From: Haloarcula hispanica ATCC 33960
GTDB taxonomy: Archaea > Halobacteriota > Halobacteria > Halobacteriales > Haloarculaceae
Assembly (NCBI RefSeq): GCF_000223905.1
Contig: NC_015948.1
Span: 2,046,001 to 2,110,000, forward strand
Reading direction: 5' to 3'
Length of the DNA stretch: 64,000 bases
Part shown: in pieces, positions 1 to 64,000 of the stretch
Position numbering within the stretch: the first letter of the stretch is position 1
How the letters are laid out: each line of letters opens with the position of its first letter
The notes under the pieces: generated by a model
Told to the model about the DNA's origin: nothing
The model's input: only the letters and a program-made list of their open reading frames with translations
Databases searched by the model: none
Made by a program: the position numbers and the translations under genes

Positions 1-2
1 AA

Positions 3-413
3 CTGGTAGACGAAGTTGTCGAACGAGAACTCACTAATGTCTCGTTCATCGGGCGCGTCGATTCCGTCCCTGAGTTCCTTTCGGCCGTCGATATCTACTT
101 TCAGCCGTCTCATTACGAGGGGCTGTGTATCACCGTTCTGGAAGCAATGGCTGCGGGTAAGCCTATCGTTGCTAGTACAGCCGGTGAGATTCCTCGGAAT
201 GTTCGGGATGGGAAAGAAGGTTTTGTCGCCGAACCCGAGAACATTGAGGCATTTGTGGAGGCGATCGAAACGTTACTCGATGATCCGGAGTTACGCTCTC
301 GCTTCAGTGAGTCGAGCCGCCAACGAGTCGTGGAACGATACTCTCAGGAAATTCTTGTCGAGCGGTTTTGGGATGTTATCGAGAAGACTTATTTCGACGG
401 TAGCAAATCTTAA
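3..413 (+). CDS. Glycosyltransferase family 4 (GT-B), C-terminal part, cut by window edge
   Basis: The reading frame is open from the left edge, so the N-terminal half lies outside the window. What remains is the nucleotide-sugar-binding half of a GT-B glycosyltransferase: the donor-site stretch HYEGLCITVLEAMAAGKPIV, then a glycine turn and the typical C-terminal helices. Such enzymes transfer a sugar from an activated donor to a growing glycan at the cytoplasmic face of the membrane. It is followed 32 bp later by the sulfatase gene on the same strand, so it probably belongs to one transcription unit with the next two genes. The family is clear; donor and acceptor cannot be told. Confidence 0.85.
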   Translation: MVDEVVERELTNVSFIGRVDSVPEFLSAVDIYFQPSHYEGLCITVLEAMAAGKPIVASTAGEIPRNVRDGKEGFVAEPENIEAFVEAIETLLDDPELRSRFSESSRQRVVERYSQEILVERFWDVIEKTYFDGSKS

Positions 414-445
414 AACCCAAGTCCGTTCCCTCCAGACAGTCGGTA

Positions 446-1807
446 ATGAACCAGCCAAATATTTTGCTCGTTTCCCTGGATAGTCTTCGGCCAGATCATC
501 TCTCTATATACGGGCACTCTCGAACTACATCACCCAATCTTCAGCAACTGTTGACGCAGGATCAGACAACCCTCTTTAAGAACGCATACGCAACAACGAC
601 TTGGACATTGCCGTCACATGCTTCCGTGTTCACCGGACGTGAACCAGCAGAACACGGAATCTTCGACAAAGGTACAAAAATTGATCCAAGCCAGACCCTT
701 CCCCAGATATTAAGCAGAGAGGGATATCAGACAGCAGCGTTTATAAATAATGGTTGGCTTACTCAGGCAGGTATCACAGATGGATTTGACTCAAGATTTG
801 ACATCTTTGAGATGGAAATGCCCTCTAACCGAATCACAAAACAATTGAATCGGTTGAAAATAGTGCTTTCACTGAAAGATAATGGAGCACAAACTACTAT
901 AAACCAGTTCATAAACTGGAGGGACTCAACTGATAGCTGGTTTTCTTTCTTGCACTTCAATGAGCCACATTACCTATACAATCCTCCGCGATCCTATCAA
1001 AATACATACTTAAGTGGCTCTGCGGTTCCGTCCATTCTCAAACAACGGCGTGTGTTCACGAAACAGGGTGATTTCTATGCGGACAACACATCTGTTTCTG
1101 AGTCTGAGATGAATACATTCACCGACCTATATGATGGCGAAATACGTTACATAGATGATCAGTTGGGGAGATTATTTGAATATCTAAAGGAAACTGGAGG
1201 GTGGGAGAACACACTCCTTATCGTGTTCGCTGACCATGGCGAGTTGTTTGGTGAACGTGGGCTTGTTGGCCATCACTTCTGTCTCGACAACGCATTGTTG
1301 CATGTCCCTTTAATAATCAAATGGCCGACCGCCAGTGGTTCCCATCCTTCTGTAAATGAATCAGTGGTCAGCCTGAAGCATATATTCGGCACAGTTCTTG
1401 AAGCAATTGGGTGCGATCATCCACGATCAAATGCACTCCAACAGTACGACCAAGAATCAGAGAGAGACACTTGTGTATTCGCTGACTACCGAACCCCCAC
1501 CTCTCTACTAAATCAATATCAAGAACAGGTCTCAGAATTTGACTTCTCAGAATATGACGTATCGTTGCAAGCAGTACAGACTCAGGACTACAAGCTAATA
1601 GCAGATGGAGACGATGAGCTACTCTACGAAATCACCGGAGCAAACCAAGAAGAAAAGATTCCAAAGGAAGGCAACGAAGAAATATATATCCGTCTCCAAG
1701 AGAAGTTGGACAACCGATCTCAAAATCTCTCCCTTATGGATCAAGAAGAGCAGAAGGATCTGAACCCGAATGTGAGGGATAACCTAGAGAAGATGGGGTA
1801 TTTATAA
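446..1807 (+). CDS. Sulfatase / alkaline-phosphatase superfamily enzyme
   Basis: A 453-residue sulfatase-fold protein. The N-terminus reads NILLVSLDSLRPDHLSIYGH, the first metal-binding strand of the family. Residues around 50-65 (TTTWTLPSHASVFTGREP) hold the nucleophile region, where Thr/Ser replaces the classical Cys-x-Pro-x-Arg, so formylglycine activation is not obvious. A second metal site is VFADHGELFGERG near residue 270. No signal peptide is visible. Relatives in polysaccharide loci act on sulfate or phosphate esters, including phosphoglycerol-type transfers. In this setting it could add or remove a charged group on the glycan. It is followed directly by a glycosyltransferase whose ATG touches its stop codon. 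Confidence 0.85.
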   Translation: MNQPNILLVSLDSLRPDHLSIYGHSRTTSPNLQQLLTQDQTTLFKNAYATTTWTLPSHASVFTGREPAEHGIFDKGTKIDPSQTLPQILSREGYQTAAFINNGWLTQAGITDGFDSRFDIFEMEMPSNRITKQLNRLKIVLSLKDNGAQTTINQFINWRDSTDSWFSFLHFNEPHYLYNPPRSYQNTYLSGSAVPSILKQRRVFTKQGDFYADNTSVSESEMNTFTDLYDGEIRYIDDQLGRLFEYLKETGGWENTLLIVFADHGELFGERGLVGHHFCLDNALLHVPLIIKWPTASGSHPSVNESVVSLKHIFGTVLEAIGCDHPRSNALQQYDQESERDTCVFADYRTPTSLLNQYQEQVSEFDFSEYDVSLQAVQTQDYKLIADGDDELLYEITGANQEEKIPKEGNEEIYIRLQEKLDNRSQNLSLMDQEEQKDLNPNVRDNLEKMGYL

Positions 1808-2740
1808 ATGCCATCGGTTAGCGTTGTAATCCCAACAATCGGTCGGATTGATCGCCTCAATAGAGCGCTCCAAAGCGTTGTCTCCCAAACTAGGACTCCG
1901 GAAGAAATTGTCGTCGTCTGTAAGTGCGACAAAAACGAACTAACGGATATCATACAGTCCGTCAACATATCAACCACACTAATTGAACAATCCGGTGACG
2001 GTCTCTCAAACGCTCGAAATGAGGGTATCAATGCCAGTTCAGGAAGCCTAATCGCTTTTCTAGATGATGATGATTGGTGGAAACCAAAGAAGATTGAGCA
2101 GCAGGTCCAAGCTATCCACAAAACAGATACCGCATTCATATTTACTGGTATAAAACACGTTGATTCGACCAGGAAAACGATTAATTTCCGAATCCCGACA
2201 GGCAAGCCAGATGAGCAGGAAATCCTGACGTGGAACGCTGTTGGAGCACCATCTACCGTTCTTGTGAAGCGATCGTGTCTAAACGCAGTTGGAGGGTTTG
2301 ACGAGACACTCCCATCCCGAGAAGAGTGGGATCTTTATATACGATTACTTGAAAAGTTCGACTGCGAGTTCATTCCAGAACCCCTGATCGTAAAAGAGTC
2401 ACACGACGATACGATCTCCCGTGATGTCGAACTCATAGAGCGGGACTGGATGGCTCTGTTCAAGAAACACAAATCAAAATACGATGAACGCACCGAGCGA
2501 CAATTCCTCTCGAACTACCACTTTGATCTCGGACGAATGAGTTGCAAGAACGGCGACTTGCTTAAGGGACGCAACCATTTTAAGAAAAGTATCGTATACA
2601 CCAATAACCCCGCCCGTATACCACATTATGTTGCTACGTTCTTTGGTGACCGGAGCTATGCCCTCTTCACAGACATTTACCGGACTCTCCGTAAGACGAA
2701 GCTACGCCTTCAGCATTCCGGAAAGTTAGATCTCTCATGA
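1808..2740 (+). CDS. Glycosyltransferase family 2 (GT-A)
   Basis: A 310-residue GT2 enzyme. It opens with the canonical PSVSVVIPTIGRIDRLNRAL strand, continues with the nucleotide-binding GDGLSNARNEGI segment and the DxD-type cluster FLDDDDWW around residue 90, then the acceptor-side motif VGGFDETLPSREEWDLYIRL. No membrane segment is seen. Its ATG follows the sulfatase stop without a gap, which implies coupled translation. It would add one sugar to a lipid-linked glycan from an NDP-sugar. The C-terminal 90 residues resemble the helical tail of other haloarchaeal GT2 enzymes and carry no recognisable domain. Confidence 0.9.
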   Translation: MPSVSVVIPTIGRIDRLNRALQSVVSQTRTPEEIVVVCKCDKNELTDIIQSVNISTTLIEQSGDGLSNARNEGINASSGSLIAFLDDDDWWKPKKIEQQVQAIHKTDTAFIFTGIKHVDSTRKTINFRIPTGKPDEQEILTWNAVGAPSTVLVKRSCLNAVGGFDETLPSREEWDLYIRLLEKFDCEFIPEPLIVKESHDDTISRDVELIERDWMALFKKHKSKYDERTERQFLSNYHFDLGRMSCKNGDLLKGRNHFKKSIVYTNNPARIPHYVATFFGDRSYALFTDIYRTLRKTKLRLQHSGKLDLS

Positions 2741-2831
2741 TAGCTGACCGGATTGATAGATTAGAATGTATCCCTGATCTGAATATGCATCAAACTCAAA
2801 ATTTAGGAAACAGAATCGTCTCTAACTTACC

Positions 2832-4019
2832 ATGAACCGATGGAAGTCCGTCGGATTCGTGCTTATTCTGGTTGGAAGTCTGAGCACCTACACGGTATTC
2901 TTTCAGGGGACGTTTTTGCCGACGGTTCTTGTCCTCGGCTCCTGTGGTCTCTTTGTAGCATCATATCTTCTCACTGACGAGGACAGCGTGGTACGCATCC
3001 CCCGATACTTACTCGGGCCCGGGATCATGCTATTCGGGGCATACGTTCTCACAATACCATTTCGACCCACAGTGCTCTACCGACCGCTCATTGATCTTAT
3101 AATAATAACGGTTAGTATGTTATTGATACCACAGACGATAGACCGGTCAATCTTTTTCGTTACAGTACGAAACTTGTCAACAGTATTGGTACTTATTGGG
3201 CTCCCAGCGGTGTTTGTAGGTCCGTACTCACTCCTCGGAACTACGATTGGATATCCGTGGCAAGTGGAGCCACCGATCCTCTCAGGACAGTTATACCCGC
3301 TTGAGTCGATATACACGAATCCGAACTTCCTGAGCGTCTTCGTCCTCGGTGGGATGCTGGTTTCACTGTATATATACGATATCGACCGGGGCAACTACTC
3401 GCTTTTCGCGCTCTTTGTAAACGGGGCCGGTCTGTTGCTCATACAGAGTCGTTCGGTTATCGTTGTCGGAACCGTCGCTGCTCTCGGATATGTATCCTAC
3501 AAAATATTGAGAACACCATTATTTCGTCTGGCAGTTCTCGGGGGTACTCTTCTCGGGATAGAGAGCCTAATTCTCATTGTGACTGGCGTAGGACCACTTT
3601 CGCAGCTCAGTCTCTCAGGCAGACGCGATATCTGGCAGGCAGGTATTAGAGTGCTACTAGAGAACCCCCTTATTGGATATGGTCAAGTGCCGTTGGGACC
3701 TATAATTGAGACGGAATTAGGACGATCGGTGTCTCCACATAATTCCTATCTCCGAGTGACTCTGGAAACTGGTATTATCGGAGGTATTGCTTATGTTTGG
3801 CTGGTTGCCTCAATTCTGTTTCACCATTTGCGTGTTCCACTTGACCGGGAGCAGGCCATCACCTTCTTGTTAGCCCTTTCAGTAGCAATAGTCATGATTT
3901 TCGAGACATTCGTTATTGGAGGAATCGGATCAAGTTCAATCCTTGCTTCCATAGCCCTTGGATATCTTCTAAAAGATAATAGTGGTTATAATAACATCAA
4001 TAGCGAGGAGAGTGACTAA
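2832..4019 (+). CDS. O-antigen ligase / Wzy-like polytopic membrane protein
   Basis: A 395-residue protein made almost entirely of hydrophobic helices (about ten to twelve segments) with a large external loop before the last third. The stretch SGRRDIWQAGIRVLLENPLIGYG followed by SPHNSYLRVTLETGIIGG is the hallmark of the Wzy/O-antigen ligase/WaaL superfamily, where the HN pair lies in the catalytic external loop. In a Wzx/Wzy-type pathway it would polymerise or transfer lipid-linked glycan on the outer face of the membrane. It is separated by 91 bp from the GT2 gene and is the last gene before the insertion-sequence cluster. Confidence 0.85.
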   Translation: MNRWKSVGFVLILVGSLSTYTVFFQGTFLPTVLVLGSCGLFVASYLLTDEDSVVRIPRYLLGPGIMLFGAYVLTIPFRPTVLYRPLIDLIIITVSMLLIPQTIDRSIFFVTVRNLSTVLVLIGLPAVFVGPYSLLGTTIGYPWQVEPPILSGQLYPLESIYTNPNFLSVFVLGGMLVSLYIYDIDRGNYSLFALFVNGAGLLLIQSRSVIVVGTVAALGYVSYKILRTPLFRLAVLGGTLLGIESLILIVTGVGPLSQLSLSGRRDIWQAGIRVLLENPLIGYGQVPLGPIIETELGRSVSPHNSYLRVTLETGIIGGIAYVWLVASILFHHLRVPLDREQAITFLLALSVAIVMIFETFVIGGIGSSSILASIALGYLLKDNSGYNNINSEESD

Positions 4020-4102
4020 TCTGCTGTGGAAAGGAGTGATATCACTGTTTCCAACGAGGTCTTAATCCTTCTTCGCTCTTGGGTAAGCGATTGTTGGTGG
4101 CG

Positions 4103-4986
4103 TCATAGCGCTGTTTCAAGGATGGTTTTGAGCGCTTCGTCGCCGGGTTTTCGGCGGACGCGTTTTCGAAGCTGTAACGCTCTGAGATAGGGTGTGAGTT
4201 TGTCTTTGGAGACACCTCGATGAGGCGAGAACCACCGTCGCGCCGGCGACGCGTGGCTCTCGCACGTGTTGACGTGCACGTCTCCATCAGCGTATTCACC
4301 CTCTCCGTGGACGACGTACTGGCGGTCGAATGCGTCGTCCTCGTCGAGTGGCTCGTGTGCTCGAAAGCCGTCAGTATAGACTGTCAGCGACTCCTCTTTG
4401 CGGTCGTCAAGCAGGAGTCGAATCGTTGACTCACCGGCGGCTTTCGCCGGATGAACGTACGTTTCTCCCGTGCCGCGGTCAGCGAGGATGAACACGGGCG
4501 GCTTGTCTTCGTAATAGGTTCCACAACCGCGCGTGGACAGGCCACGCGAGCGCGACCAGCCGTCGCGCTCGCGGCCCTTCTTCCCTGCGTTGACGTACAG
4601 CTCGTCGATTTCGACTGGCCCTTCGAGTTGTGGCCGAGGCGCGTCCAGCGCCCGCAGGAAGCGCTGAACGCGCCGGTAGACCGTCTTGTACGAAACGGCG
4701 ATTCTGCATCGAGTTGCCGAATACTCGTGTTCAGCCGGATATACGTGTAGACGGCGAGATACCACTTCCTGAGCGGTATCGTTGAATGTTCGAAGACCGT
4801 GCCGGTCTTGTCGTTGAACGTCCGGCCGCAATCCTTACACAGATACCGTTGAAGCACCCGATAGCTGCCGTACCGAATCGCTGATTCGGTACGGCAGCGC
4901 GGGCAATAGACGCCGTCACGCCAACGAATCTGTGCCAACAGATTCGCGGCCCGACACTCCGAGACGAACGTCTTGAGTGGAATCAT
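4103..4986 (-). pseudogene. IS1595-family (ISH4-type) transposase with a single frameshift
   Basis: Two overlapping frames together give a complete ISO1595-type transposase. The first frame (start ATG, MIPLKTF) has an N-terminal zinc ribbon (CPRCRTES and CKDCGRTF). The second carries the catalytic core: EIDELYVNAGKKG, the DGFRAH segment and NTCESHAS with the third acidic residue, ending in SPHRGVSKDKL. The switch lies at 4701-4704, where one T appears to be missing on the plus strand; restoring it joins LDAE directly to IAVSYKTVYRR. Programmed frameshifting is not the usual mode of this family, so this is most simply a dead copy. An upstream in-frame ATG at 5007 is also possible. Confidence 0.85.
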
Positions 4987-5039
4987 GCTCAGTACCTCAC
5001 AAAGCATCGCCAGTTAACCTGAGCTGAATCACCTGTTCT

Positions 5040-6359
5040 GTTGAGAAGAGTCGTTGATACTGGTCGAAGAAAGCTAATCGAAGGTGGAGCTGCCGCTGTC
5101 GGCGGCGATCAGCCGCCGACGCGGCAGCGTTGCCACTCGTTATGCGGTGTCCTCGGTCAGTAATTACCGGTGGAACCGGTCGTCCGGTGGCCGGTTTGCG
5201 GGGACGGCCCGACGCACTGCGAGGGCCGTCCACGCTGCCCGACACAGCATGTTGATGAACTCCTCGGACGACCAAGACCAGAGGCGACGCCCGCCACGGC
5301 GGGGCGTCGCCACATACTCCCAATGGAGATACCGCAACACATTCTGCAAGAGTAGGCTTACAACGACGTACAGCAACCTTACAACCGGATTCTGCGTCGT
5401 GGTCGTCACGATGCTTTGTTCGGAGAGTCGGCAGCTCGCCTCGATACCGAAGCGTTTCGCGTAGTGGTATCGAGCATCTCGTGGTGTTTCAATGAACGGC
5501 GCGTCAGCGGCGTAGCCGTGACGCGCCACTCCGTGTTCGTCGTACCGTCCGTTTTGATAGATACAGTCGATATAGACGGGAAACTCGACGGTCCAGCTGT
5601 GACCGTCGAGTTTCCCCGTCATCTCGTGTTGGATGACACGACTCCATCCTTCCGAAAGTTCCTGCTTGATCGTCTTTCCCCACCGGACGACCGGCATCAC
5701 GTACGCGTAATTGTGGTGCCTGAAGAAGCGCGAGACACTTGCTATCGGAGAATTCTCGGTCAAGATAGACGGCCTTGACGCTGCGGTCAAGGCCGCCAAG
5801 GAGACCAAAAAAACTCGGCAAGGACGCTGCTGGCGGTGTCGCCGTCGACAAGACGGCGCACCGCCAGCGTGTATCGCTTATTCTTCACACGCGCGTAGAG
5901 TGTTGCATAGGCATGGAATGCGGTGGTTCCATGCTTCGCTTCTGAGTGATAGAGGCCATTTGTCTCGTCCTCGTCACCGTCGTAGGGTCGCAGGTGAAGG
6001 TCTGCGACAACCTCCACCTGCTCAGGGAGAACCTCTAGAACGTCCTTTTCCAGGAGTGCGTTCCCGACTTGTTCAACCGACGCTAAATCGAATTTCTCAC
6101 GGAGATGGTACAGAACCGTGTTTTCGTGGGGAGAATCTTCACTGGTCTCGCAGAGTTCAGATATCGAGGTCCCGTCGGCGCATGCGCCGACGAGGACCTC
6201 TAAGATGTCCTCAGCATCGATTTCAGCATTGTTACCGAGTCCGAGAACAACTTCCTCGTCAAGCGAGTTGACGAGAAAAGTAAGGCGCTGGTCCTCGTGG
6301 ATTTCATCGTCTGCTTGCTATTGGTGTTTGGTCACACTTCAACAAGCAGACTTCTCAAC
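5040..6359 (-). mobile_element. ISH3-type insertion sequence (decayed), approximate ends
   Basis: The ends are inferred from short terminal inverted repeats: the left end begins GTTGAGAAG and the right end, read on the minus strand, also begins GTTGAGAAG. Between them lies a single minus-strand transposase relic. No convincing target-site duplication is visible at these ends, which fits an old or rearranged insertion. The exact limits are uncertain by a few bases. Confidence 0.5.
5164..6335 (-). pseudogene. ISH3-family transposase, nonsense codon plus two frameshifts
   Basis: The conceptual protein runs from a GTG start through residues typical of ISH3 transposases, such as HEDQRLTFLVNSLDEE, DLHLRPY, TAFHAYATLYARVKNKRYTL and the C-terminal ALAVRRAVPANRPPDDRFHR. 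Three lesions can be placed. A TAG at 6318-6320 is codon 6. A homopolymer at 5807-5813 has seven A (plus strand) where six would keep frame through AEFFGLL. An extra base near 5715 breaks LLQAHNYAY. The rest is well preserved, so loss of function is recent in sequence terms. No full-length product is expected. Confidence 0.9.
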
Positions 6360-6591
6360 TAACGGGCTTTGTGAGGTACTGATGCTTCGTCGGGCGGCGC
6401 GGCCTCGCTACCCTTGCCCGCTGTGACTTCCAGCTACTGCTCCAGCTTACCAACAATCCGGTACAGAAGAGCGATCCTTCTTTGGCTACTTTTGGCTGTG
6501 TGACGTGGCTACGCCATCTGGTCTAAGATTGTCTGAATACTACCATCTGAACATACCAACCTTTAATCCCGATAAAATATTGGGACAATAT

Positions 6592-7737
6592 ATGGGGAGT
6601 ATCGCAGTTGTTCATCATGATTTGAAATCTATTGGAGGTGCAGAGGCTGTTTGTATGAATATTCTTGAGGCGCTACAGAGTCAGCACGATCTGTATTTAA
6701 TAACATTCGAAGGCGCGGATATTGATAGGCTTAATCAAGCCTTCAATACAAAAGTTGAACCAGAGGAAATAACAATCCACCAGCCTAGAATTTTTTCAAT
6801 TCTATCTAAGGCGTTTCCTAAACGGTTCTCTATTTTAAAAGATGCACTACGGTATTTATATTTGGATCTGTTTTTGGAAGATGTTGATTTAGTATTCAGT
6901 ACTAAAAATGAAATGTATTTGGATTCGTTTACTCTACATTATGTTCACAAATCTTCTTTTCCAGACTATATCAATCCCAATCCGCAGACAGTATTACGTG
7001 AAATATATCTATCACTAAGTCATTGGATAGGCGGTCTTGATGAGAGCAAAGTACGGAATGATGTCTTTCTCGCTAACTCTGGTTGGACAGCTACATCTCT
7101 GTCTGAATACTATGGGGTGGAACCAACAGTGGTATATCCGCCGATAGATACAGCTCGATTCACTGATCAAGCATGGGAAGACCGTGAATCTGGCTTTCTT
7201 TGTATCGGTGAGATTGATCCCAGAAAGAATATATTGGAAAATATTGATATTATAGCTGAGTTATGGAATAGAAACCACGATGTTCATCTACATATTATTG
7301 GGCCTATTAATTCTCGGGATTATTATCGAAAGGTCGCAGATAGGGCTGACGACTATGATTTTATCCATATCGAGGGTGAATTAAGCTTTGAAGATATAAA
7401 TGATATGATTGATAATCACAAATACGGGATACATGGAATGTCAAAGGAACCGTTTGGTATGGTAGTGGCGGAAATGATTGCTGGTGGTATGATCCCTTTC
7501 GTTCCGAATGGGGGTGGCCAAGTTGAAGTTGTCAATAAAGAAGGCAATCTGATTTATAGTTCTCCTTCTGAGGCAGTTAAAAAGACTGAACACGTTATTT
7601 CGGATCTTGAAGTTCAACAAGAAATTAAAGGGGAGCTTGAGGAAATGAAAACCGCTTTCACTAAGGATCGTTTCCACAATGAAATCAGAGATATTGTCGA
7701 TAGAACGATTGACGAGCAAAAATCAGGCAACATATAA
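6592..7737 (+). CDS. Glycosyltransferase family 4 (GT-B)
   Basis: A 381-residue GT-B glycosyltransferase. The N-terminal domain begins SIAVVHHDLKSIGGAEAVCM, the glycine-rich acceptor-side loop of GT4 enzymes. The C-terminal domain has FLCIGEIDPRKNILENIDII and then HGMSKEPFGMVVAEMIAGG with the donor-binding E-x7-E pattern. The frame is open further upstream, but a TATA-like ctttaat at 6561-6567 sits about 25 bp before this ATG, so a leaderless start here is preferred. GC is clearly lower than in core genes, suggesting acquisition by transfer. It stands just right of the ISH3 relic. Confidence 0.88.
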   Translation: MGSIAVVHHDLKSIGGAEAVCMNILEALQSQHDLYLITFEGADIDRLNQAFNTKVEPEEITIHQPRIFSILSKAFPKRFSILKDALRYLYLDLFLEDVDLVFSTKNEMYLDSFTLHYVHKSSFPDYINPNPQTVLREIYLSLSHWIGGLDESKVRNDVFLANSGWTATSLSEYYGVEPTVVYPPIDTARFTDQAWEDRESGFLCIGEIDPRKNILENIDIIAELWNRNHDVHLHIIGPINSRDYYRKVADRADDYDFIHIEGELSFEDINDMIDNHKYGIHGMSKEPFGMVVAEMIAGGMIPFVPNGGGQVEVVNKEGNLIYSSPSEAVKKTEHVISDLEVQQEIKGELEEMKTAFTKDRFHNEIRDIVDRTIDEQKSGNI

Positions 7738-7813
7738 TACACTGCGACAGCTCCACCCGACCAACAATCTTATTCCGAAAAGTGTAGTACTATATGGTTG
7801 AGTTTTGTTTGTG

Positions 7814-8659
7814 ATGGACCGAGGGATATTGTATTTCGCAAAGGGTGACGAGTTTGTTTTAGAAGCGGAAAAATCGGCAAAGAGGACACAGGAATTAATG
7901 GATTACCCAATTACGTTGGTGACTGATATCGATATAAGCCCCAATCCCTTCGATAATATTATAATCGACGATACTGAATTCACCCGATCTGATAAACCAA
8001 AGAGTTTGCTAAGGTCGCCATATGAAAAGACGATTTTTCTTGACTCAGATATCTGGCTAGAGGACTCAATTTCTGAGTTGTTTGATATCCTTGACCGATT
8101 TGAGATGGCATTAGCGAAAGATCCAAAAGAACCACACGTTCACTATATGGACAAATCTCACCCGATTGACGGAGTTCCAAAGGCATTCCCCGAATACAAT
8201 ACTGGGGTGGTTGCATACAACCAAACTCCCGGGGTAACTCAGTTATTCGAAGAGTGGAAAGAACGATGTAAGCCTGAACATGATCGTGATCAACTATCAT
8301 TTCGATCAAGCCTATATCGATCCGATATTAGATTTACAACTCTTCGGCCTGAATATAATTGTATGTATCGATCCCACAATGCACTGAATGGGGATGTAAA
8401 GGTTTTCCATGGAAAACTGATGGAGGATCCACGATACCCTTCCCTGGATAAGGCTTTACAGAAACTTAACCAACATTCTGGCCCGCGTGTTAGTTATGGC
8501 TACGATCCATATGTAGAGACTATCCCACCTCGTTCCGTCCCGATCTATCTGCGTTCCAGATTAGCTCGTCTGCGATCAATTATCGAACGAAGGGGTATTA
8601 TTGCAGCAGTCAAACAAATGGGTTCATTCCTTTGGCGGAGGTACAACGGGAGTAACTGA
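7814..8659 (+). CDS. Putative GT-A glycosyltransferase (GT8-like)
   Basis: A 281-residue protein with a short Rossmann-like start (GILYFAKGDEFVLEA), then KSLLRSPYEKTIFLDSDIW, in which the DSD triad is the metal/NDP-sugar site of GT-A enzymes. PEYNTGVVAYN and the late VKVFHGK segment match the active-site Asn/Gly and metal-binding His positions of GT8-like families. Residues after about 215 form a basic, possibly membrane-associated tail. A TTG nine bases earlier is possible, but ATG is preferred. It follows the GT4 gene by 76 bp on the same strand. Fold-level assignment is fairly secure, specificity unknown. Confidence 0.7.
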   Translation: MDRGILYFAKGDEFVLEAEKSAKRTQELMDYPITLVTDIDISPNPFDNIIIDDTEFTRSDKPKSLLRSPYEKTIFLDSDIWLEDSISELFDILDRFEMALAKDPKEPHVHYMDKSHPIDGVPKAFPEYNTGVVAYNQTPGVTQLFEEWKERCKPEHDRDQLSFRSSLYRSDIRFTTLRPEYNCMYRSHNALNGDVKVFHGKLMEDPRYPSLDKALQKLNQHSGPRVSYGYDPYVETIPPRSVPIYLRSRLARLRSIIERRGIIAAVKQMGSFLWRRYNGSN

Positions 8660-8773
8660 TCCTTAACGGCGAAGCAGTCAATGAGTCCGTGGACTGGCCC
8701 CGACAAGATTCTGTTATCGTGCGAAGCTGTAGGTACAGCCGGCCTCCTCTATAACCGGAACCTCATCGTAAAG

Positions 8774-8937
8774 TGGCTCCTGACAGTCACCATATGAATC
8801 GACCGCTTCCACTCGTTTGGCGGGGCAGTCAGGCCAGCGTGAAACGCCGGCTGAGACGCTTCAGACACTACTACAACCGCCACCGACCGAACCAAGCGTT
8901 AGATGGCTCAACACCATCTGAGGAGGTGCTGAACTAG
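8774..8937 (+). pseudogene. C-terminal fragment of a DDE (IS481/IS3-like integrase core) transposase
   Basis: The last about 45 codons before a TAG at 8935-8937 read as the tail of an rve-type transposase: VKRRLRRFRHYYNRHRPNQA followed by a LDGSTPSEEV segment, the usual arm after the third catalytic Glu. An in-frame stop lies a few codons upstream and no catalytic core remains. The rest of the 287-bp gap between the two flanking genes holds nothing else recognisable. It is a scar of another insertion at this locus. Confidence 0.7.
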
Positions 8938-8946
8938 ACAGTGCTA

Positions 8947-10137
8947 TTAATAATGATTAATTGCTTTTTTGAACACGGATTTTAATTTGTCGGCTTCGTG
9001 TTCAACATTAAATTTTTGCGCCACTTTTTCCCGCCCTGCTTCACCAAACCGGTGTTGTTTTTCCGAATCGGACAGGATTGACGAGATCGCTTCTGCTAAT
9101 CCATCGGTGTTCTTCGGTTCCACTACCAAACCATTTTGTTGATGGTCAATTAGTTCAGGAATACCCGAGACATTCGTCGAAATCGGTGGTGTCTGCATCG
9201 CCATCGATTCCATCAGTGCAACAGGGATACCGTCTCGATCACCCGATTCGGCTACGATACACGGAAGAAGAAAACAAGAAGCCTTGTCAAATTCAGTAAC
9301 TAACCTCTCGTCACTAACATTGCCTAACAGTTTCACGGTATCATTCAGGTTGTGATTATTAATCTGCATACTAAGCTCGTCTTCCATTTCGCCTGAACCA
9401 ACAATATGATACTCAAGATCAGGGAATTGATCGATCACCTTCGATACCGCCTCAATAGCGTAGGGTAGTCCTTTCTTTTCTACGAATCGAGAGACGGTGA
9501 GAATGCGCATATCGGCTATCAAAGAGCTTGGTTCGAATTTTTTCGGGCGTATTCCAGCGTGTACAACATTAATCGGCGAGATGTCCGTGATTTCACTTTC
9601 AATATAGTTCTTGTTGTACTCCGAAATCGTTACGACATGATCCACCTTACTGATGATGTGTTCTAACTGCTTCCTGTTGGGGTTGTCGTACAGATCTGCT
9701 GCGTGAGCGGTTACAGTAAAGGGAACATCGTAATATGATGCAACGTACCGTCCTGGGAACCTCTCCAAAGAAGCAGAATGACCGTGTACCAGATCAATAT
9801 CGAGATTCTGCTCTCCTACGAACTCAATACACTGTTTACTTCGGTGAAAAGCTACAGCGTGTCGCTTCGGAGAAGCCTTGAATACGGCGTTTTGTAGAAC
9901 ACGCGGATGAATAACCTTGGATGACACCAAATCAATTACGTCAATATAACTCGGAGCATCGGCATAGCGTACTGGAACATCAAGTTCCTCGTATTCCTCG
10001 TGTTCAATATCCTCATCCGGGTTGTTTAACGCGAAAACTACGACATTATGACCTCTGTTTTCGAGCTCGTAGATTTCGTTCAGTACGAAACTCTCAGATA
10101 ATTTCGGGAAACTTCCCAAGTAGTAGAGTATGTTCAT
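8947..10137 (-). CDS. Glycosyltransferase family 4, WcaL/AmsK-like
   Basis: A 396-residue GT-B enzyme. The start NILYYLGSFPKLSESFVLNE is the characteristic N-terminus of the colanic-acid/amylovoran-type glycosyltransferases. The donor half has LTVSRFVEKKGLPYAIEAV and the glycine-rich ALMESMAMQTPPISTNVSGI. An upstream ATG (10152) would add five residues; the chosen ATG begins exactly at the conserved strand. It is the last gene of a minus-strand operon headed by another GT4, with two toroid-fold glycan enzymes between. It probably adds a sugar to the same glycan that those enzymes act on. Confidence 0.9.
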   Translation of the reverse strand: MNILYYLGSFPKLSESFVLNEIYELENRGHNVVVFALNNPDEDIEHEEYEELDVPVRYADAPSYIDVIDLVSSKVIHPRVLQNAVFKASPKRHAVAFHRSKQCIEFVGEQNLDIDLVHGHSASLERFPGRYVASYYDVPFTVTAHAADLYDNPNRKQLEHIISKVDHVVTISEYNKNYIESEITDISPINVVHAGIRPKKFEPSSLIADMRILTVSRFVEKKGLPYAIEAVSKVIDQFPDLEYHIVGSGEMEDELSMQINNHNLNDTVKLLGNVSDERLVTEFDKASCFLLPCIVAESGDRDGIPVALMESMAMQTPPISTNVSGIPELIDHQQNGLVVEPKNTDGLAEAISSILSDSEKQHRFGEAGREKVAQKFNVEHEADKLKSVFKKAINHY

Positions 10138-10210
10138 CAGTTGTGGCAACAAAACGAGTCTCTGTAATTCTTGTCATCGAAATCAATACCGTTTTTAGTG
10201 CACATTTCAT

Positions 10211-11941
10211 CTATCCTACGGCAGTAAGATAGCCGTTTTTTGCTAATATGTAGTAGGCGTTTCCGTAGAGAAAGGCCGTCGTTGTATTTCGATTGCCGAC
10301 GATAGTACCCTCTATATTCCAGGCTCTAATCCCGCCATATCCTCCCCTGTCACTGTAATGCTGCGCATCTTCACACCACTGTATAGCAGTCCTGACTGTG
10401 GGGAGAAATGTTGCATCATCTAAAACCTTTTCTGCACGAAGCAGTTCGTAGGCCAATAGCGGTGTAGCTTTGTTGTCCTCGCCGTTGTGACTATTATCTG
10501 TTGCGTAGAGCCACGATCCGTTATCGCACTGACGATCAACTACCCACATGGCTACCTCCTCAATTATGTCCCGTAATTGATCGTTATGTAATAGCTGATA
10601 GGCGCTGATCAGACCGTCAAGTGCCCATCCCTGTCCTCGGGTATACGACGAACGGTCGTCCTCGCCGTCGGCGTACCACGTCTTTTTAAACGAACCGTTC
10701 CCATCGTAGAGATTATCCACGAACCATTTAACGAACCGCTCACACGCGTCCCGCCATCGCTCCTCGCCATCAATCTCGTAGAGGCGATAGAACAGATCAG
10801 TAGTAAATCCCGCATCGACGTACAGCCAAGAGAAGTCCCACTCATTTGAACGGCCGATGCCTAGCTGACCGTTTGACCGCATCCCTTCGTCGAGTATCCA
10901 GGCTGCTACGTCTTTGGCGCCATCCAGATATCGTGATTCGCCAGTCACTCGGTAGAGGGGAAGCAACCCGTTGGCAGCGATGAACGCCGAATCGTTCGGT
11001 GCTTCCCACTTCTGGATTCCAGTCGGCGAGTTTCTGGGAAAATCCCATCGGACGGTGAAGGCGCCGTTGTCGTGCTGCAGTTGCAAGAGTTTTTTGCCGC
11101 AACGTATGGCGCTTTTTCTGTACGCGGAACGGCTCGTCCGGTCCCACTCCGACACGAGGGCCCTGATTGCAAGCCCGGAACACCAGATCCAGGAACTCAA
11201 CATATATCGGTTCGAGTGATAGTCGTAACATCCGTGAAACGTGTCCTGGAACTGACTGCCTTTTTTCTCGTTTTGCGAGTCGAGAATGAACTGCACCGCT
11301 GCTTCTCTATTCCCTAGTGGTAGAGTTTCGTCTGTGTGTCCTACGTGATGTTCACGTCTTGTCCGTGAGTGATCATTTGTTTCGAATGGATTTCCGGACG
11401 AAACGACGTACTGGCCGGGCCCAAAATTTACGTTCTCGATTGACGAACCTAACGCGAGCCAGAGATCCGATTCGAATGTCGAACGGCAGGTAACGACGTT
11501 CTCACCGGGCTCACAGACATCTATATCTACTCGTTTCCAGCGCTTTCCAGCGTCAAACCCGATCCGATTTCCGTTCAAGTAAACGTGGTCGGTTCCATCA
11601 TCGACACCGATTACTGCAAATTTTGCATCAGAAAATACTGGGGGCAGATGACATAACTGACAACGCCAGTCCTCGTCCGTGGTAGATCTGGAGGGGAACA
11701 TTCCCCCGAGGTGATCTCTGAATCTTCCGGCCACATAGCTCATTACGTGACGGAATGGTACTGATTTCGCTGGACGATTCCCTCCCCACCTCACCGATAG
11801 TTCGGTCCGGACTGGATCTAGAGTGACTCCGACCGCACCACCTGTTATCTCCCCTGCACCTGGCTGAGAAACTGGTGCGGCTGAGACGTAAGCTGTTGGC
11901 TTATCTTCTTGACCGGTCTTCATCGTTTGTAGTGTTATCAT
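10211..11941 (-). CDS. GH88-like six-hairpin glycosidase with N-terminal beta domain
   Basis: A 576-residue two-part protein. Residues about 100-170 (GVDDGTDHVYLNGNRIGFDA) look like a galactose-binding jelly-roll module. Residues about 215-576 form repeated helical hairpins of an (alpha/alpha)6 barrel. NDSAFIAANGLLPLYRVTGE and SYTRGQGWALDGLISAYQLL match the catalytic-Asp hairpin and the RGQ-W hairpin of unsaturated glucuronyl hydrolases (GH88) and relatives; DNKATPLLAYELL gives another candidate acid. No signal peptide is seen, so it may act in the cytoplasm or need another export route. Its start overlaps the preceding lyase-like gene by 41 bp (ATG at 11923 would shorten this). N-acylglucosamine epimerase-like folds are an alternative. 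Confidence 0.6.
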   Translation of the reverse strand: MITLQTMKTGQEDKPTAYVSAAPVSQPGAGEITGGAVGVTLDPVRTELSVRWGGNRPAKSVPFRHVMSYVAGRFRDHLGGMFPSRSTTDEDWRCQLCHLPPVFSDAKFAVIGVDDGTDHVYLNGNRIGFDAGKRWKRVDIDVCEPGENVVTCRSTFESDLWLALGSSIENVNFGPGQYVVSSGNPFETNDHSRTRREHHVGHTDETLPLGNREAAVQFILDSQNEKKGSQFQDTFHGCYDYHSNRYMLSSWIWCSGLAIRALVSEWDRTSRSAYRKSAIRCGKKLLQLQHDNGAFTVRWDFPRNSPTGIQKWEAPNDSAFIAANGLLPLYRVTGESRYLDGAKDVAAWILDEGMRSNGQLGIGRSNEWDFSWLYVDAGFTTDLFYRLYEIDGEERWRDACERFVKWFVDNLYDGNGSFKKTWYADGEDDRSSYTRGQGWALDGLISAYQLLHNDQLRDIIEEVAMWVVDRQCDNGSWLYATDNSHNGEDNKATPLLAYELLRAEKVLDDATFLPTVRTAIQWCEDAQHYSDRGGYGGIRAWNIEGTIVGNRNTTTAFLYGNAYYILAKNGYLTAVG

Positions 11942-13559
11942 CGGTTCTGAAAACGATTCTTATCTCTAATTCACATCTTCCGGTCGCTCCGAGTGTTGAT
12001 TCGACGCGGTAGGTGGTTCCAGATCCGAGAACCGTATCGACGCGTTCGGTTGACAAGGACACTCCCTCGACACTACAGATACTACACGTCTCTGGGAGTG
12101 AATACGTCATCTGTACGGTGATGTCCTCGGTTTCAGCGGTGCTCGCCGCAACTTCATCATGAAGCGTGATTTCAGTACAATCGAACGTAAAGCGACGATT
12201 CCAGTCGAAGTTTCCGGCCCTGGTCGAGATTTGCTTGCTCCCAACGAGTCGATTCCCGGAATACTGATCGATGGTCCCCGTCGTTCGAACGCTGTCCCAA
12301 AGGCGTGTATCGTTTTGATGTATCCAGAGTACGTGGCCCGAAGATTCGATACTGCCAGAAGGCCCCGGGGGTAGGGAACACAACTCACCTGATACGTCTA
12401 GCATCGCAAGACTGAGGGCAGCGTCGTAGTTCCCTCCTCTCCCGTTCGAAACGACAGCTGAATACCGTTCCTGGTCCACCGAGAACAATCCGCCTCGTTC
12501 TCGGAAGAAAGCACGGGCCTGTTTCGATTCCCCTTTAGCTGTCCAGTCTGTACTCTTGAGGAGCGAAAGGGAGCGCGCGAGCCACGCACTACAATGAGCG
12601 TTGTAGACACTGTGGTACGCATACTGAGCCTGACACTCGATACGTTCGTCGTACGCTTTGCGATTGGCGACTACCGGTAATCGCCCGTCAGGTCGCTGAA
12701 AGTCTGTGATTTGCTCTATGATCGGGCGGGCAACGGTCAGGTAGGATGTGTCCTCCGTCTCTATCGCTGCCGCTAGAAGAACGTAAAATGACACACCGTA
12801 TGTAAAGATGTGGCCGGCGGATCGTCCACGGTAGGTCGGATGCCCATTTTTCGGGAGATAAGGGAGAAGGACTCGGACGCTCCGGAGGAAGATTCGCCTG
12901 ACGAGGCTGTTATCCGTGTAGTAGTAGTACCGATGGAGTAATGCTGCTGTGTACATGTGATAGGCGAGTGGAACGTACGGTGGATCGACGTGCTCGAAAT
13001 CGTACGCATCGAAACTATCGGTGAACAGTCCGTCGAATTGCCAATAGCCTAGCATTTGAATAAACTCTCGAAATGCGTGTCGTCGGAACCGCCCGCTTCC
13101 CGTCACATTATAAACAAGGCGGTCTAGTAAAACATTCATCGCGTGCCAGTTACAGTTAGAGGGATTGTCTCGGGTGTCCCAGCGGTGCACGACATCGCGC
13201 CACTTAGACAATTGAGTCCTCGAACCGAACTGTTTGGCTTTCAACAGGGCTTCAATGAAACCGAGTCGGCGATGCTGATAGTGTTCTGCGTGAGTTCCTC
13301 GAGGATATCCAGCGCTGGTTCGCGCGTGAAAGTTCATGGCTCGCTCGAAATGCTCGTCGTAGTCGGGGAGTAGACCCCGGGAGCGAAGTACTGCGAGCGC
13401 GAGTGCGAACTCTTCGGTCGCGTAGTTGTCTCCCACGACCCGTCCGAGGATGTGGTCTTCGATCCCACCTGAATCAGGTCCAGTCTCTATTTGATACTCG
13501 GCAAGCCACTCGACATTCTCCGACACCAGCGAAAGTACCTCGCTCTCAAGACTGTTCAT
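11901..13559 (-). CDS. Heparinase II/III-like toroid-fold protein (putative polysaccharide lyase)
   Basis: A 552-residue protein. The first about 340 residues are helical hairpins typical of an (alpha/alpha) toroid, with conserved-looking aromatic/His stretches such as SNCNWHAMNVLLDRLVYN and ECQAQYAYHSVYNAHCSAWL that could supply the Tyr/His pair of a lyase. The last about 200 residues are beta-rich (GGLFSVDQERYSAVVSNGRG onward), as in the sandwich domain of heparinase II/III and PL8-like enzymes. No signal peptide is visible. Its ATG overlaps the end of the upstream GT4 gene by 14 bp, and its 3' end overlaps the GH88-like gene. Fold call is moderate; lyase activity is inference. Confidence 0.55.
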   Translation of the reverse strand: MNSLESEVLSLVSENVEWLAEYQIETGPDSGGIEDHILGRVVGDNYATEEFALALAVLRSRGLLPDYDEHFERAMNFHARTSAGYPRGTHAEHYQHRRLGFIEALLKAKQFGSRTQLSKWRDVVHRWDTRDNPSNCNWHAMNVLLDRLVYNVTGSGRFRRHAFREFIQMLGYWQFDGLFTDSFDAYDFEHVDPPYVPLAYHMYTAALLHRYYYYTDNSLVRRIFLRSVRVLLPYLPKNGHPTYRGRSAGHIFTYGVSFYVLLAAAIETEDTSYLTVARPIIEQITDFQRPDGRLPVVANRKAYDERIECQAQYAYHSVYNAHCSAWLARSLSLLKSTDWTAKGESKQARAFFRERGGLFSVDQERYSAVVSNGRGGNYDAALSLAMLDVSGELCSLPPGPSGSIESSGHVLWIHQNDTRLWDSVRTTGTIDQYSGNRLVGSKQISTRAGNFDWNRRFTFDCTEITLHDEVAASTAETEDITVQMTYSLPETCSICSVEGVSLSTERVDTVLGSGTTYRVESTLGATGRCELEIRIVFRTDDNTTNDEDRSRR

Positions 13560-14742
13560 TTATCCCCGATTTATAAACGTTTAAGATTCGTTGTGCATTT
13601 TGGGTCCAGGTGTATTCGTCGAGGATTCTTTCACGTGCTCGTCGTCCGGTTTTATCGAGCTCGTTCGGCTGATTTCGTGACAGGTTGAGCACATCGCGGA
13701 CCTCCTCGACCAGTGCGTCAACCGCGCCCGATGGAATCAGATATCCATTCTCGCCATCGTCGATGATGCGTTCTATCTGACCGATCGCCGAACATATCGT
13801 CGGGAGCGCCATACTCATGTACTCGAAGAGTTTCACCGGTGAATAGTAGAAAAACGATAGATCGGGGTACGGAGCGACGGCGACGTCCATAGAGGAAAGA
13901 TACCCTGGTATCTCCGAGTGTGGAACTGAACCCGGAAGCTCGAAGAAGTCGTCTAGACCGGACTGAGATATTTCTTTCTGGAGATCTTCGTATAGTGGTC
14001 CTGACCCCACAAGCAGAAATCGGATACTGTCACGCAAATCTGACAACTGCTTCCCAGCCTGAACAAGGTTGGAAACGCCGTGCCAGTCTTTGAAACTTCC
14101 GACAAAACCGATAGTGAACCGATCGTCAGGGGTCCTCGCAGGTGTATCCGGGTTGAACTGGTCCGGATTCACTCCGTTCGGGACTACTGTAATCTTCTCT
14201 TCGTCCACGTATTTACTGAAATAGTCTTTGAGTTCTCGTGAGACTGCGAGAATCTTGGTCGCATCTTGGCACGCCTCTCTCTCGGCTCGCTCGGCCACCC
14301 TCGGTCTCTGGAGCCCTCCCCCGTACTCGTTCGCCTCGTATATGAGCGGTGAGTTTACTTCGAGTACGAATGGAATATTCCGGTTTCTCGCGAAACGCGC
14401 TCCCTTGTAGCTATACAGACTGTATCGTTCGTGTATCACATCGATGTCGTCGGGAATCCGTCGAAGAGCAAAAGATAATTCAAAATTCTTCGCGATGGAT
14501 TCCAGGTCGAAGACCTTGTTTAGATAACCGTGAGCCAACGGTGTTGTCGGCAGTTGCACTTCCTTGGCAGGTATCGAATTCTGTCCTGATTGCCCGGTTC
14601 CAGGACGATAGAGGACTAGTGGCTCCACGCCGCAATTTGAGAGCGAAGTGATGTACTCTCTGATATGAATTGAACTTCCGGCTGATCCGTATAGGGGGAT
14701 GCCCCCATCGTTGCAAACATAGGCGACCCGTGAGACGGTCAT
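13546..14742 (-). CDS. Glycosyltransferase family 4 (GT-B), operon head
   Basis: A 398-residue GT4 enzyme beginning TVSRVAYVCNDGGIPLYGSAGSSIH, with an acceptor-side glycine loop; the donor domain has FTIGFVGSFKDWHGVSNLVQ and YYSPVKLFEYMSMALPTICS. The frame is open another 186 bp upstream. A minus-strand TATA box (agtataaacc, 14774-14783) lies about 30 bp before this ATG, which decides for the short, near-leaderless start. It heads a four-gene operon with the lyase-like and GH88-like genes and a second GT4. Sugar specificity cannot be read. Confidence 0.88.
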   Translation of the reverse strand: MTVSRVAYVCNDGGIPLYGSAGSSIHIREYITSLSNCGVEPLVLYRPGTGQSGQNSIPAKEVQLPTTPLAHGYLNKVFDLESIAKNFELSFALRRIPDDIDVIHERYSLYSYKGARFARNRNIPFVLEVNSPLIYEANEYGGGLQRPRVAERAEREACQDATKILAVSRELKDYFSKYVDEEKITVVPNGVNPDQFNPDTPARTPDDRFTIGFVGSFKDWHGVSNLVQAGKQLSDLRDSIRFLLVGSGPLYEDLQKEISQSGLDDFFELPGSVPHSEIPGYLSSMDVAVAPYPDLSFFYYSPVKLFEYMSMALPTICSAIGQIERIIDDGENGYLIPSGAVDALVEEVRDVLNLSRNQPNELDKTGRRARERILDEYTWTQNAQRILNVYKSGINEQS

Positions 14743-14773
14743 CTGTATCGAATATGAAATGGGCATAAAAAAG

Positions 14774-14783
14774 GGTTTATACT
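14774..14783 (-). promoter_or_regulatory. TATA box of the GT4/toroid-enzyme operon
   Basis: On the minus strand the bases read agtataaacc, a good archaeal TATA element. It is spaced so that transcription would begin about 10 bp before the GT4 ATG. Confidence 0.55.
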
Positions 14784-15293
14784 CACCTGAGAGGACGGAT
14801 GTCAGCCTTAGCGTAAAGGAAAACAGGGGGCGAACGTTCTGGTGGGTGTTCAGTGGATGCTTGACCGCGTGGTGGAGCAAACACGCGGGCAAGAAATGTA
14901 TTCGCGGGAGGACACGCCGACCAAACAACGCGTCGCAGCGGCTTTTCTATACCATACTGGACTCTTATACCGCTACATGGTACAGGTAGTATGGTGTTAG
15001 GAGAGTGATACGGTAGGGTTCGAGTGCAAGACGGATCTTGAGTACAAGCTGCTGGGGCGGGCTTCGAGCCGATAGTACAATCTCACTCCACGAACCGATT
15101 TCAGGGAGATATTCTTGGGTGAGATAAGAGAACGGATGTCAACAAAGATTGGGTGCTCTTGAACAGCGTTGCGACTGCCTCTCTCAGCGGGTCAGCACCA
15201 ATAGATAGTAACTGGCGAGAGGGAGACTTCGTCGAAGAAACATATAATTCCATATATACATATTATATATCTTAACCAGGCGCTTTTCGCAAA
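14784..15293. other. About 510-bp intergenic stretch without a convincing gene
   Basis: It lies between the GT4 operon promoter and the 3' end of the methyltransferase gene. The only plus-strand open frame has a composition unlike haloarchaeal proteins. The right end (15241-15275) is a run of alternating A/T tracts (tatataattccatatata and similar) next to the methyltransferase stop, plausibly a transcription-termination or DNA-bending region. No terminal repeats or transposase motifs were seen. Confidence 0.4.
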
Positions 15294-16133
15294 TCAAAAC
15301 CTAACAATACCGATACCTAATTTATTCCGTGATGACTTCTCCGTTGATGGAATCACGATTTCTTGAGTCTGATAGTCGTCTTTGATTTCGTCCCAAAATC
15401 CCTGTACATCTAGCCACTCTGATGAAATATCGTGGAGTGCAATTATCCCGTCCTCAGCCATCAGGTCTCGATACAGCTCGAAATCGGTTTTGACTCCCTC
15501 GTAACTATGATCGCCGTCGATAAATAAGAAATCAATATCTTGTCCACTAAGAATCTCTATGAGTTCTTGTTTTGTGGATTCAGAGTGTGAGTCTCCGCGA
15601 ATAAATGCCGTGTCCGTGTCTGGATCCATTTCATGGAAAAAATGCGGACCAGGACCGATACTGCGTGGGTCATTTTCGGGCAGGTCGATGCTGACAACTT
15701 GAGCATTGAGATGCCGACACCAGATGTAAAAACTACCTCCACGTGCCGTCCCGATCTCAACGACTGTCTCCGGATCTCGCCGTGCTACGATTTCCGACAA
15801 CTCTCGGAGTTCAGCGGGGATTTGCATCGGTCGGATCGACGTAAATGATCCAAATCCCGAGTACCGGTAGACTGTGGTTAAATAGTCGGCCAGGGTTGTT
15901 TCGGTTTGCTGATGACGACGGAGAGCACGCAAAGAGAGGTCTAATGAGGTTTCTGTTGGTAACAGAGGGCCTACCCGTGCCCTCAGCTCGTGACTGAGCA
16001 AAAGCGGTAGCCCACCACGAACCTGATATCCTCTATATTTACGTTGAATATTCGGGGTTAGTTGCTGTCGTCCACAACGTATTGTTTCAGCAACCCCACG
16101 GGTACGGATTGATCGGATTGCGTTTCTAATCAT
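15294..16133 (-). CDS. Class I SAM-dependent methyltransferase (methyltransferase_24/CmcI-like)
   Basis: A 279-residue protein with a variable N-terminal 115 residues. It is followed by a Rossmann methyltransferase core: ETVVEIGTARGGSFYIWC is the SAM-binding motif I, AQVVSIDLPE the acidic end of beta-2, and DIDFLFIDGDHSYEGVKTDF the motif-IV/metal region typical of CmcI and methyltransferase_24 proteins. These often modify sugars in polysaccharide clusters. It is transcribed alone, facing the same way as the GT4 operon, and divergently from the flippase gene. Substrate unknown; glycan O-methylation is the contextual guess. Confidence 0.8.
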   Translation of the reverse strand: MIRNAIRSIRTRGVAETIRCGRQQLTPNIQRKYRGYQVRGGLPLLLSHELRARVGPLLPTETSLDLSLRALRRHQQTETTLADYLTTVYRYSGFGSFTSIRPMQIPAELRELSEIVARRDPETVVEIGTARGGSFYIWCRHLNAQVVSIDLPENDPRSIGPGPHFFHEMDPDTDTAFIRGDSHSESTKQELIEILSGQDIDFLFIDGDHSYEGVKTDFELYRDLMAEDGIIALHDISSEWLDVQGFWDEIKDDYQTQEIVIPSTEKSSRNKLGIGIVRF

Positions 16134-16388
16134 ATAACCGGCATTAAGACGGGTATGAGTTAGTTCTTTATGTCCTCACACAACCAATTTAAGCGATACG
16201 CGGGCTTAGTGTACACGTCATTTCAGAAAACTGTATCTTCACCCCGTTATCGCTATCATTAACTACGAACGCGGAAACGTCGCGGGAAGCACGATCATCA
16301 GGGTGTAAGAAGAGTTCCGTGACAGCCTCGATACGAAGTTATTATATCTTCCCAGTCGGGACCAACAGCCGAACGCTGTCGTCTATCT
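16134..16388. promoter_or_regulatory. Divergent promoter region between methyltransferase and flippase genes
   Basis: A 255-bp gap between divergent genes. A plus-strand TATA-like attatatctt at 16341-16350 would start transcription about 20 bp upstream of the flippase ATG. A comparable element for the methyltransferase is not clear. No ORF or repeat was recognised. Confidence 0.4.
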
Positions 16389-17858
16389 ATGGAGAACAGT
16401 GACTCTGATTCAGAACTGAAATCGAAGATCTTCCAGAGTACTTTCTGGGTGAGCGTCCTCAATTACGGTGAACGAGGACTGTCCGTAGTCAAACTCGTAG
16501 TACTCGCCAACTTCCTCACGCCACGAGACTTCGGCATCGTTGGTATCGCACTATTGGTCACTGGATCGCTCCAGCGAATATCGAACTTCGGATTTCACCA
16601 AGCTCTTATTCAGCGGCAGGAGGATATCGAACCGTATCTCGATACTGCATGGACAGTCCGGCTCCTCCGTGGCGTCGCGCTTTTCCTCATCGTTCTCGTG
16701 ATTGCTCCATTCGTTGCTACCTTCTTCGAAGAACCGAGAGCCGAGATAGTCACTGTCGTACTGGGCGTCTCGGTCCTTCTCACGGGATTGACCAATATTG
16801 GCGTCGTCTATTTCAAGAAGGATCTCGAGTACAAACGGTTCGTACTCTACAACACCGGGGGATCGTTCGTCGATTTTTCCCTGGCCGTCATCCTTGCCGT
16901 GACACTAGGGAACGTTTGGGCACTCGTGTACGGATACATTGCTGGAAACGTCGTTAGGATGGTTCTCAGCCATCTGGTTCATCCCTACAATCCATCTCTG
17001 AACCTCGATATGGAGAAACTACGTGAACTATTCGATTTCGGGAAATGGATATTAGCCGACTCGGCCGTCAATCTTGTCAACACCCAGGCTGATGACATTA
17101 TCGTAGGCCGAATGTTTACCATTGGAGCACTTGGGTATTATCAGATGGCCTATCGGATCGCCAATCTCCCGGTGACAGAGGTGTCTCACGTCGTCTCTTC
17201 AGTTGCATTACCTACCTACTCAAAACTCCAGAATCGCCCCGAAGAACTCCGCCAGGGATTTCGGAAAGTCGTTGACTATACGACGGTACTCACGTTCCCG
17301 ATTGCGGGGGGCATATTTGTCATCGCCCCAGAATTTGTCTCGCTGGTGCTCGGTTCCGATTGGACACCGATAATCCCGCTAATGAGAGCGCTCTGTGTAC
17401 TTGCCGCCGTCCGTTCTATCGTTGCGAACTTCGGTAGCCTCTACCAGGCGTCTGACAATCCTGACATTATGTTTCGGCTGGCTGCCATTTTCACGGCGAC
17501 AAAATATATTTCTATGCTGTCAATACTAGCGTTCTGGATCGACGAACTGCTCGTCGTCCCGCTTGTCATCGGATTCAATGCGTTGATCAGTCTCCCAGTC
17601 CATTTATTCATTGTTTATAAAATAACGGGAATCAGGATTTCTTCAATCGTTCGAACGATGGGCACCCAGATGCTGGCAACCACTTTAATGGTAGCGGGCG
17701 TCTATGCAGTTAAAACACAGGGCGTTGGTGGGGACTCGTACCTCAAACTCATATCGTTGATACTCCTCGGGATATTATTCTACACTATGGTCATTTTAGC
17801 AATTGATAAAGACAAACTCTACAAGATCCGGGAAGACATCGTCGAAGCGAAAGCGTGA
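16389..17858 (+). CDS. Wzx-like flippase, MOP superfamily polysaccharide exporter
   Basis: A 489-residue polytopic protein with about 12-14 hydrophobic helices. The N-terminal segment (SKIFQSTFWVSVLNYGERGL) followed by LANFLTPRDFGIVGIALLV is characteristic of the Wzx/RfbX and capsule-exporter branch of the MOP superfamily. The middle has FDFGKWILADSAVNLVNTQA and DDIIVGRMFTIGALGYYQMA, a strongly conserved motif of this branch. It would flip lipid-linked glycan units across the membrane, supplying the Wzy/ligase-like protein at the other end of the island. GC is close to the core genes, unlike the 6.5-8.7 kb genes. Confidence 0.92.
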   Translation: MENSDSDSELKSKIFQSTFWVSVLNYGERGLSVVKLVVLANFLTPRDFGIVGIALLVTGSLQRISNFGFHQALIQRQEDIEPYLDTAWTVRLLRGVALFLIVLVIAPFVATFFEEPRAEIVTVVLGVSVLLTGLTNIGVVYFKKDLEYKRFVLYNTGGSFVDFSLAVILAVTLGNVWALVYGYIAGNVVRMVLSHLVHPYNPSLNLDMEKLRELFDFGKWILADSAVNLVNTQADDIIVGRMFTIGALGYYQMAYRIANLPVTEVSHVVSSVALPTYSKLQNRPEELRQGFRKVVDYTTVLTFPIAGGIFVIAPEFVSLVLGSDWTPIIPLMRALCVLAAVRSIVANFGSLYQASDNPDIMFRLAAIFTATKYISMLSILAFWIDELLVVPLVIGFNALISLPVHLFIVYKITGIRISSIVRTMGTQMLATTLMVAGVYAVKTQGVGGDSYLKLISLILLGILFYTMVILAIDKDKLYKIREDIVEAKA

Positions 17859-18105
17859 TTCGGATTCGTTTTCTTCCCCGTCGGCGGTATTCTCCTGGGC
17901 TAACACGGAAATAAATCCAGTAACGGGAGTGGTTCGTGGTCAGTAGAATTGTGCTGAAAAAATCGCGTATTGAATCGGTTCACTGGACGAACACTTCCGT
18001 CGCTATCGTAGATTTGCTACCCCGTCCAAAGGATTATAGTGCGTGTTAGTCCCGACGAATTTCGCCACTGTCTCGTAGTAAGCGACCAATCAAGCGGATA
18101 TGTAT
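17859..18105. other. Intergenic, no gene seen
   Basis: About 250 bp between the flippase stop and the hairpin that precedes the IS66-type transposase. A TATA-like ggattatag occurs near 18030. No coding potential or target-site signal was recognised, so the left end of the IS66-type element cannot be placed. Confidence 0.3.
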
Positions 18106-18178
18106 CCTCAGCAAGGGCTAATTGAGTTTCTCCAGGGATGGTCTCCGCTCGGAGACCATCCCGGTGGCCCTGCTGAGG
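18106..18178. repeat. Long nested inverted repeat / hairpin upstream of the IS66-type transposase
   Basis: An inner perfect palindrome has 13-bp arms (18135-18147 and 18150-18162) around a 2-nt centre. It is enclosed by outer arms 18106-18118 and 18166-18178, which pair over 12 bases with one bulged A. It ends 10 bp before the transposase start codon, so a transcript would carry a stem-loop over its ribosome entry region, or DNA could extrude a cruciform there. Confidence 0.75.
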
Positions 18179-18188
18179 TAGCGCTGAG

Positions 18189-19639
18189 GTGATCATAGTG
18201 GATTGGGATGACCTCAGCAAAGACGAACTTCTCTCGCGGTTTCTCCAGATGGAAAAGCGAACCGACGAGCTGGAGAAGAAGCTTGAGCAGGAGGACGAAC
18301 GAATCGAAGAGCAGCAGGAACGGATTGAGGAACTCGAAACACGGCTTCGCAAATACGAGAATCCACATACCCCGCCGAGTAAGCAACGGTCGGGGACTGA
18401 CGAGTCCCCGACCTCGCAAGATGACAAAGACGACGATGTCAGAACTGACGGCGGTACTCCCGGACGAAAAGACGGTCACGACCCGGAGTGGCGCTCTACA
18501 GCTGATCCGGACGAACAAGTTGAGGTCACCTGTGACTGCTGTCCAGAGTGTGGCCAACACTTCGACGAGTCGGTGGGCGTCAGCCCCCGACTCGTCGAGG
18601 AGATACCGGACCCGCAACCACCAGAAATCACACAGTACAACCGCCACTGCTACCAGTGCGACTCCTGTGGAACCGAGACAGTTGCTACACACCCCACCCC
18701 GACTGCCCCAGTGAGGGGCAGTTCGGGGTGAACGTTATTGCCCAATCAGCACTGTCGAGGTACGATTACCGCCTGCCCTACCGGAAGATTGCAGACCGTT
18801 TCGAGCAGTTGCACGGACTGGAGTTATCAGGCGCAGCCACTTGGCACGCGACCGAGAGCGCTGCGCGCGCCGGTCGCTGTGAATATGAGCAGATCCGCCG
18901 CCAGATCCAGCAGGCTGACGTTGTTCACATCGATGAAACAGGCATCAAGCGGAATGGTGAGCAAGCATGGATCTGGACGTTCACCACCGAGAATCATACG
19001 CTCTACGCGGTTAGAAAAAGTCGCGGAAGTGATGTTCCCGCAGAAGTCCTCGGCGAGGACTTCGCGGGAACGATCATCTGCGATGGGTGGACGGCCTATC
19101 CACCCTTCAGCGACAATCTCCAGCGGTGTTGGGCTCATATTCTGCGAGAGGCTGAAGATGCCGCTGAGATGCAACCTGAAGGCAAACCGATCTACGACTC
19201 TCTCAAGCAGTTGTACGTCGCTCTCCAGACGCGGCTGGAGAGCGACTTGACCATTCGTGAGCGAGCAGAGCTCCAGCGTGTTGCACGGAGAGTGCTTGAA
19301 TCGTTGATTGAGCGGTCAGTTCCCGATGGACCATTGGCAACACTCATCAGAAAGGTCGAAGGTGGCCTCGACCACTGGCTCACCTTCGTCGGTGAGCCAG
19401 CGGTCTCTCCGGCGAACAATGCCGCGGAAAACGCGCTCCGTGAGCCGGTGGTTCTCCGGAAACTTATCGGAACACTCCGCAATGACCGCGGGATGTTCAT
19501 TCATGAGACGGTGCTGTCCCTGCTGGCGACGTGGCGCCAGCAGGGACGCAATCCCTACGACAAACTCAAGCGAGTTTCCCGAAGCAACGAGATTATTTCA
19601 CGAGATCAGGCTGTGCCGGCCGTTGAGACCTCGGGGTAA
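18189..19639 (+). pseudogene. IS66-family transposase broken by a 5-bp tandem duplication
   Basis: The first frame (GTG start) has a leucine-zipper-like coiled coil, a HTPPSKQRSG linker and a zinc-finger segment (CDCCPECGQHF, CYQCDSCG). The second frame holds the catalytic core: VHIDETGIKRNGEQAW, TIICDGWTAYPPF and SPANNAAENALREPVVLRK. The frames are separated by accccacccc at 18691-18700; removing one accc c unit restores ATHPDCPSEGQFGVNV exactly. Family TnpA/TnpB helper genes of bacterial IS66 are absent, as in haloarchaeal members. The protein as it stands would end after about 180 residues. Confidence 0.88.
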
Positions 19640-19919
19640 ATACGTACGTTCAATCAACTATAGAAACGACTTGCTTAGGCGTGGGACAGAAGTCGGACTG
19701 ATTTTCGTTCCGACATCATACATCGTAACAACATTAATTGGTATTTATTTCCCCGGATTATATCAAACAATTGTGATTGTTGGTCAACTCTTTTTCGGTA
19801 TTGACCTCAGTGATTTAGCGCTAATTTTAGTCCTCATGATTGCAATATTGAAAGAAGCCATCGTATACAAAGTAAATCCGGGCAGATATAGGAATCCATT
19901 CTATTTCTGGAGATTGTAG
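19640..19919 (+). pseudogene. C-terminal remnant of a membrane protein, 5' end lost
   Basis: An open frame without a credible start continues from the transposase 3' end. It encodes about 90 residues ending FYFWRL. It has two hydrophobic helices (GLIFVPTSYIVTTLIGIYF and TIVIVGQLFFGI/LALILVLMIAIL) and a basic tail. Its AT-rich codon use resembles the island genes and not the transposase. The simplest reading is that the IS66-type insertion or a deletion removed the N-terminal part. The parent protein is not recognised. Confidence 0.4.
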
Positions 19920-20267
19920 ATAGAACTACGATTACTGGAATGCAAAATGTGCGCGTTGGACTCGCACGCCATCAGGACTTCTCTCCGAGCTGGTAGAAAT
20001 CACAACGATCAATTCGCAGGTACAATCTGCCGGATGATTCGGCTATGAGATAGTGAAAATAAACACTATGACAAGAGTTCTATGACAACCTAGACCATTG
20101 CCAGTTGATCTTGGGTGATGAACTGTTGCTCCGTGAGACGTTCGTGAAGAGTCACTTCGATAGCCTAGTCCTCTTGTGGATACCCGTCGTCGTATCGTTT
20201 GCTCCAGTCTCGGATCTCGTCAGCGTTTATATCGTCTACTCACGGGGCGATAGTATAGAATTGGTCG
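19920..20267. other. Intergenic, nothing recognised
   Basis: No ORF with haloarchaeal amino-acid composition. The open plus-strand frame here (rich in Ser, Val, Arg) is antisense to the small ORF that follows. No repeats of note. Confidence 0.35.
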
Positions 20268-20471
20268 TCAGGATTCATCGAGTTCATCGATCCAGTCCGA
20301 CAAGACTGCAGCGATGTTGGTGTATGCATCCGTTTTGCCTTGTCGATAGCTGTCGAGCTCATGGTATGTCTCATCTGAGCTAACGACCGAGTATGACTCG
20401 ACGAGTCGCTTTACCTCTCTCAGCGTGTGCTGGTCGAGTTCGGTTGGATCGATAGCATCGTACTTCGTCAT
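20268..20471 (-). CDS. Small acidic hypothetical protein
   Basis: A 67-residue protein beginning MTKYDAIDPTELDQHTLREV and ending WIDELDES. Composition is typically haloarchaeal (many Asp/Glu, few Lys), predicted mostly helical, no cysteines or membrane segment. It is isolated in an otherwise gene-poor zone, with no partner gene. It could be a real small protein or a fragment of a lost gene. Function unknown. Confidence 0.5.
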   Translation of the reverse strand: MTKYDAIDPTELDQHTLREVKRLVESYSVVSSDETYHELDSYRQGKTDAYTNIAAVLSDWIDELDES

Positions 20472-21828
20472 AATCCAAGGTTAGTCATCGAGACCTTAGG
20501 AAACCAGGGAAGTTGGTTCGAGGAGCCTGTCATACAATAGATCTCAACAGGCATAATTCACGGTCTCTAGCTTGAACAGAACCGGCGAATAGCGAAACCA
20601 CGGGACTAAGTTCGAATTGAAGGGTGTATAATCGTCAGGTAGAGGGTGTGAGACGTATTCCATGACACGCTGTCGAGATTTAACTCCGAACGAGGGGTGT
20701 GTCGAAGAGAGATTTAACTCCGATAAGGTGCCATAGAACGGTTGTCACACCCATCTTTTGATGTCTCGGAACGCTCAATGGAAGTGCTACATCAATCACT
20801 GCTGTGAGATGTTTCCGAGCAACTGGTGACTCAACCACGATTTGGAGTATCAGTATCCTCATGCGGACTGCTACCAAAGAGTATTTTATGACCCCTCGTT
20901 CCTCCTCTTTGAAATACGCTCTCGTTGTCGTTGGACCTCTTCTTGATATTGGCCCCCTTTTGTTCAATTTCGTCATCTTCTGTGGGCCAGTCGGGTATTC
21001 TCCGGGAGAGGCTCCACAGAGATTCCGTCATTTTGTACTGTTGAACGCAGGACAGCGGCGTGATTGAAATTTTGACATGCAGATTTCCGCCAGTATCGAC
21101 GCTTTGTCGGCATAATTTGAGACCAGACGATTCAATTTCAGGTCTCCTTCCCAGTATTCAAACATCAGATTCATGTCATACCGCGAGTAGTACGAAGTGG
21201 ACGATGGCGATGCCTCTCCCGGATACGTCCGGAGAAAGGGCGCACACGGCAGTACGGGGACGATGGATTGGGACGTCTCCTGGCCTACCTCGTCGATACG
21301 GACGCCATGATACCTGCCGCAGGAATCGGTTCGGCGATCTCACCGACAAAGTTATTTCAGTCTGCGAGGCGAGTTTCGTGGCACAGAGTACGTACCGCTC
21401 CTCAAGATCTTAGCTACCAACGCCACGACCAACCCCCATTCGGTGGGTGATAAATGGGCCGCGATGACCCATGACACCCAGTTTACACCCCACGAGCGAC
21501 AGCTTCCCGTACGCAGTTCTATCTTCGATCACTCGCCTGTTAGACACCTCCAAGGGGGCTGTACAACATCTAGGAGATCACCCTGCTGGAGCTAAGCGAG
21601 TTTAGACCGACCCTGGCACCTGCCCCAATCGCGAACCCACAGCGGCCTACAAGTAGTTTGCTCACGATCCAATACGGCTCAGTCCGGGCGTCGTGAAGAA
21701 GGGATTGCCCTCAAATTCGGACAGTGGCGACATGGATCATGCCGATAACCCCGTAGTGAGGAAATTGGAGACAAAACAGCGGCTTACCAGCACTTGATAA
21801 AATAAAGAAGTATAGACATTCAGCAGTT
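20472..21828. other. 1.36-kb gene-poor stretch downstream of secY
   Basis: No frame gives a recognisable or compositionally convincing protein. One minus-strand frame (20831-21031; MTESLWSLSRRIPDWPTEDD) has a haloarchaeal look but no family signature, and may be a fragment. Two 15-bp direct repeats (20675-20689 and 20709-20723, gagatttaactccga) lie 34 bp apart. The stretch adjoins the secY stop and is probably decayed DNA at the island boundary. Confidence 0.45.
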
Positions 21829-23292
21829 CTATCCAAACATCTGGCGCATCATCGGATGCATCTCCATGAGTTGCTCTTCGGCGATCTCCTCGTACAGCTT
21901 GTACGTAATGGAGACCGTCAGTAGCAGCCCGGTACCGGAGACGCCGCCGATGGTACCCAGCATGTTGGCCATCACGGCGAGCAACCCAACCAAGGCGCCG
22001 CCGATGACAGTCACTTGCGGGATATACCGCTCGAGGACCTTTTCGATGACGCCGACGTTCTGTCGGAAGCCGGGGATCTGCATCCCGGAGTTGTGGATCT
22101 GCTTGGCCGTTGCTTCCGGGCCCATGTCGGTGGTTTCGACCCAGAACACGGCGAAGACTGCGCCGCCGACCAGCATGACGAACAGGTCGATTCCAACGCG
22201 GGTCAGGATCTGCCAGACCGGCTGAGCAGTCCCTTCCAGCCACCACATCCAGTCGCCACGGCTCTGAATGGGGGCGAGGAAGTAGAACAGGCCGCCGGTC
22301 GGCTGGCCGTTGGCGTACGTGCCAAGGAACGCTGGCATCGAACCCAGCTGGGCGTTCAGGATACGGCCCAGGAACTGGATGTTCGCCTGCAGTGCCCGGA
22401 CGAGGATCATCGGCAGGACGCTCGCGTAGATGAGCTTGACCGGGAAGCGGCCACGGGCTCCTTTCACGCGGGCGTTCGACAGCGGGATCTCCACGCGGAC
22501 CGATTCGGCATAGACGACCACTGCGAAGATGAGGACCGTCGTGAACAGTCCCAGCAGTTCGCCCTGCAGCAACACGGTCTGGAGGCCATCAGCAGCCAGC
22601 ACTGGCCCGGTGCCGCGCTCGCCGGTGATGAACAGGTACCAGGTGTAGATTATCCCTTCGTTGTTGCCGATAAACGGCGTCGTCAGGATGCCACCGATGA
22701 GTCGCTGGCTCACGCCGGCGACAATGAACAGGCCGATACCGGAGCCGACGCCCCATTTGGAGATGACCTCGTCCATGAACAGGATGAGGACACCGCCGAC
22801 GAACATCTGGGCGAAGATGAGCCACTGGACACCGGCCGTACCGATACCCAGTGAGTTCGCGACCGCCGTGTCAGCCGGGAGGAAGCCGCCGGCAAACACC
22901 ATCGGGAGCCCGGTAAGACAGATCATCACGAGTACCAGCAGCTTCTGGAGCCCCTGATAGAGGATCTGGTCTCGCGGGTCGTCTTGGGTGTTCAGCCCGA
23001 GCAGGTCCGCCCCACCGAGGAGCTGTAACACGATGGACGCCGTAACGATCGGACCGATACCCAGCTGCATGATGCTCCCCTGGCCAGAGGCCAGAATCGA
23101 GGAGAAGCGCCCGAACACCTGTTGACTGGCGTCGATGTCCAGCCCGAACAGCTTCACGTTCGTCAGGAAGAAATACAGCAGGAGCACGCCTCCTGTCCAG
23201 GTGAGCTTGCGCTTGAACGGAACGTGTCCGTCCGGCCGCTGGACTGCGGGCATCCGGACAAGCAGTGGTTCGGCGGTGTCCTTCCAGCTCAT
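21829..23292 (-). CDS. secY: Preprotein translocase subunit SecY
   Basis: A 487-residue polytopic protein, the channel subunit of the Sec translocon. Ten transmembrane helices are readable. The plug/TM2 region reads FGLDIDASQQVFGRFSSILA, the second is followed by GSIMQLGIGPIVTASIVLQL, and the ribosome-contacting C5 loop by MQIPGFRQNVGVIEKVLERY. Haloarchaeal SecY is of this length. It is the distal gene of the spc operon, 6 bp after uL15. Downstream on the same strand no adenylate-kinase-like gene follows; the sequence passes directly into gene-poor DNA. Confidence 0.97.
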   Translation of the reverse strand: MSWKDTAEPLLVRMPAVQRPDGHVPFKRKLTWTGGVLLLYFFLTNVKLFGLDIDASQQVFGRFSSILASGQGSIMQLGIGPIVTASIVLQLLGGADLLGLNTQDDPRDQILYQGLQKLLVLVMICLTGLPMVFAGGFLPADTAVANSLGIGTAGVQWLIFAQMFVGGVLILFMDEVISKWGVGSGIGLFIVAGVSQRLIGGILTTPFIGNNEGIIYTWYLFITGERGTGPVLAADGLQTVLLQGELLGLFTTVLIFAVVVYAESVRVEIPLSNARVKGARGRFPVKLIYASVLPMILVRALQANIQFLGRILNAQLGSMPAFLGTYANGQPTGGLFYFLAPIQSRGDWMWWLEGTAQPVWQILTRVGIDLFVMLVGGAVFAVFWVETTDMGPEATAKQIHNSGMQIPGFRQNVGVIEKVLERYIPQVTVIGGALVGLLAVMANMLGTIGGVSGTGLLLTVSITYKLYEEIAEEQLMEMHPMMRQMFG

Positions 23293-23298
23293 CGTTCG

Positions 23299-23796
23299 TT
23301 ATTCCTCGTCCGCGTCCGCGTCTTCGTCTGTCTCGGCCTCGGCCTGGCGCTCCTGGCCGAGGTCGGTCAGTTCGACGCTCCCGCCTGCGGCTTCGACTTT
23401 CTCGCGAGCGCCCTCGGAGAAGTCGTCGGCGATGAGCGTGAGTTCGTGGCGAACCTGGCCGGCACCGAGTACCTTCACGTAATCGGCGTCGTCGGCGTCT
23501 TCGACCACATCACGGACATCGACGCGGAAGCCACCGTCTTCGACTTCGGCGACGTCGTCGGCGGCCAGCAGCGTCACGTTCTCGTCGATCTCGCGAACGT
23601 CGATAGTGGCGGCCTCTTCCTGCACCTTCTGCGGGCGCTTGAAGCCGCTCTTGCCGAGCGGTTCGTGGTTGTGGAATTCGTGCTTGTCACGGCCTGCGGC
23701 ACCGCGACCACCGCGGTGGCCGGCACCACGTCGGTTCTTGTGCGAGCCGCCGCCGTGCGTGCGCGAGCCGCGCTGTCGTTTCTTTTTGCTCGTCAT
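23299..23796 (-). CDS. rpl15: Large-subunit ribosomal protein uL15
   Basis: 165 residues. The N-terminus is basic and glycine-rich (RTHGGGSHKNRRGAGHRGGR), the rRNA-threading extension of uL15. The later AGGSVELTDLGQ is the end of the globular domain, followed by an acidic haloarchaeal tail. Its ATG overlaps the uL30 stop by one base and secY follows after 6 bp. It stabilises the 23S rRNA core near the tunnel. Confidence 0.96.
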   Translation of the reverse strand: MTSKKKRQRGSRTHGGGSHKNRRGAGHRGGRGAAGRDKHEFHNHEPLGKSGFKRPQKVQEEAATIDVREIDENVTLLAADDVAEVEDGGFRVDVRDVVEDADDADYVKVLGAGQVRHELTLIADDFSEGAREKVEAAGGSVELTDLGQERQAEAETDEDADADEE

Positions 23797-24260
23797 TATC
23801 GCATCGCCTCCAGGAGGTCGTCGATACCCTCGGTGTCGTGTTTCCCGAGCTGCCCGCCCTCCTTGACGGGGTGTTTGACGCCGTCGTGACCGCCGCGGGG
23901 CGGGTGCAGACGGAGTGTCGGGGACAGTCCCTGCTCGCGTAGCGTCGTCTCCTCGGAGAGGAGCGCGAACGCGAGCCCGGAGATGTCGTCATAGTCCGTG
24001 TTCTCGGCGACCCACTCGTCGTCCACGTCGGCGTCGCCCTCGAGCGGCTCGGCGCGCGTCGCCAGGACTGTCTCCAGCGTCTCCTGGCTCGGCTCACCGA
24101 AGGCGACGAAGTCGTTGACCTTCGTCACCATGCCGCGGTAGGCGTCCGTCTCGGGGACGAGCGTGCAGTGGTTCACATGGTGGATGTTGAGCATCTCCAG
24201 AGTGTCCTGGATGTCGCTGTGCATGTTGACTTCGCCACGGAGCTGGACGAGCGCGTGCAT
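23796..24260 (-). CDS. rpl30: Large-subunit ribosomal protein uL30
   Basis: 154 residues, the long archaeal/eukaryotic type (bacterial L30 is about 60). The start HALVQLRGEVNMHSDIQDTL with MLNIHHVNHCTLVPETDAYR is diagnostic. A GTG three bases earlier is possible, but the ATG overlaps the uS5 TGA by one base (TGATG), the standard coupling in this operon. The C-terminal part contains the archaeal insertion ending LRLHPPRGGHDGVKHPVKEG, which faces 5S rRNA/uL18 in archaeal ribosomes. Confidence 0.96.
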   Translation of the reverse strand: MHALVQLRGEVNMHSDIQDTLEMLNIHHVNHCTLVPETDAYRGMVTKVNDFVAFGEPSQETLETVLATRAEPLEGDADVDDEWVAENTDYDDISGLAFALLSEETTLREQGLSPTLRLHPPRGGHDGVKHPVKEGGQLGKHDTEGIDDLLEAMR

Positions 24261-24898
24261 CACTCGATCACCTCTCGCTTCTCGAAGGTTCGTTCGGGGA
24301 CGCGTGCCTCGGCCGTGTTCTGCAGGGCGTTGAACGTCGCCTTTGCGAAGTTGACCGTGGTGCGCGTGTTCCCGCTACTGCGTGTCCAGATGTCCTCGAT
24401 ACCGGCGAGTTCGAGCACCTTGCGGACGGTCTCTCCGCCCGCGAGGCCCAGCCCGCGCGGGGCCGGCTGCAGCTCGACTTCGACGCTCCCGGCCTTGCCC
24501 TCGGTGCGCAGCGCGACCGTGTGCGGACGGCCACAGCCACACTCCCAGGACCCGCAGCCGCGGGAGACGTCGATGATGTTCAGCTTCGCGATGTCGATGG
24601 CTTTCTGGATGGCACCGCCGACCTGGTCGTCACGCCCTTCGGCGTAGCCGATGAGGCCGTCGCGGTTGCCAACGGCGACCACGCAGCGGAACTTCACGCG
24701 GCGGCCGGAGTCTGTCATCCGCTGGACCATGTTGATGTCCAGCACTTCGTCTTCCAGGTCGGGAACGAGCTGGTCGACGACTTCCGATTCTTTCAGCGGG
24801 AGTCCGGAGTTCAGCGCCTCCTGCATGGAGTCGATTTCGCCCTCGACGACCTGCTTGCCGAGGCGTGTCCGTGGCTCCCATCCGTTGTTAGCACTCAT
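24260..24898 (-). CDS. rps5: Small-subunit ribosomal protein uS5
   Basis: 212 residues. The double-stranded-RNA-binding-like N-domain carries [20 protein letters not shown], followed by [20 protein letters not shown]. The C-domain has [20 protein letters not shown]. The [12 protein letters not shown] segment is an archaeal/eukaryotic feature with three closely spaced cysteines. It acts in decoding fidelity at the mRNA entry side. It overlaps uL18 by 4 bp and uL30 by 1 bp. Confidence 0.97.
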
Positions 24899-25458
24899 AG
24901 TTCGATGTCACCGTCCAGTAGGGTCTCTCGGAGCTCGTCGAAGTGCTCCGGGAGGTCTGCAGCGTCGAAGTCGCCGCTGTACAGCGGCTCCTCGAGCTGC
25001 TCGTCGTACTCGGCGATGTGGGCACCGCGCGTGCGCTGCCAGTCGGCGAGTACGTCGTCGTTGTGTGGAATGTCCAGGCCGGCGTCGATTGCGCCTTCCT
25101 GTATTGCGAATACTTTGCTTCCGGGGGTCGGGCTGTTGAGTCCGATGTCGAGCACTGCCTCCTCGATGCCCGCTTCCTGCGCGCGAAGCCCGGCGAGCAG
25201 ACCGGTGAGGTAGGCCGAGGGCATGTTGCCCGTCGGGGCCTCCCAGCCGTACTCGGCGAGGTCGCTCGAGTGAGCGGACGCGAGAGTGTCGTCGCCGTTG
25301 GGGCCAAGCGTCACCAGCTGCGCCCTGACGTGTTTATTGCTCTTTCGAGCAACGAGACGTGGCTTACCGGATTTCAACAGGCGCAACCGCTGATGGTAAT
25401 CGGTTCTGGCCTCGCGGCGTCGCCGCATCGGTACTTTGTATCGTGGTCCTGTCGCCAT
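24895..25458 (-). CDS. rpl18: Large-subunit ribosomal protein uL18
   Basis: 187 residues, the archaeal long form that binds 5S rRNA. It starts [20 protein letters not shown] and has the conserved [20 protein letters not shown] strand. The later [20 protein letters not shown] and [17 protein letters not shown] are typical of haloarchaeal uL18. The stop overlaps the uS5 start by 4 bp; its own ATG overlaps the eL19 stop by 1 bp. Confidence 0.97.
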
Positions 25459-25910
25459 TATGCGTCACCGTGGTTTGCGTCGATGTAACGTTCGAGATCG
25501 GCAACGCTGTCGAACTCGCCACCGCCGGCCTTGTCGTACAGGTCGCGGTACTGCGAACTCGAAAGCGTTCCCTCGTCACGCAGTTCGCGCAGCTTCGTCC
25601 GCTGTGCGCGGATGCGTGACTCCCAGTCCTCCTTGGAGTTCTGCCGTGCGCCTGCCTTGCCCTTCCGGGAACCGGCTCCCTTCTGGTGGCCGTACGCACG
25701 CTTCTTCTGGCGCTCCCGGGCGCGTCCGCGGGAGTTGCCTTTCTTGTCTTTCGCCTGAATGGCGCCCTCATCGACCAGTTCGCGAACGTCCTCGCGGGTA
25801 ATCGCATCGGCGATATCGCCCTGTCGCTCGGGGTCGAACCAGACGCGGTTCTTCCCGACGTCGAGGACGTCCGACGCGAGTCGCTTCTGTGCGGAGAGGT
25901 CTGTCATCAC
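25458..25910 (-). CDS. rpl19e: Large-subunit ribosomal protein eL19
   Basis: 150 residues, all helical and basic in the centre. [20 protein letters not shown] and [20 protein letters not shown] are the conserved N-terminal half. The connecting arm reads [20 protein letters not shown], which threads across 23S rRNA. eL19 is absent from bacteria. It overlaps eL32 by 4 bp. Confidence 0.97.
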
Positions 25911-26632
25911 TCACTCACCTCGACTTCGACGTAGGTGGGGTTGAGCACGCGGATGCCCGCGTCCTCGGCTTCCTCTTCGATTCGCTCGCGCTTGCGAGCG
26001 CCGACCTTCGAGGCAATACGGACGGCTTCCGTGTCCCCGTCGACGCCTTCGAGGTCGTCCACGTTGTGCACGCGGACCTCCTCGAAGCCCGAGGGGTGCT
26101 TGCCGCGAACCGCGGTCGGCGAGCGGAAGCCCGCCTCGACCGTGTCGCCCTTGCCCTTGATGCCGCGGCGCTGCTTCGAGAGCTGGCCGCGGGGCTTGCG
26201 CCACGAGGTCGAGACGCGCTTTTTCTTGTGGTGGTCCTGGCGGTTGAACTGCGGCTTGCCGACCCGGTGTCGCTGGGTCAGGAGCCGCGCGTCCTCGTCG
26301 GAGAGGTCCGGCGTCTTGTCGGTGAGCCCGCGGGCCTGGAGTTCCGTCTCCACGTCCTCGTCGGGCGCTTCCTCGCCGCCTTCCTCTTCGACTTCGGCTT
26401 CGGTCTCGGACTCGACTTCGAGTCCGCCGACGTCGGCCTTGATTCGGGCCGCCAGCGCGTTCCCGATACCGCTGACATCGGCGAGCGCGGACTGGTCGGC
26501 ACCGCGAACGTCTTCGACCGATTCGAAGCCGGCCTCGCGGAGCGACTCCGCCTTGGACGGGCCGACGCCGCTGATGTCAGTCAGTTCGGTGTACTCTTCC
26601 TCTGCTTCGACGTCTTCTTCGTTATCCGCCAT
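25907..26632 (-). CDS. rpl32e: Large-subunit ribosomal protein eL32 with N-terminal helix-hairpin-helix extension
   Basis: 241 residues, roughly 100 longer than a minimal eL32. Residues about 1-60 hold two helix-hairpin-helix repeats ([19 protein letters not shown] and [20 protein letters not shown]), then an acidic linker, then the eL32 core from about residue 110 ([33 protein letters not shown] before it). The extension is known in haloarchaeal eL32 but its job is not clear; HhH units usually contact nucleic acid. The ATG overlaps the uL6 stop by 1 bp. Confidence 0.95.
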
Positions 26633-27168
26633 CAGGCGTCACCTCGGTTCGGTTTGCGGGTGATGTACACCCCGTCCTGGAACACGCGCACGTCCTTGTC
26701 GTTGATGCGCGTGAGCTGCTCGATGTCCGCGGCGGTCTGGCCGACAGCTTCGATGTCGGGACCGCTGATGGTCAGCTCCTCGCCGTCGATTTCGACGTCC
26801 GTGTCGCCGTGGATCGTCGTGCGGCGGGGGGCCTTCTCGCCCAGGAAGTTCTCGATGACGACTTCGTCACCCTCGACGTCGACCTGCATCGGGAAGTGAG
26901 AGTAAAAGACCTCCATACCGTACTCCCAGCCCTCGGTCACGCCGTGGAACATATTCTCGATGTGGCTCTGGAAGGTACCGATCGTCGACATCGTCTTGGC
27001 GTTGTCCTCATCGGATTCGATGACGACCGTGTCGCCGTCGACGGACACGTCGATGTCAGGGTACCAGAGCCGACGCGTGACGCTGCCGTTGTCCCCCTCG
27101 ACGGTGATGTCAAGGTGGTCCTGCTCGGCGTCCACGTCCTCCGGAATCTCCAGTTCTACTCGTGGCAT
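26632..27168 (-). CDS. rpl6: Large-subunit ribosomal protein uL6
   Basis: 178 residues, two repeated beta-alpha domains. The start [20 protein letters not shown], the central [20 protein letters not shown] and the late [20 protein letters not shown] with RVFQDGVYI are diagnostic of archaeal uL6/L9e. It sits near the factor-binding stalk base and the sarcin-ricin loop. Two bases separate it from uS8. Confidence 0.97.
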
Positions 27169-27170
27169 TG

Positions 27171-27563
27171 TTAGTATACGTACGCGATGACTTGGCCACC
27201 GACGCCCTGCTCACGAGCCTCGTAGTGGCTCATGATGCCGTGGCTGGTCGTCACGACGAGGGTCCCGTAGTCACGGGCCGGGAGGAACCGCTTCTCCCAT
27301 TTCTCGAACTCGTCTGCGCCCGCAGAGTAGCGGGGCTTGACCGGGCCACACTCGTTGATGGCTCCTTTCAGTTCGACTTCGAACTCGCCGGCTTTGCCGT
27401 CGTCGACGAAACTGAATCCGTCGATGTACCCGCGGTCGTAGAAGACCTCGAGGACGCTGCCGATCTCGTTCGAAGCGGGCGATACTGTCTGCTCTAGGTG
27501 CCCGACGCTTTCGGCGTTGTTAAGCGCCGACAGTGCGTTGGCAAATGGGTCGTTCCCTGTCAT
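27171..27563 (-). CDS. rps8: Small-subunit ribosomal protein uS8
   Basis: 130 residues, the archaeal length. The start TGNDPFANALSALNNAESVG is the conserved N-terminal helix; a longer frame upstream would run into uS14 and is rejected. The C-terminal DYGTLVVTTSHGIMSHYEAR is the 16S helix-21 binding motif (STSxGIM-like). It is 2 bp from uS14 and from uL6. uS8 nucleates the central domain of the small subunit. Confidence 0.97.
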   Translation of the reverse strand: MTGNDPFANALSALNNAESVGHLEQTVSPASNEIGSVLEVFYDRGYIDGFSFVDDGKAGEFEVELKGAINECGPVKPRYSAGADEFEKWEKRFLPARDYGTLVVTTSHGIMSHYEAREQGVGGQVIAYVY

Positions 27564-27565
27564 TG

Positions 27566-27751
27566 TTAGCTGTACTTCCTGAAGCCCATGCCTCGCGAAA
27601 TCTCGCGGAAGCACTGGCGGCACAGCCAGATGTCGTACTTGCCGACGAGTCCCTGTTCGCGACCGCAGCGCTGACAGGACTCGAGCTGGCCAGTTCGCTC
27701 ACTGGATGCCGTCTCGGAATCGGGCTCGTCTGTGGTTTCACTTTCGCTCAT
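27566..27751 (-). CDS. rps14: Small-subunit ribosomal protein uS14, zinc-binding form
   Basis: 61 residues. An acidic leader of about 20 residues precedes the zinc ribbon [20 protein letters not shown], which with the following QC supplies four cysteines, and the ending GFRKYS, which is invariant among archaeal uS14. The stop lies 2 bp before uS8 and the ATG overlaps uL5 by 4 bp. It contacts the 3' major domain of 16S rRNA. Confidence 0.96.
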
Positions 27752-28281
27752 TCGCTCACCTCCACGTCGTAGGTCGACTCGATAAACGCGACTGCGTCGG
27801 CCGGGTTGAGTCGATGCTTGGTCGGAATCGAGCGCGACGCCTTGTCGCGCTTGGCGACGCGGTAGCCGGGACGGACGAGGTTAACCGTCACGTCCAGCCC
27901 GTAGATTCCGATGCTCGGGTCGTACTCCTGGCTCGGGAACTCGGTGTGTTCCTCGACGCCGAAGCTGAAGTTGCCGGTGTCGTCGAACTGGCTCGTCGCC
28001 AGTTCGGCCAGCGGCAGCGCCGTCTGGAGGAACTCCTCGGCCATCTCGTCGCGGAGGGTGACCTTCGCACCGATGGGGTCGCCCTCGCGGATGTCGAACT
28101 CGCCGACAGTCCGCTTGGCCTTCGTTCGTACCGGCGTCTGCCCGGTGATTTCCCCGAGGATGTCCTCTGCGTTGGCGAGGTCACGGCCACCGTGGCCGAT
28201 ACCCATGTGAACGACGACCTTCTCGATACGCGGTTCGCGCATCTCGTGGAAGTCGCCGCCGGACTCACTCTCGGAGCTCAT
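27748..28281 (-). CDS. rpl5: Large-subunit ribosomal protein uL5
   Basis: 177 residues. [20 protein letters not shown] is the conserved 5S-rRNA-binding start, followed by [20 protein letters not shown] and [39 protein letters not shown] and the late [20 protein letters not shown] are typical of archaeal uL5/L11e. It overlaps eS4 and uS14 by 4 bp each. Confidence 0.97.
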
Positions 28282-28982
28282 TCGTCATCACCTGTGAAGT
28301 TCTCGTCGATGACGACGACGTACTCTTCGACCGTCTCGAAGCCTTCGTCGCCATCCTGCGAGACTATCACGTTGTTCTGTGCCGAACCCGGCGTCACCTG
28401 AATCTCCTCGATTTCGCCGACTTCGCCCGCGTGGGCGCCGTCGACGGCGGTGACGAGCGCGCCCTCTTCGTACTCGAAGTGGGCGACGATTTCACCGTCC
28501 TCGTTGCCGACGACGATGGAGTCGCCAGCGTCGTAGGTCTGGGCGTCCTCGACGACGAGCGTCTCACCGTCGTGGAGGCCCAGCTGAACGTCGCCACCGG
28601 AGACGTGGGTCTTGGTGACGATTTTACCGAGCTTGGACTCGGCCGCGTCCGGGTCGATTGCGGTCAGCGCCAGCCGACCACCCTCGCCGGGGAACACGCG
28701 GTAGTACTCCTCGCGCTCGGTGAAGGCCAGGATGTCGAACATCCCGACGGGGCGTTCCTCGTCGGAGATGGCCTTCCCGTTGATGAGGACGTTGTCCTCG
28801 TTGAGAGCGTAGCGGGCTTCTTTGCGGTTGTCGGCGTAGCCGAGCACGTCCCGAAGAACGATGAGTAGGGGAACCCCGTCCTCACCGTGCGGGCCAGCGC
28901 CGGCTTTCACCGTAAACGTCGCGGTCTTGCGCTCTACGGGCCAACTGTTGGGCACCGAGAGTCGCTTCTGGTGGTTACTCAT
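28278..28982 (-). CDS. rps4e: Small-subunit ribosomal protein eS4
   Basis: 234 residues. It starts with the signature [20 protein letters not shown], continues with an S4-like RNA-binding domain ([20 protein letters not shown]) and ends with a KOW unit around [20 protein letters not shown]. eS4 is archaeal/eukaryotic only and sits in the spc segment between uL24 and uL5, as here. Overlaps of 4 bp on both sides suggest strict co-translation. Confidence 0.97.
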
Positions 28983-29341
28983 GCGGAATCATCCTCCGAT
29001 TCGAGACGCGCCTCGCGCTTCTCGTCTTCGAGGTCCAGGTCCGTCACGCGGACGTTCGAGGTGTCAAGCGGTCGCGGGACTTCCTCGCCGTCCGTCTTCT
29101 CGAGCGTGACGTCTTCGACGTGGATGACGGCCTTGTCGAGATTGACCTCAAGGACTTCGCCTTCCTCGCCGGCGAAGTCGCCGCGGAGCACCTCGACGGT
29201 GTCACCAGCGTTGACGCGGACGTTGCGCTGGCCGTACTCCTCGCGGAGGTCGGCGCTGAGCGTCGCCCGGACCTGCTTGTGCCGCTCGTGAAGCGGGGCA
29301 CGTCGTTGACTCTTGCGTTGTTTGTCTGGTTGCTTGCTCAT
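28979..29341 (-). CDS. rpl24: Large-subunit ribosomal protein uL24
   Basis: 120 residues. It starts [20 protein letters not shown], with [20 protein letters not shown]. The KOW motif is [20 protein letters not shown], the 23S-rRNA-binding loop. An acidic C-terminal tail follows ([14 protein letters not shown]). It is an early assembly protein near the exit tunnel. Gap of 4 bp from uL14, 4-bp overlap with eS4. Confidence 0.97.
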
Positions 29342-29345
29342 GGTT

Positions 29346-29744
29346 CTATACGATCATCGTCGCTGCTGATGCCACACTGCCGAATCGCTGTGCGACTTCC
29401 CGTGCGATGGGGCCTTTCAGCTCGGTCCCTCGCGGGTCCTCGTTCTCGTCGACGATGACAGCCGCGTTGTCTTCGAACTTGACGCGGGTGCCGTCGGGTC
29501 GACGGATCGGCTTTCGCTGGCGGACGACGACGGCTTCGAGCACCTGACGACGCATTTCGGGCGTCCCCTTGGTGACCGAGACCGTGATCTTGTCGCCCAG
29601 CCCAGCTTTGGGGTGGCGGTTCTTCGTTCCCGAGTAGCCGTGGACGGAAATGACCTTGAGTTCGCGCGCTCCCGTGTTGTCCGCACACGTAATGAGCGAG
29701 CCCTTCTCGAGGCCTTGCGTGACGTCAGCACCGAGTGCTTCCAT
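29346..29744 (-). CDS. rpl14: Large-subunit ribosomal protein uL14
   Basis: 132 residues. [20 protein letters not shown] is the universal uL14 start, followed by [20 protein letters not shown] and [20 protein letters not shown]. It sits at the subunit interface. The ATG overlaps the uS17 stop by 1 bp. Confidence 0.98.
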
Positions 29745-30097
29745 CAGGCATCACCGTCCTGTTCGTCGTTCGCGGCCTCGTCCGAGCCCGCGCTAACGAC
29801 GACGTGGCTTTTCGTTTTCGAGAGCGGTCGACACTCTGCTATCGTGACCGTGTCACCGACCGCGAGGTCGAGACAATCGGGTGCGTGAGCCGGAACGCGG
29901 CTCCGCCGCTTCATGAAGCGGTCGTATTTCGGCACCTTCACGTCGTACTCGCGCTCGACGACAACGGTCTTCTCCATGTCAGTGGAGGCTACCTCGCCGT
30001 TCAGTGTCTGTCCGCGCACGGAGAGCTCTCCGTGGAACGGGCAGTTCTGATCGGCACAGGTCTCCTCCGGTTCCTGTACGTTCAGTCCTAGCGCCAT
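29744..30097 (-). CDS. rps17: Small-subunit ribosomal protein uS17
   Basis: 117 residues. The start [20 protein letters not shown] is the archaeal N-terminal extension. The OB-fold core reads [20 protein letters not shown] and [20 protein letters not shown], then [16 protein letters not shown] much longer frame upstream runs through the RNase P gene and is rejected. The ATG lies 10 bp inside the end of rnp1, the longest overlap in the operon, forcing re-initiation from within that gene. Confidence 0.97.
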
Positions 30098-30372
30098 AGT
30101 GAATCTCCTGTGTTCTCTGTGCGACGAGCGGGACGCGCGACGAGTCGGTCGCCGTCGACCCGGACTCGCTGTCCGTCGATGGCGAACGAAAAGGTCGCGC
30201 TGTCCTTCGGCACGTGCCACACCCGGTCGGCCCCCTCGATTGTCAGCATCTGTGTCGTCTCCATGACGACAGTTCCGCGGATACCGACGGCGGCCGGGTT
30301 GGACGCCGCGACGACCTCGCAGTCGAGGCCGACGAGTTCGTGTCGTGGGAGCGTCTCGGGTGTCAGTGGCAT
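30088..30372 (-). CDS. rnp1: Ribonuclease P protein component 1 (Rpp29/Pop4)
   Basis: 94 residues, the Rpp29/Pop4 subunit of archaeal RNase P, which removes 5' leaders from pre-tRNA. It has an Sm-like beta barrel: [20 protein letters not shown], then [20 protein letters not shown], then [20 protein letters not shown] with GDRLVARPA. Its location between uL29 and uS17 is conserved in archaea, and ties RNase P supply to ribosome synthesis. It overlaps uL29 by 1 bp and uS17 by 10 bp. Confidence 0.96.
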
Positions 30373-30587
30373 TATTCGTTCTCCTGCAGGTCGCCTTCTT
30401 CGCCCTGAATCGTCTTGATGCGGGCGATGGCCTTCCGCAGCTCCTTGATGCGGCCGGGGTTCTCCGGCGCACCACCCGCGGCCTGCACGGCCCGGGCGTT
30501 CAGCAGTTCGGTCTTCAGGTCGTCGAGTTCCGCCTCGCGTTCGGCGGGCGTCATGTCCCGAATCTCCTGGACGTGCAGGACGGTCAT
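30372..30587 (-). CDS. rpl29: Large-subunit ribosomal protein uL29
   Basis: 71 residues, two long helices in a hairpin: [20 protein letters not shown] and [20 protein letters not shown]. It lies at the tunnel exit and helps form the docking site for SRP and the Sec channel. It overlaps uS3 by 4 bp and rnp1 by 1 bp. Confidence 0.97.
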
Positions 30588-31498
30588 TCGTCGTCAGCCT
30601 CCTCGTCGTCCATTTCGTCCATCAGCTCTTCGGCTTCCGCCTCGACGTCCTCGTCGAGTTCCTCGTCGACAGCGTCTTCGAGTTCGTCGACGTCGACGTC
30701 CTCGACGTCGTCGTCAGTCGGGACTTCGACGTCTTCCTCGACGATCTCCTCGTCGACGAACTCCTCGTCAGCTTCGGCGTCGTCGGCCCCGGCGGCCACG
30801 TCTTCCTCGAGTTCCTCGGCCGTCTCGCTGTCTTCGGGCTCGCCTTCGAGGAGTTCCTCGACCGACTCGCCGTCGGTGTCGGCCACGTAGTCCTCGACGT
30901 CGACATCCTCGTAGATCTCGAAGTCGTCGGGGAGCTCCGCGTCCGGCGGGATGATCTTGACTCGGACCCCGATGGTACCGAGCTTCATCACGGCGACGCC
31001 GACACCGCTGTCGACGATCTCCTCCGCGGGCTCGCCGTTGTGCTTGACGTAGCCGCGGTTGAACTTCTCCACGCGCGAGCGTGCACCGGTGACCTTCCCG
31101 GAGAGGACGATCTCTGCACCGAGTGCGCCCGACTCCATGATGCGGTCGATGGTGGTGTGGCCCGCTTTGCGGAAGTACCAGCCACGCTCGAGTGCGTTGG
31201 CCAGTCGGTCCGCGACGATGCGGGCGTTGAGGTCCGGCTCGTCGACTTCCTGCACGTCGACTTGCGGGTCGTCGAGGTTGAATCGGTCCTCGAGTTCCGT
31301 CGTGATCTTCCGGATGTTCTTCCCGCCCTTGCCGATGACCATCCCTGGCTTCTCGGCTTTGAGCACGATCTGGGTTCCCATCGGCGTCTTGGCGACGTCC
31401 ATGCCGCCGTAGCCAGCGCGACCGAGTTCTTCTGCGAAGAACTCGTCTATCTGGGTCCGCTGAAGTCCGTCCTCGATGAACTGTTGTTCGTCGGCCAT
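30584..31498 (-). CDS. rps3: Small-subunit ribosomal protein uS3 with long acidic C-terminal tail
   Basis: 304 residues. The first about 195 are normal uS3: [20 protein letters not shown], then the KH domain with [20 protein letters not shown], and the C-domain [20 protein letters not shown]. The last about 105 residues are almost pure Asp/Glu with Ala/Val spacers and no Lys or Arg. Such tails are seen on haloarchaeal uS3. The chosen ATG overlaps the uL22 stop by 1 bp; a longer frame upstream inside uL22 is rejected. Confidence 0.96.
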
Positions 31499-31965
31499 TA
31501 GTCTTCGACCTCCGGCTCTTCGAGGATGAGTTCGACGTCGACCTGCGGGCTGTTCCACGCCGAGGCACGCCCCATCGCGCGGGGCTTGCGACCCTGCTGC
31601 TCGCCGACCTTGTGGGCGGCGACGTGCGTGATCGTCATGGCCTCACCGTCGAAGCCCTGGTGGTCGGCGTTGCCGACCGCGTTCTCGAGCAGGTCGAGGA
31701 AGGCCTTGCTGGCCTTCTCCGGGTAGCGTCCGGCGTCCCAGCCGTCGACCTTGCTTTTGTGGCCGACGCCCGAGTTGTGCTGTTTGAACGGAACGGGCTG
31801 GTCGCCCTCGATAACCGCCTCGAGGTAGTCGACAGCCTCGCCGGCCGTTTTGCCCTTGATCTCGCGGGCGATGGCCTTGCTGTGCTTGAAGCTCATCTGC
31901 CGCTCCCGGAGCATCGCTTTGGCCGTCGTGTCCGGGTCGGCTTCGACTGAGTAACTGATTCCCAT
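31498..31965 (-). CDS. rpl22: Large-subunit ribosomal protein uL22
   Basis: 155 residues, archaeal/eukaryotic type (L17e). The start GISYSVEADPDTTAKAMLRE is typical, then KGKTAGEAVDYLEAVIEGDQ. The tunnel-lining beta hairpin follows: QGRKPRAMGRASAWNSPQVD. It spans all six domains of 23S rRNA. Two bases separate it from uS19. Confidence 0.97.
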   Translation of the reverse strand: MGISYSVEADPDTTAKAMLRERQMSFKHSKAIAREIKGKTAGEAVDYLEAVIEGDQPVPFKQHNSGVGHKSKVDGWDAGRYPEKASKAFLDLLENAVGNADHQGFDGEAMTITHVAAHKVGEQQGRKPRAMGRASAWNSPQVDVELILEEPEVED

Positions 31966-31967
31966 GA

Positions 31968-32390
31968 TTATTTGAGCGGTACGAACTTCGAGGAGCGTGT
32001 CGCTCCGATACCGGCCTGACCGTGTTCGACACTACTCCGGGTGAGCTGGAACTCACCGAGGTAGTGGCCGAGCATCTCGGGCTCGACTTTGACACGCTCG
32101 AAGTTCTGGCCGTCGTGGACGGCGAAGGTCAGCCCGACCATCTCCGGGACCACCGGCATGTCGCGCAGGTGCGTCCGGATCGGGTCGTTGGCTGTCTCCT
32201 CTTCGCCGGCCTCGCGGGCCTTCTCGAGGAGCTTGTGTTTCTCCTCGGTCAGGCCGCGTACGATACTTCGCCGCTGTCGAGCGGGGAGCAGTTCCGCGAC
32301 TTCCTCGAGCTCCATCTCCTGCAGCTCGTCGAGCGTGTGGCCGCGGAAGGAGAACTCTCCTTCGTGGCCGATTTGATATTCTGAGCTCAT
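31968..32390 (-). CDS. rps19: Small-subunit ribosomal protein uS19
   Basis: 140 residues, the long archaeal form (S15e). The [20 protein letters not shown] helix precedes the core [20 protein letters not shown]. The C-terminus reads [20 protein letters not shown] then [12 protein letters not shown], the conserved end. It lies in the 30S head near the A site. 4-bp overlap with uL2. Confidence 0.97.
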
Positions 32391-33109
32391 TCGTTGCCAC
32401 CTCGACCTGTTCGCTTCGAGGCGATGTCCCCGACCTTACGGCCAGGCGGGGCGTTCCGCGAGATGGACTTGGGCTTGCCGGGGTGCTGGCGGCCGCCGCC
32501 ACCGAACGGGTGGTCGACGGCGTTCATCGCCACACCGCGGACGTTGGGCCACTTCGTCCCTCGCGCTTTCATCTTGTGATGCTTGTTGCCAGCCTTCACG
32601 AACGGCTTGTCAGTTCGGCCGCCACCGGCGACGACGCCGATGGTGGCACGACACTGCGGGTCAAGCCGCTTCATCTCCCCGGAGGGGAGCTTGACGACCG
32701 CGACGTTGCGGTCGTGGGTGAGCAGTTGGGCGTTGACACCCGACGCGCGGGCGAACTTCCCACCGTCACCGGGGCTGGATTCGACGTTGCACACCGGGAC
32801 CCCCTCTGGGATCTCGGCCAGCGGGAGCGTGTTCCCGGGTGCGATCTCGGCGCTGACGCCGACCTGTAGCTCGTCGCCTACCCCGACGCCTTCCGGCGCG
32901 AGAATAAGTCGTCGGTCGCCGTCTTCGAACTCGACGGCAGCGACCGGAGCCGAGCGGGCAGGGTCGTGCTCAATGTCGACGACCGTGCCGGCGATGACGT
33001 CGCCGTCCTCGACCTTGCGGTGCTCCAGATCAGCCTTGTAACGGTGCGACGGAGCACGGAACGTGGAGGTCCCGCGGCCGCGCCGTTGTCCTTGGATTCG
33101 TCGTCCCAT
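32387..33109 (-). CDS. rpl2: Large-subunit ribosomal protein uL2
   Basis: 240 residues. The start [20 protein letters not shown] is the archaeal form. The SH3-like domain includes [20 protein letters not shown]. The peptidyl-transferase loop reads [20 protein letters not shown], in which the universally conserved His lies in the HPFGGG turn. It is needed for subunit joining and peptidyl transfer. 2 bp from uL23. Confidence 0.98.
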
Positions 33110-33111
33110 CG

Positions 33112-33369
33112 TTAGAACACCCCAATTCTGGAGGCGACTTCCTGGGCGTCGTCGTCCTCAGAGAGGCGAACGACGGCCTTCTTTTCGCCGTCCATCGTGT
33201 TCTGCGTGTTGACCTGTTCGACTGTCACGTCGTACTGCTCCTCGACGGCGTCGGCGACTTCGCCCTTGGAGGCGCGGTCGTCGACGGCGAACTGGAGCTT
33301 GTTCTGGAAGTCCATGTCGTTCATGGCCTTCTCGGTGACGTGTGGGTGTTTGATGACATCCCAGCTCAT
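33112..33369 (-). CDS. rpl23: Large-subunit ribosomal protein uL23
   Basis: 85 residues. VIKHPHVTEKAMNDMDFQNK is diagnostic, followed by LQFAVDDRASKGEVADAVEE and VNTQNTMDGEKKAVVRLSED. It stands at the tunnel exit beside uL29, contacting SRP. 4-bp overlap with uL4. Confidence 0.97.
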   Translation of the reverse strand: MSWDVIKHPHVTEKAMNDMDFQNKLQFAVDDRASKGEVADAVEEQYDVTVEQVNTQNTMDGEKKAVVRLSEDDDAQEVASRIGVF

Positions 33370-34106
33370 CGCTCGGCCACCTCCGCGAGTGCGGATTCCG
33401 TGAAGACGGTGAGTCGACCGGGCGCGCCGCCGGGCGCGAGGTCTTCCGTGTTGACCTCGCTGGCGGTCGCCACGTCGGCCCCCGCGAGGTTGCGGGCGGC
33501 CGTCGACGGCTCGTCGCTGGTCACGAAGAGGATCGAGGCGGGACGACGGTACTTCCGTCCACGGGCCGAACCCTGTCCAGCCTTGATCTTCGTCTCGTCG
33601 GCGCGGTCGATGTCGGCGTCGACGTCGAGCGCCTCCAGCAGCGAGACGACTTCCTGCGTCTTGACGAGGTCCTCGAAGTCGTCGGAGACGACGACGGGCA
33701 CTTCGTCACGGTCGAACTCGTGGCCGCGGTCGGCGACGAGGTCGGCGTCGGCCGTCGCGGCCAGCGCCGAGCGAACGGCCAGCTGCCGTTCCTTGTCGTT
33801 GAGGTCGAGCGAGCGGTCCTTCTCGGCTTTCGGCGGGTGGGCGCTTCGCCCCTTGACCGCCTGCGGGACGCGGCGGGCACGGCCGTCCTGCTTCGGGACG
33901 TGTGCCTGGCCGCGGCCGCTACCGAAGGACTCGGCCGGCGTTCGGAGGCCGGCGTACTCGTCGGACCCGTAGTCCTGCTTTCGGTTGGCCTGTGCGGCAC
34001 GTACAGCTTTGCCGATGAGGTCGGACCGAACCGGCGTCTCGAAGACGTCCGGCAGGTCGACCTCGCCGTCTGTGTTGCCGTCCAGGTCGTAGATTGTTGC
34101 CTGCAT
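33366..34106 (-). CDS. rpl4: Large-subunit ribosomal protein uL4
   Basis: 246 residues, archaeal/eukaryotic type. It starts QATIYDLDGNTDGEVDLPDV. The extended tunnel loop is rich in Arg/Gly (SFGSGRGQAHVPKQDGRARR). The later RADETKIKAGQGSARGRKYR and SILFVTSDEPSTAARNLAGA are conserved. It lines the peptide tunnel with uL22. 3 bp from uL3. Confidence 0.97.
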   Translation of the reverse strand: MQATIYDLDGNTDGEVDLPDVFETPVRSDLIGKAVRAAQANRKQDYGSDEYAGLRTPAESFGSGRGQAHVPKQDGRARRVPQAVKGRSAHPPKAEKDRSLDLNDKERQLAVRSALAATADADLVADRGHEFDRDEVPVVVSDDFEDLVKTQEVVSLLEALDVDADIDRADETKIKAGQGSARGRKYRRPASILFVTSDEPSTAARNLAGADVATASEVNTEDLAPGGAPGRLTVFTESALAEVAER

Positions 34107-34109
34107 AGG

Positions 34110-35126
34110 TTATCCCTGGTTCGATTCGTTGGAGACGTAGCGCACCTCGGGGTCGAGGCGCGGCTGGTCGTTCGGACGCACCGCGGGCCGGAAGCGCACC
34201 AGGCGCTTGTCCGGACCGGGCACGGAGCCCTTCACGAGCGTGTACGGCCCATCGACTTCGCCGTAGTTGACGAAGCCGCCATCGACGGTGGGCTCGTCGC
34301 CCTCGCCGATGTCGATGAGGCGCTTGTTGAGCTCGGTGCGCTGATGGTAGCCGGTCTGCCCCTGCTGGGGGACCGTCGAGCGCACGCGGGACGGGTTCCA
34401 CGGACCGAGGTTGCCGATCCGTCGGCGCCATCCCTGGCGGGCGTGCTTGCCTTTCCGTTTCTGGACGCCCCACCGCTTGACGGGACCCTGCGTCCCTTTG
34501 CCTTTCGTGACACCGGCCACGTCGGCGTACTCGCCGGCGCGGAAGATGTCGTTCATGGCGTGTTCGCCACCGTCCTCGACAATGTCAAGGGCGTGGTCGA
34601 GGCGGTCCGAAACGGACCCACCGCCGACGCGAGTCTCCATCACGTCGGGCTTTTTCTTCGGGACGCTCGGGACGGCGTCGGGGACGGTGTGCGTAATGAG
34701 TCGCAGGTCCCCGAGGTCACCGGCCTCGTGTGCGTCGCGTATCTGTTCCTCAGCAGCGTCCGGGTCGTGGTCCTCCGGAACGTCCAGGGTCCGGTCGAGC
34801 TCCGAGTGGAACTCGTCGGTCCAGACTTCCGTCAGCGGACGCTGACCGTACGGCGTGTCTTCGTACGCTCGCAGGGCGACGGCGCGCATCGGCGGCGTCT
34901 CGATGACTGTCACCGGGACAGTCTCCTCCATCCCCTCGCGGGGGGAGTTGGGTTCGTCGTTGACGAGCACGACGTGTGTCATGCCTGCCTTGTAGCCGGC
35001 GAACCCTTGGACGCCCGGCTGCCCGTCGTCAGACGGCCAGCTGTTGAAGCGAGGCGTCTCGCTCGTCGAGCGCTTGCGCGGGCCGAAGCCCAGCGAGCCT
35101 TTGCGTGGTCTGCTTGGTTGTGGCAT
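34110..35126 (-). CDS. rpl3: Large-subunit ribosomal protein uL3
   Basis: 338 residues, archaeal/eukaryotic length. It starts PQPSRPRKGSLGFGPRKRST. It continues with GFAGYKAGMTHVVLVNDEPN, VTKGKGTQGPVKRWGVQKRK and RIGNLGPWNPSRVRSTVPQQ with GQTGYHQRTELNKR, all hallmark segments. It initiates 50S assembly and reaches the peptidyl-transferase centre. 4 bp downstream of the methyltransferase-like gene. Confidence 0.98.
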   Translation of the reverse strand: MPQPSRPRKGSLGFGPRKRSTSETPRFNSWPSDDGQPGVQGFAGYKAGMTHVVLVNDEPNSPREGMEETVPVTVIETPPMRAVALRAYEDTPYGQRPLTEVWTDEFHSELDRTLDVPEDHDPDAAEEQIRDAHEAGDLGDLRLITHTVPDAVPSVPKKKPDVMETRVGGGSVSDRLDHALDIVEDGGEHAMNDIFRAGEYADVAGVTKGKGTQGPVKRWGVQKRKGKHARQGWRRRIGNLGPWNPSRVRSTVPQQGQTGYHQRTELNKRLIDIGEGDEPTVDGGFVNYGEVDGPYTLVKGSVPGPDKRLVRFRPAVRPNDQPRLDPEVRYVSNESNQG

Positions 35127-35130
35127 TCGT

Positions 35131-35976
35131 TTACTCCGTGAGGGTTAGACAGGTGAGGGAGGCGAACAGAGCTTCTTCCGTTCGCACGACCTCACTGCCC
35201 TGGTTCGGAACCGTATTCAGCCAGAGGTCGAACCCTTCTGGTTCGTCGCTCGTCTGGTCTCCCCCGACGGCGTCCGGGGCAACGTCGAGTATCGACGGTA
35301 ACCCGCGCTCGGGTGCCCCGAAGGCGACGGTCATGCCGCCCTCGGCGTCGCGCCGCTCGGCCAACTGGCCGAGACGGGTCGACGTTACCGGCTCGCCGTA
35401 TCGCGAGGACGCGATAGTGAGCCCGGCATCGTCGCGCGAGAGTGCCGCATCGAGGTCCGCGGCGACAACGTCGAATCCCGTTGTGGGGGCGTCGACGAGT
35501 TTCGCCCGGACCGGCCGTCGCGAAGAGACCCTGACGGTCACGCGCTCCCCCTGTTCCACGTCCATATCCGCTGGGACGGGAAGAGAGATCGGGTGTTGCA
35601 TGCCGCAATTGACCCGGACGCGCCCATCAGCTCCGACCTCGGTCACGATTCCCTGTCTTAACGACCCCGAACCCTCAGATCCGGAGCCGGTCTGTGAACG
35701 CACGCGGAGCGGCGGCAGGACGCCGACGTACTCCAGTTCGTCCCGCTTACCCCACATCTCCTTTCGGAGGTGCGGGGGCGTCGCGGCGTACCGCAGCACG
35801 GTTTCGACGAACCCGTCTTCCCACTTGCCCGCCCCGTCAGGGTCGGGGTACACTGTCAGCCGATCAACCCGGTAGACCGCGGCCGCGCGGGCCACGTAAC
35901 CGAGCTTGCGAGTTGCCTCGCGTCTGTCTTCGGCTTCCCGTGCGAGGGAAGACGGCACGAGTACGCTGGTCGTCAT
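35131..35976 (-). CDS. Putative RNA uridine N3-methyltransferase, SPOUT (DUF171) family
   Basis: 281 residues. LVPSSLAREAEDRREATRKL at the start, GYVARAAAVYRVDRLTVYPD and the APERGLPSILDVAP / LNTVPNQGSEVVRTEEALFA end are those of the archaeal/eukaryotic DUF171 (C9orf114-like) SPOUT family, with the C-terminal trefoil knot binding SAM. An OB-like insert sits between residues about 105 and 165. As first gene of the ribosomal operon it is placed 4 bp before uL3, consistent with a role on rRNA. Activity is inferred from the family. Confidence 0.85.
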   Translation of the reverse strand: MTTSVLVPSSLAREAEDRREATRKLGYVARAAAVYRVDRLTVYPDPDGAGKWEDGFVETVLRYAATPPHLRKEMWGKRDELEYVGVLPPLRVRSQTGSGSEGSGSLRQGIVTEVGADGRVRVNCGMQHPISLPVPADMDVEQGERVTVRVSSRRPVRAKLVDAPTTGFDVVAADLDAALSRDDAGLTIASSRYGEPVTSTRLGQLAERRDAEGGMTVAFGAPERGLPSILDVAPDAVGGDQTSDEPEGFDLWLNTVPNQGSEVVRTEEALFASLTCLTLTE

Positions 35977-36325
35977 GCCGTGACGCTTCCACGTCGCGCC
36001 ACTAGACTGTGCCGATATCTCCCCTTCCCGGGCTTAAAAAGGCCCCGTTTCGCGTTCGCGATGCGTCGCGTTCACATGGTCCGTCATGCCGGTTCGGGAC
36101 CGATGGGACCGTTCACTGGATTGCCGCTTCCGAAAGGCCATGCCCCGTGAAGTCATCACACGATACGGCTCTCAGACGGGGCGGCGATTGCCCTCACTTC
36201 CCATGGTTTTCCCCGGAAAACGGAAGGCTTTTTACTCTCACCCCCGCCAGATTTGATTGCAACGAGGCGTTGCGCGCTGGTACCGAGCGGCCGACGGCCG
36301 TGAGGGTCAGTGCAGAACGAAGCGA
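35977..36325. promoter_or_regulatory. Promoter region of the S10-spc operon and of tRNA-Gly
   Basis: Read on the minus strand, cctttttaag (36033-36042) is a TATA box with a purine-poor upstream GC tract. Transcription would start near 36010, giving a leader of about 35 nt before the first gene. On the plus strand a T-rich gctttttact (36226-36235) lies about 90 bp before the tRNA and may be its promoter element. Just upstream of it, arms gttttcc/ggaaaac flank a CC centre at 36204-36219. No ORF seen. Confidence 0.55.
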
Positions 36326-36397
36326 GCGCTGGTAGTGTAGTTGGTATCACGTGACCTTGCCATGGTCACAACCTGGGTTCAAATCCCAGCCAGCGCA
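36326..36397 (+). tRNA. tRNA-Gly (GCC)
   Basis: A complete cloverleaf. Acceptor arms GCGCTGG (36326-36332) and CCAGCGC (36390-36396) pair over all seven positions, with discriminator A at 36397. The anticodon arm TGACC-TTGCCAT-GGTCA puts GCC at positions 34-36. The T arm CTGGG-TTCAAAT-CCCAG is perfect. CCA is not encoded. A copy of its 3' end lies 161 bp downstream. Confidence 0.95.
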
Positions 36398-36402
36398 TTT
36401 CT
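36376..36402. repeat. att-like repeat, copy 1 (tRNA-Gly 3' end)
   Basis: The 27 bp cover the T loop, the acceptor 3' strand and five bases beyond the tRNA. They recur exactly at 36537-36563. Integrases of archaeal proviruses and plasmids commonly use tRNA 3' halves as attachment sites. Confidence 0.75.
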
Positions 36403-36704
36403 ACGACGAACAACTCCACCGAGCACCGCGTAGCGTGTGCTCGTAATCTGTGAGTCATAAAATCGAACTGGATTTGAATCCTGCCAGTCGCAGCGCCCAC
36501 AACGAGCGTAGCGAGTGAGGGCGACCGTCTGGCTCCGGTTCAAATCCCAGCCAGCGCATTTCTGACGACGCAAACCGACGAGCGATGCGTCCCTTTGAGT
36601 CATCTGATTGCACACCACGTATCGAGGGTTCCCCTGAGCGACTATCGCATTGCCTGACAGATGGGGAGTACCATTATTTGCTACCCCATCGACAGTCCGG
36701 TTGT
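36398..36704. other. 307-bp gap: att-bounded spacer and promoter of the HVO_2922-type gene
   Basis: Between the two 27-bp repeats is a short spacer with no gene. It includes a degenerate T-arm-like stretch (ggatttgaatcctgccag, about 36471-36488). To the right, a TATA-like attatttg at 36673-36680 lies about 25 bp before the next ATG, arguing for a leaderless start of that gene. Confidence 0.5.
36537..36563. repeat. att-like repeat, copy 2
   Basis: An exact 27-bp direct copy of the tRNA-Gly 3' end, without the rest of a tRNA. Flanks also look alike (ctacgacgaa versus ctgacgacgc just after the repeat), which suggests that a duplication or integration joined related ends. Confidence 0.75.
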
Positions 36705-37355
36705 ATGACAGACGAGACGGTCCACGAGTCACAGGAAACGCGGAGCCGAAGAGGAATTGCGTCGTACTTCCGACGGCTGGCGAACAGGCTCAGCCGCGGT
36801 GAGCCGGCCCCGGCAGATGAGGAACAGACTGTGACGGTCACGCCGCCGGCCGAATCCGAGTTCGAGGTTGAGGTCGAGCAGGAAGACGGCACTGTCTCAC
36901 TTGAAATCGATATGCAGTGGGACGAAGACGAGGGGGAGGTAGCGACTGACATGGCTGCGAGCAAGGCGACCTTCGAGGTGTACGAGGACAATGCCGAGCA
37001 GTACCGCTGGCGGCTCGTCCACGACAACGGAAACATCATCGCCGACAGCGGGGAAGGCTACGCCTCCAAGCAGAAGGCCGAACAGGGGCTCGAAAGCGTC
37101 AAATCCAACGCACCCGGCGCGTACGTCGTCGACGAGTCCAAAGACGACGACGGTGTTGTCGAAGAGGGGGGCAGCAAAGCGACGTTCGAACTCTTCAAAG
37201 ACAGCGAGGGCAAGGCGCGCTGGCGGCTCCGCCACGACAACGGGGAGATAATCGCGGACTGCGGGCAGGGCTATGCCTCCAAGCAGAAGGCGAAGCAGGG
37301 CCTCCAGAGCGTGAAGACGAACGCTCGCGGGGCTCCGGTCGAGGAAGGCGAGTAA
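36705..37355 (+). CDS. HVO_2922-type protein: amphi-Trp-like segment plus two DUF1508 (YegP) repeats
   Basis: 216 residues. Residues about 15-30 are basic (RSRRGIASYFRRLANRLSRG). Residues about 40-80 match the amphi-Trp pattern (VTPPAESEFEVEVEQEDGTV). Two tandem DUF1508 units start at residues about 86 and 157, each with SKATFE, a W-R-L-x-H-DNG core and GYASKQKA. DUF1508 proteins form small beta/alpha dimers of unknown role in bacteria and archaea. The longer upstream frame is rejected because the TATA box lies inside it, about 25 bp from this ATG. Confidence 0.85.
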   Translation: MTDETVHESQETRSRRGIASYFRRLANRLSRGEPAPADEEQTVTVTPPAESEFEVEVEQEDGTVSLEIDMQWDEDEGEVATDMAASKATFEVYEDNAEQYRWRLVHDNGNIIADSGEGYASKQKAEQGLESVKSNAPGAYVVDESKDDDGVVEEGGSKATFELFKDSEGKARWRLRHDNGEIIADCGQGYASKQKAKQGLQSVKTNARGAPVEEGE

Positions 37356-37475
37356 GCGTTCCGAACAGCGGCGTCTTCTTTACTCCAGTCCGACAGCGGG
37401 TAGCGTCACGCGAGCACCACGGCGGGTCGCGCGAACACCACAGCGGTTAGGTCGCGGGCACGCGTCGGAACCGGT

Positions 37476-37808
37476 ATGACCTGCATAGGGTTTCTCTCGG
37501 TCGCACCGGTCATCGAAGGGAGCATGTCTTCCTACGTCGCCGACGCCGTCGCGGCGCTGGAAGCGTTCGACGTCGAATACGAGACGACGCCGATGGGGAC
37601 CATCATCGAAGCGGAGGACAGCGAGGAGCTGTTCGCGGCCACCCACGCGGCTCACGAGGCCGTCGGCGAGCAGAGCGACCGCGTGAGCACGTTCCTGAAG
37701 ATCGACGACAAGCGGACCGTCGACCAGCAGGCGCGGGACAAGGTCGACGCCGTTGAGGAGCATCTGGGTCGGGCAGCCAGAAGCGACGCGGCCGAAGGCG
37801 GAGATTAA
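37476..37808 (+). CDS. MTH1187-family thiamine-binding-like protein (UPF0045)
   Basis: 110 residues. The start CIGFLSVAPVIEGSMSSYVA and the middle VEYETTPMGTIIEAEDSEEL are signatures of the MTH1187/YqgV family, a ferredoxin-like fold that binds thiamine or related ligands in homotetramers. The ending is acidic. Its stop overlaps the TATA-like gattaaag of the following mch gene, so the two genes are close but probably separately transcribed. Confidence 0.85.
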   Translation: MTCIGFLSVAPVIEGSMSSYVADAVAALEAFDVEYETTPMGTIIEAEDSEELFAATHAAHEAVGEQSDRVSTFLKIDDKRTVDQQARDKVDAVEEHLGRAARSDAAEGGD

Positions 37809-37832
37809 AGGGAAGGGTGCCAAAGACGGCGT

Positions 37833-38765
37833 ATGGATAGTCTCAATCGGATGGCCACGGAACTCGTTGACGAGGCCATCGACTTCGCCGACGAACTCAC
37901 GATAGACGTACACGCGCTGGAGGGCGACGCCGCGGTGCTGGACTTCGGCGTCGAGGTCCCCGGCGCTGTCGAAGCCGGCATGCTACTCGCGGAAATCCAG
38001 ACGGCCGGGCTGGCGACGGTCCAGTCCACGATGGCCACCGTCGACGGTGCGCCGCTGAACCACGTCGAACTGTCGACGGACCACCCGGCGCTGGCCCTGC
38101 TGTGCTCGCAGAAGGGCGGCTGGGAACTGACTGTCGACGACTTTCAGGCACTCGGGAGCGGTCCCGCACGCGCGCTCGTCGCTGAGGAGGAGGCCTTCCA
38201 GCGCATCGGCTACCGCGAGGACGCCGACTTCGCCGTGCTGGCCCTGGAAACCGACGAACTGCCGGACGAGGACGTTGCGAGCCAGGTCGCCGAGCGCACC
38301 GGCGTCCCCGAGACGGGCGTGTTCCTGCCGTCGTTCGCAACCGCGAGTGTCACCGGGAGCGTCGTCGCCGCGGCCCGGGCCGCCGAACTGGCCGTCTTCC
38401 GGCTGGCCGAACTCGGCTTCGACCCGGTGTCGGTGCTGTCGGCCAGCGGCCGCGCGCCGGTCGCGCCGGTCGCCGGCGACGAAGCGACCGCGATGGCCCG
38501 GACCACGGACGCGCTCGCCTACGGCAGCGAGGTCCACCTCACTGTCGACGAGTCCTTCGACCGCTTCGACCAGGTGCCTTCCGTCGCAGCCGAAGAATAC
38601 GGCGAGCCGCTGGAAGGCGTCTTCGAGGACGTCGGCTGGGACTTCGCGGAGCTCCCCGTCGAACTGTTCGGCCCCGCGGCGGTCACCATCGACGTGGTCG
38701 GCGGCGACACGCACGTCGTCGGTGGGACGAGCGAGGGCGTCTTGGCCGAGAGCTTCGGCCTGTAA
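37833..38765 (+). CDS. mch: Methenyltetrahydromethanopterin cyclohydrolase
   Basis: 310 residues. Mch catalyses the reversible hydrolysis of methenyl- to formyl-tetrahydropterin in C1 metabolism. Non-methanogenic haloarchaea carry it for folate-type one-carbon interconversion. Conserved segments are EAGMLLAEIQTAGLATVQ, LALLCSQKGGWELTVDDFQA, ALGSGPARAL and the C-terminal VGGTSEGVLAESFGL. A TATA-like gattaaag at 37803-37810 lies about 25 bp before the ATG, so it is probably leaderless. Seven bases then lead to the next gene. Confidence 0.95.
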   Translation: MDSLNRMATELVDEAIDFADELTIDVHALEGDAAVLDFGVEVPGAVEAGMLLAEIQTAGLATVQSTMATVDGAPLNHVELSTDHPALALLCSQKGGWELTVDDFQALGSGPARALVAEEEAFQRIGYREDADFAVLALETDELPDEDVASQVAERTGVPETGVFLPSFATASVTGSVVAAARAAELAVFRLAELGFDPVSVLSASGRAPVAPVAGDEATAMARTTDALAYGSEVHLTVDESFDRFDQVPSVAAEEYGEPLEGVFEDVGWDFAELPVELFGPAAVTIDVVGGDTHVVGGTSEGVLAESFGL

Positions 38766-38771
38766 TCGGGT

Positions 38772-39269
38772 ATGCGTTACAAGGTCGCGCCACCGGCCCG
38801 CTCGCACTCGTTTCTGGAGAGCGCCAGAGACGCGATTCCGCTCGTCCCCGACAGCGAGGCCGACTGCTGTCGCGCGATTCAGACGGCGACTGACGTGTCC
38901 GACCGCGAAACGGCCCAAAAATATCTGGTTTTCCTACAGGCGCTGGGACTGGTCGCCGAGAGCGACCGGGGCTACTACCGGACGCGGACCGACCACGACC
39001 AGGCGGCCCTCGCAACAGCGTTCGAGAAATCAGTCTTCGGCGTCGACGTGCTCGTTGAGGCTCTCAATTCGGAGCCGGTAGATACTGATGATGCGTTCGA
39101 TGCCCTTCGGGCTGAGATTCCCCGCTGGGAGCGAGAGCGTCACGCTGACTGGGAAGCCGTCTGGCAGGAGCGCACGGCGAATCTGCTGGAGTGGGCCGTA
39201 CTGTTCGGACTCGCCGAGAAAACGACTGACGGCTACAGACAGCCGACTGAAGACGGGAAAGACCAGTGA
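38772..39269 (+). CDS. Haloarchaeal protein of unknown function, winged-helix-like N-terminus
   Basis: 165 residues, acidic, no cysteine pairs that suggest zinc and no membrane segment. Residues about 25-75 (CRAIQTATDVSDRETAQKYL, FLQALGLVAESDRGYYRT) look like a winged-helix unit with a basic wing. The C-terminal WERERHADWEAVWQERTANL is a second helical unit. It starts 6 bp after mch and is probably co-transcribed. Not recognised as a named family; a DNA-binding regulator is only a guess. Confidence 0.75.
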   Translation: MRYKVAPPARSHSFLESARDAIPLVPDSEADCCRAIQTATDVSDRETAQKYLVFLQALGLVAESDRGYYRTRTDHDQAALATAFEKSVFGVDVLVEALNSEPVDTDDAFDALRAEIPRWERERHADWEAVWQERTANLLEWAVLFGLAEKTTDGYRQPTEDGKDQ

Positions 39270-39281
39270 GACAGCGGACCG

Positions 39282-40919
39282 CTACTCCGCCGGGTCGATG
39301 TCGGTGACGGTCCCGACGCCCTTCGAACTCCCCTCGCGGAAGACGAACTTCTGGCCTTCCTCGACGAGGTAGGAACGGAACTTGAACCGAACCCGGGCCT
39401 TGCCCGCGTCGCCCGGGAGCAACTGCCCGCCCTCTGGATAGAAGGCCGCGGCCTCGCTGACCGTTTCGAGGTGGACGACGGGTTCGTAGCCGTCGCCGAT
39501 GCGGGTCGGATGGTTCAGCACCATCACCTCGGCCTCGAATTCCCGGACGGGCGAGGGGTCGGCGTCGGCCGGGAGCAGGACCATCCCGCGCTCGATGTCC
39601 TGCTCGCGGACGCCTTTCAGTGCGATACCAACGATGCGACCGGCCTTTGCCTCGTCGACCCGGTGGTAGTGCATCTCGATGGACCGGACCTCAACCTCGC
39701 GGAAGCTCCCGTCCTGCATCGGGCCGAGTAGCAGTTCGTCGCCAGCTTCGACCTCGCCGGATTTGATGGTGCCCGAGGCGACCGCGCCGACTCCCTGGAC
39801 GTTGTACGTCCGGTCGACGTACATGCGGAAGTCGCCCACCTCCCCGGCGGTCTTTGGCAGGGCCTCGAACATCTCGTCTAAGTCGTCCAGCCCCTCCTTC
39901 GTGACGGCGCTTGTGGTGACGACGGGGACGACGGTCTCGGAGATTTCGTCGATGGCCGTGTCGACGCCGTGGCGCTCGACCCGAAGTGGCGTCTTGTCGA
40001 CCTCCCGCAGTGCCTGTTCGACGTCCCGTTCGACTTCTGCGACCCGTTCCTCGTCCACCAGATCGGTCTTGGTGATGGCGACAATCGTCGGGAGATCCGT
40101 CGCCAGCAGGATCCCGAGGTGCTCCCGCGTCGTCTCGGTCACCCCGTCGTCGGCCGCGACGGTCAGGAGGCCGTAGTCGAGTTTCTGCCCGACGAGGCCG
40201 CGGATCGTCGTCCGGAGCCACGGCTCGTGGCCCACAGTGTCGACGAAGGAAACGAGCCGGTCTGATGCTTCGACGACCCGCGCTCGATCGTCCTTCCGGT
40301 GCGGATTGTCCATGCGGATCGGCTCACCGTCCTCATCGAAGCCGTAGACGCCGTAGGAGAGGTCCGCCGAGAGACCTCGGTCGACTTCGTGTGGTTGCAC
40401 GTCGAGGAAGCCGCGTGTCCCGCCTTCCCCGTCGTCTGCGTCACCAGTGACCAGCGACCCCACGAGCGTGGATTTGCCGTGGTCGACGTGGCCGGCGGTT
40501 CCGACGACGATGTGGTCGTCGTCCGCGAGGACCGATCCCTCCGAGACGGTCGCGACACCGACGATGCCATCGGAGGCTGTCGGCCCGTTCTCCGAGACGC
40601 CGTCGACGCCCCACGTTTTCACCTCTTCAATGTGTGCACCGGCTTCCTCTGCCAGCAGGCTGAGTACGTCCATCGACTCAGAGAACTCCGCCGGTGAGAT
40701 GCCGGCCAGACCGCCGTCGTCGGTGACGCCGACGACGTACGTCGCCTCCCCATCCCCGGAGAGAACGCGGTGGCGGAGTTGCGCTGCGAGGGATTCGAGT
40801 CGCCCCTCTGACAGGTGGAGATCTTCGGTGAGCCGTTCTTTGAACTCGACGCTGCCGCCCTCCCGTTCACCGCGGTCAAGCGCGCGCCGGAGGACAGCCC
40901 GGTCGGGGCTCATACCCAC
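39282..40919 (-). CDS. GTPBP1-family GTP-binding protein
   Basis: 545 residues. An N-terminal domain of about 130 residues precedes an EF-Tu-like GTPase: G1 VGTAGHVDHGKSTLVGSLVT, G3 FVDTVGHEPWLRTTIRG, G4 ITKTDL. Two beta-barrel domains follow, ending RVRFKFRSYLVEEGQKFVFR. This is the archaeal/eukaryotic GTPBP1/GTPBP2 group, linked in eukaryotes to stalled-ribosome and mRNA turnover; the archaeal role is not settled. A minus-strand TATA box at 40936-40943 gives a transcription start at about the ATG. Confidence 0.92.
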   Translation of the reverse strand: MGMSPDRAVLRRALDRGEREGGSVEFKERLTEDLHLSEGRLESLAAQLRHRVLSGDGEATYVVGVTDDGGLAGISPAEFSESMDVLSLLAEEAGAHIEEVKTWGVDGVSENGPTASDGIVGVATVSEGSVLADDDHIVVGTAGHVDHGKSTLVGSLVTGDADDGEGGTRGFLDVQPHEVDRGLSADLSYGVYGFDEDGEPIRMDNPHRKDDRARVVEASDRLVSFVDTVGHEPWLRTTIRGLVGQKLDYGLLTVAADDGVTETTREHLGILLATDLPTIVAITKTDLVDEERVAEVERDVEQALREVDKTPLRVERHGVDTAIDEISETVVPVVTTSAVTKEGLDDLDEMFEALPKTAGEVGDFRMYVDRTYNVQGVGAVASGTIKSGEVEAGDELLLGPMQDGSFREVEVRSIEMHYHRVDEAKAGRIVGIALKGVREQDIERGMVLLPADADPSPVREFEAEVMVLNHPTRIGDGYEPVVHLETVSEAAAFYPEGGQLLPGDAGKARVRFKFRSYLVEEGQKFVFREGSSKGVGTVTDIDPAE

Positions 40920-41179
40920 CCGTTACTGTGGGGTAGATATAAGCCTTCCCCGGATTTACGGCTCCAGAGAACTCCTGAGAGCGGTGGCTGAGTGTATCTC
41001 TCACAGTATCAGTCGGACGGATATTTATACGCGAAGGCGCTGCCAGACCGGGTCGTGGACTGAGTCGCCACACGGAGTTTGCGGTTGTGTGACGCCGCTC
41101 CGTGTGCTGGGTTGCGCCGATGGCGTCACCTGTTTGCCCATCTGATTAGCGACTGGTCTAAAAGTGAATCACACGACTG
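40920..41179. other. 260-bp gap with a promoter-like element and stem-loop; possible small RNA
   Basis: The left end holds the GTPase promoter (minus strand). On the plus strand atatttatac (41021-41030) resembles a TATA box, and about 40 bp on there are inverted arms cacacggag (41069-41077) and ctccgtgtg (41098-41106). No plus-strand ORF follows. A short non-coding transcript is possible but unproven. Confidence 0.3.
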
Positions 41180-41863
41180 TCACTCCCGGTACGGCGCGAC
41201 CGCTTCGAGAAAGCCGTCGCCGTAGGTCCCGTCGGTAACCCGGTCGGCGCGTTCGAGCGCTGTCTCGTCGGCATTGGCGACGGCCACGGCCTCTCCAGCC
41301 AGGTCGAACATCTGGGCGTCGTTCACTGAGTCGCCGACGGCGAGGAACGTCTCCGGAGCGAGGTCCAGTTCAGCACACACCGCTTCGAGGCCCGTCCCCT
41401 TGTCGACGACCGGGTCTGTAACGTGGTACGCGAAGCCGGTGTCGAGGACGACGAGCCCGCGTGCCGCGGCCAGGTCCTCCAGCGGTTCGAGCGGCTGGTC
41501 GAGCGACACGACGAGTTCCGTCTCGCGCCATCGGTTTGCCAAGTCGACCTGTCCGAATCCCAGGTCATGGCCCAGGTCGCGATAGGCCTCGCCGACCGCG
41601 AGCGCCGCCTCGTGGTCGCCTTCGAGCCTGAGCTCGTCGGTAGCTTCGACGAACACCACGCCGCCGTTCTCGGCGACGACCGTCCGTTCGATGCCGAGAA
41701 ACTCACAGAGCGCAATTGGAAACGGCATCGCTTTTCCGGTCGCGATGACGACGCGTGCGGGCCACTCGCGAAGGACCGGCATGACGCGGGGGTCAATCGC
41801 TCGGCTTTCGTCAGTCAACGTTCCGTCGATGTCGACGATGAGCGGCGGCGTGTCGTTGTCCAT
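41180..41863 (-). CDS. HAD-family phosphatase, phosphoglycolate phosphatase type
   Basis: 227 residues. LIVDIDGTLTDESRAIDPRV supplies HAD motif I (DxDGT), VIATGKAMPFPIALCEFLGI motif II, and ETFLAVGDSVNDAQMFDLAG motif IV; VVDKGTGLEAVCAEL gives the motif III Lys. This is the archaeal Cof-type phosphoglycolate phosphatase (TA0175-like) group. An ATG 24 bp upstream (41887) is possible, but the core starts here. It lies 37 bp from the J-domain gene and is transcribed the same way. Confidence 0.88.
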   Translation of the reverse strand: MDNDTPPLIVDIDGTLTDESRAIDPRVMPVLREWPARVVIATGKAMPFPIALCEFLGIERTVVAENGGVVFVEATDELRLEGDHEAALAVGEAYRDLGHDLGFGQVDLANRWRETELVVSLDQPLEPLEDLAAARGLVVLDTGFAYHVTDPVVDKGTGLEAVCAELDLAPETFLAVGDSVNDAQMFDLAGEAVAVANADETALERADRVTDGTYGDGFLEAVAPYRE

Positions 41864-41900
41864 ACGTCCGGGTTCGGAGCGCTGCATATGGGAATTGCGG

Positions 41901-42470
41901 TCAGTCGTCAGTCAGCGTTTCGTAGGCCGCTTGCACCTGCTTGAATTCCCTTTCGCTCCCGCTGTCAGTGTCGGGGTGGACCTCCTTGACTTTCTCCCGG
42001 TAAGCCCGCTTGATCGTCCCCTGATCGGCGTCCGGCTCGATGCCGAGCCGCTGGTAGGCCTCCGCCGGACTCGGTCCCGACGACTGAACCCGCTGTCGGC
42101 GCTGCCGGCCGCCCGCTGCCTGGCGACGCTGTCGCTGCCGTCCCTGGCGACGACGCTGGCCACCCTGCGACGCTCGCGAGCGGCGCGCTCGGCGGCCGTC
42201 TCGCGGTGGTTCCCACTCCTCCCGTGGGCCGGCACCGAACCCACCGCGACGGGCGTTCCCCGTGTTCTGTGCCGCCTGTCGCTCGACCCGTTCGTAGAGG
42301 CTCGCGGCCATCTTCCCACTGAGGTGGTAGTACATGAAATACGTCGACACGCCGAACATGAGCGCCAGGAAGAGTACCGCGGGATTGATCACGAGGCCCA
42401 CCGCTGTCAGGACGACTGTCAGGCCTCCAAACACCACTGCGATTCCCTTGGTGAGCCCGTCGTACTGCAC
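41901..42470 (-). CDS. Membrane-anchored J-domain protein
   Basis: 189 residues from a GTG start (another GTG lies 6 bp upstream). Two hydrophobic helices occupy residues about 5-45 (GIAVVFGGLTVVLTAVGLVI and AVLFLALMFGVSTYFMYYHL). A Gly/Arg/Gln-rich linker follows. The C-terminal SPAEAYQRLGIEPDADQGTI and REKVKEVHPDTDSGSEREFK form a J-domain with the HPD triad, the Hsp70-stimulating motif. It could recruit DnaK to the membrane. The upstream open frame starts in low-quality codons and is rejected. Function beyond chaperone recruitment is not known. Confidence 0.85.
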   Translation of the reverse strand: MQYDGLTKGIAVVFGGLTVVLTAVGLVINPAVLFLALMFGVSTYFMYYHLSGKMAASLYERVERQAAQNTGNARRGGFGAGPREEWEPPRDGRRARRSRASQGGQRRRQGRQRQRRQAAGGRQRRQRVQSSGPSPAEAYQRLGIEPDADQGTIKRAYREKVKEVHPDTDSGSEREFKQVQAAYETLTDD

Positions 42471-43044
42471 GCACACTCCTTCGGTCCACAGACCTGTAAG
42501 CGTCCCGCCTCTCGCCTTCCATTCGGTCCGGCCTCGGACTGAATACCGGGCACGTTCCCGGATGGCACAGGGACGAACTGAGCTACCACCACACCATATC
42601 GACACCGCATGGACTGACAGGCCTGTTTTGCCAAAACCGCAGTACTGCGGTGCGTCTGACACAGCCTTACTCCCTCCCTACGCACTGTTAGCGAGCGTAT
42701 ATCACCACCCGCAAACCCCCGTCAGTTTCTACTGGATATCTCACTCACGTCTGGTGGTTCACAGGGACGGGGTTTCACTTTCACTTCGGTCTGGACAGTA
42801 TTAAGGAGAATCGACGGCATCTATTCCGTTGTACGCGACTATCGTTTCACGCGTCACCAGCACAGTTCGTCGAGCACCGTAGCCGCGACTCCGGAGATTG
42901 CTACGGCCGCCGCCGAATCGCAGACAAGAAGGATTAAACGCTATCGATGAATACGTATTCGCCGCCAGAAATGACAGGATCACGGGTAGCTACGACGAGG
43001 GGTATCGACCGACAGACGGCCGCTGTCGGGAGGAGGAGCGGGCG
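42471..43044. promoter_or_regulatory. Divergent intergenic region upstream of ribonucleotide reductase
   Basis: It holds no convincing gene. A plus-strand TATA box gattaaac (42932-42939) would start transcription near 42962 and give a leader of about 80 nt. A strong Shine-Dalgarno gggaggagg at 43028-43036 lies 8 nt before the reductase ATG, which is unusual in this largely leaderless genome. No cobalamin-riboswitch core (B12 box) was recognised by eye. Confidence 0.5.
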
Positions 43045-46000
43045 ATGAGTAACAGCGACCTTTCCGCCGACGAGATCACGCTCCCGATCAAACGTACCGA
43101 CGGTGACACTATCGAAGAGCGACTCACAGGCAACGCCTACCACAACATCCTCCCGGCTCGCTACCTCCGGAAGGACGCCAACGGCGACCTCATCGAGGAA
43201 CCCGAAGACCTCTTCGACCGTGTCGCAAAGAACATCGCGCTCGCCGAGGCCGTGTTCGAGGCCAACAAGCAGGACGTCGACGTACACGTCTCGCCGGACC
43301 AGCTGAAGCCCGACCACCCGCGCCGCGACGAACTCGCCGACGAAGTGTTCGGCAAGGGAACGTCCGTCGACGACGACGTCGAGACCGAGCTCTCTGTCTA
43401 CAACGTCAACAAATTCGCCTACGAGACGGTCGTCCCGGAACTGCCCGAGGGTGTCCGCGACCACGTCGAATCGACCGCCGACGCATTCCAGGAGCAGATG
43501 GAGCAGCTCTCCTTCATGCCGAACTCGCCGACGCTGATGAACGCCGGCGACGAACTCCAGCAGCTCTCCGCCTGTTTCGTCGACTCACCGGCTGACGACA
43601 TCGACGACATCCACCAGACCGCCAAGGAGGCCGCACAGGTCTTCCAGTCCGGCGGTGGCATGGGCTATGCGTTCTGGAAGCTCCGCCCGTACGGCGACCC
43701 CGTCGGCTCGACCGGCGGCATCGCCTCCGGTCCCATCACGTTCATGCGGACCTACGACCAGATGTGCGAGACCATCGCCCAAGGTGGCGCCCGCCGCGGT
43801 GCCCAGATGGGCGTCATGCGCGTCTCCCACCCGGACGTCATCCAGTTCATCCACGCCAAGAACAAGGACGTCTCGCTCGCCGAGACGCTGCGCCTGAACG
43901 ACCCGGACGACTTCACGCACAACTCCTTCGCCGAGGCGCTGGAGGAGGCTCGCGAACTCATCGACGACGACGGAAAGGTGCCAAAGCACCTCCGCAACGC
44001 CGTCGAGGGCCACCTCTCGAACTTCAACATCTCCGTCGGCGTCACCGACGACTTCATGGAGGCGCTGAAGGCCGGTGAGGAGTTCACCTTCACCAACCCG
44101 CGGACGGGCGAGGCCCACATCGCCACCGAGGAGACGAAGGAACTGTACGACATGTTCGGTCTCGGCGAACACGTCGAGGTCGGTGAGGAACTCTCGATTC
44201 CGGCCGAGGAACTCTGGGACGACATCGTCGAGGGCGCTCACGAGAACGGCGAGCCCGGCGTCATCTACCTCGAACGGGTGAACAAGCAGCACTCCTTCGA
44301 CGTGGAGGAGCACCCCGACCACGAGATTCTCGCCACGAACCCGTGTGGCGAACAGCCCCTCGAAGAGTACGAGGCCTGTAACCTCGGGCACATCAACCTC
44401 TCGACGCTGGCCGCCACGGACGCGCCGGACTGGCGCGTCTGGTCGGAGGCCCACGCCGACGAGTACGACTCGACGGAAGCCGCCATCGACGCGTTCCTCG
44501 AGGACGCCATCGACTGGGACGAGTTCGACCGACGCATCGAACTGGGCACCCGCTTCCTCGAAAACGTCGTCACGATGTCGGACTTCCCGGTCGAGAAAAT
44601 CGAGCAGAAAGTCCGGGAGATGCGCAAGATCGGCCTCGGTATCATGGGCCTCGCCCAGCTGTACATCCAGCTCGGCGTCGCCTACGGGACCGAGGAGGCC
44701 AACGAAATCGCCCGCCAGACGATGCGCCACATCAACCACGGGTCCAAGGCTGCGAGCCACGAGCTTGCGACCGAGCGCGGCACCTTCGAGGAGTGGGACA
44801 ACTCCAAGTACGCGAACCCGACGGACTACCCCGAGTGGTTCGAGAAGCAGACCGGCGAGGACGCCGAGGACTGGGCGGACGGCTACCCGATCCGCAACCA
44901 CAATACCACGACCATCGCCCCGACCGGGACGACTTCGATGATCGGCAACACCACCGGCGGGTGCGAGCCCATCTACAACGTCGCCTACTACAAGAACGTC
45001 TCCGACGACGTACAGGGCGACGAGATGCTCGTGGAGTTCGACGACTACTTCCTCCGCGCGCTGGAGGACAACGACATCGACGTCGAGGCCGTCAAACAGG
45101 AGGCTCAGGAGCAGATGGCCAACAACGAGTTCGACGGCGTCGACGGGCTGACGACCGTGCCCGACGCTATCGGCGAGCTGTTCGTCACCACCGGCGACCT
45201 CTCGGCGAAGCAGCACGCGGGTATTCAGGTGGCCTGTCAGGAGGGCGTCGACTCCGCCATCTCGAAGACGGTCAACGCCCCGAACGACTCCACGACCGAG
45301 GACGCCGCCGAAGTCTTCGAGTACATCTACGACCACGGCGGCAAGGGCGTCACCTACTACCGCGACGGCACCCGCAGCAAACAGGTGCTGACCACGCGTG
45401 CCCAGAACACCGAGTTCTCGGACATGGACGCCGACGAAATCGTCGCCCAGATCGAGGAGGTCTTCGGTGGCATCGAAGGCTTCCTCGAGGACGAGGCCGT
45501 GCAGGCTGCCATCGACGACTCCATCCAGCAGGTGCTGGGTGTCGCCGACGGGGACGCCGAGTACGCCGAAAAGCAGACCCGGCCGGACGTGCTCCACGGC
45601 GTGACCCAGCGTATCGACACCGGCTACGGGAAGCTCTACGTCAACATCAACGAGGACCCCGAAACCGACCGGCCGTTCGAGCTGTTCGCCAACATCGGCA
45701 ACTCCGGCGGCTTCACTGCCTCCTTCACCGAGGCGTTGGCCAAGACCATCTCGACGGCGCTGCGCTCGGGCGTCGACCCCGAAGAGATCGCCGACGAACT
45801 GCAGGGCATCCGGTCGCCGAAGGTCGCCTGGGACAAGGGCGAGCAGATCCAGTCCATCCCGGACGCCATCGGCACGGCCCTGCGTCGCTACCTCGACGGC
45901 GACGTCGACAAGGCCTACCCCGACCAGACCACGCTGGAGGAGACTGCCGAGAAGGCCGACGGCGAGACCGCCACGCAGACCCAGACTGACGGCGGTGCGG

Positions 46001-46146
46001 CCGCCGCCGCATCTGACGCAGGTGGCGACCAGCAGGACATCATCGACGCCGGCGAGAGCCCGGAGTGTCCTGACTGTGGCTCGCTGTCGCTGTACTACTC
46101 GGAAGGCTGCAAGACCTGCGAGTCCTGTGGCTGGTCCGAGTGCTGA
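43045..46146 (+). CDS. nrdJ: Adenosylcobalamin-dependent (class II) ribonucleoside-diphosphate reductase
   Basis: 1033 residues. It reduces ribonucleotides to deoxyribonucleotides using a B12-derived radical. Seen here: the ATP-cone-free N-terminus, SFMPNSPTLMNAGDELQQLS with the catalytic ACFV cysteine, RRGAQMGVMRVSHPDVIQFI, ATNPCGEQPLEEYEACNLGH (radical-site Cys and Glu) and APTGTTSMIGNTTGGCEPIY. A DUF-type middle (residues about 790-900) precedes the second barrel half. The C-terminus is a zinc ribbon, CPDCGSLSLYYSEGCKTC and CESCGWSEC, typical of archaeal class II enzymes. The SD sequence at 43028-43036 fixes the start; the frame open upstream is non-coding. Confidence 0.96.
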   Translation: MSNSDLSADEITLPIKRTDGDTIEERLTGNAYHNILPARYLRKDANGDLIEEPEDLFDRVAKNIALAEAVFEANKQDVDVHVSPDQLKPDHPRRDELADEVFGKGTSVDDDVETELSVYNVNKFAYETVVPELPEGVRDHVESTADAFQEQMEQLSFMPNSPTLMNAGDELQQLSACFVDSPADDIDDIHQTAKEAAQVFQSGGGMGYAFWKLRPYGDPVGSTGGIASGPITFMRTYDQMCETIAQGGARRGAQMGVMRVSHPDVIQFIHAKNKDVSLAETLRLNDPDDFTHNSFAEALEEARELIDDDGKVPKHLRNAVEGHLSNFNISVGVTDDFMEALKAGEEFTFTNPRTGEAHIATEETKELYDMFGLGEHVEVGEELSIPAEELWDDIVEGAHENGEPGVIYLERVNKQHSFDVEEHPDHEILATNPCGEQPLEEYEACNLGHINLSTLAATDAPDWRVWSEAHADEYDSTEAAIDAFLEDAIDWDEFDRRIELGTRFLENVVTMSDFPVEKIEQKVREMRKIGLGIMGLAQLYIQLGVAYGTEEANEIARQTMRHINHGSKAASHELATERGTFEEWDNSKYANPTDYPEWFEKQTGEDAEDWADGYPIRNHNTTTIAPTGTTSMIGNTTGGCEPIYNVAYYKNVSDDVQGDEMLVEFDDYFLRALEDNDIDVEAVKQEAQEQMANNEFDGVDGLTTVPDAIGELFVTTGDLSAKQHAGIQVACQEGVDSAISKTVNAPNDSTTEDAAEVFEYIYDHGGKGVTYYRDGTRSKQVLTTRAQNTEFSDMDADEIVAQIEEVFGGIEGFLEDEAVQAAIDDSIQQVLGVADGDAEYAEKQTRPDVLHGVTQRIDTGYGKLYVNINEDPETDRPFELFANIGNSGGFTASFTEALAKTISTALRSGVDPEEIADELQGIRSPKVAWDKGEQIQSIPDAIGTALRRYLDGDVDKAYPDQTTLEETAEKADGETATQTQTDGGAAAAASDAGGDQQDIIDAGESPECPDCGSLSLYYSEGCKTCESCGWSEC

Positions 46147-46407
46147 GTCGGTGACACACGGAATCGGCTTTCACCGCGATTGACGCCGTTTCTTTTCTAG
46201 TAACAGCGTGTCATAGAACTATTCGCAAACCCCGTGTCGGTTATTGATAAATTGTCAATACAGATGACATACTGATTAAATCATCAAAAACTATTGGTTA
46301 ATATTATCCGCTCTTTCTCAATGGTTCCGGCAAGAGTGTCCACCCGGTATGGGGCCTATATGAGTTGGATCACAAAGTATTCACTCGATAACACTAACCA
46401 AACTGTA
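46147..46407. other. Intergenic, AT-rich, no gene
   Basis: About 260 bp with markedly higher AT than the flanking reductase gene; it continues into the similarly AT-rich broken lipoprotein gene. It looks like foreign DNA. Only weak TATA-like stretches (gttaatatt at 46296-46304) are visible. Confidence 0.35.
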
Positions 46408-46838
46408 ATGGATTCCTCACGATCGGTCTTTCTGGCAGTACTTGTCCTATGTCTGGTTGGCGCGGGTTGTGTGTCTCCGAATAGTTCTGAGATCAGCACA
46501 TCAACCGAGTCTTTACGTGAGGATACAACAACCGATGAGCAAACTCCTCAACTAGTGGTAAATAACAGTGCAAAAAACGAGCACTATCCGCTGAGGAGGA
46601 TTATATTTTTAATCAGCTACAAAATGCTTCTTGTGCAAGTGGTGCACCTGGAGGGCAAACTGGAACGAAATATGCTGAAATAATAAATGAGACAAATCGT
46701 GGAAAGTATGTTGAGGTAAACGTCCCGTATCACTACTCAACGAAAGAATTAGAAGCGGATTACGAATCAAAGGCCCTCTATCTAATTGATGGTGCGAATA
46801 TAATGAGAGTTAATGGAGATGAGATTACCCCTTGCTGA
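46408..46838 (+). pseudogene. Lipoprotein gene interrupted by a frameshift
   Basis: The first frame begins MDSSRSVFLAVLVLCLVGAG followed by Cys, a typical lipobox, then an acidic Thr/Ser-rich linker of the haloarchaeal cell-surface type. About residue 60 the frame turns into non-sense, while another frame takes over as SAEEDYIFNQLQNASCASGA and continues to a stop at 46836-46838, ending RVNGDEITPC. The break lies between about 46569 and 46590, near a run of six A; seven would restore one continuous frame. The domain after the linker is not recognised. Low GC points to acquisition by transfer. Confidence 0.65.
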
Positions 46839-46899
46839 ATAAACATCAGTTATTCTTATCACTCTATGAAATATTTAGTGTCGGTATCCGGTGCGTCCG

Positions 46900-47190
46900 C
46901 TACCGGAATTCCGTGACGTCGTACACACCGGTAATCGTCGTTTCCTCGACAGCCGCCGTGATTTCCGCGCCCTCCTCGGCCGCCGAGTCCGCGACGAGCG
47001 TCACCGGCTCGATAGGCTGGCGGCGGAGAAAGGCCGCGATCCGTTCGAGCCACGATGGCTTCCCGCCCTTGCGACAGACGATGACGTAGCGTGAGTCCGC
47101 GAGCGACGCCATCTTGGGCTCGAAGTCGTAATCCTCGTGCTCGGCCGGCTCCACGACGTGAATGACCTCGCCCGCAATCGTCTCGTCCAT
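46900..47190 (-). CDS. Small haloarchaeal protein of unknown function
   Basis: 96 residues. It starts MDETIAGEVIHVVEPAEHED, has a basic middle (VIVCRKGGKPSWLERIAAFL) and an acidic end (VEETTITGVYDVTEFR). It is predicted alpha/beta with no signal or membrane segment. High GC and acidic codon use are those of core genes. It is not seen as part of an operon; the molybdoenzyme gene upstream on the same strand ends 44 bp away. Function unknown. Confidence 0.75.
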   Translation of the reverse strand: MDETIAGEVIHVVEPAEHEDYDFEPKMASLADSRYVIVCRKGGKPSWLERIAAFLRRQPIEPVTLVADSAAEEGAEITAAVEETTITGVYDVTEFR

Positions 47191-47233
47191 ACCTCAGGTA
47201 GCGACTACAGCGGTATGTGCCGCTCGCTTTGCA

Positions 47234-48754
47234 CTACGAATACTGCTTCGACACCCAGCCCGAGGGACCGCTGGGATAGGAGTCCGTTTCTTCTTCGGGC
47301 TGCACCTCGCCGCGCTGGTCGACCATTCGGACGACGACGGTGTGGCCGCCCGAGGGCAGGTCGTAGGTGTACTCCCACTGTCGCCACGCGTCCTCTGCGG
47401 GGCCGTTGCCGTCGGCCGCCGGCAGTTGGTCCGAGAGCGTCGCGTCAGCCCACGTCTCGCCGCCGTCGGTGGAGACTTCGACGCGCTGGACGCCGTGCAG
47501 GCCGGCGTAGGCGTGGCCACCGATGCGGCGGCGGCCGTCCGAAAGCGTCGACTCGTGGTGGAGTTTGGCAACCGGATTGACGGGGCCGGTCCCCTGCCAA
47601 CCGCGTTTCTCCCAGTAGCCGTCGGCCTCCTCGTCGAGAATTTCGATCTCTGAGAGCCACTTGACGTTGACCTCGCCCCAGTGGCCGGGGACCAGTGCTC
47701 GGACGGGGTAGCCGTGGCCCCGCGGGAGGACCTTTCCGTTCATGCCGTAGGCGAGCATCCCGCCCCGGAGCGCGTCGATGGGGAACTCCTCGTAGTAGTC
47801 GTCCTCAGCCCGGAGCATGACGCATTCACAGCCGCTCTGAACGCCGGCTTCTTTGAGGAGGCTGTCGACGGGAACGCCGGTCCACAGCGCGGTGTCTGTC
47901 TTGTAGCCGTTGAGACTTTCACCGACACAGCGGAGCGTAACGAACCGGTTTTCGGCATCCATCTCTATGATATCCTCATAGTCGAGCGTGACCTCCTCTT
48001 CGACAGCACCGGTGATAGAGAGCGACCAGTCCGCGGCCGAGAGCTCCGGGTCGATGGAGTTGATGTCGACCTCGTAGAAGTTTTCGCTGACCAGCGGGTC
48101 GATATCGCCGAGGCCAAGGGAATAGTCTGCCGCGACGGCGAGCTTTTCGTCGACATCGTCGAGGTCCGCTCCCGGCGCATTCAGCACGGGCGCATCGTCA
48201 CCCGTCGCGACGACCGACCGCTGGTTGCCAGTTGCGTAGCCGACCGTCGCCGCGCCGACGGCCGCGCCGACCGTCGAGAGCGCCCGCCGCCGTTTCGAGG
48301 AGATCGGTGACATCGGACCACCGAATCTGTCGAGTGTCTGTGCAAGTCCGACGACGGCGGCGGCGGGAACCGCCGGACCGGCCGCGAGGACGACCTCGCC
48401 GGTGAGAACGACACTCACGGCCCAAGTTACGACGGCCGTTCCGACGACCGGGAGGGCGCGATTGTTCGCCAACTGGCCGGTGAGGATGGCCGCTCTGGCC
48501 GCCAGCGCGATGAACAGCCCCGCGAGGCCAATCGCGAGCAGGAGATTGAGTTGCTGACCGAGGCTACCGAGCGTCGAGATGGCAGTCGAGACGACGACGC
48601 CGGGCATCGACCGCGCGAGCGTCCGTTCGATTGGCGAGGCGATGAATGTGGGTGCGTAGCCGGTCACAGCGTAGGAGCCCGCCAGGCCTGCGACGGCGGC
48701 GGCAACGCTAACCAGCAGCCGACCGCCGGGCGAGTCAAGGAGGTCGTCAGTCAC
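47234..48754 (-). CDS. Membrane-anchored sulfite-oxidase-family molybdopterin enzyme
   Basis: 506 residues. Four hydrophobic helices occupy residues about 10-140. A positively charged stretch (SSKRRRALSTVGAAVGAATV) then resembles a Tat-type h-region or a fifth anchor. The C-terminal 300 residues form the sulfite-oxidase fold: ENRFVTLRCVGESLNGYKTD holds the Moco-ligand Cys, GYPVRALVPGHWGEVNVKWL is the conserved core, and the end has the dimerisation beta-sandwich (RVEVSTDGGETWADATLSDQ). Substrate is unknown; sulfite or a sulfoxide-type compound are options. The gene faces the small ORF and the frameshifted lipoprotein. Confidence 0.88.
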   Translation of the reverse strand: MTDDLLDSPGGRLLVSVAAAVAGLAGSYAVTGYAPTFIASPIERTLARSMPGVVVSTAISTLGSLGQQLNLLLAIGLAGLFIALAARAAILTGQLANNRALPVVGTAVVTWAVSVVLTGEVVLAAGPAVPAAAVVGLAQTLDRFGGPMSPISSKRRRALSTVGAAVGAATVGYATGNQRSVVATGDDAPVLNAPGADLDDVDEKLAVAADYSLGLGDIDPLVSENFYEVDINSIDPELSAADWSLSITGAVEEEVTLDYEDIIEMDAENRFVTLRCVGESLNGYKTDTALWTGVPVDSLLKEAGVQSGCECVMLRAEDDYYEEFPIDALRGGMLAYGMNGKVLPRGHGYPVRALVPGHWGEVNVKWLSEIEILDEEADGYWEKRGWQGTGPVNPVAKLHHESTLSDGRRRIGGHAYAGLHGVQRVEVSTDGGETWADATLSDQLPAADGNGPAEDAWRQWEYTYDLPSGGHTVVVRMVDQRGEVQPEEETDSYPSGPSGWVSKQYS

Positions 48755-48859
48755 GACTCAATCGAGGGTCTACCTCGCAAAAGGGATTGTTCCAATTTCG
48801 TCCGGATTCCGTTCCGAAACTCCGGAAGACACAAGCGAGCGGAGCTGTTCTACGAAATC

Positions 48860-48982
48860 ATGGACGAGCAGCCCGGGGGTCGGCCCTGCCCACTCTGTGA
48901 ACGGGCAATGTACCACCGACACTGCAAGTACGTCTGTCCGGAGCACGGCGTCGTATATGACTGCGCTGACACGTTCTACTGA
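48860..48982 (+). CDS. Zinc-finger microprotein (HVO_2523-like)
   Basis: A 40-residue protein. CPLCERAMYHRHCKYVCPEH and the following GVVYDCADTFY contain a CxxC plus HC/CPxH arrangement able to bind one or two zinc ions. The pattern resembles the haloarchaeal zinc-finger microproteins such as HVO_2523. Start ATG and a short run to the TGA are in clear reading order. It ends 46 bp before the kinase start and lies inside a longer non-coding frame. Function unknown; similar small proteins are regulators of stress or biofilm traits in Haloferax. Confidence 0.65.
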   Translation: MDEQPGGRPCPLCERAMYHRHCKYVCPEHGVVYDCADTFY

Positions 48983-48997
48983 CGATACGCTCGCGGG

Positions 48998-49005
48998 TTT
49001 AATAT
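48998..49005 (+). promoter_or_regulatory. TATA box of the histidine-kinase gene
   Basis: tttaatat lies 24-31 bp before the kinase ATG, so the transcript should start at or near the initiation codon (leaderless). It also decides for this start over an upstream ATG in the same frame. Confidence 0.6.
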
Positions 49006-49028
49006 CTTGGAACAACGAAAGAAGTGAT

Positions 49029-51608
49029 ATGAGTGGCCACGGGGGAGAGATTTCAGTGCTGCACGTCGACGACGACCCCGACCTTGGCGATCTCGTTGCG
49101 GTCCATCTGGAGCAAACTCACAATGATATCTCCGTCTGTACCGTGCGAAGCGCGGCAGATGGGTTACAGCGGTTGTCCGAGCGTACGTTCGACTGTGTCG
49201 TCAGCGATCACGACATGCCGGGCATGGACGGACTCGAATTCCTGAAGGTCGTCCGCGAGGAGTACGAGGAGCTACCCTTTATTCTCTTTACTGGCAAAGG
49301 AAACGAGGAAATCGCGAGTGATGCCATCTCCGCTGGCGTCACCGAATACCTCCAGAAAGGAGTCGGGACGGACCAGTACACCGTCCTTGCCAACCGTATC
49401 GAGCGGGCTGTCGGGGAACGGCGGGCCAAGGTCGCGCTCGAAGAGTCCGAGCGGATGCTGTCGACGCTCATCTCGAACCTGCCGGGGATGGTGTATCGCG
49501 CACGGAACGTGCCCGATTGGCCGATGGAGTTCGTCAGCGACGGTGCGACGGAGTTAGTCGGCTACAGTTCGGAGGCGCTTGAGAGCGGCGACGTCTCCTG
49601 GGGGACGCTGATCAAAGAATCCGAGACGGAGCGTCTCTGGGAGACGGTCCAGACTTGTATCGCCGCCGACGAACCGTTCGAAGTCTCCTACCAGATCGAG
49701 ACGGCCGACGGTGAGACCCGCTGGATGTGGGAGCGCGGGCGCGTCGTCGGCACTGACGACGACGGGGTCGAAATCCTCGAAGGGTTCATCACTGACGTAA
49801 CCGCGCGCGAGGAGCGCGAGCGCGAACTCGCGAATCAGCGGGCATTTACCGAGAAGCTCATCGACTCCGTCGACGATATGTTCTACGTTGTCGGTCCCGA
49901 TGGCAGTCTGGTCCGATGGAACGACACCGTCTCGTCGGTGACCGGCTACACAAACGAGAAGCTAGCGTCGATGGGCATTGGGGAACTCATCGTGGATTCC
50001 GACCACGAGAAATTATGGCGAGTGTTCGAGGAGACGCTGGAGACCGGATACGGAACCGTTGAAGCAGGTGTCGAGACGGCTGACGGCAGGGCGCTCCAGT
50101 ACGAATTCAAGGGCTCGCTCATCGAAGACGAGCGCGGCGACCTGTTCGGGATTGCCGGTATCGGCCGGGATATTACCGAACGGAAACGCCGGGAACGGGA
50201 GCTCAGGGAGTACCGGACGCTGGTCGAAAACGTCGGGGACCCGATGTACGTCCTCGATACTGACGGGACAGTAGAGATGGTAAACGAGGCGATGGCCGCC
50301 CATCTGGGGTACGACCGCTCGGAAATCGTCGGCTCGGAACCAGTCCGTTTCATGCCCGAGACGGATGTCGAAAGAGCGACAGCACTCATCTGTAACCTGC
50401 TCGACGACGACGAGCGGACGTGGGGGGCCTACGAGATGCGGACGATATCCGCTGACGGGACAGTCCGGATCAACGAGGACAGGATCGCACCGCTGTTCGA
50501 CGAGGACGGGAACTTCGACGGCTCGGTCGGCGTGATGCGCGAGACGACGGAGCGCAAGCAACGCGAACGGGAACTCGAACGCTACGAGACGATCATCGAG
50601 GCCGTCGGCGACCCGGTGTACACCCTCGACGACGAGGGTGTGTTCACCTACGTGAACGAGGCGATAGAGCAACTGACGGGGTTCGAACCGGACGAGCTGA
50701 TCGGCGAGCACATCTCGACGATCATGACCGGCGAGGACATCAACCGCGGAAGCGAGCTCATCCGGACCATCCTGTCTGACCCGACCCGACAGAACGTGAC
50801 CTTCGAAACGGATATTGTCGACCAGACCGGGAATCACACGCCTATCGAGATCCATATCGCGTTGCTTCCAGCCGCGGACGGGGAGTTCAACGGCACAGCG
50901 GGCGTCATCCGCGATATCAGCGACCGGAAAGACAGGGAGCGACAGCTTGCGGAGTTCGCGTCTGTCGTCAGCCACGACCTGCGAAACCCGCTGAACGTGG
51001 TCAAAGGGCGAATATCGGTCGCTCGGACGTCGGGCGACGTCTCGCACCTCGAAGCGGCAGAGTCCGCGGCCGATCGGATGGACGAACTCATAAACGACCT
51101 GTTGACGCTCGCCAGACAGGGCGATACGGTCGGCGAGACGACGATGGTCGACCTCGCTGCCCTCGCGAGCCAGGCCTGGATCGATGTCGAAACCGGCGAA
51201 GCCACGCTCGAAAAACACGGGACAGCGGCGGTCGAAGCCGACGCGGCACGGCTTCGCACGGTGTTCGAGAACCTGTTCCGGAACAGCGTAGAACACGGCT
51301 CCACGAGCAGTCGGACGGAGTCCGACGACAGTGTGGAACACGGACGTTGTGCAGACGGCGCAGCCCCGGTCACTGTCTCCGTCGGAACAACGGACGACGG
51401 ATTTTACGTCGCCGACGACGGCGTGGGAATCCCACCGGAAGAGCGAGATGACGTGTTCGAGCGCGGCTACACCACGAGCGACACCGGGACCGGGTTCGGG
51501 CTGGCAATCGTCGTTGAGGTCGCACAGGCCCACGGCTGGTCTGTGTCGGTGACCGAAAGCGAGGACGGCGGCGCGCGGTTCGAGTTCACGACGAGTTCGG
51601 AGCGCTGA
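49029..51608 (+). CDS. Receiver/PAS histidine kinase
   Basis: 859 residues, soluble. A receiver domain (1-120) with phosphoacceptor in DCVVSDHDMPGMDG leads into four PAS/PAC domains (about 140-265, 275-395, 400-520, 525-635), each closed by a repeated charged linker (RERERELERY-like). The HisKA segment at about 640-700 carries the phosphorylated His in VSHDLRNPLN. The HATPase domain has N-box FENLFRNSVEHGS, VADDGVGIPPEER and GTGFGLAIVVEV. No membrane helices, so it senses a cytoplasmic signal (PAS ligand or redox). Its last 23 bp overlap the end of the opposite VTT gene. Confidence 0.93.
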   Translation: MSGHGGEISVLHVDDDPDLGDLVAVHLEQTHNDISVCTVRSAADGLQRLSERTFDCVVSDHDMPGMDGLEFLKVVREEYEELPFILFTGKGNEEIASDAISAGVTEYLQKGVGTDQYTVLANRIERAVGERRAKVALEESERMLSTLISNLPGMVYRARNVPDWPMEFVSDGATELVGYSSEALESGDVSWGTLIKESETERLWETVQTCIAADEPFEVSYQIETADGETRWMWERGRVVGTDDDGVEILEGFITDVTAREERERELANQRAFTEKLIDSVDDMFYVVGPDGSLVRWNDTVSSVTGYTNEKLASMGIGELIVDSDHEKLWRVFEETLETGYGTVEAGVETADGRALQYEFKGSLIEDERGDLFGIAGIGRDITERKRRERELREYRTLVENVGDPMYVLDTDGTVEMVNEAMAAHLGYDRSEIVGSEPVRFMPETDVERATALICNLLDDDERTWGAYEMRTISADGTVRINEDRIAPLFDEDGNFDGSVGVMRETTERKQRERELERYETIIEAVGDPVYTLDDEGVFTYVNEAIEQLTGFEPDELIGEHISTIMTGEDINRGSELIRTILSDPTRQNVTFETDIVDQTGNHTPIEIHIALLPAADGEFNGTAGVIRDISDRKDRERQLAEFASVVSHDLRNPLNVVKGRISVARTSGDVSHLEAAESAADRMDELINDLLTLARQGDTVGETTMVDLAALASQAWIDVETGEATLEKHGTAAVEADAARLRTVFENLFRNSVEHGSTSSRTESDDSVEHGRCADGAAPVTVSVGTTDDGFYVADDGVGIPPEERDDVFERGYTTSDTGTGFGLAIVVEVAQAHGWSVSVTESEDGGARFEFTTSSER

Positions 51609-52245
51609 CATGGCGGTAAGCCGGGCCGGCGAGTACCAGCACAGCCAGTGCCGCGGAGAACAACAGGACGTGCGGGAGCGCGTCGACACTGAGCCCCGTG
51701 AGCGTCAGCGACCGCAGCGACGCGCCCGCGGTGACCTCGACCGCGACCCACGGAATCTCGCCGAGGAACGTCCCGACCGCAAAGGAGCGCGGCGAGACGC
51801 GGGCGAACCCGGCTCCATAAGAGACGGGGTCCGCAGGCACCGGTGAGAGCCGTGCCGCGAGCACCCCCCGCGTCTCGCCGGTCACCTCGATAATCCGGCG
51901 GCCTGAGTCCCCCAGCCAGCCGAACATCCCGCCCTGTTCGCCGGCCCGGAGCGCGAACCGGTAGGGGATGAGGCAGGTGACGAGTGCGCCCATCAGTGCG
52001 ACCGGGAAGCCGTATTTGACGCCGAGGACGAACCCGACGAACGCGGACAGCGGCATCGTCGGCCACGCGAAGAACGGGCGAACTAGGTACAGCCCGACGA
52101 TGACGCCCGCGAGGTAGACAGGGTGGTCGGCGAGATGCGTCGTCTGGGCTACCACCCGCTCGGGGGTGAGCAGCGTTGTCGCGACGGCGACGACTACCAC
52201 CAGCCCGGCAGTCCCGACCAGTTGTCGCTTCGCGAGGCGGTCCAT
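51586..52245 (-). CDS. TVP38/TMEM64 (VTT/DedA superfamily) membrane protein
   Basis: 219 residues, about five to six hydrophobic segments. The VTT core is FFAWPTMPLSAFVGFVLGVK with the re-entrant Pro/Gly motif, then PYRFALRAGEQGG and RLSPVPADPVSYGAGFARVS. VTT proteins are implicated in lipid scrambling or transport. The 3' end overlaps the end of the convergent kinase gene by 23 bp. Transcription starts near the short DUF5830-type gene, which runs divergently. Confidence 0.85.
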   Translation of the reverse strand: MDRLAKRQLVGTAGLVVVVAVATTLLTPERVVAQTTHLADHPVYLAGVIVGLYLVRPFFAWPTMPLSAFVGFVLGVKYGFPVALMGALVTCLIPYRFALRAGEQGGMFGWLGDSGRRIIEVTGETRGVLAARLSPVPADPVSYGAGFARVSPRSFAVGTFLGEIPWVAVEVTAGASLRSLTLTGLSVDALPHVLLFSAALAVLVLAGPAYRHVSAPNSS

Positions 52246-52285
52246 CTACCCAATTGAGCGGTAGCAATCGACAAACGCTTTGTGG

Positions 52286-52294
52286 TATCTTTTA
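52286..52294 (+). promoter_or_regulatory. TATA box of the zinc-ribbon-like small protein gene
   Basis: tatctttta lies about 27 bp before the GTG start at 52321, indicating a leaderless transcript and choosing that GTG over a longer upstream frame. Confidence 0.5.
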
Positions 52295-52320
52295 GGTTGT
52301 TCGGGGTTGAATCGGCGATT

Positions 52321-52686
52321 GTGTCCGAGAGGCGTGATCCGGTCGAACTCGGCGTCGAACTGCTCGCCCATCTGGAACACGGGGAGCTGTCCGTCGCCGA
52401 CGCGCTCGACCGTATCGAGACAGTGACGACCAACCCACAGGTCCAGCGCGAGATACTCGATACTGCAGTGATGCGTGGCCTCATCGAGCGCGAGAACGGC
52501 GTCGTCCGCCCGCGGTCACAGGGGTCGTACGTGAACTTCGACAGCGACGTGGTCGTCCGCGAGGGGGAGTTCTCGTGTCAGCGCTGTGGCGCAGCTATCA
52601 GTACGGGCCACTTCGTCCAGTTCGACGGCGGCGAACTGGGACCGTTCGGGTCGACGTGTATTCGGAAAGTGTTAGGGCGGGAGTAG
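52321..52686 (+). CDS. Haloarchaeal protein with CxxC zinc site (DUF5830-like)
   Basis: 121 residues from a GTG. An N-terminal helical part (DPVELGVELLAHLEHGELSV, VQREILDTAVMRGLIERENG) resembles a winged-helix unit. A C-terminal FSCQRCGAAISTGHFVQFDG with GPFGSTCIRKVLG gives three cysteines plus a His able to bind zinc. It resembles a haloarchaea-restricted family of unknown function. It is divergent from the VTT gene. Confidence 0.7.
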   Translation: MSERRDPVELGVELLAHLEHGELSVADALDRIETVTTNPQVQREILDTAVMRGLIERENGVVRPRSQGSYVNFDSDVVVREGEFSCQRCGAAISTGHFVQFDGGELGPFGSTCIRKVLGRE

Positions 52687-52815
52687 CGGGGGGCGCGAGC
52701 GAAGCGAGCGGCCCTCGGAATTACGAACGGCGAACGAAATGAGCCGCGAGTAGCGAAGTCGTGGACGGAGTGAGCGCCCCTCGTTGTGAAGGACAGGCAG
52801 TCAAAAACAGACCGT

Positions 52816-53826
52816 TCAGCGGCCCTGGCGGAGTTCCTTGATGAGCTGTTTGATGGTGCGCTCCTGCTTCTGGAGCTGTTCGTTCTGGGCCTCGACAGCG
52901 GCGGTCAGTTCGGCGACCTGTGCTTCGAGTTCAGCGATATCGGGGTCTGCCGAGGTGTCCGGCTCGACCGAGTCGGTGTCTACGCTGGTTACGTCACTGG
53001 ATTGGGTATCCGTCGTGGCTTCGGCGGTGGTTCCCTGCTCGGTGGTCGCTGCAGTCGTGGCCTGTGTCCCGGCGCTCGCAGATTCAGCTTCGGAGCCGTC
53101 ACCGCCCTCCTCGTCGTTGCTCACGAGCGGGTCGATACCGGATTCGAGGCCGAGACCGTTGCCGGATTCGTCAGCATTCTTCTCGGGGTCGGCCCCGACC
53201 TTGGCGTTGAGGTCGGCAAGCGAATCAACTTCGTGGTACGCGAAGAGAGCCTCTTCGAGTGTTTTCCGGACCATCGGTGCCTGCTCGGACGGGGCCTTGA
53301 TGCGCTCTGGCCGCTCGTTGAACGAGAGCACGACAGCCGTGGCGACGCTGCCCTCCTCGAACTCCAGACCGGTCACGTCGTCGAAGGAGAACGCCTCGTA
53401 GTCGGCGTCCCAGGTGACGTTGCCGATGTGCTTGAGTAGCTGGCGGTCGGTGACGACCAGCGTCAGTTCGCTGAACCGGAACACGCCGGCGAGACTCTCG
53501 TCTGGGGCGATACCGCCCGAGACGGTGAGCTTCCCTTCGAGCAGCCGTTCGAGGACGGCATCGCCGCGGCTGCCGGGAACGGATAGTTCGAGCTTCTCAC
53601 TGGTGTAGATGAGCGAGAACTTGGTCTTGCGGCGGCCTTCCGAAACCGTGAGCCGTTCGAAGTCGTGCGGATAGCTGGCGACCTTCTCGTCGCTGAGAAG
53701 GCCCTCACCGCGGTAGACGAGCGTCCGGGTCGGTGTGAAACAGGCCGCGTCTTCGTCGCCGAGGTTGACACCGCCCCGGATCTCCTCGTCCCCGAGTTCC
53801 TGCTGGACGAGGTCTGGTATCTCCAT
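52816..53826 (-). CDS. Haloarchaeal protein with PH-like domains and C-terminal coiled coil
   Basis: 336 residues. Two repeated beta-rich units occupy residues about 1-110 and 110-200; TPTRTLVYRGEGLLSDEKVA and LTVVTDRQLLKHIGN-like strands fit a PH-like fold. A long low-complexity Asp/Glu/Thr linker (about 215-290) follows, then a coiled coil (IAELEAQVAELTAAVEAQNE) to the end. No membrane or signal segment. It is a haloarchaeal family (DUF7115-like); function unknown. A minus-strand TATA-like gatttaag at 53850-53857 makes a leaderless start at this ATG likely. Confidence 0.75.
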   Translation of the reverse strand: MEIPDLVQQELGDEEIRGGVNLGDEDAACFTPTRTLVYRGEGLLSDEKVASYPHDFERLTVSEGRRKTKFSLIYTSEKLELSVPGSRGDAVLERLLEGKLTVSGGIAPDESLAGVFRFSELTLVVTDRQLLKHIGNVTWDADYEAFSFDDVTGLEFEEGSVATAVVLSFNERPERIKAPSEQAPMVRKTLEEALFAYHEVDSLADLNAKVGADPEKNADESGNGLGLESGIDPLVSNDEEGGDGSEAESASAGTQATTAATTEQGTTAEATTDTQSSDVTSVDTDSVEPDTSADPDIAELEAQVAELTAAVEAQNEQLQKQERTIKQLIKELRQGR

Positions 53827-53971
53827 ACTGCCTGCATACCTGCGTGGTGGCTTAAATCCGCGGGTCGATTATCAGCGCCGATCAGGCGGACAAAGCGTGG
53901 GACTGTGCCACAGTCCCGGCAGAGATGAGAACCTTCAAGACGGCTAACGGCCAACGGCTGAATGCACCCGC

Positions 53972-54116
53972 GCCCGGGTGGCTTAGCTGGACATAGCGCC
54001 GCACTCATAGGGTCTTTCGACTCATGCGGCAGTGCACCCGTCATGACCCCGGGGCGCTCGTCACGCCCCAGACCTGGGCCATGCGGAGATCGAGGGTTCG
54101 GAGCCCTCCCCGGGCA
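53972..54116 (+). tRNA. tRNA-Met (CAT, elongator), intron-containing
   Basis: Acceptor arms GCCCGGG (53972-53978) and CCCGGGC (54109-54115) pair fully, discriminator A at 54116. The anticodon arm CCGCA-CTCATA/A-TGCGG carries CAT and is split after position 37 by an intron of 71 nt (54010-54080). The T arm is GAGGG-TTCGGAG-CCCTC. Introns in elongator tRNA-Met are a known haloarchaeal trait and are removed by the tRNA splicing endonuclease at a bulge-helix-bulge. CCA is not encoded. Confidence 0.93.
54010..54080 (+). other. tRNA-Met intron
   Basis: A 71-nt intron with inverted pieces (ggggcg/cgcccc at about 54050-54069) that can fold next to the splice junctions. Its length is close to that of other haloarchaeal tRNA-Met introns. 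Whether it holds C/D-box guide elements, as the tRNA-Trp intron does, is not evident by eye. Confidence 0.8.
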
Positions 54117-54311
54117 TTTTCCAGATCACATCGGCCAGCAGCCAGCAGCATCGCTGACCCGTGTCGAACAAACGGTACGCGACTAGCCCGAGCAGGGCTG
54201 TTCCGAGCGAGCAGACGGTATCCTCGCCGAGTCGCTCCCGAACGCTGTCGTGCTTGTCACGACTGTTTGGAGACTTAGATGGTAATTTCGTGGGAAAAGA
54301 ACCGCCAGCGG

Positions 54312-54926
54312 TCAGCCAGACGAGAGGCCGCCGCCGGGGAACTCCTGAAACACGGCCTCGAAGTCGTCGATCTCTGCGGCCGTGGAATCGGCTGTCTCGC
54401 GGAGTTCTTCGAGTCGCTCGCTGACAGTCCGGTACTCGTCGCTGGCTTCCAGTTGCGCGGTGTTCTTCTGCGTTTCAAGCGTCGCCTTCTTCGAGGCCAC
54501 GGCGAAGTACTCCTGCACCTGATCGTCGTACGTGGTCCGGACGAGCATCTCCGAGACGGTGTCGAGAAGGTCCTCGCGGCTGACCGGCTTAGTCAGGTAC
54601 TCGTCGAAGGGCATCTCGACGATGTCGAAGTCCGGGTCGACGGCCGTTACCATCACTACCGCCGGGTCGACACCCCGTTCTGCGATGGTATCGAGGACTT
54701 CGTCACCGCTCATATCGGGCATCTGCCGGTCCAGAAAGACGACGTCGACGGACGCGTCGACTAACTGGAGCGCTTCCGTACCGCTGTGTGCGGTCCGGAC
54801 GTCGTGTGCGGTCAGCAGCCACGTCGAATACAGATCCGCGATATCTTGTTCATCGTCGACGACGAGAACCGTTGCCTCCTCCGTCTCAACACGCTTTTGC
54901 ACTTGTTGTCCCTCCTGTCGACTCAC
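54312..54926 (-). CDS. Response regulator with HalX domain
   Basis: 204 residues. The receiver domain has VLVVDDEQDIADLYSTWLL, the phosphoacceptor in VVFLDRQMPDMSGDEVLDTI and the conserved Lys in FDEYLTKPVSREDLL. The C-terminal HalX region (residues about 130-195) starts QEYFAVASKKATLETQKNTA and forms a helical coiled output unit seen only in haloarchaea. DNA binding is not shown for HalX. A TATA-like element (minus strand, near 54960) precedes it. A likely partner kinase, such as the one at 49-51.6 kb, is not adjacent. Confidence 0.92.
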   Translation of the reverse strand: MSRQEGQQVQKRVETEEATVLVVDDEQDIADLYSTWLLTAHDVRTAHSGTEALQLVDASVDVVFLDRQMPDMSGDEVLDTIAERGVDPAVVMVTAVDPDFDIVEMPFDEYLTKPVSREDLLDTVSEMLVRTTYDDQVQEYFAVASKKATLETQKNTAQLEASDEYRTVSERLEELRETADSTAAEIDDFEAVFQEFPGGGLSSG

Positions 54927-55095
54927 GTACTGCTCTCACGGTGACTTTCCCGAACAGCAAGATAAAGGTACCCAGCATATTATCGATTCTGAGAACACTG
55001 CAGTTGGTCTGTTGACTTTTTCATGGAGGCGTGCTGTCACAGGGCAGTGACTCATGCCAGAGATGTTAACATAGCGGCGACCGTACCCTGTGTGT

Positions 55096-55533
55096 ATGGT
55101 GACCGTCTCCGGACCGTGGACGAGCGGGGAGATGGAACAGTTTCTCAGCGCCGAAACGGTTCCACTCCGTCTCGGGTGCCGAACTCCAGCAGACAGGCCC
55201 TGGATGCTCTCGCTCTGGTACCGATTCGTTGACGGTGTCTTCGAGTGTGCGACCGGGGCAGACGCAGCGGTTGTCGACTACCTCGACTATGACGGCGACG
55301 TGTCATTCGAAGTCTCGACGAACGAGCCGCCGTACCGCGGCGTCAGAGGCAATGGCACAGCGACGATGACAACAGACGAGGACAAGACGGTGCTCACCGA
55401 CCTGCTGCACCGCTATCTCGGCGGGACCGACTCACCACTGGCCGAACGACTGCTCGCACCCGACCGCCGCGAGATCCAGATCACGATCACACCCGACCGT
55501 CTCCACACCTGGGACTATAGCAACCGGATGTAA
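55096..55533 (+). CDS. Pyridoxamine-5'-phosphate-oxidase-like flavin-binding protein
   Basis: 145 residues. The split-barrel fold is read from FLSAETVPLRLGCRTPADRP, WMLSLWYRFVDGVFECAT and the FMN-contacting VSFEVSTNEPPYRGVRGNGT. Relatives bind FMN or F420 and act as general reductases or storage proteins. A GTG two codons upstream is possible. It lies 12 bp before the next gene on the same strand. Substrate unknown. Confidence 0.8.
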   Translation: MVTVSGPWTSGEMEQFLSAETVPLRLGCRTPADRPWMLSLWYRFVDGVFECATGADAAVVDYLDYDGDVSFEVSTNEPPYRGVRGNGTATMTTDEDKTVLTDLLHRYLGGTDSPLAERLLAPDRREIQITITPDRLHTWDYSNRM

Positions 55534-55545
55534 CTGCCTGAACCA

Positions 55546-55977
55546 ATGGGACACACAGACTCAGCCATGGAAACTGACCCGACAGACATCAAATCAATCG
55601 CGATAAGCGCCACCGACCTCGTCGCAGCTATTGAAGCGACTGCAGACGAATCAGAGACCGTGTTGCGCGTCACACCACCGTTCAGCGGCCGGATGCGGGC
55701 GCGTCTCCACGTCGTTCAGGCCGACGACGACGATGACACGGTTCACATCGAGCCCGACTCACTGCTGACTACGGATGCACCGTCGTATCCGACGCCCGAT
55801 GACACCGCCGACGAACTCCGGGCCGCGGACGATGAGACGTACTCGGTGGAGCGCCATCGGACCTACCACGAGCAGCGACTCGCCGAGTGGCGGGAGTCGC
55901 TTCCGGACCACGTCGTCGATAGCACGACACTAAGCGACACAGCGCACGACGTAACTGTGTCACTACTCGGACCGTAA
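55546..55977 (+). CDS. Haloarchaeal protein of unknown function
   Basis: 143 residues, very acidic. The N-terminal half (ATDLVAAIEATADESETVLR, VTPPFSGRMRARLHVVQADD) looks like an alpha/beta unit; the C-terminal half is helical (YHEQRLAEWRESLPDHVVDS). An internal ATG at 55567 (METDPTD) is another start. It resembles a haloarchaea-restricted family and is probably in an operon with the preceding flavin-binding protein gene. Function not recognised. Confidence 0.7.
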   Translation: MGHTDSAMETDPTDIKSIAISATDLVAAIEATADESETVLRVTPPFSGRMRARLHVVQADDDDDTVHIEPDSLLTTDAPSYPTPDDTADELRAADDETYSVERHRTYHEQRLAEWRESLPDHVVDSTTLSDTAHDVTVSLLGP

Positions 55978-56136
55978 TCGGTCGTACACGTCCACCGGAG
56001 GCGTCACCGGGACTGGGAGTGTTACAGTAGGTTATACCACAGTTACACCGCCGATAAAACGTCTAAGCGTCTTTCAGCCGGTAATAAAATGAACGGCTAG
56101 GGGCCGCTGTGCGTGAAACGAAGCGAAACGGGCGGA

Positions 56137-56155
56137 AACCTCTAGAGGTTATAAG
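56137..56155 (+). promoter_or_regulatory. 14-bp palindrome fused to a TATA box (putative operator)
   Basis: aacctctagaggtt (56137-56150) is a perfect palindrome. It overlaps the TATA-like ttataag (56149-56155), about 36 bp before the ATG of the small membrane protein. A dimeric repressor bound here would block TBP. Confidence 0.55.
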
Positions 56156-56190
56156 CTATCTCCAGTAGAAGCCGTGGGTAGGTCCCCCAT

Positions 56191-56436
56191 ATGTCAAGTT
56201 CGTCCGCATACGAATTACTCGCCCAGTTTGATGAGTCCGTCCCGGAGTTCGACGAGTCGCTCGTCTCCGCCGTTCGAGGTATCGCGTTCTGGACGGCGAT
56301 TGCACTCCCGTTTTTATATCTCCCGCTACTGATTACCGGCCTGAACTCCGGGGCGACGCGGATCGCGTTCGTCGCGCTCGTCGTCTTCAACGCCGTGGCG
56401 CTGCGTATCGGCCACGCACACGGAGGAGACGACTGA
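56191..56436 (+). CDS. Small two-helix haloarchaeal membrane protein
   Basis: 81 residues. An acidic N-terminal 25 residues (LLAQFDESVPEFDESLVSAV) precedes two hydrophobic helices (AFWTAIALPFLYLPLLITGL and TRIAFVALVVFNAVALRIGH). It is predicted to be a membrane protein with both ends on the same side. A palindrome and TATA box sit upstream. The family is not recognised; function unknown. Confidence 0.75.
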   Translation: MSSSSAYELLAQFDESVPEFDESLVSAVRGIAFWTAIALPFLYLPLLITGLNSGATRIAFVALVVFNAVALRIGHAHGGDD

Positions 56437-56535
56437 CACGGAACCCTTCGGTGCCGGTCACCACCATGGATATTGCGGCCCTCCACTCCGCATTGCCGCT
56501 GTGACCATACTTTCATCCACCTAGTAGTCGTTCGT

Positions 56536-57240
56536 ATGCATATGTCACGGACAGCAGTTATCGCAGGTGTCGGTCCGGGCCTCGGGGAGTCACTGGCCAA
56601 AACGTTCGTCGACGAAGGCTGTCAGGTCGGCCTGTTCGCCCGGTCGGCGTCGTATCTGGAGTCACTGTCGGCAGACCTCGGTGACAACGCGCTCGCAGTA
56701 CAGACTGATATTACCATCCCGGACCAGGTCGCAGCAGGCTTCGAGCAGGTCCGGGACGAGTTCGGCCCCGTCGACGTGCTCGTGAACCACGCCAGCGGCG
56801 GTGCGTGGAAGGGAACGCAGGAGATTTCACACGACGAGTTCCAGCGCGCGCTCGCCGTCGGTCCGGCGGGCGGGCTGGCCTGTTCCCAGGAGGCCGTCGA
56901 CGACATGCTGACGGGTGACGGAGGGACGATAATCTTCACCGGTGCGACATCCGCCGTCCGGGGCCGCGACGGCGGAGTTGGGTTCAGCGCCGCCAAGTTC
57001 GCCGTCCGCGGGCTGGCCGAATCGATGGCCCGAGAACTCGGGCCCGAAGGCATCCACGTCGCCCACGTCGTCATCGACGGTCAGATTCTCCCGACGAACG
57101 CCGCCGACGCAGCTGACCGCGACGCGGAACCGTATCTCGATCCGGACGAGATCGCCCAGTCGTACTGGCATCTCGTCGAACAGGACCGCTCGGCGTGGAC
57201 GCTGGAACTCGATCTCCGCCCCCACGTCGAGACGTTCTGA
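56536..57240 (+). CDS. Short-chain dehydrogenase/reductase
   Basis: 234 residues. RTAVIAGVGPGLGESLAKTF is the Rossmann glycine motif with VG-PGLG spacing, and VDVLVNHASGGAWKG the NNAG-type segment. The catalytic region is TIIFTGATSAVRGRDGGVGF then SAAKFAVRG, where Ser and Lys are clear but the usual catalytic Tyr is replaced by Phe-Ser (GFSAAK). This suggests altered or lost dehydrogenase activity, as in some SDR members. A start two codons later (56542) is equally possible. Confidence 0.88.
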   Translation: MHMSRTAVIAGVGPGLGESLAKTFVDEGCQVGLFARSASYLESLSADLGDNALAVQTDITIPDQVAAGFEQVRDEFGPVDVLVNHASGGAWKGTQEISHDEFQRALAVGPAGGLACSQEAVDDMLTGDGGTIIFTGATSAVRGRDGGVGFSAAKFAVRGLAESMARELGPEGIHVAHVVIDGQILPTNAADAADRDAEPYLDPDEIAQSYWHLVEQDRSAWTLELDLRPHVETF

Positions 57241-57261
57241 GCGCCTCGGCTCCGATGCCGG

Positions 57262-57513
57262 CTATTCTTCGAGGAGGTCGACCCACTCTCTGAGCGGCCC
57301 CCGAATACCGTCGACTGAGATCGTCACGTCGCCGTCGAACCGCCACGTCGCTTGCGGGGAGTCCGAACCGAACCGCATCGGAATAGAGACCGAAATATCG
57401 TCGGCCGTGACGTGGAGCGCCTCGTCGCGGTCGACCGTCTCGTCGAGCAACCGTTCAACGGCCAGGCGGAGCTGTTCCGGGTCCGGGTCTGGAAGGTCTG
57501 TAGATTGACTCAT
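57262..57513 (-). CDS. Small haloarchaeal protein of unknown function
   Basis: 83 residues, acidic. SQSTDLPDPDPEQLRLAVER then LLDETVDRDEALHVTADDIS are helix plus strand; the end TWRFDGDVTISVDGIRGPLR is beta-like. No motif suggests a function. It is transcribed opposite to its neighbours and stands alone. Confidence 0.7.
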   Translation of the reverse strand: MSQSTDLPDPDPEQLRLAVERLLDETVDRDEALHVTADDISVSIPMRFGSDSPQATWRFDGDVTISVDGIRGPLREWVDLLEE

Positions 57514-57607
57514 ACCTGTGGCTTGGAACCGAGGCTACCTCCGTGTTGCGTCGAACCGGTCGGTTCACCCCTGCTATTTACGGGTGTGTGGGACTCAGAC
57601 GGTTTCG

Positions 57608-57844
57608 ATGGAGCTGGAAACGCCGTACGCCCTCGGGGGGACCTACTACGTCGAGACGGTATCCGTCGGAAAACGGACGGACGACGAGACGGTGCGCGAT
57701 TGCGTGGTCTGTGGCGGCCACGTCTACGCCGACGACTGGCACCTCGTCGTCGGAGTTCTGGATACGGCCGGCGGACGACAGCGCCACCACCACTGTAGCG
57801 ACGACTGCCTGACCGAGTGGCTCAAGCTCGTGGCGGGTGCCTGA
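57608..57844 (+). CDS. Small zinc-binding haloarchaeal protein
   Basis: 78 residues. VRDCVVCGGHVYADDWHLVV with RQRHHHCSDDCLTEWLKLVA provides two CxxC/CxxxC pairs and a His cluster, arranged as a treble-clef-like zinc site. The start chosen is the ATG of MELETPYALG; the upstream extension is not haloarchaeal in composition. It lies 48 bp before the next gene. DUF7576-like; function unknown. Confidence 0.72.
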   Translation: MELETPYALGGTYYVETVSVGKRTDDETVRDCVVCGGHVYADDWHLVVGVLDTAGGRQRHHHCSDDCLTEWLKLVAGA

Positions 57845-57892
57845 GCAGCGGTGAGTCCGCGGAGTCTTGACGGTGGAACCCGTCGGGAAGAT

Positions 57893-58543
57893 ATGGACGA
57901 GCGTACGGGCGTATTCAGGGTCTACCGCGTCGTCGAAGCGGTCCCGCACATCAATCTATTCGACACCGACGCGACGCGGCTCTACACCGTGTACCAGTCC
58001 GGCTACGGCGAACGCCAACCGGCAGTCGACGGCCTCCGAACGGGAGCCCTCGTCGAGGCGACGCTCGGCGGCGATCCCGACGATTCGGACGAGGCCTGGT
58101 CGCTACTTTCCTTCGAGCGGCTCGACCGCGTCGCGATGGACTTTGCTGTGGATGCTGAAGTCCCAGAAGTGGCGGCCGACCTCTGGGAACCGGGGCTCGA
58201 ACGCCCGGCAAGCGCCGTGCTCGAAGAAGACGGCGAGCCGGTCGCGGAGTGTTTCGTGCAGTCGCGCGCGCCGTTGCCCGGCGGCACGTTCGTCCCGAGC
58301 GTGCTCACCGGCCTCGTGCCGATGGAATCACTGCTGACCGAACTCCCCGGTATCGGCGAACCGCCGACAGACGCTATCTTCATCGACCCCGACCCGCCCG
58401 ACGCCGACTCGTACGCCCGCCCCTACGGCGTCGCCGTGTTGTTCACCGCCGCCGCTGACGACCTACTCGCTGAGTTCCGGGACCGATATAATCTCTCTGC
58501 CGACGCCGACAACAGGCCCGAGTACGACCCGTACGGGCTGTGA
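57893..58543 (+). CDS. Haloarchaeal protein of unknown function
   Basis: 216 residues. The N-terminal half is beta-rich (GVFRVYRVVEAVPHINLFDT, DATRLYTVYQSGYGERQPAV). The middle has AGTFVPSVLTGL-like turns and the end is acidic (RYNLSADADNRPEYDPYGL). It resembles a family restricted to haloarchaea (DUF6663-like). No catalytic motif is seen. It converges with the M50 protease gene. Confidence 0.7.
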   Translation: MDERTGVFRVYRVVEAVPHINLFDTDATRLYTVYQSGYGERQPAVDGLRTGALVEATLGGDPDDSDEAWSLLSFERLDRVAMDFAVDAEVPEVAADLWEPGLERPASAVLEEDGEPVAECFVQSRAPLPGGTFVPSVLTGLVPMESLLTELPGIGEPPTDAIFIDPDPPDADSYARPYGVAVLFTAAADDLLAEFRDRYNLSADADNRPEYDPYGL

Positions 58544-58573
58544 GGGGTCGGGAGTGCGGTCCACCGGAAGCCA

Positions 58574-59677
58574 CTACATCGTGATGACGAGCGGTACTGG
58601 AACGAAACAGAGCATGCCCAGAACGAACGTGACCAGGCCGATAGCCCAGCGGCCCGGCCCCAGCGGCGTCTCGTCCAGCGGCGTCGCCGACCCGAGCCGA
58701 CCGAACACCAGCGCTAGCAGCCCCCAGAATGCCCACAGTCCGGCCGCTCGGCCCCCCTCAAAGGCGACGAGGTAGCCCGCGAGCCCGAACAGGGCGACGG
58801 GGACGGCTAGCTGGACCAGCGACAGTCGGTCGCCGAACAGCGCCCGGGCGACGTGCGCGCCGTCGAGTTGGCCGACAGGCAGGAGGTTCAGGAAGGTCAC
58901 GAACGCCCCCACCCAGCCGCCGATGACGACCGGGTTCGGGAGGAGTTGCGGGTTCGCGTACTCCAGTTGTTCACCCATCACCGCCGCGATGCCCTGCAAC
59001 AGCAGCGGGTAGCCGAGTTCGATGTTCGTGACGATCCCACGGGTTACCTCCACCGGCGGGAGCGTCACGCCGATGGCGGTCACGACGACAGTCGCGGCGA
59101 GGCCCGCCAGCGGACCGGCGACGCCGATGTCGAACAGCGCCTTCCGGTCGGGGATGTGGTCGTTCATGCTGATGACCGCGCCCAGCGTCCCGAGCACGTT
59201 CGGAAACGGCAGGAAGTACGGCAGGCTCGCCTCAACCTCGTGGTAGCGGCTCATGACGTAGTGGCCGAACTCGTGAATCGCAAGGATTCCCAGTGCAGCG
59301 GCGGCGAAGGGCCACGCCTCGAGCATGGCTGTCGGGTCGTCGAGAACAGACAGCCCGTACCAGCGGGACCCGGCGTACAGTGTCGACAACAGCGTCAGGA
59401 CGGCGAGCCCGACGTTCAACCACGGGATGCCGTCGACGCCGAGGGACCGCTCCCGCGCGATCAGGACCCACTCGCCCATCTCCCGCTTGAGCGCGACGCG
59501 ATACCCGCGCTGACGGAACGCCGGTGCGATGCGGTGGATGACCTGTTCGGACTCGGTCATCGGCTCGCCGTAATACCGGACGCCGTCCTCGGCGGTCCTG
59601 TCGACCTCGTAGACGTAGAACGTGTCTGCGAGCGCTTCCGGGTCCGGTAACTCCGGCGGCGAGGACTGGGTCGCCAT
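58574..59677 (-). CDS. Site-2-protease-type M50 membrane metalloprotease
   Basis: 367 residues. An N-terminal soluble region of about 110 residues precedes six or more hydrophobic helices. The catalytic zinc site is AIHEFGHYVMSRYHEVEASL (HExxH), and the third ligand region is LLPVGQLDGAHVARALFG (NxxPxxxLDG type). S2P-type proteases cleave membrane-bound regulators within the bilayer. The start ATQSSPPELPDPEALADTFY is taken in preference to the GC-rich upstream extension. It lies downstream of scpA on the same strand, 87 bp away. Confidence 0.92.
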   Translation of the reverse strand: MATQSSPPELPDPEALADTFYVYEVDRTAEDGVRYYGEPMTESEQVIHRIAPAFRQRGYRVALKREMGEWVLIARERSLGVDGIPWLNVGLAVLTLLSTLYAGSRWYGLSVLDDPTAMLEAWPFAAAALGILAIHEFGHYVMSRYHEVEASLPYFLPFPNVLGTLGAVISMNDHIPDRKALFDIGVAGPLAGLAATVVVTAIGVTLPPVEVTRGIVTNIELGYPLLLQGIAAVMGEQLEYANPQLLPNPVVIGGWVGAFVTFLNLLPVGQLDGAHVARALFGDRLSLVQLAVPVALFGLAGYLVAFEGGRAAGLWAFWGLLALVFGRLGSATPLDETPLGPGRWAIGLVTFVLGMLCFVPVPLVITM

Positions 59678-59764
59678 TACTCGCGTTTGGGGTTCGACCC
59701 GTTTGAACCTGTTTGCCGCGGCACTAGAAGAGGGGCACACCGTCCATAGAGGACTCGGAGGGCG

Positions 59765-60730
59765 TTAGTCCGCGACGGCCTCGTCCGACCCGGTCGCGGC
59801 GCTGGGGTCCTGAATCCAGAGGTCGCCGAAAAGGTCGTCCTGCTGGAGGCGGACCTGGCCGCGATGGGCAAGAAAGAGCAGTCCGAGGAACGTCTCGACG
59901 CGGGTCCCGCCGGCGGTGTCGACCTCGCGGTACAGCACCTCCTCGCGGCCCTGATCGTACTGCTCGCGGACGGCGTCGTGGACATCGGCGATGATGTCGT
60001 CGATGTTCTCGGCGTGAGCCGTCCCGGTCACGTCCGCCGCTGACGGCTCCTCGTCCAGTCGCATGTCGTCGGCCCCGCGGTAATCCAGTTCCTGCGTCCC
60101 GCGGTCGTACCCGCTCGGGGAGTCGCTGGTGTCGTATTCCCGGGACTCTTTCCACCACGACTCCCGCTCGGCGTCCCGGAGGTCCCGAACGAGTTCGTCG
60201 AGCGTCTGTGGCATCCCACGGGCACGCCGGCGTTCGAGCCGGCGGTCCATCTCCGATTCCAGCGCGGCGAAGGGATCCGGGTCCTCGATGGGTGCGTCCT
60301 CGTGCATCGCCTGCTCCCACGGCTCGACGGGGTCCTCCTCGTCGTCGCCCTCGCCCAGCATCGCGTCGCTTTTCATCCGGATCAGAACGCTCGCGTAGAA
60401 CAGCGCCCGGCCCGACGTGCGCAAGTCCGCGTCGTCGATGCGCTGGAGGAACTTGTCGGTGACCCTCACCACGTCGATGTCCCAGGGGTCGATTTCGCCG
60501 TCGTCGGCGAGCTGGACCAGAACCTCGACCGGTTCGACGTCCTCGTCGTCGCTGTCGTCGTCCGAGTCGCTTTCGGGGCCGTCCTGCTCGGGAGAGGGAT
60601 CATCTGAATCGGGGGATTCGCCCAGCAGCGCCGCCGCATCGCCCGACTCACCGGGCGGGTCGCGGTCCTCGTGGCCGGTAATGTTGAGTGGAATGTCATC
60701 CGCTTGACTTTCAACCCCTTCATCAGTCAT
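59765..60730 (-). CDS. scpA: Segregation and condensation protein A
   Basis: 321 residues, the kleisin partner of SMC in the archaeal condensin complex. The core starts VEPVEVLVQLADDGEIDPWD with IDVVRVTDKFLQRIDDADLR, the family signature, and ends with the winged-helix SMC head-binding region (REVDTAGGTRVETFLGLLFL, HRGQVRLQQDDLFGDLWI). An acidic leader of about 70 residues and an acidic linker are haloarchaeal additions. The ATG lies 8 bp inside the end of smc, so translation is coupled. ScpB is not in the window. Confidence 0.95.
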   Translation of the reverse strand: MTDEGVESQADDIPLNITGHEDRDPPGESGDAAALLGESPDSDDPSPEQDGPESDSDDDSDDEDVEPVEVLVQLADDGEIDPWDIDVVRVTDKFLQRIDDADLRTSGRALFYASVLIRMKSDAMLGEGDDEEDPVEPWEQAMHEDAPIEDPDPFAALESEMDRRLERRRARGMPQTLDELVRDLRDAERESWWKESREYDTSDSPSGYDRGTQELDYRGADDMRLDEEPSAADVTGTAHAENIDDIIADVHDAVREQYDQGREEVLYREVDTAGGTRVETFLGLLFLAHRGQVRLQQDDLFGDLWIQDPSAATGSDEAVAD

Positions 60731-63700
60731 CAGCCGGCACCTCCTCGTCACCGTCACCCTCACCGCTGAGATCAATCCCAGTAACCGCACTCACGTTGTC
60801 GCCCTGCATCATCACGCCGATGGCGCGCTCGGACCGCTCCAGCATGGCCGAGCGGTGCGAGACGACGACGAACTGGGCGTCGCCGGCGAGTTCGTCGACC
60901 AGTTCGCCGACGAGGTCGGCGTTGGCCGCGTCGAGGAAGGCGTCCACTTCGTCGAGCGCGTAGAACGGCGCGGGGTTGTGCCGCTGGATGGCGAAGATGA
61001 ACGCCAGCGCCGTCAGCGACTTCTCGCCGCCGGACATCGCGTTCAGCCGCTGAATCGGCTTGTCGCCCGGCTGGGCCTTCATCGTCAGCCCGCCCTCGAA
61101 GGGGTCGTCCTCGTCTTCGAGGTGAAGGTGCCCGGTGCCGTTCGAGAGCCGCTCGAAGATGTTCTGGAACTGGTCGTTGATCTCCGTGAACGACTCCATG
61201 AACGTCTCCTTCTTGCGGGCCTCATAGGTATCGATGCGGTCGCGGATGCCGTCGGCCTCCTCGACCAGCGTCGCCTTTTTGTCTTCGAGTTCCTGCAGGT
61301 CGTCGTTGACGCGGTCGTACTCCTCGATGGCGCGCATGTTGACCGGCTCCAGTTTCTCCATCTCCGTTTCCAGCCGGTCAATCTCCTGCTCGACCGTCTC
61401 GTGGTCGGGCACGTCCTCGGGGTCGTAGTCGCCGACCTGCGCTTCGAGTTCGTCGATCTCCCACTCCAGGCGCTCCTGGGTTTCCTGCTCGGACTCGAGA
61501 TCCCGCTCGATTTCGGAGACCGCGGCCTGTTGCTCGTCCCGGGCCTCCTTGGCCTCCCCCAGGTCGTCTTTCAGGTCCTCACGTTCGGACTTGAGTTCGG
61601 CCAGTTCCTCTTCGAGGTCGGCGACGGCCTGCTCTTTCTCGGCTTTCAGCTCCTGTTTCTCGGTGACTTTCGCTTCGAGGTCGTCGATACGCTCCTCGTG
61701 TTCGGCCTTGCGGTTCTGGGCCGCCTCGATGTCGTCGTGGAGGTCCTCGATGGCGTCCTCGGCGTACTGCTTTTCGAGTTCGTACTCGTTGAGTTCGGCG
61801 TCGAGTTCGCCCTGGCGGTCTTCGAGCCCGTCGATGTCGTCCTTGATGGACTCGCGCTGGTCCGTCAGGTCCGGCAGTTCCGAGTCCTCGACCTCGGCTT
61901 CGAGGTCGTCGATATCGCGCTGGAGCGCGTCGATCTCCTCGGTCTTTTCCTCGATGTCGGCCTCCAGTTCGTCCATCTGGTCGGCCACGTCTTCGCGTTC
62001 CGCGGCGATGTCTTCGAGGTCGGCTTCCAGCTGATCGATGCGGTCACGGGTGTCTTCCAGTTTGCTCTGCTTGCGTTCGATGCTCGTCTCGATATCCCGG
62101 ACCTGTTCGGTCGCATCGGACTCGCGGTCGCGGGCGTCGTCAAGGCGCTCCTCCACGTCCCGGAGGTCCTCACGCACGTCCGCACGCTCGTCTTCGAGTT
62201 CGTTGATGCGCGTGGCGACGCGTTCGAGCTTGCCCGCGCCGCCCGAAAAGGAGTAGCGTGTGCCCGAGGAGGAGCCGCCGGTCATCGCCCCGGACTTCTC
62301 GACGAGGTCGCCGTCGAGCGTGACCATCCGGTAGTCGCCCATCAAGTCGCGGGCGGTGTCCATGCTATCGACGACGACAGTGTCACCGAGCACGTACGAG
62401 AAGATGCCCGCGTACTCGCGGTCGAAGTCGACGAGGTTGTACGCGAAGTCGATGACGCCGTCAGCGCTGGGCAGCGATCCCAGCGAGCGGTTCTGCATCT
62501 GTGTGATCGGGAGGAACGTCGCCCGGCCGGCGCTGCGTGATTTGAGGTACTCGATACAGCGCTGACCAACGCTGTCGTCGTCGACGACGACGTGTGCGAG
62601 CCGCCCGCCAGCCGCCGTCTCACAGGCCGTGGCGTACTCGGGGTCAACGCCACCCAGTTGGCCGACGGTACCGTGAACGCCGTCCTGACCGGCGTTGAGA
62701 ATCGCTGTCACGGCACGCCCGTACGAGGAGTCCCCGTCCTCGCCGGCTTTCGCCTCTAGCTGGGCGTACTCCTGCTGTTTCGCGCTGATTTCGTCTTCGA
62801 GTTCGTCCAGGTCCGACTGGAGTTCCCGCTTCTCGGCCCGGAGGTCGTCGACGACCTCGCCGATGGTGGCCTTGTTCTGCTTTGCTTTCTCCAGTTCCGT
62901 CTCTAAGTCCTCGATATCGGCTTCGAGGTCGGGAATCTCGGCTTCCGCGTCTTCGATGGCTTCACGCTTCTCGTCCTCGGCGTTCGAGCGCCGGCGGGCC
63001 TCGTCGAGCAGGCGGTCCTGCTCGCGCTGGAGGTCGTTCTTCTCGCTTTTGAGCGTCTCCAGCCGCGAGCGCTTCGCCTCCAGTTCGTCCTTGACCTCCT
63101 GAAACTCCTCGCCGACCTCGTCGATGCGCTGCTGGACCTCCGCGAGTTCGGACTCCTTCTCGGCGATGTCGGCTTTGACGTTGGATTTGGCGACCTTCGT
63201 CTCGCGGATGTCGCTTTCGAGGTCGTCGATGGTCTCCTGCTTGCGGTCGATCTGGACGAACGCCTGCCGGCGCTCGTTCTCGGCGGCCTCGACGGTCTCC
63301 TCGGCGGACTCGACCTTGTCCTCCAGACGGGAGATGTCGCCTTTGATCTCCTCGATCTCGCGCTTGATGGCGAGCTGTTCGTCCTCGCCTTTGCGCTCGA
63401 TTTCCTGGTTGAGTTCGTGGAGCTCGTCTTCCAGTCGGATGACCGCACCCTGGCGCTCGTCGAGTTCCGTCTGGAGTTCGGTGAGTTCGCTTTCGAGTTC
63501 GTCGATGGACTCCTCAACGGCTGTCAGTTCCTCGCGCTTGTCTTCGAGTTCGGCAGCCTTGCGGTACCCCTCGTACTCCTCTTTCTCGTCACGGAGGTCC
63601 TGATACTTGAGCGCCGTCTCCCGTTCGTCTTCAAGTTGATCAAGACGCTCCTGTTTCTCCTCGATGCGGAGCTCGGCCTCGTCGATGCGCTCTTGCACGA

Positions 63701-64000
63701 CCTCCAGTTCGTCGAAGGCGTCGGCCTTCTTTGCGTCGAACTGGGCGACGCCGGCGATCTCGTCGATGATCTCCCGGCGGGAGCCGGCGGTCATGTTGAT
63801 GATCTCGGTCACGTCGCCCTGCATGACCACGTTGTACCCCTCCGGGGTCACGCCGGCCTGGGCGAGCAGGTCCTGAATGTCTGAGAGGTTGACCGAGCGC
63901 CCGTTGATGTAGTAATAGGAGTAGTAGTTGTCCTCGGTCTCCTTGACCCGGCGCTTGATGGCGATTTCGTCCACGTCGCCCACGTCCTCCGTGCCGGCGG
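60723..64000 (-). CDS. smc: Chromosome segregation protein SMC, N-terminus cut by window edge
   Basis: The frame is open to the right edge; at least 1092 residues are present. Missing are the first residues with Walker A. Seen are the coiled coils, the hinge (SSYGRAVTAILNAGQDGVHG to about SGGAGKL), the signature LNAMSGGEKSLTALAFIFAI and Walker B FYALDEVDAFLDAANADLVG, then a D-loop and VVVSHRSAMLERSERAIGVM. SMC holds chromosomal DNA together with ScpA. The last bases overlap the scpA start, matching the conserved smc-scpA pair. Confidence 0.96.
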   Translation of the reverse strand, partial: AGTEDVGDVDEIAIKRRVKETEDNYYSYYYINGRSVNLSDIQDLLAQAGVTPEGYNVVMQGDVTEIINMTAGSRREIIDEIAGVAQFDAKKADAFDELEVVQERIDEAELRIEEKQERLDQLEDERETALKYQDLRDEKEEYEGYRKAAELEDKREELTAVEESIDELESELTELQTELDERQGAVIRLEDELHELNQEIERKGEDEQLAIKREIEEIKGDISRLEDKVESAEETVEAAENERRQAFVQIDRKQETIDDLESDIRETKVAKSNVKADIAEKESELAEVQQRIDEVGEEFQEVKDELEAKRSRLETLKSEKNDLQREQDRLLDEARRRSNAEDEKREAIEDAEAEIPDLEADIEDLETELEKAKQNKATIGEVVDDLRAEKRELQSDLDELEDEISAKQQEYAQLEAKAGEDGDSSYGRAVTAILNAGQDGVHGTVGQLGGVDPEYATACETAAGGRLAHVVVDDDSVGQRCIEYLKSRSAGRATFLPITQMQNRSLGSLPSADGVIDFAYNLVDFDREYAGIFSYVLGDTVVVDSMDTARDLMGDYRMVTLDGDLVEKSGAMTGGSSSGTRYSFSGGAGKLERVATRINELEDERADVREDLRDVEERLDDARDRESDATEQVRDIETSIERKQSKLEDTRDRIDQLEADLEDIAAEREDVADQMDELEADIEEKTEEIDALQRDIDDLEAEVEDSELPDLTDQRESIKDDIDGLEDRQGELDAELNEYELEKQYAEDAIEDLHDDIEAAQNRKAEHEERIDDLEAKVTEKQELKAEKEQAVADLEEELAELKSEREDLKDDLGEAKEARDEQQAAVSEIERDLESEQETQERLEWEIDELEAQVGDYDPEDVPDHETVEQEIDRLETEMEKLEPVNMRAIEEYDRVNDDLQELEDKKATLVEEADGIRDRIDTYEARKKETFMESFTEINDQFQNIFERLSNGTGHLHLEDEDDPFEGGLTMKAQPGDKPIQRLNAMSGGEKSLTALAFIFAIQRHNPAPFYALDEVDAFLDAANADLVGELVDELAGDAQFVVVSHRSAMLERSERAIGVMMQGDNVSAVTGIDLSGEGDGDEEVPADD

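Follow-up and report, generated by a model that had tools for sequence, protein, structure and literature searches.

A candidate GH154-like uronate dehydratase gene overlaps a GH88/GH105-type gene in a glycan-assembly operon of Haloarcula hispanica

The window analyzed here, a 64,000-nucleotide stretch of the Haloarcula hispanica ATCC 33960 genome (G000:C3:2046001-2110000), contains a run of four minus-strand genes in which two family 4 glycosyltransferase (GT4) genes enclose the genes for two proteins that we call TOR and GH88L (Table 1). The open reading frames of the outer genes, GT4a and GT4b, extend over 8947-10152 and 13546-14928, with ATG starts at 10137 (likely) and 14742, and those of the inner genes over 10211-11941 (GH88L) and 11901-13559 (TOR). 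An earlier note on this DNA had described the four genes as overlapping or adjoining, had assigned the outer two to GT4, and had placed them in a glycan-synthesis setting with Wzx/Wzy-like genes. The coordinates agree with the first description (GH88L and TOR overlap by 41 nt, TOR and GT4b by 14 nt, and 58-73 nt separate GH88L from the last gene, GT4a), and Pfam matches confirmed the other two, as the surrounding genes encode a sulfatase, a GT2 enzyme, a Wzy_C-type protein, further glycosyltransferases, a methyltransferase, and a Wzx-type flippase. The GC content at third codon positions is 0.45-0.57 in the four operon genes versus 0.83 in secY, and the operon sits in an acquired, low-GC surface-glycan assembly island. 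IS1595 and IS66 transposase genes (4103-5007 and 18189-19639), each apparently split over two frames, flank the operon. The aglB gene of the same genome lies near 1.135 Mb, outside the island.

Table 1. Genes of the operon and its surroundings, with the residues of TOR and GH88L that align with active sites (positions are those of the window)
Feature	Position	Strand	Basis or remark
Sulfatase-superfamily protein	446..1807	+	Pfam Sulfatase 162 bits; same island
Wzy_C-type polymerase/ligase	2832..4019	+	Pfam Wzy_C 46 bits
GT4a, family 4 glycosyltransferase, last gene of the operon	8947..10137	-	Pfam Glycos_transf_1 139 bits
GH88L, GH88/GH105-type toroid, 576 aa	10211..11941	-	Toroid at about residues 240-576; N-terminal extension 1-235
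GH88L D376	10814..10816	-	(V/I/L)D column common to GH105 relatives (same 17-toroid alignment as D317)
GH88L D317	10991..10993	-	Column of first GH88/GH105 Asp (alignment with 17 haloarchaeal toroids)
TOR, 552-aa orphan, candidate GH154/DUF2264-like uronate dehydratase	11901..13559	-	Active-site pattern common with DUF2264/GH154
TOR residues 245-250, GRSAGH	12810..12827	-	Aligns with BcGDH GRSVTY (R285, Y289)
TOR Y195 to H201	12957..12977	-	Aligns with BcGDH Y229 (proposed base) to H235
TOR residues 135-138, NCNW	13146..13157	-	Aligns with BcGDH N176-N177-W178 region
GT4b, family 4 glycosyltransferase, 398 aa, first gene of the operon	13546..14742	-	Pfam Glyco_trans_1_4 89 bits, Glycos_transf_1 85 bits
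Sugar O-methyltransferase-like protein	15294..16133	-	Pfam Methyltransf_24 and RMNT_CmcI
Wzx-type flippase	16389..17858	+	Pfam Polysacc_synt_3 274 bits

H. hispanica makes a GlcA-rich sulfated exopolysaccharide (EPS) (PMC9943897, PMC5467301), with a GlcA:Man:Gal:Glc composition of 4:3.6:1.5:1 (PMC9943897). A published primer, exact over 34 bases, places HAH_1662 of the EPS cluster at G000:C3:1604212. Since this position is ~450 kb from the island, the EPS cluster published for H. hispanica is a different one.

The GH88-like call made for one of the inner proteins held up, as GH88L matches Pfam Glyco_hydro_88 over 280 residues with 53.5 bits, above the curated cut-off of 26.6, and reaches 97.7% with a GH105 set in hhalign. 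Both Asp columns are kept in GH88L, and the column of D317 reads D, E, or N among its relatives; from knowledge of the GH88/GH105 families, we take the D317 and D376 columns to be catalytic. Judged by these sequence features, GH88L is a genuine GH88/GH105-type toroid. Profile and database searches with its N-terminal 235 residues gave no match to anything. GH88L matches were found in 19 of 145 genomes, its own included, and involved the toroid part only, at 23-29% identity apart from the match to itself; no close relatives were present among the 145 genomes scanned. As previously noted, neither GH88L nor TOR appears to have a signal peptide, since a hydropathy scan (as distinct from a signal-peptide predictor) detected no N-terminal hydrophobic segment and neither protein has a twin-Arg motif.

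TOR returned no match in Pfam, NCBIfam, PHROGs, or the PDB. No relatives of TOR were found in overlapping sets of 145 relatives, 391 class, and 393 phylum genomes, or in collections of genome contigs, viral contigs, plasmids, and phages. Degenerate-pattern scans with four artificial alignments (A1-A4), whose extra rows are invented TOR variants that serve as search patterns and not as evidence, found nothing. Weak matches at the phylum level look like chance, and the two that were read out (L028 and L029) are aspartyl-tRNA synthetase-like. An apparent similarity of TOR to GH88 in hhalign (30%) was obtained with a set that had included GH88L, and it was lost with cleaner sets and controls. The single-sequence AlphaFold model of TOR had a pLDDT of 37.7, too low for use, and a fold search on it was uninformative; the corresponding model of GH88L was likewise unusable.

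TOR had earlier been called a heparinase-like toroid, a name that these searches did not sustain, as there was no library or PDB match, neither Hepar_II_III_N nor Hepar_II_III_C matched TOR, and the heparinase profile (2.7% in hhalign) performed no better than a SecY control (3.35%). We consider it quite unlikely that TOR belongs, as a far-diverged member, to the heparinase II/III-type polysaccharide lyases and controls chain length together with GH88L. The position of TOR after GT4b is the one that heparinase genes, which were found in 22 of 60 genomes, occupy at 15 of the 21 haloarchaeal loci examined, where a GT4 gene is directly upstream, and the heparinase profile finds a short PDGRLP segment in TOR (single-target E = 0.0023). 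Besides the hhalign values, the shuffle-corrected alignment score argues against a heparinase, with TOR ranking 32nd of 280 genes against heparinase and 6th against DUF2264, and GT4b is just ~23-30% identical to the heparinase-linked GT4 enzymes.

At one locus, L064, a heparinase II/III gene is directly followed by that of a second alpha-toroid (the two at L064:15753-18703, G015:C1), with a UDP-sugar dehydrogenase and a sulfatase gene upstream; this second toroid has weak GH127, GH88, and C5-epim_C matches, and the locus lies in a glycan synthesis cluster. A GT4-heparinase pair (L089:9296-12527, G000:C2) is present on a 406-kb replicon of the same genome as the operon, with a GH105 gene ~22 kb away, and a toroid protein that ends in a formyltransferase-like domain (L066:6141-8105, G010:C1) is encoded ~0.1 kb from a Wzx gene.

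The similarity of TOR to DUF2264 (PF10022) extends over several blocks in pairwise alignments. The NW, G.F.D, Y.....H, and GRS motifs of DUF2264 are present in TOR in the same order and spacing, and the length from NW to GRS is 111 in TOR versus 103-113 in DUF2264 proteins. The spaced pattern was found in 6/6 DUF2264 proteins and in TOR, in none other among 5004 ORFs, and in shuffled TOR sequences its strict form occurred in 0 of 20,000 and its loose form in 2; as the pattern was defined post hoc, once the similarity had been seen, these counts are support and not a P-value. That TOR is an unrelated orphan that matches the motif by chance, as might be argued from the lack of any significant profile match wherever it was searched, is the least probable of the alternatives that we weighed, given that a multi-block pattern so spaced is unique to TOR among these ORFs outside DUF2264.

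In a PDB search, DUF2264 proteins matched the BcGDH structures 9o4u and 9nwf (E ~1e-19 to 1e-18) as well as 8oi4, with E values of 1e-21 to 1e-18 over all three. Because the proteins at L108-L114 match solved GH154 glucuronate dehydratases, a likely function can be assigned to DUF2264, and on this match an initial PL8-like reading of the TOR motif was replaced by GH154. GH154 enzymes are beta-D-glucuronate dehydratases, and BcGDH dehydrates saturated terminal GlcA for removal by GH88; Ala mutants of its N177, W178, Y229, and R285 are inactive (PMC12269599). When TOR was added to a GH154 alignment by unguided MAFFT, the NW, DG..xD, Tyr, and GRS columns lined up, and the His that follows the Tyr was shifted by one residue. 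Y195 of TOR was placed by this addition, and H201 by spacing and pairwise alignment. Four of the five BcGDH residues N177, W178, Y229, R285, and Y289 are kept in TOR, in order and at similar spacing, and the fifth, the proposed catalytic acid Tyr289, is replaced by His250. Haloarchaeal DUF2264 proteins L109 and L111 read CNW, as does TOR. TOR lacks clear counterparts of BcGDH R78 and Y354, the PF10022 profile matched nothing in the window's own genome, TOR included, the GH154 profile gave TOR an E value of 0.011 for a single target, which is not significant, and profile-profile comparison of TOR by hhalign was no better than controls. We regard TOR as a divergent GH154-like candidate and not as a member of the family, and it is from the motif that we infer its role, fold, and activity.

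The earlier note had named a lack of joint conservation of the four genes as a refutation of its reading, and the four were indeed not found together in other haloarchaeal species, where only GT4a has clear orthologues (24 of 241 other genomes, 39-55% identity). None of these 24 genomes encodes a TOR relative beside the GT4a orthologue, and GT4b had no match at E<=1e-40 among 139 other genomes. Near two of the GT4a orthologues lies a gene for a toroid of 377 aa that matches only GH88, and weakly (L228:11964-13097 and L231:7151-8443). At L228, Pfam confirmed AglB within a shared 20-kb region, which also encodes a pyruvyltransferase and GT61, and this toroid is possibly an Agl32-type epimerase. 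No toroid genes were found near 40 aglB genes.

DSepi1 is a lyase-fold epimerase, and TOR and/or GH88L could be C5-epimerases or other non-cleaving uronate modifiers of the glycan, like DSepi1 or Agl32. Agl32, which belongs to N-glycan clusters of haloarchaea, is a GlcA C5-epimerase with a single alpha-helical domain (PMC13308652). Abstraction of the C5 proton is a step common to lyases and epimerases, and this, like the AglB-cluster toroid near a GT4a orthologue, with its near-identical layout in L231, speaks for such a role. We nevertheless judge this unlikely for the pair studied here, as hydrolases are the nearest kin of GH88L, which retains both Asp residues of GH88, and TOR has no detectable similarity to the AglB-cluster toroids.

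The earlier note had proposed a uronate-processing pair, a lyase and a hydrolase, built into a synthesis operon. The GH88 half of this proposal is solid, and the lyase half has given way to a motif that points to a GH154/DUF2264 dehydratase and not to a PL8/12/21 heparinase. Our preferred explanation, held tentatively and at somewhat less than even confidence, is that a dehydratase and an exo-uronyl hydrolase edit a terminal uronate during glycan assembly. Chain extension of a lipid-linked glycan in the cytoplasm would be the work of the two GT4 enzymes, TOR would take the C5 proton from the terminal uronate of this glycan, and a GH154-like dehydration would yield a 4,5-unsaturated uronate. 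GH88L would next hydrate and remove this unsaturated uronate, such that the two proteins together would trim or edit the terminal uronate on the intermediate before the Wzx flippase exports it. What we infer in this scheme is which substrate the two proteins use, that it is lipid-linked, and that TOR and GH88L act as editors.

Genes for GH154 commonly co-localize with those for GH88/GH105, and BcGDH feeds GH88 (PMC12269599). The TOR/GH88L pair, whose genes overlap by 41 nt, would fit such dehydratase-hydrolase chemistry. No GH88/GH105 gene was found within ~10 kb of seven haloarchaeal DUF2264 genes, so the GH154-GH88 pairing is not universal. Islands of Haloarcula that degrade glycosaminoglycans contain both GH88 and GH154 (PMC13260240), a co-occurrence that, along with the IS remnants in the region, would suit a catabolic uronate-salvage pair present in the glycan island by chance. 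We hold this to be a little less probable than a diverged heparinase, as no transporter, secreted lyase, or uronate catabolism gene is among the neighbors, the annotated neighbors are glycan assembly genes, and the TOR and GH88L genes overlap each other and a GT4 gene. One argument against editing in the cytoplasm comes from the EPS of H. hispanica, for which DolP-GlcA is the known GlcA donor (PMC9943897); with this donor, GlcA may be added outside the cell.

The pairing of a dehydratase with an exo-uronyl hydrolase is reported so far from polysaccharide digestion. It is doubtful, though worth stating, that such digestion-type enzymes were recruited here to take a terminal uronate off lipid-linked glycans in the cytoplasm while these are being synthesized, TOR being the founder of a divergent GH154 branch. 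If the editing explanation is true, a chemistry of digestion would have become a step of maturation in biosynthesis. Toroids with kinship to lyases and uronyl hydrolases are found repeatedly in the glycan assembly clusters of archaea, and gene-deletion methods together with the known GlcA-rich EPS make their role there testable in H. hispanica by single-gene deletion.

Among known systems, BcGDH of Bacteroides caccae PUL25 (PMC12269599) resembles TOR in the order and spacing of N, W, Y, and R and in having a GH88-type toroid partner; unlike BcGDH, TOR is not matched by PF10022, carries His in place of Tyr289, and is encoded in a synthesis operon without catabolic genes. GH88L resembles GH88/GH105 unsaturated uronyl hydrolases in its Pfam match and Asp columns, but differs from known ones in its extra N-terminal part, its ~25% identity to haloarchaeal GH105 proteins, and its synthesis setting. 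In haloarchaeal glycan clusters with heparinase II/III beside GT4, a putative uronate-active protein directly follows a GT4, as TOR does, although neither TOR nor GT4b is closely related in sequence to those two proteins. The cluster of Agl32, the D-glucuronyl C5-epimerase of Hbt. salinarum, similarly places a helical uronate enzyme in haloarchaeal glycan assembly, whereas the island described here has no aglB. Finally, the H. hispanica EPS cluster, HAH_1661-1667, shares with the island its species, glycosyltransferase genes, an arylsulfatase/sulfatase, and a polysaccharide biosynthesis protein, but it occupies a separate position and no toroid genes are reported there.
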